DNA from: Eubacteriales Family XIII. Incertae Sedis bacterium
Lineage (GTDB): Bacteria > Bacillota > Clostridia > Peptostreptococcales > Anaerovoracaceae
Direction of reading: 5' to 3'
Length of the DNA stretch: 11,145 nucleotides
Assembly: GCA_031263875.1 (NCBI GenBank)
Contig: JAISEX010000184.1
Span: forward strand, 1 to 11,145
Shown: one piece after another, positions 1 to 11,145 of the stretch
Position numbering within the stretch: the first letter of the stretch is position 1
How the letters are laid out: every line of letters starts with the position of its first letter
Program-made: the position numbers and the translations under genes
The notes under the pieces: model-generated
What the model was told of the DNA's origin: nothing
The model's input: only the letters and a program-made list of their open reading frames with translations
Database searches by the model: none

Positions 1-111
1 GGAAATGGACAGAAATATGATGCCAAAGAAGATTGATTGGCAATTCTCCACGGATGAGGCAAGAATTAAACTGAAAAAACTCTATCCGAATATTTAGATG
101 ACGCAAGTCAC
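1..111 (+). mobile_element. Right end of an IS630-like insertion sequence (partial)
   Basis: Bases 98-111, from the transposase stop to the TA at 112-113, are the probable terminal segment. From the TA onwards the DNA matches the repeat found intact at 4410-4835 and 6288-6762. Reading inward on the - strand, the putative terminal sequence begins GTGACTTGCGTCAT. The matching left end is outside the window, so the inverted repeat and the TA duplication cannot be verified here. Confidence 0.45.
2..97 (+). CDS. C-terminal end of a transposase, probably IS630 family (5' end outside window)
   Basis: The reading frame enters from the left edge and gives 31 visible residues before a TAG stop at 95-97. 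The peptide ends in DWQFSTDEARIKLKKLYPNI. A C-terminal W-x-F-(T/S)-T-x-(D/E)-A-R-x-K-L-x-x-L-Y-P ending is, as I remember the family, typical of IS630-type DDE transposases; I could not search to confirm it. The catalytic DDE residues lie outside the window. Supporting context: 14 bases after the stop the sequence switches, exactly at a TA dinucleotide, into a repeat that is uninterrupted at two other places in this window, and IS630/Tc1-mariner elements insert at TA. The gene runs convergently towards the ribosomal-protein operon. The family call is moderately sure; that this is the tail of a real gene is more so. Confidence 0.6.
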   Translation, partial: EMDRNMMPKKIDWQFSTDEARIKLKKLYPNI

Positions 112-314
112 TAGCAGCCACGGCGCGGGTGCAGCCGAAAGGTGATGTCGAAAATTTAGAGTGCGGCGATTCATAGCCGAAGCGCACGTCATGAGCACCG
201 GGGCCGGAGCCCCGGATAGCCCGGTGGGGCTGCTTCATTGGTTTAAAATGTTTTAGTTGTTAAAATTTTAACAATCGGATTGTTTTATTCTCTCTTGGGC
301 AGCCCCATGCGCCC
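112..314 (-). repeat. Dispersed repeat copy A, truncated by the IS
   Basis: Read on the - strand, the copy runs: constant 15-mer GGGCGCATGGGGCTG (300-314), a 67-nt AT-rich core unlike the cores of the other copies (233-299), a 26-nt hairpin segment (207-232) starting CAGCCCCACCGGGC, then about 95 bp that align with copy B through a shared GGCCCCGGTGCTCA and AATTTAGA-type positions. It ends at GGCTGCTA (112-119), where the transposase-side sequence takes over. In copies B and C, GGCTGCTA continues into a 36-bp block that is missing here. The core contains a perfect 18-bp palindrome at 257-274. No coding sequence is visible in 98-400 beyond this. Confidence 0.7.
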
Positions 315-324
315 GCCCTCAACT

Positions 325-364
325 AACGAAAACGAAAGCCGCCCCCCGAAAATCCCGGGGCAGC
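325..364 (-). terminator. Intrinsic terminator of the ribosomal-protein operon
   Basis: On the - strand, 36 nt after the rplL stop codon, GCTGCCCC pairs with GGGGGCGGC-side bases (8 pairs including one G-T; arms within 338-364). This is followed by a T-rich run, TTTCGTTTTCGTT (325-337). Position and form fit a Rho-independent terminator closing the rpmG-rplL transcript. Confidence 0.75.
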
Positions 365-400
365 CTCCGTGAAACCGTACTATACGTACCGTTTTGTTCG

Positions 401-766
401 TTATTTCAGCGTCACTTTGCCGCCAACTTCTTCTATCTGCTTTGCGATAGCTTCGCCTTCGGCTTTTTCGACGGCTTCTTTGATGATCGAGGGAGCTCCG
501 TCTACGAGTTCCTTCGCTTCCTTGAGGCCGAGGCCCGTCAGTTCTCTGACGACCTTGATGACCTTGATCTTTTCCGCGCCGATTTCCGTCAGTTCCACGT
601 TGAACTCCGTCTGTTCCTCAGCGCCGCCGGCTCCCGCCGCGGGGCCTGCCGCTACGACTGCCGCCGCTGCGGAAACGCCGAATTCTTCTTCGCACGCCTT
701 GACGAGCTCGTTCAGCTCAAGTACGGTCATGCCTTTTATGGCATCAATAATTTCTTGATTAGTCAT
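401..766 (-). CDS. rplL: 50S ribosomal protein L7/L12
   Basis: The protein has 121 residues, the usual length for bacterial L7/L12. It forms dimers that bind the C-terminal helix of L10 and make the mobile stalk, which recruits and activates GTPases such as EF-Tu, EF-G and IF2. Visible layout: a helical dimerisation domain at about 1-32 (begins [20 protein letters not shown]), an Ala/Gly hinge at about 33-50, and the globular C-terminal domain at about 54-121, with the conserved [20 protein letters not shown] segment at about 67-86 and the [12 protein letters not shown] ending. An AGGAAGGA ribosome-binding site lies just upstream of the ATG, 18 nt after the rplJ stop. It is the last gene of the operon; a terminator follows. 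Identification is secure. Confidence 0.97.
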
Positions 767-784
767 GTCTTTTTTCCTTCCTCT

Positions 785-1606
785 TTATTCTTCACTCGGC
801 GCTTCTTCCGCCGTTTTTTCTGCCGGAGTTGCTTCCTCTGCAGGTTCTTCCGCAGGCGCTTCAGACGCTTCGGCCGGAGCCGCTTCTTCCGCAGGAGCTT
901 CCTCTGCAGGAACTTCCGTAGGTGCCTCAGCCGCTTCTGTCGGAGCAGCTTCCTCTGCCGGGGCTTCCGCCGCGGGTTCTTCCGCAGGCGCTTCCGCCGT
1001 TTCTACCGGAGCAGCTTCCTCTGCAGGGGCTTCCGCCGCGGGTTCTTCCGCAGGCGCTTCAGCCGTTTCTACCGGAGCAGCTTCCTCAGCCGGGGCTTCC
1101 GCCGCGGGAGCGCTTTCCGACCCCTTTTCCGCGATAGCCGCAAGCGTACGCACAAACGCACCGAGCGGGCTCTGGATGCTGCCGAGGAATTTCGCGATAA
1201 GATCTTCTCTCGACGGGATATCCGCGATTTCCTTCATCTGATCCGCGTCATAATACGTACCGTCGACATAGCCGGCCTTAAAGGTCATCTTGCGGTATTC
1301 CTTCATAACGCCGTTCAGCACCCGCGCGGCAACCGTCGCGTCGTCGTAGCTGACCGCGAGCGCGCTCGGGCCGTCGAGGACTTCCGCGAGCTGCGCATGG
1401 TCGGTCCCGTCTATAGCCCGCTTGATAAGCGTGTTCTTGTAGACCTTGTAATCGACTTCCGCTTCGCGCAGCTTCTTCCGCATCGCGTCCGCTTCGGAAA
1501 CCGTGATGCCGATGTAATCGATGACGACCGCAGACGCGGCTTTATCAAGTTTTCCCTTGATCTCGTCGATAACTGTCTGCTTTTGCTTCAAACTTTCTAC
1601 TGACAT
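785..1606 (-). CDS. rplJ: 50S ribosomal protein L10 with a long acidic repeat tail
   Basis: L10 is the base of the ribosomal stalk: its N-terminal domain binds 23S rRNA and its C-terminal helix carries L7/L12 dimers. It normally also represses its own operon. I place the start at the ATG 1604-1606, which is preceded by GGAAAGGAG; a longer frame to 1729 would read through the leader RNA and adds no L10 homology. The product has 273 residues. Residues 1-162 are a complete L10 (conserved VVIDYIGITVSEADAMRKKL, YKVYKNTLIKRAI, and a C-terminal helix SPLGAFVRTLAAIAEKG). L10 is usually about 165-175 residues. The remaining ~105 residues are almost only Ala, Pro, Glu with a few Thr, Val and Ser, and include four 22-residue repeats at 171-258. 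The frame is open to a normal TAA stop 18 nt before rplL. Confidence 0.96.
   Translation of the reverse strand: MSVESLKQKQTVIDEIKGKLDKAASAVVIDYIGITVSEADAMRKKLREAEVDYKVYKNTLIKRAIDGTDHAQLAEVLDGPSALAVSYDDATVAARVLNGVMKEYRKMTFKAGYVDGTYYDADQMKEIADIPSREDLIAKFLGSIQSPLGAFVRTLAAIAEKGSESAPAAEAPAEEAAPVETAEAPAEEPAAEAPAEEAAPVETAEAPAEEPAAEAPAEEAAPTEAAEAPTEVPAEEAPAEEAAPAEASEAPAEEPAEEATPAEKTAEEAPSEE
833..1096 (-). repeat. Four tandem 66-bp repeats inside rplJ
   Basis: The repeats encode four successive 22-residue units beginning APAEEAAP; the first two units are identical in protein and the third and fourth have drifted. All are in frame with rplJ, so copy-number change would keep the gene open. At DNA level the units share long near-identical stretches (for example around GCAGCTTCCTCTGC on the + strand). 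Confidence 0.9.
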
Positions 1607-1640
1607 TCTTTCTCCTTTCCGGTCTTTTATTTTCTTTTCC

Positions 1641-1683
1641 GGAAAATAAAATGACCTGTTTTGTCCGTACACAAACAGGTCAT
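1641..1683 (-). terminator. Attenuator hairpin between the L10 leader and rplJ
   Basis: There is a perfect 11-bp stem (ATGACCTGTTT, 1651-1661, with 1673-1683) and an 11-nt loop. On the - strand it is followed at once by TTTATTTTCC. It lies downstream of the L10 leader and 45 nt before the rplJ start, which is the position expected for a regulated terminator in leader-controlled rplJL operons. Whether it is conditional is inferred. Confidence 0.65.
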
Positions 1684-1699
1684 AGATATTGCTATCTGC

Positions 1700-1775
1700 T
1701 TTCCTGCCTCGGCGGGACGTGCGTCGCACATTTGAGCTTTTTTAATAGCTCCCGCTGTCTACGGTAGTATCACAA
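1700..1775 (-). promoter_or_regulatory. L10 leader (autoregulatory mRNA element upstream of rplJ)
   Basis: On the - strand the segment contains CCGTAGACAGCGGGAGC and, downstream, CCCGCCGAGGCAGG. From memory these are the two conserved strands of the Gram-positive ribosomal protein L10 leader that mimics the 23S rRNA binding site of L10. The fold can be drawn: GCGGG (1751-1755) pairs with CCCGC (1712-1716), enclosing two small hairpins, AGCT/AGCT around an A-rich loop and GTGCG/CGCAC. Known role of the family: L10 (or L10-L12 complex) binds here and lowers rplJL expression. It occupies the otherwise empty 191 nt between rplA and rplJ. Confidence 0.8.
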
Positions 1776-1797
1776 AAACCTTACGGTTATGTGTTCT

Positions 1798-2502
1798 TTA
1801 GTTCTGAGTACCCACTCTGAGCGGATTGATCTTGATTCCCGGCCCCATAGTCGAAGCCACGGTCACGCTCTTGAGATACTGCCCTTTCGCCGCCGACGGT
1901 TTCGCCTTGATGATGGCGTCGATCAGCGCGTTGAAATTATCGGCGAGCTTTTCGGTCCCGAACGACGCCTTGCCGATCGGCGTATGGATAATGTTCGTCT
2001 TATCAAGACGATATTCCACCTTGCCGGCTTTGATATCTTCAAGCGCCTTCGTGACGTCCATCGTAACGGTACCGGACTTCGGATTCGGCATCAGCCCTTT
2101 CGGACCGAGTATCTTACCGAGGCGACCGACGACTCCCATCATATCGGGCGTCGCCACGACAGCGTCAAACTCAAACCAATTTTCCTTCTGGATTTTTTCC
2201 GCGAGTTCTTCCGCGCCGACATAATCGGCTCCGGCTTCCTTCGCTTCGGCCTCTTTCGGCCCCTTCGCAAACACGAGCACCCGCAGGGATTTACCCGTGC
2301 CGTGCGGCAGGACGATAGCGCCTCTGACCTGTTGGTCAGCGTGGCGGCCGTCAACGCCGAGCTTGACATGGATTTCTATCGTTTCGTCAAACTTGGCCCG
2401 CGCCGTCTTTTGGACCAGCTCGATAGCCTCGGACATCTCGTAGAGATTTTGCTTTTCTACGAGGCCCGCGACCTCTCTGTAGCCCTTTCCTCTTTTCGGC
2501 AT
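1798..2502 (-). CDS. rplA: 50S ribosomal protein L1
   Basis: The protein has 234 residues, the normal length. L1 binds 23S rRNA helices at the L1 stalk and assists release of deacylated tRNA from the E site. In many bacteria it also represses its own mRNA. Visible signatures: the basic N-terminus [11 protein letters not shown], the [13 protein letters not shown] motif at about 59-71, [16 protein letters not shown] at about 131-146, and the C-terminal [19 protein letters not shown] region. A strong AAGGAGGT site stands 9 nt before the ATG. The gene follows rplK by 56 nt, and its TAA is followed by the L10 leader. No L1-binding site was identified with confidence. Confidence 0.97.
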
Positions 2503-2558
2503 TTACCTTACCTCCTTGTGGTTCTACCGGCCTTGCTCCGCGCAAGAACCTCCCACAT

Positions 2559-2984
2559 TTAGTCCTCTACTACGATCCCCATGCTTCTCGCCGTGCCTCT
2601 GATCATTGCAGTGGCGGCTTCGAGATTTGCGGCGTTAAGATCGACCATTTTGGTTTGAGCGATCTCTTCCGCCTGAGCCGTCGTGATTTTCGCAACCTTG
2701 TTGCGGTTCGGCTCGCCTGACGCTTTTTGGAGATTGGCGGCTTTCTTCAGCAGAACTGCCGCCGGCGGTGTCTTCGTGATAAAGCTGAAAGAGTTATCCG
2801 CGTACACGGTGATCACCACCGGGATGATCATGCCGGGCTGATCCTGCGTCTTCGCGTTGAACTGCTTACAGAAGTCCATGATGTTGACGCCCTTCTGACC
2901 GAGCGCGGGTCCTACCGGCGGCGCAGGCGTCGCCCCGCCCGCAGGTATCTGCAGCTTGATATAGCCATCGATTTTCTTTGCCAT
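2559..2984 (-). CDS. rplK: 50S ribosomal protein L11
   Basis: The protein has 141 residues, the normal length. With its 23S rRNA site L11 forms the GTPase-associated centre; it is the target region of thiostrepton and is needed for RelA-type stringent signalling. The N-terminal domain shows the Pro-rich [20 protein letters not shown] segment (about 21-40). The C-terminal RNA-binding domain (about 73-141) carries [13 protein letters not shown] and [13 protein letters not shown] and ends in RSMGIVVED. The ATG is preceded by GGAGGAGGAACG. It is separated from nusG by 34 nt and from rplA by 56 nt, in the standard nusG-rplK-rplA order. Confidence 0.97.
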
Positions 2985-3018
2985 CGTTCCTCCTCCTTTC
3001 CCAAAAGATTATAGGAAA

Positions 3019-3762
3019 CTACCGGTACAGCTTATCTACTTGGTCGTAAACAAGTTCCACCGGAGTATCTCTGCCAAACATTGATATGCGCGCCCGAAGC
3101 GTTTCCTTCTCCGGATGCACTTCCTCGACCACGCCCGTGAAGCTCTCGAACGGCCCGTTAATGACCTTGATGCTATCCCCGACGTTGATATCGAGTTCGA
3201 TATATACCTTCTCGATCCCCATGCGGCGCACTTCCTCTTTCGTCAGCGGCACGGGTTTGTTGCGCTGCTGCCCCGAATCGTACCCGACAAAGCCGGTCAC
3301 GCCCTGGGTGTTGCGCACGAGATACCATGACTTATTCGTAACGACCATCTTCACGAGAACATAGCCGGGGAACATCTTGCGGCTCTTGATCTTGCTCTGG
3401 CCGTCCTTCTGGACCATAACATCGTGCGTCGGGACCGTGATCTTCTGGATCAGCTCGCTCATCGGCATGCCCGTCCCGTCGACGTTGTCGTCCTTATAGC
3501 CTTTTATCAGCTTTTCGATAGTCGATTTCACCTTGACCTCATGGCCGGAATACGTGTGGATAACGTACCAGCGCGACGCCGATTCGTCGCTGTCGTCATA
3601 GACATCGTCGGAAACATCGGCGCGCCGTTCAGTTTCGGCGGCCTCGGTTTCGGCCTCAGCTTCAGCGGCTTCGTCCGCAGCGATCCCATTCCCGGTCATC
3701 TCGTCCGCGGCGGTTTCGCCCTCGAGTATCTCGTCTGTTACATTCATATATTCTTCGCTCAT
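3019..3762 (-). CDS. nusG: Transcription termination/antitermination factor NusG with an acidic N-terminal extension
   Basis: The protein has 247 residues; ordinary NusG is about 175-185. The conserved NGN domain begins at residue 64 (RWYVIHTYSGHEVKVKS) and includes the KMFPGYVLVKM strand. The KOW domain is at about 193-222 (VGDSIKVINGPFESFTGVVEEV). NusG binds the RNA polymerase clamp, modulates pausing and elongation, and links to Rho or ribosomal S10. Residues 1-63 are very acidic (D/E/A-rich, no predicted domain). The start is 3 nt after the secE stop and has only a weak ribosome-binding site, so translation is probably coupled to secE; a Met at residue 6 is an alternative start. Even with M22 as start most of the acidic segment would remain. 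Confidence 0.95.
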   Translation of the reverse strand: MSEEYMNVTDEILEGETAADEMTGNGIAADEAAEAEAETEAAETERRADVSDDVYDDSDESASRWYVIHTYSGHEVKVKSTIEKLIKGYKDDNVDGTGMPMSELIQKITVPTHDVMVQKDGQSKIKSRKMFPGYVLVKMVVTNKSWYLVRNTQGVTGFVGYDSGQQRNKPVPLTKEEVRRMGIEKVYIELDINVGDSIKVINGPFESFTGVVEEVHPEKETLRARISMFGRDTPVELVYDQVDKLYR

Positions 3763-3765
3763 AGA

Positions 3766-4038
3766 TTAGGAACCTATTTCTATTCCGAGCAGCTTCGACA
3801 ATCCCGCGAGGAACGCGCTGTCAACGCCCCATATCATCAACCCAAAAAACGTACACGCAATAAGCACGACGACGGTATATGATACAAGCTCGCGCCGCGT
3901 CGGCCACACGACTTTCTTCGTTTCGATTTTAACGCCCTTGAAGTAATCCTTCATACGCCCCCTCTGGCGGGGCTGCGCGACCCTTTTCTTCTTTTTATCC
4001 TTGTCCGTCACCGCGGGCTTTTGCTTATCCTTAGGCAT
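3766..4038 (-). CDS. secE: Preprotein translocase subunit SecE
   Basis: The protein has 90 residues and is the short, single-membrane-helix SecE type found in most Gram-positive bacteria. SecE clamps SecY in the SecYEG channel. Layout: a Lys/Arg-rich cytoplasmic N-terminus (1-30), the conserved amphipathic segment with KKVVWPTRREL at 41-51, and one hydrophobic helix at about 52-74. The reading frame ends EIGS with TAA at 3766-3768. It lies 23 nt after rpmG and almost touches nusG, the standard context. An AGAGGA site precedes the ATG. Confidence 0.95.
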   Translation of the reverse strand: MPKDKQKPAVTDKDKKKKRVAQPRQRGRMKDYFKGVKIETKKVVWPTRRELVSYTVVVLIACTFFGLMIWGVDSAFLAGLSKLLGIEIGS

Positions 4039-4061
4039 AGCTGTTTCCTCTTTCTCCGCGC

Positions 4062-4211
4062 TTACTTCGTTTCCTTATGAAGCGTTTCCTTGCGGCAGAA
4101 CTTGCAATACTTTTTCAGTTCCATACGATCCGGATTATTTTTCTTGTTCTTCATCGTATCGTAATTTCTCTGTTTGCACTCCGTGCATTCCAACGTGACT
4201 TTTACTCGCAT
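4062..4211 (-). CDS. rpmG: 50S ribosomal protein L33, zinc-binding form
   Basis: The protein has 49 residues, beginning [19 protein letters not shown], with two CxxC pairs (C9/C12 and C36/C39). It is therefore the zinc-ribbon type rather than the Cys-less type used under zinc limitation. L33 sits near the E site of the large subunit. I chose the ATG at 4209-4211 because an AGGGAG ribosome-binding site precedes it; the open frame extends to 4280 but the added 23 residues are not L33-like. It is the first gene of the operon and is followed closely by secE. Confidence 0.96.
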
Positions 4212-4290
4212 AACAATCTCCCTACCAGCGCAAGAAACAAACGAGCCTCTCTCTCGGGCCCCTTCGCATTTCAAACACATTCAATCTAAA

Positions 4291-4328
4291 AGGCTGTCGC
4301 ATTCGGCACGTAACCTCGCTGACAGCCT
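4291..4328 (-). promoter_or_regulatory. Hairpin at the 5' end of the rpmG-rplL transcript
   Basis: An 8-bp perfect stem (AGGCTGTC, with GACAGCCT) encloses a 22-nt loop and on the - strand is followed by TTTTAG. The predicted transcription start (6-8 nt after the -10 box) falls at or within its 5' arm, so the mRNA would begin with the hairpin. Role unknown: it could protect the 5' end or act as a weak attenuator. About 80 nt of leader follow before the rpmG start codon. Confidence 0.5.
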
Positions 4329-4332
4329 CATT

Positions 4333-4362
4333 ATTATATAACTATTTCAAGTTCTGTGTCAA
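4333..4362 (-). promoter_or_regulatory. Strong housekeeping-type promoter of the ribosomal-protein operon
   Basis: On the - strand a perfect TTGACA (4357-4362) and a perfect TATAAT (4333-4338) are separated by 18 nt. It is the only near-consensus promoter seen in the window and lies about 120 nt upstream of rpmG, consistent with the high expression expected for this operon. Confidence 0.85.
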
Positions 4363-4409
4363 CGATTTCGCGGAAATTTAAAGTTTGAGGAAATTTGGGT
4401 CGTCAGTGC

Positions 4410-4835
4410 GGGCGCATGGGGCTGCCGTAACCGGCCTGAGCGGGTTTTGCGTGATGGGTAATTATGGAATTTCGCGCGAGTCGAAAGTAGCGGTCAGACA
4501 GCCCCACCGGGCTCTTCGGGGCTGCGCTACCGCTCCGGCCCCGGTGCTCAGGACGAGCGCATGAAATATGAACCGCTTCCGTGATCTAAATTCCGATATT
4601 TCCCTTTATCCGCGTCCGCGCCGCGGCTGCTACCGCACCCCTCCTATCCCTTGCGCGGGACATATGCAAACTTTCCGTGCCGTCCCAGAAACGTCTATCA
4701 TTTCGGGCTGATGCCGTTCCCCTGTGCGGGCAAAACCTCCGACACGCCCGTCCTCACTGCGGCGAACTGATTATAGTACAAACACCAAAAAGAAACGAGA
4801 ACCGGTCACGACATGGGCGCCATCTCCCTGCCGTC
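4410..4835 (+). repeat. Dispersed repeat copy B
   Basis: This is a 426-bp copy. Order: constant 15-mer GGGCGCATGGGGCTG (4410-4424), a 74-nt unique core (4425-4498), a 26-nt hairpin segment (4499-4524; 7-bp stem CAGCCCC/GGGGCTG), about 95 bp shared with copy A, a 36-bp block (4622-4657) identical to copy C, and a terminal 113-bp block (4723-4835) shared with C and D. It fills the gap between the rpmG promoter and the downstream end of the trxB operon, 4363-4845. No convincing gene was found there: short frames across it have no ribosome-binding site and no known domain. Confidence 0.75.
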
Positions 4836-4845
4836 TGCCACCTTA

Positions 4846-5241
4846 TTATTTACTCTTTTTCGTTGATATTCTCGCGACAATTCTTATAATCACTGTCACA
4901 ATCGCAAACACCACGGTATAGTTCAGGAAAATGTCGCGATATGCGTTTGGGTGCAGTTCAACGAAAAATCCGCTGAAAAACACCGTAGCGAATACCATTG
5001 CAATGGTGACAACATATGGCACTATCACGTTGAGTGCCTCGACGCGAAAACTCGCTTTCCACGACATCCAAAATGCAGTCACGCCTATTAAGGTAATCAT
5101 CGCCCTGAGAATGATGTGAAAATTCGAGTCGCTCTCCGTTCCGTTAATCAGTTGGATTACACTGCTAATAATCGTCACAACGCTGAATATTGCCGCAAAA
5201 AGGACTGCACCGCGATAGAGTTCTCTCTTGATGTTGCTCAT
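4846..5241 (-). CDS. Small four-helix integral membrane protein of unknown function
   Basis: The protein has 131 residues, beginning MSNIKRELYRGAVLFAAIFS. Four hydrophobic segments are visible at about 11-31, 43-62, 72-93 and 105-125, with short loops and basic residues at both ends (KRELYR at the N-terminus, RISTKKSK at the C-terminus), which fits both termini in the cytoplasm. I do not recognise a motif that fixes a function. Size and topology resemble small clostridial DUF families of four-helix proteins (for example DUF3021 or DUF6608), but this is only a resemblance. It lies 28 nt downstream of trxB on the same strand, so the two are probably cotranscribed; an AGGAAGGA-like site stands somewhat far (about 11 nt) from the ATG. 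No clear terminator follows; repeat copy B begins at once. Confidence 0.75.
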   Translation of the reverse strand: MSNIKRELYRGAVLFAAIFSVVTIISSVIQLINGTESDSNFHIILRAMITLIGVTAFWMSWKASFRVEALNVIVPYVVTIAMVFATVFFSGFFVELHPNAYRDIFLNYTVVFAIVTVIIRIVARISTKKSK

Positions 5242-5269
5242 ATCTCAAAGTCCTTCCTCGCCGCAATTT

Positions 5270-6208
5270 TCACTCCAGCAACTTCTCGCACTGCACGGCG
5301 GCGATAGCGCCGTCGGCGGCGGCCGTCACGATCTGGCGCAGGGTCTTTTTCCGCACGTCGCCCACAGCGTAGACGCCGGCGATACTCGTGCGCATTTCCT
5401 CGTCCGTCACGATATAGCCCTGCTCCATCGCAAGTTTCCCCTCGAATATCTCCGTCTGCGGCAGCATACCGACAAAGACGAAGAAGCCGAAACTGCTTCC
5501 CGCGTCGGCGTGTATTTCCCGCACGTCGCCCGTCCGCACATTTTCGACGACGACCGCGTCGAGCAAATCGCCGCCTTTCAGTTCGCGGACAACGGTGTCA
5601 AGCATAAACTCGACATTATTACACCGGAAGATCTTCTCCTGAATGGCCTTGTCCGCCCGAAACTCGTCGCGCCGGTGCACGATCGTGACTTTGCGCCCGA
5701 ACTTCGCGAGATGGACGGCTTCTTCAAGCGCGGAATTCCCGCCCCCGGCAACATAGATATCGAGCCCCGTAAAGAACGGCCCGTCGCAGGTCGCGCAGTA
5801 GGAAACGCCCCTGCCCGTAAACTCGGATTCGCCCGGCACGTCAAGCGTCCGCGGAACATTCCCCGTCGCGATTATCAGCGTGCGCCCCCGGTAGACGCCC
5901 GCCTTGCCCGTCAGCGTTTTTACCTCACCGTCAAGCTCCACGCCCGTTATTTCGTCGGTCACCGTGTCGGGGCCAAACGATTTCGCCTGCTCCGCAAGCC
6001 GCATCGAAAACTCCGCGCCGGACTCGCCCTTGACGCCGCCGGGATAATTATCGATCTCCGCCGTATTGAATATAAGCCCGCCGTGTATGCCCTTCTCGAT
6101 CAGCAGGACCTGAAGATTCGCGCGCCGCGCGTATATCGTCGTGGAAAGCCCCGCGGGGCCGCCGCCGAGAATCAGCACATCGTAGATTTTTTCATTTACG
6201 TCCATCAT
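5270..6208 (-). CDS. trxB: Thioredoxin reductase (NADPH, FAD)
   Basis: The protein has 312 residues, the usual length for low-molecular-weight bacterial thioredoxin reductase. It passes electrons from NADPH through FAD and a redox-active disulfide to thioredoxin. Visible: FAD-binding GGGPAG (15-20), the active-site CATC (138-141), the NADPH-binding GGGNSA (155-160) with HRRDEFRA (178-185), and the second FAD motif GVYAVGDVR (278-286) followed by the conserved RQIVTAAADGAIAA. The HRRxxxR motif being intact supports NADPH use rather than a ferredoxin- or NADH-dependent homologue. The start has two consecutive ATGs behind AAAGAGGGG. No thioredoxin gene is adjacent; the downstream neighbour is the four-helix membrane protein. 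Confidence 0.95.
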   Translation of the reverse strand: MMDVNEKIYDVLILGGGPAGLSTTIYARRANLQVLLIEKGIHGGLIFNTAEIDNYPGGVKGESGAEFSMRLAEQAKSFGPDTVTDEITGVELDGEVKTLTGKAGVYRGRTLIIATGNVPRTLDVPGESEFTGRGVSYCATCDGPFFTGLDIYVAGGGNSALEEAVHLAKFGRKVTIVHRRDEFRADKAIQEKIFRCNNVEFMLDTVVRELKGGDLLDAVVVENVRTGDVREIHADAGSSFGFFVFVGMLPQTEIFEGKLAMEQGYIVTDEEMRTSIAGVYAVGDVRKKTLRQIVTAAADGAIAAVQCEKLLE

Positions 6209-6238
6209 ATCCGCCCCTCTTTATTAATCGCTCTCTTA

Positions 6239-6270
6239 ATCATATCATAAATCAGTCTGTTCATTGTCAC
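6239..6270 (-). promoter_or_regulatory. Possible promoter of trxB
   Basis: On the - strand there is a -35-like GTGACA (6265-6270, one base from TTGACA). Two overlapping TATGAT hexamers follow, at 6244-6249 and 6239-6244, giving spacers of 15 or 20 nt. Neither spacing is ideal, so this is a candidate only. It is 31 nt or more from the trxB start. Confidence 0.35.
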
Positions 6271-6287
6271 CCGCGGGTTTTGACTGT

Positions 6288-6762
6288 GGGCGCATGGGGC
6301 TGTCCTTGTGGATTGCTTATAATGGGTGCTGCTGAAAACTTCTGCCACGTGTCGGTTTCCATATTTTTCTTGACCATCAAGGCAGCCCCACCGGGCTATC
6401 CGGGGCTGCGCGTCGCCTGTTTTACGCGGCTTCAGCCGCAAGGTAAAACAGGACAGCGAAGCGAGCAACGCGAGCGGAGGAGTGAGCGCAGCGAACGTTG
6501 CTCCGGCCGCTTCGCGTATGACAAGCGACAGAGATACAGAACATCGTGTTTCCATTTTATGGAATTTGCTTTACGTCTGGATCCGCTTCGCGGCTGCTAC
6601 CGCACCCCTCCTATCCCTTGCGCGTCGCCGTCGCTGCGCTCCGGCTCATATATGCGGGAAAAGCACCCGACCCACCCCTCCTCCTACGGCGAACTGCTTT
6701 ATCACACGCACACCAAACCGCGCGGGCGAGGACACAACATGCGCCCCCATCTCCCCGCCGTC
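6288..6762 (+). repeat. Dispersed repeat copy C
   Basis: This is a 475-bp copy in the same orientation as B. Order: constant 15-mer (6288-6302), an 80-nt unique core (6303-6382), the 26-nt hairpin segment (6383-6408), a copy-specific stretch with two long hairpins (6416-6515), the 36-bp block identical to copy B (6589-6624), and a terminal block (6651-6762) shared with B and D. Open frames run across it in all three + frames, as expected for GC-rich non-coding DNA; none has a ribosome-binding site or known domain. Confidence 0.75.
6416..6515 (+). other. Two long hairpins inside repeat copy C
   Basis: The first hairpin has CCTGTTTTAC (6416-6425) pairing with GTAAAACAGG (6443-6452), continued inside by GCGGC/GCCGC around TTCA. 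The second has GCGAAGCG plus AGCAACG (6456-6470) pairing with CGTTGCT plus CGCTTCGC (6496-6515) across a 5-nt bulge. They have no counterpart in copy B, so they look like a secondary insertion or an expandable arm. Confidence 0.6.
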
Positions 6763-6783
6763 CCCCGTCATTAAAACTGACAA

Positions 6784-6807
6784 AGCCCCCGAGGGGGATC
6801 GGAGGCT
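6784..6807 (-). terminator. Terminator-like hairpin with no known gene in front of it
   Basis: AGCC and CCGA (6784-6792) pair with TCGG and GGCT (6799-6807) with one mismatch and a short G-rich loop. On the - strand the hairpin is followed by TTTGTCAGTTTT. The only thing upstream on that strand is the structured segment 6876-6993. Confidence 0.45.
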
Positions 6808-6875
6808 ATTCAGACGCTTACATCAGAACCGCGCGTGTACGGCTCTTATGTTGCCAGTATGCAATTTATTGTGTT

Positions 6876-6993
6876 CGGAGCCGCTGAGCTTTTCATTCCG
6901 CCGCCGTTCGCATTCCCGAAGTAATACCGCTCCGGGAATAGGCAGTTTCGCTGTGTTGCTCTGGTAAATTCATGAGCAGCTCAGGCGGCTCCG
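6876..6993 (-). ncRNA. Candidate structured RNA, unknown family
   Basis: A 15-bp closing helix with a single bulge joins CGGAGCCGCTGAGCT (6876-6890) to AGCTCA and GCGGCTCCG (6978-6993). Inside it three more hairpins can be drawn: TGCTC/GAGCA (6957-6961 with 6974-6978), CAG/CTG around TTTCG (6943-6953), and ATTCCCG/CGGGAAT (6912-6918 with 6933-6939). Strand is assigned as - because a terminator-like hairpin lies 69 nt beyond on that side and a TATAAT (7068-7073, without a good -35) stands on the other. It does not show the signatures I know for tRNA, tmRNA, RNase P RNA or SRP RNA. Confidence 0.4.
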
Positions 6994-7559
6994 TATCCGT
7001 CTTGCAGTGACCCGAAATTTTTCTGCAGACGCGTTTAGTGATAATGTATATTTATCTATCAATAAATATTATACACCCATTTTAAGAATTAAGTTATGAA
7101 ATCTTTAAATTTTCGTATTCTACAACGAACCGGCTTTTTCAGAATAATCATGAAACGAGGGTCGTTCCCGCGAATTGCCGGTTTGCGCGTAATGAAGTAT
7201 TTCACTCACAAATGTTTTTATTGCGGGAAGTTTTGCGCCGCGATGTTGAATAAAGCGCATTACCAAGCGGTTATTTCGCCGCGGACGGCGTTCGGCCGGA
7301 ATGTCCGGCGGGCCGATACCAGCACGAAACCGGCTTGTTTCACGGGCTCTTCCTGTGCCGGTAACGGAGCGGATGGATCGCGCCGCGCGTGTTCCCGATT
7401 GTATATGTTACAAAAAAGGGCTGAAAAATCGTTTATTTTACGCGATTAGAGGACTCCGGCAGCGGAGATTTTGGAAATACATTGGTTTTATTTTCCCGAA
7501 ACAACCATTAGCGGAAACCTGCTCCTTGCGCTATCTTTTTGATGTGATACCATACGCCT
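6994..7559. other. Gene-free stretch upstream of the MFS gene
   Basis: I see no supportable gene in these 566 bp. A 117-codon frame at 7096-7449 (+) has no Shine-Dalgarno, no recognisable domain, and a composition rich in Arg, Cys and Ser that looks like translated non-coding DNA. Positions 7031-7110 are markedly AT-rich, with an imperfect GTATATTTAT-type hairpin around 7045-7075; from 7260 on the DNA is GC-rich again. The last 35 bp hold a possible MFS promoter. Confidence 0.5.
7526..7553 (+). promoter_or_regulatory. Possible promoter directly abutting the MFS start codon
   Basis: TTGCGC (7526-7531) and TACCAT (7548-7553) are separated by 16 nt. Both are imperfect matches to TTGACA and TATAAT. 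If real, transcription would begin at or next to the ATG at 7560. Confidence 0.3.
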
Positions 7560-8765
7560 ATGATATATGCCACAAAATCAAATCTTTGGACAAAGAATTT
7601 TATACTGGCAATTTTCGCAAACATGTTTGCAAGCCTGGTGTTTTATCTGCTGATGACCACGCTTGCCCTCTATGTGCGGGCGAAATTTCACGCGCCGGCA
7701 AGCGTCGCCGGTCTAGCCGTGGGCATTTACGTGCTCGGCGCGCTGATCGGGAGGCTGTTTACGGGGAAATATATCGAACTCGCCGGCAGGCGAAAGACGC
7801 TCTATTTCGGCGGTATGACGTTTTTCCTCGCGTCGCTACTCTATCTCATTCCCGTTGGACTGCCGCTTTTGCTCGCGATGCGTTTTTTGCACGGCGTGAC
7901 GTTCGGGATCATCGGCACGGCGCTTCCCGCCATCGCCGTCAGTTCCATACCCGACGAGCGAAAGGGCGAGGGCGTCGGTTTCTTCACCCTCAGCAATACC
8001 ATCGCGACGGCAATCGGGCCGTTTACCGGCGCTTACGTGCTGGAACATTACCATTACGGCGCTATTTTTATTACCTGCTCGGCGTTCGCGTTCTGTACGC
8101 TGCTGGTCGTGCTGTTTATGAATGCCGCCGATCTCGCGGGGAATAGGCGCGGGGACGCGGCTTGCGCCGCCTCTGGTTTTCGCTTCAGCGCGTTTTTCGA
8201 GCGGGCCGCCATTCCCGTTTCTCTGGTGATCCTGCCGGTGGGAATGTGCTACGCGACGGTGACGTCGTTTCTTACCGCCTACGCGGAGCACGACGGCCTG
8301 CCGGGGATCGTGCCGGTGTACTTTATCGTTTACTCCGCGTTTATACTGATCGGAAGGCCGCTGACCGGTAAAATACTTGACCGGCGCGGCGACAACGCGG
8401 CTATGATCCCGCCGCTGATCAGCGCGAGCGTCAGTCTGGTGGCGCTCGCGTTCGCGCGCAGCATGCCGGCCTTTCTCGCCAGCGCGGCGCTGATGGCGTT
8501 CGGCCTCGGGACCCTCGTATCGTGCGGTCAGGCGATCGCCGTCAAGATGTCGCCGGGGGAGCGCATCGGGACGGCGACCTCCACTTACATGTCGTTTTCC
8601 GATACCGGCCTCGGGATCGGCCCCGTTCTTATGGGCCTGATTATACCGCGGAAGGGCTACCGCGGAATGTTTCTCGTCGCTTCGGTTATTATCGCGCTGG
8701 ATCTGCTGCTGTATATTCTCGTGCACGGGCGCAAAACGGGGTATAATAAAGGAAAGGCGCGGTAG
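7560..8765 (+). CDS. Major facilitator superfamily transporter
   Basis: The protein has 401 residues, typical for a 12-helix MFS permease of the drug/solute exporter type. Hydrophobic segments alternate with short loops over the whole length, with a longer polar central loop at about 189-212. The MFS motif A loop between helices 2 and 3 is visible as GRLFTGKYIELAGRRKT (64-80), and its second-half counterpart as GRPLTGKILDRRGD (265-278). The substrate cannot be told from sequence: antiporter families for drugs, sugars, amino acids or purines share this pattern. The start at 7560 is forced: an in-frame TGA lies at 7545-7547 and helix 1 begins within about 12 residues. No Shine-Dalgarno is present. 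It stands alone; the cytidylate-kinase-like gene begins 321 nt further on. Confidence 0.9.
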   Translation: MIYATKSNLWTKNFILAIFANMFASLVFYLLMTTLALYVRAKFHAPASVAGLAVGIYVLGALIGRLFTGKYIELAGRRKTLYFGGMTFFLASLLYLIPVGLPLLLAMRFLHGVTFGIIGTALPAIAVSSIPDERKGEGVGFFTLSNTIATAIGPFTGAYVLEHYHYGAIFITCSAFAFCTLLVVLFMNAADLAGNRRGDAACAASGFRFSAFFERAAIPVSLVILPVGMCYATVTSFLTAYAEHDGLPGIVPVYFIVYSAFILIGRPLTGKILDRRGDNAAMIPPLISASVSLVALAFARSMPAFLASAALMAFGLGTLVSCGQAIAVKMSPGERIGTATSTYMSFSDTGLGIGPVLMGLIIPRKGYRGMFLVASVIIALDLLLYILVHGRKTGYNKGKAR

Positions 8766-8775
8766 GATCGCGGCG

Positions 8776-8888
8776 GGCGGCACGGGAAGGATGCTTGCGC
8801 GGTTTTGCCATCTCGCGTTTTGCATCGCTTGCGCGAGAAAGGGGTACGCCGGAATGAGGACGAGTGCGATGTGTGGTTTGCCCGCATA
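8776..8888 (-). repeat. Dispersed repeat copy D, degenerate terminal part only
   Basis: Read on the - strand, 42 bp at 8847-8888 align without gaps to 4723-4764 of copy B (30 of 42 identical by my count, starting TATGCGGGCAAA). The alignment ends at a CATCC-CCGTGCCGCC block corresponding to the end of B; both segments are 113 bp long. The 15-mer, hairpin and 36-bp block are not seen here. Elsewhere in the 321-bp gap 8766-9086 I find no gene; - strand open frames there are antisense to, or run out of, the repeat. Confidence 0.5.
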
Positions 8889-9086
8889 AGAAGCACGGCG
8901 AGGCGGAGCCGTCGTAGCCGGGGCGCAGGACCGGAATGGCGGACGATGACGCAGCGGTGAGGAGATGCGATACGAAGCGCCGTCGCAAGCCGGAGCGCGT
9001 GTCTGCGGCGGGGGACGATGAAAGGAACGCGCAAAGAATTATCAGAGGATTGCGCCGCATGGCGGCAGGTTTGAAAGGAGCGTCAG

Positions 9087-9677
9087 ATGAAACAGTACAT
9101 TATCGCTATCGCGCGCGAATACGCGTCGGGCGGCAGGATTATCGGAAAGAAACTCGCCGGCGAGCTCGGCATCGCTTTTTACGACAAGGAAATCATCTCA
9201 TTGGCGGCGAAGGAGAGCGGATTCTCCGAGGAATACCTGGAATCGGCCTCCGACACCCGCACGCCGTTCTTCCTCTATAATGTCTACGGCTACAGCAACA
9301 TTATGCCGCTGCCGGAGCAGATATACATAGCGGAATCGAACGCGGTGCGGACGCTCGCGGACAAGGGCTCCTGCGTCTTTATCGGCAGGAACGCAGCGCG
9401 CATCCTCTCGGATCACGAAAACCTCATCAAAATTTTCATACACGCCCCGCTCGAAAAACGCATCGAGGTGGCGCGCGACATCTACCACGATGAGGCCGAT
9501 AATATGAAGGCGTTCGTCATCCGTCGCGACAAGGGGCGCGAGGAATACAGCCGGCATTTCTCGGATTACCGGTGGCGCGACCTGCGCAATTATCATCTCT
9601 GCGTTGACAGCAGCATCGGCTTTGACGCCACGGCCTCTGTCATTCGGACGTACGTCGAGAAGTTTTTGGAGGGGTAA
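9087..9677 (+). CDS. Cytidylate-kinase-like family protein
   Basis: The protein has 196 residues and matches the Pfam PF13189-type 'cytidylate kinase-like' group common in Clostridia. These are related to CMP kinase but distinct from the Cmk that is often linked to ribosomal S1. Visible: an N-terminal beta strand and P-loop variant IAIAREYASGGRIIGKKLA (7-25), the AFYDKEII segment (30-37), a GRNAARIL segment (100-107) and the lid-like IRRDKGREEYSRHFSDYRW (145-163) that ends in the nucleotide-binding fold. Family role by analogy is phosphoryl transfer to a (deoxy)nucleotide; the true substrate of these proteins is not established, so I give no symbol. GAAAGGAG precedes the ATG at a good distance. 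The gene ends 67 nt before a strong bidirectional terminator. Confidence 0.88.
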   Translation: MKQYIIAIAREYASGGRIIGKKLAGELGIAFYDKEIISLAAKESGFSEEYLESASDTRTPFFLYNVYGYSNIMPLPEQIYIAESNAVRTLADKGSCVFIGRNAARILSDHENLIKIFIHAPLEKRIEVARDIYHDEADNMKAFVIRRDKGREEYSRHFSDYRWRDLRNYHLCVDSSIGFDATASVIRTYVEKFLEG

Positions 9678-9744
9678 GGCCGTAATTAGGGGTCGAATGT
9701 GAGGAAGGTGAGCCGCTTCGCTTCCTGATGGGGGAATTGTGTAA

Positions 9745-9776
9745 AGGAACCGCACGTTGTTGTGCGGTTCCTCTTT
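9745..9776. terminator. Bidirectional intrinsic terminator between converging genes
   Basis: A perfect 11-bp stem (AGGAACCGCAC, 9745-9755, with 9762-9772) has a 6-nt loop. It is followed by CTTTT on the + strand and by TTTACACAATT on the - strand. It can stop the kinase-like gene (+) and the surface-protein gene (-). Confidence 0.85.
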
Positions 9777-9804
9777 TGCTGATTTGAATTTTATTTCGTT
9801 CGGC

Positions 9805-11145
9805 CTAGCCGATCCAAACCCCGCTTGCGTTGAAATAGTAGGTTTTGCCGCCGATGGTCTGTTTCCCAGTCAGCATTTTGCCGCTCCCGGAAAGATAGTA
9901 CCACTTTCCGCCGGCGTCTTTGAGCCATTTATTTGCGATCATCGCGCCATTTCCGGAAAGATAATACCACGCGTTTCCGTCTTTCACCCAGCCAGTTTTC
10001 ATCGCGCCGTTTGAGGCAAGATAGTACCAGGTGCCACCGTCTTTTACCCAACCGGTCTGCATGGCTCCGCTTGGAGCAAGGTGGTACCACGTGTTACCGT
10101 CTTTCGCCCAGCCGGTCTGCATCGCGCCGTCTTCCGCGAGGTAATACCAGGTGTTTTTGTCTTTGATCCAACCGGTTTCCGCTTCGCCGTCAGTGATATA
10201 ATTCCACACGCCGTCATCGTTTTTTACCCAACCGTTATCTGCCTGCGGAGGATTATCCGGCGGGGTGGTGTCTTCGGGATCGTCGGGATCGTCAGGGTCA
10301 TCGGGATCGCCACCACCGGCGTTCGGATCGTTTTTATATGTGGCTGTTACCGCTACGGCTTTCGCGGGCATGGTAAAGGTCGTTGATTCTTTCGTTGCGT
10401 CGGTGAGCGTGACATCGCTTGTTGTCCACGCGTCGAAGACTTTACCGTCCGGAGCCGCATTTGCGGTAATGCTTACCGTCGCGCCTTCTTCAAATGAGCC
10501 ACTGCCGGCGCCGTTCGTTACCGTTACGGTATAGGTTGTGGCCGTGGGCGGCGGGTTGACGGGCGGAGGGCTGACAGCCGTCCACTGCGCGTACAGCGTG
10601 TGATTTGCCGTTTCGGTGACCTCACTTGCGCTCGTGATTTTCGTGCCGTTTGTCGCTGCCGTAAACCAACCAGCGAAGGTATAATCGCTGCGTGTGGGCG
10701 TCGGAAGCTCTCCGTATATTTCGCCCTGCGTGACCGGCTTGCTTGCGTTTTCAGAGGATAGTGCGTCGCCGCCATTCGGGTCGAAGGTGACGGTCATGAT
10801 TTGTGGAACATTCTGCGGGGCAAACATGAAGTTTTCTAAATTGCTTCTAATGCTGTCGAGACCGATTATCGCAGATTCGGATGGCAGGTAGTTACCCTCA
10901 CAAAAAAGTCGTTTAAGTGAAGTGAGATTTGAAACATCAAGCGTGATGAGTTTGTTATTGCTGCAATGAAGAGCTTCGAGAGAAGTCAGTCCTGTAACGT
11001 TAAGGGTCGTAAGTTCGTTATCCCAGCAATTAAGCAAACTGAGCGAAGCAAGATTTGAGACATCAAGCGCGGTGAGTTCATTCTTCCCGCAATAAAGGAA
11101 TTCAAGCAAAATGAGCTTCGAAACATCAAGCGTAGTGAGTTTATT
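9805..11145 (-). CDS. Secreted/surface protein: leucine-rich repeats, Listeria-Bacteroides repeat, cell-wall-binding repeats (5' end outside window)
   Basis: 446 residues are visible; the frame is open to the right edge, so the TTG at 11107-11109 is internal and the signal peptide is not seen. Order, counted from the first visible residue: internalin-like leucine-rich repeats of 21 residues (1 to about 112; pattern L-x-C-x-x-N-x-L-T-x-L-D-V-S); a Listeria-Bacteroides repeat (about 117-189; VTFDPNGGD...YTFAGWFTA...LYAQWT); a Pro-rich linker; a second InlB-like or Bacterial-repeat domain (about 203-272; VTNGAGSGSFEEGATVSI...VFDAW...TATY); a DDP-rich acidic linker (276-300); and about seven choline/glucan-binding-type repeats of 20 residues (305-446; GWVKDGNTWYYLASNGAMKT). 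Such proteins bind surfaces or partner proteins with the N-terminal half and hold to wall polymers with the C-terminal half. No sortase motif is present. The exact ligand is unknown. Confidence 0.9.
   Translation of the reverse strand, partial: NKLTTLDVSKLILLEFLYCGKNELTALDVSNLASLSLLNCWDNELTTLNVTGLTSLEALHCSNNKLITLDVSNLTSLKRLFCEGNYLPSESAIIGLDSIRSNLENFMFAPQNVPQIMTVTFDPNGGDALSSENASKPVTQGEIYGELPTPTRSDYTFAGWFTAATNGTKITSASEVTETANHTLYAQWTAVSPPPVNPPPTATTYTVTVTNGAGSGSFEEGATVSITANAAPDGKVFDAWTTSDVTLTDATKESTTFTMPAKAVAVTATYKNDPNAGGGDPDDPDDPDDPEDTTPPDNPPQADNGWVKNDDGVWNYITDGEAETGWIKDKNTWYYLAEDGAMQTGWAKDGNTWYHLAPSGAMQTGWVKDGGTWYYLASNGAMKTGWVKDGNAWYYLSGNGAMIANKWLKDAGGKWYYLSGSGKMLTGKQTIGGKTYYFNASGVWIG
9870..10233 (-). 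repeat. 60-bp tandem repeats coding the wall-binding modules
   Basis: About six units with a 60-bp period encode the 20-residue GW-x-K-x-x-x-x-WYYL modules. The DNA of neighbouring units is close (shared ACCGTCTTT and CAGCCGGT/CAACCGGT segments on the + strand), so unit number could change by recombination without breaking the frame. Confidence 0.85.
10890..11145 (-). repeat. 63-bp tandem repeats coding leucine-rich repeats
   Basis: Four units with a 63-bp period are visible. They share GAAACATCAAGCG-type segments on the + strand and encode T-L-D-V-S turns. The array continues beyond the right edge. Confidence 0.85.

Follow-up and report, generated by a model that had tools for sequence, protein, structure and literature searches.

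An abundant intergenic hairpin repeat with near-invariant arms and alternative loop cassettes in an Anaerovoracaceae draft genome

A hairpin element with near-invariant arms is dispersed through the draft genome from which the window (the whole analyzed stretch of 11,145 nt) was taken. Its tip is either a loop of 2-7 nt or one of four long cassettes, here named T1 to T4. As the best explanation, we give slightly better than even weight to a lineage-specific, non-autonomous intergenic palindromic repeat, REPIN- and BOX-like, whose loop would be exchanged between copies.

The hairpin element and its copies

The sequence-only reading had described a 15-mer and a 26-mer as constant flanks around a variable core. 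The 15-mer GGGCGCATGGGGCTG is exact at 300-314 (minus strand), 4410-4424 (plus strand) and 6288-6302 (plus strand); three or more matches with up to three mismatches occurred in 2 of 200 dinucleotide shuffles. The distances from the 15-mer to CAGCCCCACCGGGC are 67, 74 and 80 nt, as had been reported, and the 26-mer ends in ...CGGGGCTG in copies B and C and in ...CGGGGCTC in copy A, which has one pair fewer. The common segment is better drawn as GGGCGCATGGGGC...GCCCCACCGGGC, because the neighboring TG/CA belongs to the core-side stem and is AC/GT in T4 copies. The features of the three copies are listed in Table 1.

Table 1. Element copies in the window, with the basis of each assignment
Feature	Positions	Strand	Basis
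Copy A, 5' arm GGGCGCATGGGGC	302..314	-	exact match
Copy A, T1 core, central TTGTTAAAATTTTAACAA-type hairpin	231..301	-	clustering
Copy A, 3' arm GCCCCACCGGGC	219..230	-	
Copy A, tail	112..218	-	70% alignment to copy B tail (self-blast, 112-232 vs 4499-4632); right limit approximate
Copy B, 5' arm	4410..4422	+	exact match
Copy B, T3 core, ATGGAAAATAATGGAAT type, related to dispersed element X	4423..4500	+	clustering; profile X vs T3 cores
Copy B, 3' arm	4501..4512	+	
Copy B, mosaic tail, tail motif 4625-4642	4513..4800	+	end approximate, right limit by eye
Copy C, 5' arm	6288..6300	+	exact match
Copy C, T2 core, TTATTTATAAAGGAT...TTTCCATATTTTTCC type	6301..6384	+	clustering
Copy C, 3' arm	6385..6396	+	
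Copy C, mosaic tail, tail motif 6592-6609	6397..6780	+	end approximate, right limit by eye
Second repeat CCTGTTTTACGCGGC...AACGTTGC, nested in copy C tail	6415..6501	+	k-mer consensus; limits by eye

The layout of constant flanks around a variable core is real and abundant, and the three window copies are not the only ones. With up to two mismatches, the 15-mer was found at 353 sites in the 1.87 Mb draft, which is 68% complete, against 8 sites for the reversed control. Elements were paired in 854 kb (46% of the draft), where 196 had the ends GGGCGCATGGGGC / GCCCCACCGGGC; the arms of this set, which were partly picked by similarity, are near-invariant and form imperfect inverted repeats. Arm sites overlapped predicted genes in 4 of 160 cases (home-made gene caller; 80 contigs and the window), hence the element is extragenic. 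The 5' arm is preceded by a short AT-rich motif ending T-K-Y (T at -3 in 80%, C or T at -1 in 84% of 196 copies), and the sequence downstream of the 3' arm is mostly TATCCG-like. The earlier suggestion of a MITE-like element is supported if the term is taken broadly, as a palindromic repeat that is non-autonomous and intergenic, occurs in both orientations relative to genes and shows insertion differences between strains.

Loop cassettes and tails

The loop measures 2-7 nt in 45 of the 196 elements and is long in the remaining 151. Clustering assigned 147 of the 151 long cores to four families (T1, 51; T4, 51; T3, 23; T2, 22). The claim of an unrelated core in every copy is correct for the three in the window, whose cores gave mutual local scores of 10-16 on either strand (shuffled mean 14, 99.9% level 29), but not genome-wide. 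As the cores align into four families when more copies are included, the middle of the element holds one of several cassettes, and a hypervariable core was rejected. Pairwise core identity was 57-65%, or 65-70% by another measure. Copies found by their core alone carried the exact 13-nt 5' arm and the exact 3' arm in 48 and 49 of 55 cases for T1, 18 and 17 of 21 for T2, 19 and 19 of 27 for T3, and 35 and 30 of 59 for T4.

Inverted cores were present in 5 of the 51 T4 members and in 1 of the 23 T3 members. Of the five inverted T4 copies, four have another inverted copy as their closest neighbor, which would suit the spread of a single inversion; the tree, which is poorly resolved, calls for five changes, and at least two are required by its starred branches. 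Two suspected relationships were rejected. T2 was taken for inverted T3 when the first clustering joined both (45 members), and profiles then showed an inverted T3 copy (L059) to be the sole link. Early hints of a kinship between T2 and a second repeat family, Y, ended with matches in 0 of 22 cores.

Element X is a separate dispersed element with inverted ends (TIR). Its profile matched 18 of 21 T3 cores and 0 of 420 shuffles, and no core of the other families (T1, 0/51; T2, 0/22; T4, 0/39); the result held with the profile built without two copies of X that lie in hairpins. T3 thus comes from element X or has a common origin with it.

The hairpin makes up the 5' front of a mosaic repeat that continues on the 3' side, outside the arms, as a tail. 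A 5' arm lies upstream of 109 of 110 tail motifs, and of 162 arms, 92 have the tail motif downstream and one has it upstream. The repeat nested in the copy C tail has a 94-nt k-mer consensus with 55 occurrences on both strands of 555 kb, and is among the commonest repeats of that sample.

Core and tail have separate histories. Core type does not follow tail type (P = 0.34, n = 170), and neither does relatedness among cores follow relatedness among tails (Mantel p 0.12-1.0). Within the core, the two halves do correlate in T2 (p 0.033), T3 (p 0.009) and T4 (0/2000), as do the two halves of the tail in T1, T3 and T4 (p 0.002-0.006), with p 0.06 in T2. The core halves of T1 are uncorrelated (p 0.27), so that the decoupling test is powerless for this family.

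Proposed loop exchange and alternative explanations

Loop exchange would probably take place by strand switching at the arms, a mechanism that is inferred. The elements would spread as mobile DNA, and a strand copying or repairing one hairpin would switch onto the arm of another copy and then back. A switch to the opposite arm would yield an inverted core, and a skip would yield a minimal loop. Stem pairing exceeded that of shuffles in each family (T1, 0.59 vs 0.53; T2, 0.68 vs 0.59; T3, 0.59 vs 0.52; T4, 0.83 vs 0.73), with 0-1 of 2000 shuffles per family as high in a control that ignores relatedness. The core-side stems of T1-T3 are far from perfect past position 4. Compensatory changes fit loop exchange, because each cassette supplies both sides of its own stem.

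Two contigs of one locus, L125 and L127, have flanks that are 92% and 94% identical; the first holds a 73-nt T1 core and the second the 2-nt loop AA. As contigs of one bin they could also be paralogues, and they represent a single locus. At L125 a 37-bp direct repeat (33/37) surrounds the composite and is single in the window's own genome (L071); this concerns one locus. The earlier proposal of a capture cassette survives in part, in that the T3 cassette and a separate TIR element are related, cores lie in both orientations, and one locus appears with differing cores.

A wider form of the proposal is quite unlikely. In it the arms would be hairpin-based exchange sites, and a pool of loop cassettes, at least one of them (T3) from element X, would be loaded, swapped, flipped or removed at intergenic hairpins numbering several hundred, with no recombinase gene of any known kind dedicated to the task. 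If true, it would be a loop-capture system, integron-cassette-like in effect, acting at the hairpin tip. Integron attC sites are folded hairpins whose ends are constant while the terminal part varies. Their 7-nt core-site motif, however, is not in the arms, and the copies here are dispersed rather than in cassette arrays.

Nested insertion is an unlikely source of the cassettes. Small independent palindromic elements would have entered an older GC-rich hairpin at its loop, and full hairpins would then have spread, with T1-T4 as inserts and the 2-7 nt loops as empty sites. The match of T3 to an element with inverted ends, the two orientations of the cores, a T4 core inside the tail hairpin of L091 and T4 cores with further inserts are all consistent with this, and part of PMC3733652 describes REPs, among them GTAG-23 of T. 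roseum, that lie inside small GC palindromes whose loops measure 3-4 nt. Against it, the 854 kb yielded no free T1 or T4 copy beyond the arms and hairpin stems, and each family has its own complementary stem beside the arms, whereas insertion would be expected to leave loop bases there. A single insertion per family with later spread should also have left core and tail linked, and no such linkage appeared for T2-T4.

A strict REPIN is likewise improbable. Arms and core (approximately 100 nt) would form one mobile unit that a RAYT-type Y1 transposase moves in single-stranded form and places in front of the tail, and the core would be a weakly constrained spacer. The arm-spacer-arm order, the spacer length, the less conserved spacer and the compensatory changes match passages of the published description (PMC3116915), and the AT-rich motif before the 5' arm could be a cleavage or target site. 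Y1_Tnp (PF01797), however, had no match in the 68% complete draft, with all five control genomes positive; no GTAG/CGTC tag lies beside the palindrome; and as the hairpin is present with 109 of the 110 tail motifs, it is not an occasional insert before the tail. PF01548 (IS110) and PF01609 (DDE_Tnp_1) had no match in the same draft, and a search for reverse-transcriptase genes returned none.

A role as functional RNA or as regulatory DNA (a terminator, an attenuator or, for T1, an operator array), maintained by selection at many genes, is very improbable. Of 132 full copies, 117 include the arm stem in their minimum-energy fold. T1 cores are more stably folded than mononucleotide shuffles (mean z -2.1), but T2 and T3 cores show no unusual structure (z -0.2 and -0.7, respectively) and no T-run follows the stem. 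Among 102 copies, 44 have a nearest upstream gene in the same orientation and 58 one in the opposite orientation. Rfam gave no match inside the elements and only L10_leader in the window; at E ≤ 1, copy A had one sub-threshold snoRNA match and copy B none. With mixed orientation and no fitting Rfam family, the earlier idea of an RNA family is not supported. The center of T1 fits the Rex motif TTGTTANNNNNNTAACNN, in the form given in part of PMC5886521, but the Rex domain PF06971 had no match in the draft, and a Rex operator, which had no other support, was rejected for T1. Four T1-like sites (up to two mismatches) lie outside elements, one of which is a T1 copy truncated at the end of a contig.

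An assembly artefact or chance repeat is next to impossible: contigs often end in or near the element, as repeats break assemblies, but the reversed pattern is far rarer, most cores are distinctive between 13-nt arms that are far shorter than usual assembly words, and copies lie within long contigs.

Related repeats and distribution

The earlier statement that no named family has this layout was too strong, as REPINs and BOX elements have closely related ones. REPINs, in passages of Bertels and Rainey (2011, PMC3116915), share the conserved inverted arms, the less conserved spacer of fixed length, the hairpin, the compensatory changes and the hundreds of intergenic copies; of these features, two conserved inverted arms around a spacer are present here in all 196 pairs, and hairpin formation with compensatory changes is indicated by the excess of stem pairing, whose control ignores relatedness. 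Unlike REPINs as described there, the present element has no RAYT gene found in the draft and no GTAG tag, and has four non-homologous core families, minimal loops and a mosaic tail on one fixed side.

BOX elements of Streptococcus (boxA-boxB-boxC) have constant end modules, interchangeable inner modules and elements inserting into each other, and in S. suis the same ends can hold boxB and boxD, according to passages of Croucher et al. (2011, PMC3049150). Constant ends with an exchangeable middle are found here also, as four families and minimal loops. BOX varies mainly in the tandem copy number of boxB in those passages, whereas here a single cassette of four unrelated ones is present in either orientation, or none. 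The GTAG/CGTC REPs described in part of PMC3733652 have GC-rich stems, and more than one type of loop occurs within a single family; they also include REPs lodged inside small palindromes. In contrast, the present element has no tag, and its loop cassettes are 60-80 nt long and non-homologous.

REPINs, BOX and mosaic repeats are already known, but a change of inner module has there been mostly inferred from differences in copy number. In the present element the arms scarcely vary, there are only a few mutually unrelated alternatives, which can be counted, and the core has a history separate from that of the tail. The system lets template switching, insertion and transposase action be asked about directly for hairpin tips. 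If exchange were confirmed, bacterial palindromes could shuffle short sequences (promoters, operators, RNA domains) among intergenic regions.

The paired arm pattern was found in 0 of 295 other genomes of the same family. One genome of the same genus had neither the 15-mer nor the 3' arm, and 31.8 kb of it had no comparably frequent 12-mer. Five lone 15-mer matches (one mismatch) in other relatives had no 3' arm in the next 180 nt. The tail motif and element X were absent from 30 relatives, and viral contigs gave no exact match. A literature search found no published description of the element. One other named record, JAISAH010000129.1 (a Gracilibacteraceae MAG), carries it.

Copy number and anatomy of the hairpin

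The window is contig C176 of a draft genome of 1,865,263 bases in 319 contigs (67.8% complete). The sequence-only reading had described three copies (A, B and C) of a 15-mer, which comprises the 5' arm of a hairpin and the first bases of its core, each followed at its own spacing by a 26-mer, with dissimilar cores between. The 15-mer matches exactly at all three sites, above chance expectation; the spacings were reproduced, and the three cores show no mutual similarity. Copy number goes far beyond three, with 183 + 170 sites in the draft at ≤2 mismatches (8 for the reversed pattern as control) and 208 at ≤1 mismatch. At ≤1 mismatch, 40 relatives yielded a single site in each of five genomes, with no 3' arm within the 180 nt inspected after it. 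The draft contains 142 instances of the exact pair of arms, GGGCGCATGGGGC-N50-80-GCCCCACCGGGC; the pair is in 0/295 other genomes of the family and in none of the viral contigs scanned. Elsewhere in the public genomes scanned it was found on one contig, JAISAH010000129.1, of a MAG named Gracilibacteraceae bacterium. Because this 3.4 Mb record holds only two exact 3' arms, its two arm-bearing contigs may be misplaced in the bin.

Anatomy was studied in the window and 120 further contigs, which together make up 46% of the draft (854,166 bases, of which 8,509 are N). At ≤1 mismatch, 226 5' arms and 206 3' arms were located and formed 196 pairs within 420 nt; 30 5' arms, some at contig ends, had no partner within that distance. 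The cores are minimal (2-7 nt) in 45 of the 196 pairs, often as a GGGGC-NNN-GCCCC hairpin, and longer in 151. Both-strand clustering of the long cores gave groups of 51, 51, 45, 2, 1 and 1, the 45-member group consisting of two families, T2 and T3, bridged by one inverted T3 copy. Final labels were T1 (51), T4 (46 + 5 inverted), T2 (22), T3 (22 + 1 inverted), other (4) and minimal (45). Some T4 cores contain additional inserts. Nested within T4 cores and tails is a distinct palindromic element, its ends reading TAGAGTTGTAACGAAATTA (L041, L052 and L042), and on L102 from 6249 a T1 core is flanked by two 5' arms inverted relative to each other (GGGCGCATGGGGCTG...CAGCCCCATGCGCCC), one in place of the 3' arm. 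At its centre, TTGTTAAAATTTTAACAA, the T1 core agrees with the Rex motif given in PMC5886521; the draft yielded no Rex domain.

To avoid selecting on the arms, constancy was counted in copies located through profiles of their cores. The 5' and 3' arms, respectively, were exact in 48/55 and 49/55 T1, 18/21 and 17/21 T2, 19/27 and 19/27 T3, and 35/59 and 30/59 T4 copies, the lower T3 and T4 counts taking in nested or inverted copies as well as free T3-like elements. Pairwise identity of the cores is 0.57-0.65 (0.65-0.70 with stems included and global scoring). In T1-T4, core positions 1-8 show more Watson-Crick pairing than when partners are re-dealt (0-1 of 2000 shuffles as high, the shuffles leaving relatedness among copies in place), and slid alignments pair at 0.15-0.42, below the true register in all four families. 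Both-sided pair changes occupy 49 (T1), 21 (T2), 13 (T3) and 25 (T4) cells; many pairs in T1-T3 core stems are broken past about position 4. The arm stem is part of the minimum-energy fold in 117/132 copies.

Separate histories of core and tail

Across 105 copies, median repeat depth rises from 0 at -50 and 2.5 at -25 to 23 at the 5' arm, and declines downstream over 200-900 nt; a mosaic composite therefore begins, on its 5' side, with the hairpin. In 109/110 cases a 5' arm lies ≤600 nt upstream of the tail motif CGCACCCCTCCTATCCCTTG; conversely, among 162 arms with enough sequence the motif lies downstream of 92, upstream of 1 and on neither side of 69. At least five module types directly follow the 3' arm. 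A second hairpin, in the GGGGC-type tail, likewise has either a minimal or a long tip, of 3 nt in 47/103 and of ≥12 nt in 32/103 cases. Directly 5' of the 5' arm stands an AT-rich stretch ending in T-K-Y (T at -3 in 80%, C/T at -1 in 84%; n=196). Copies are intergenic and of mixed orientation: of the 102 with predicted genes on both sides (home-made gene caller), 44 share the orientation of the upstream gene and 58 oppose it. A long palindrome (TTAGGGTATAGGGACCC...ACCCTA) directly follows the 3' arm in 6 labelled pairs (L039, L040, L062, L064 and others).

Core label and tail module are not associated (chi-square 17.8, null mean 16.1, P = 0.34; n = 170 of 196, omitting inverted T4, 'other' cores and 'other' tails and counting L059 as T2). 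Core identity is uncorrelated both with that of the tail (Mantel p 0.119, 0.171, 0.127, 1.000) and with the 40 nt upstream (p 0.35-0.67), and tails of nearest-core neighbours are ordinary. As positive controls, core halves are correlated in T2 (p 0.033), T3 (0.009) and T4 (0 of 2000), and tail halves in T1, T3 and T4 (p 0.002-0.006), T2 being marginal (0.06). Separate core and tail histories are shown for T2-T4; the claim is limited to these because T1 core halves are uncorrelated (p 0.27), which leaves the T1 test without power.

Proposed exchange of tips and alternative explanations

Two contigs of one bin, L125 and L127, have 207 nt in common upstream (92.3% identical) and 1,042 nt downstream (94.4%), the latter covering the end of the tail and a lipoprotein-like gene. 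Their tips differ, with a 73-nt T1 core in L125 (T1 profile E = 3e-16) and the loop AA in L127. Differences also affect the 20 nt preceding the arm and the tip of the second hairpin. The two contigs are most simply read as strain alleles but may be paralogues. On L071, of the genome containing the window, a T2 copy lies at another position, nine codons into an open frame whose start resembles that of the same lipoprotein-like gene, and a 37-bp segment present on both sides of the composite in L125 (33/37) is single. This comparison indicates insertion differences, at one locus that cannot define their mechanism.

If a strand switched from the hairpin arm of one copy to that of another, the outcome would be the pattern seen here: arms that stay constant, a small set of unrelated tips in either orientation, minimal tips, and no linkage to the tail. 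Such switching is the probable route of tip exchange. Movement as a REPIN (REP doublet hairpin) by a Y1 transposase (RAYT) explains the layout but leaves the fixed tail unexplained; a search of the draft, from which roughly one third of the genome is missing, yielded no Y1 gene. The layout is partly common to REPINs (PMC3116915), BOX elements (PMC3049150) and GTAG/CGTC REPs (PMC3733652); the hairpin works like REPINs in arms and spacer, and the likeness to BOX lies in modularity. It is kept apart from REPINs on two grounds: no GTAG or CGTC tag stands beside the palindrome, and a RAYT gene, not found in a draft 67.8% complete, may lie in the part of the genome that is missing.

Nested insertion of small elements into the hairpin loop accounts best for T3 and worst for the missing core-tail linkage. 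A distinct dispersed element, X (consensus about 120 nt, ends TTACGAAAC / GTTTCGTAA), is matched by the T3 cores and reaches past the T3 region at both ends. A profile of 10 X copies outside hairpins matched 18/21 T3 cores at ≥8 bits, 0/420 shuffles and 0/51, 0/22 and 0/39 cores of the other families; its seeds were found via the T3 profile, so the comparison with T3 is not blind. No free T1 or T4 was found outside arms or hairpin stems in the 854 kb sample; on L091 a T4 core lies within another hairpin stem. That the hairpin is a regulatory RNA is unlikely.

Reversed cores stand between unaltered arms in five T4 copies and one T3 copy. Four of the five inverted T4 copies have another inverted copy as nearest neighbour; the poorly resolved T4 tree needs five changes, and its well supported branches require two or more of them. 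Both one inversion event and several are possible.

Other repeats and window features

A second dispersed repeat (GGGTACCTCTGAAAAC..., ~65 nt) forms inverted pairs ~100 nt apart, with 8 copies in 854 kb (L039, L051, L161, L185). The GW...Y repeats of the surface-protein-like frame resemble cell-wall-binding repeats.

Features of the window outside the three hairpin copies
Feature	Position	Strand	Score	Remarks
Ribosomal protein L10 (NF000955)	785-1606	-		Long Ala/Glu/Pro-rich C-terminal extension (about 100 residues) of 22-residue repeats (66-nt period); family match stops at residue 161 of 273
L10 leader (Rfam RF00557)	1638-1782	-	59.5 bits	
NusG	3019-3762	-		Acidic N-terminal extension (about 64 residues) ahead of family match
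Segment like copy B tail	8844-8886			Inverted 72% match to part of that tail, without hairpin; perhaps a decayed composite
Surface-protein-like frame	9805-11145	-		Open-ended; leucine-rich-like repeats and six 20-residue GW...Y repeats
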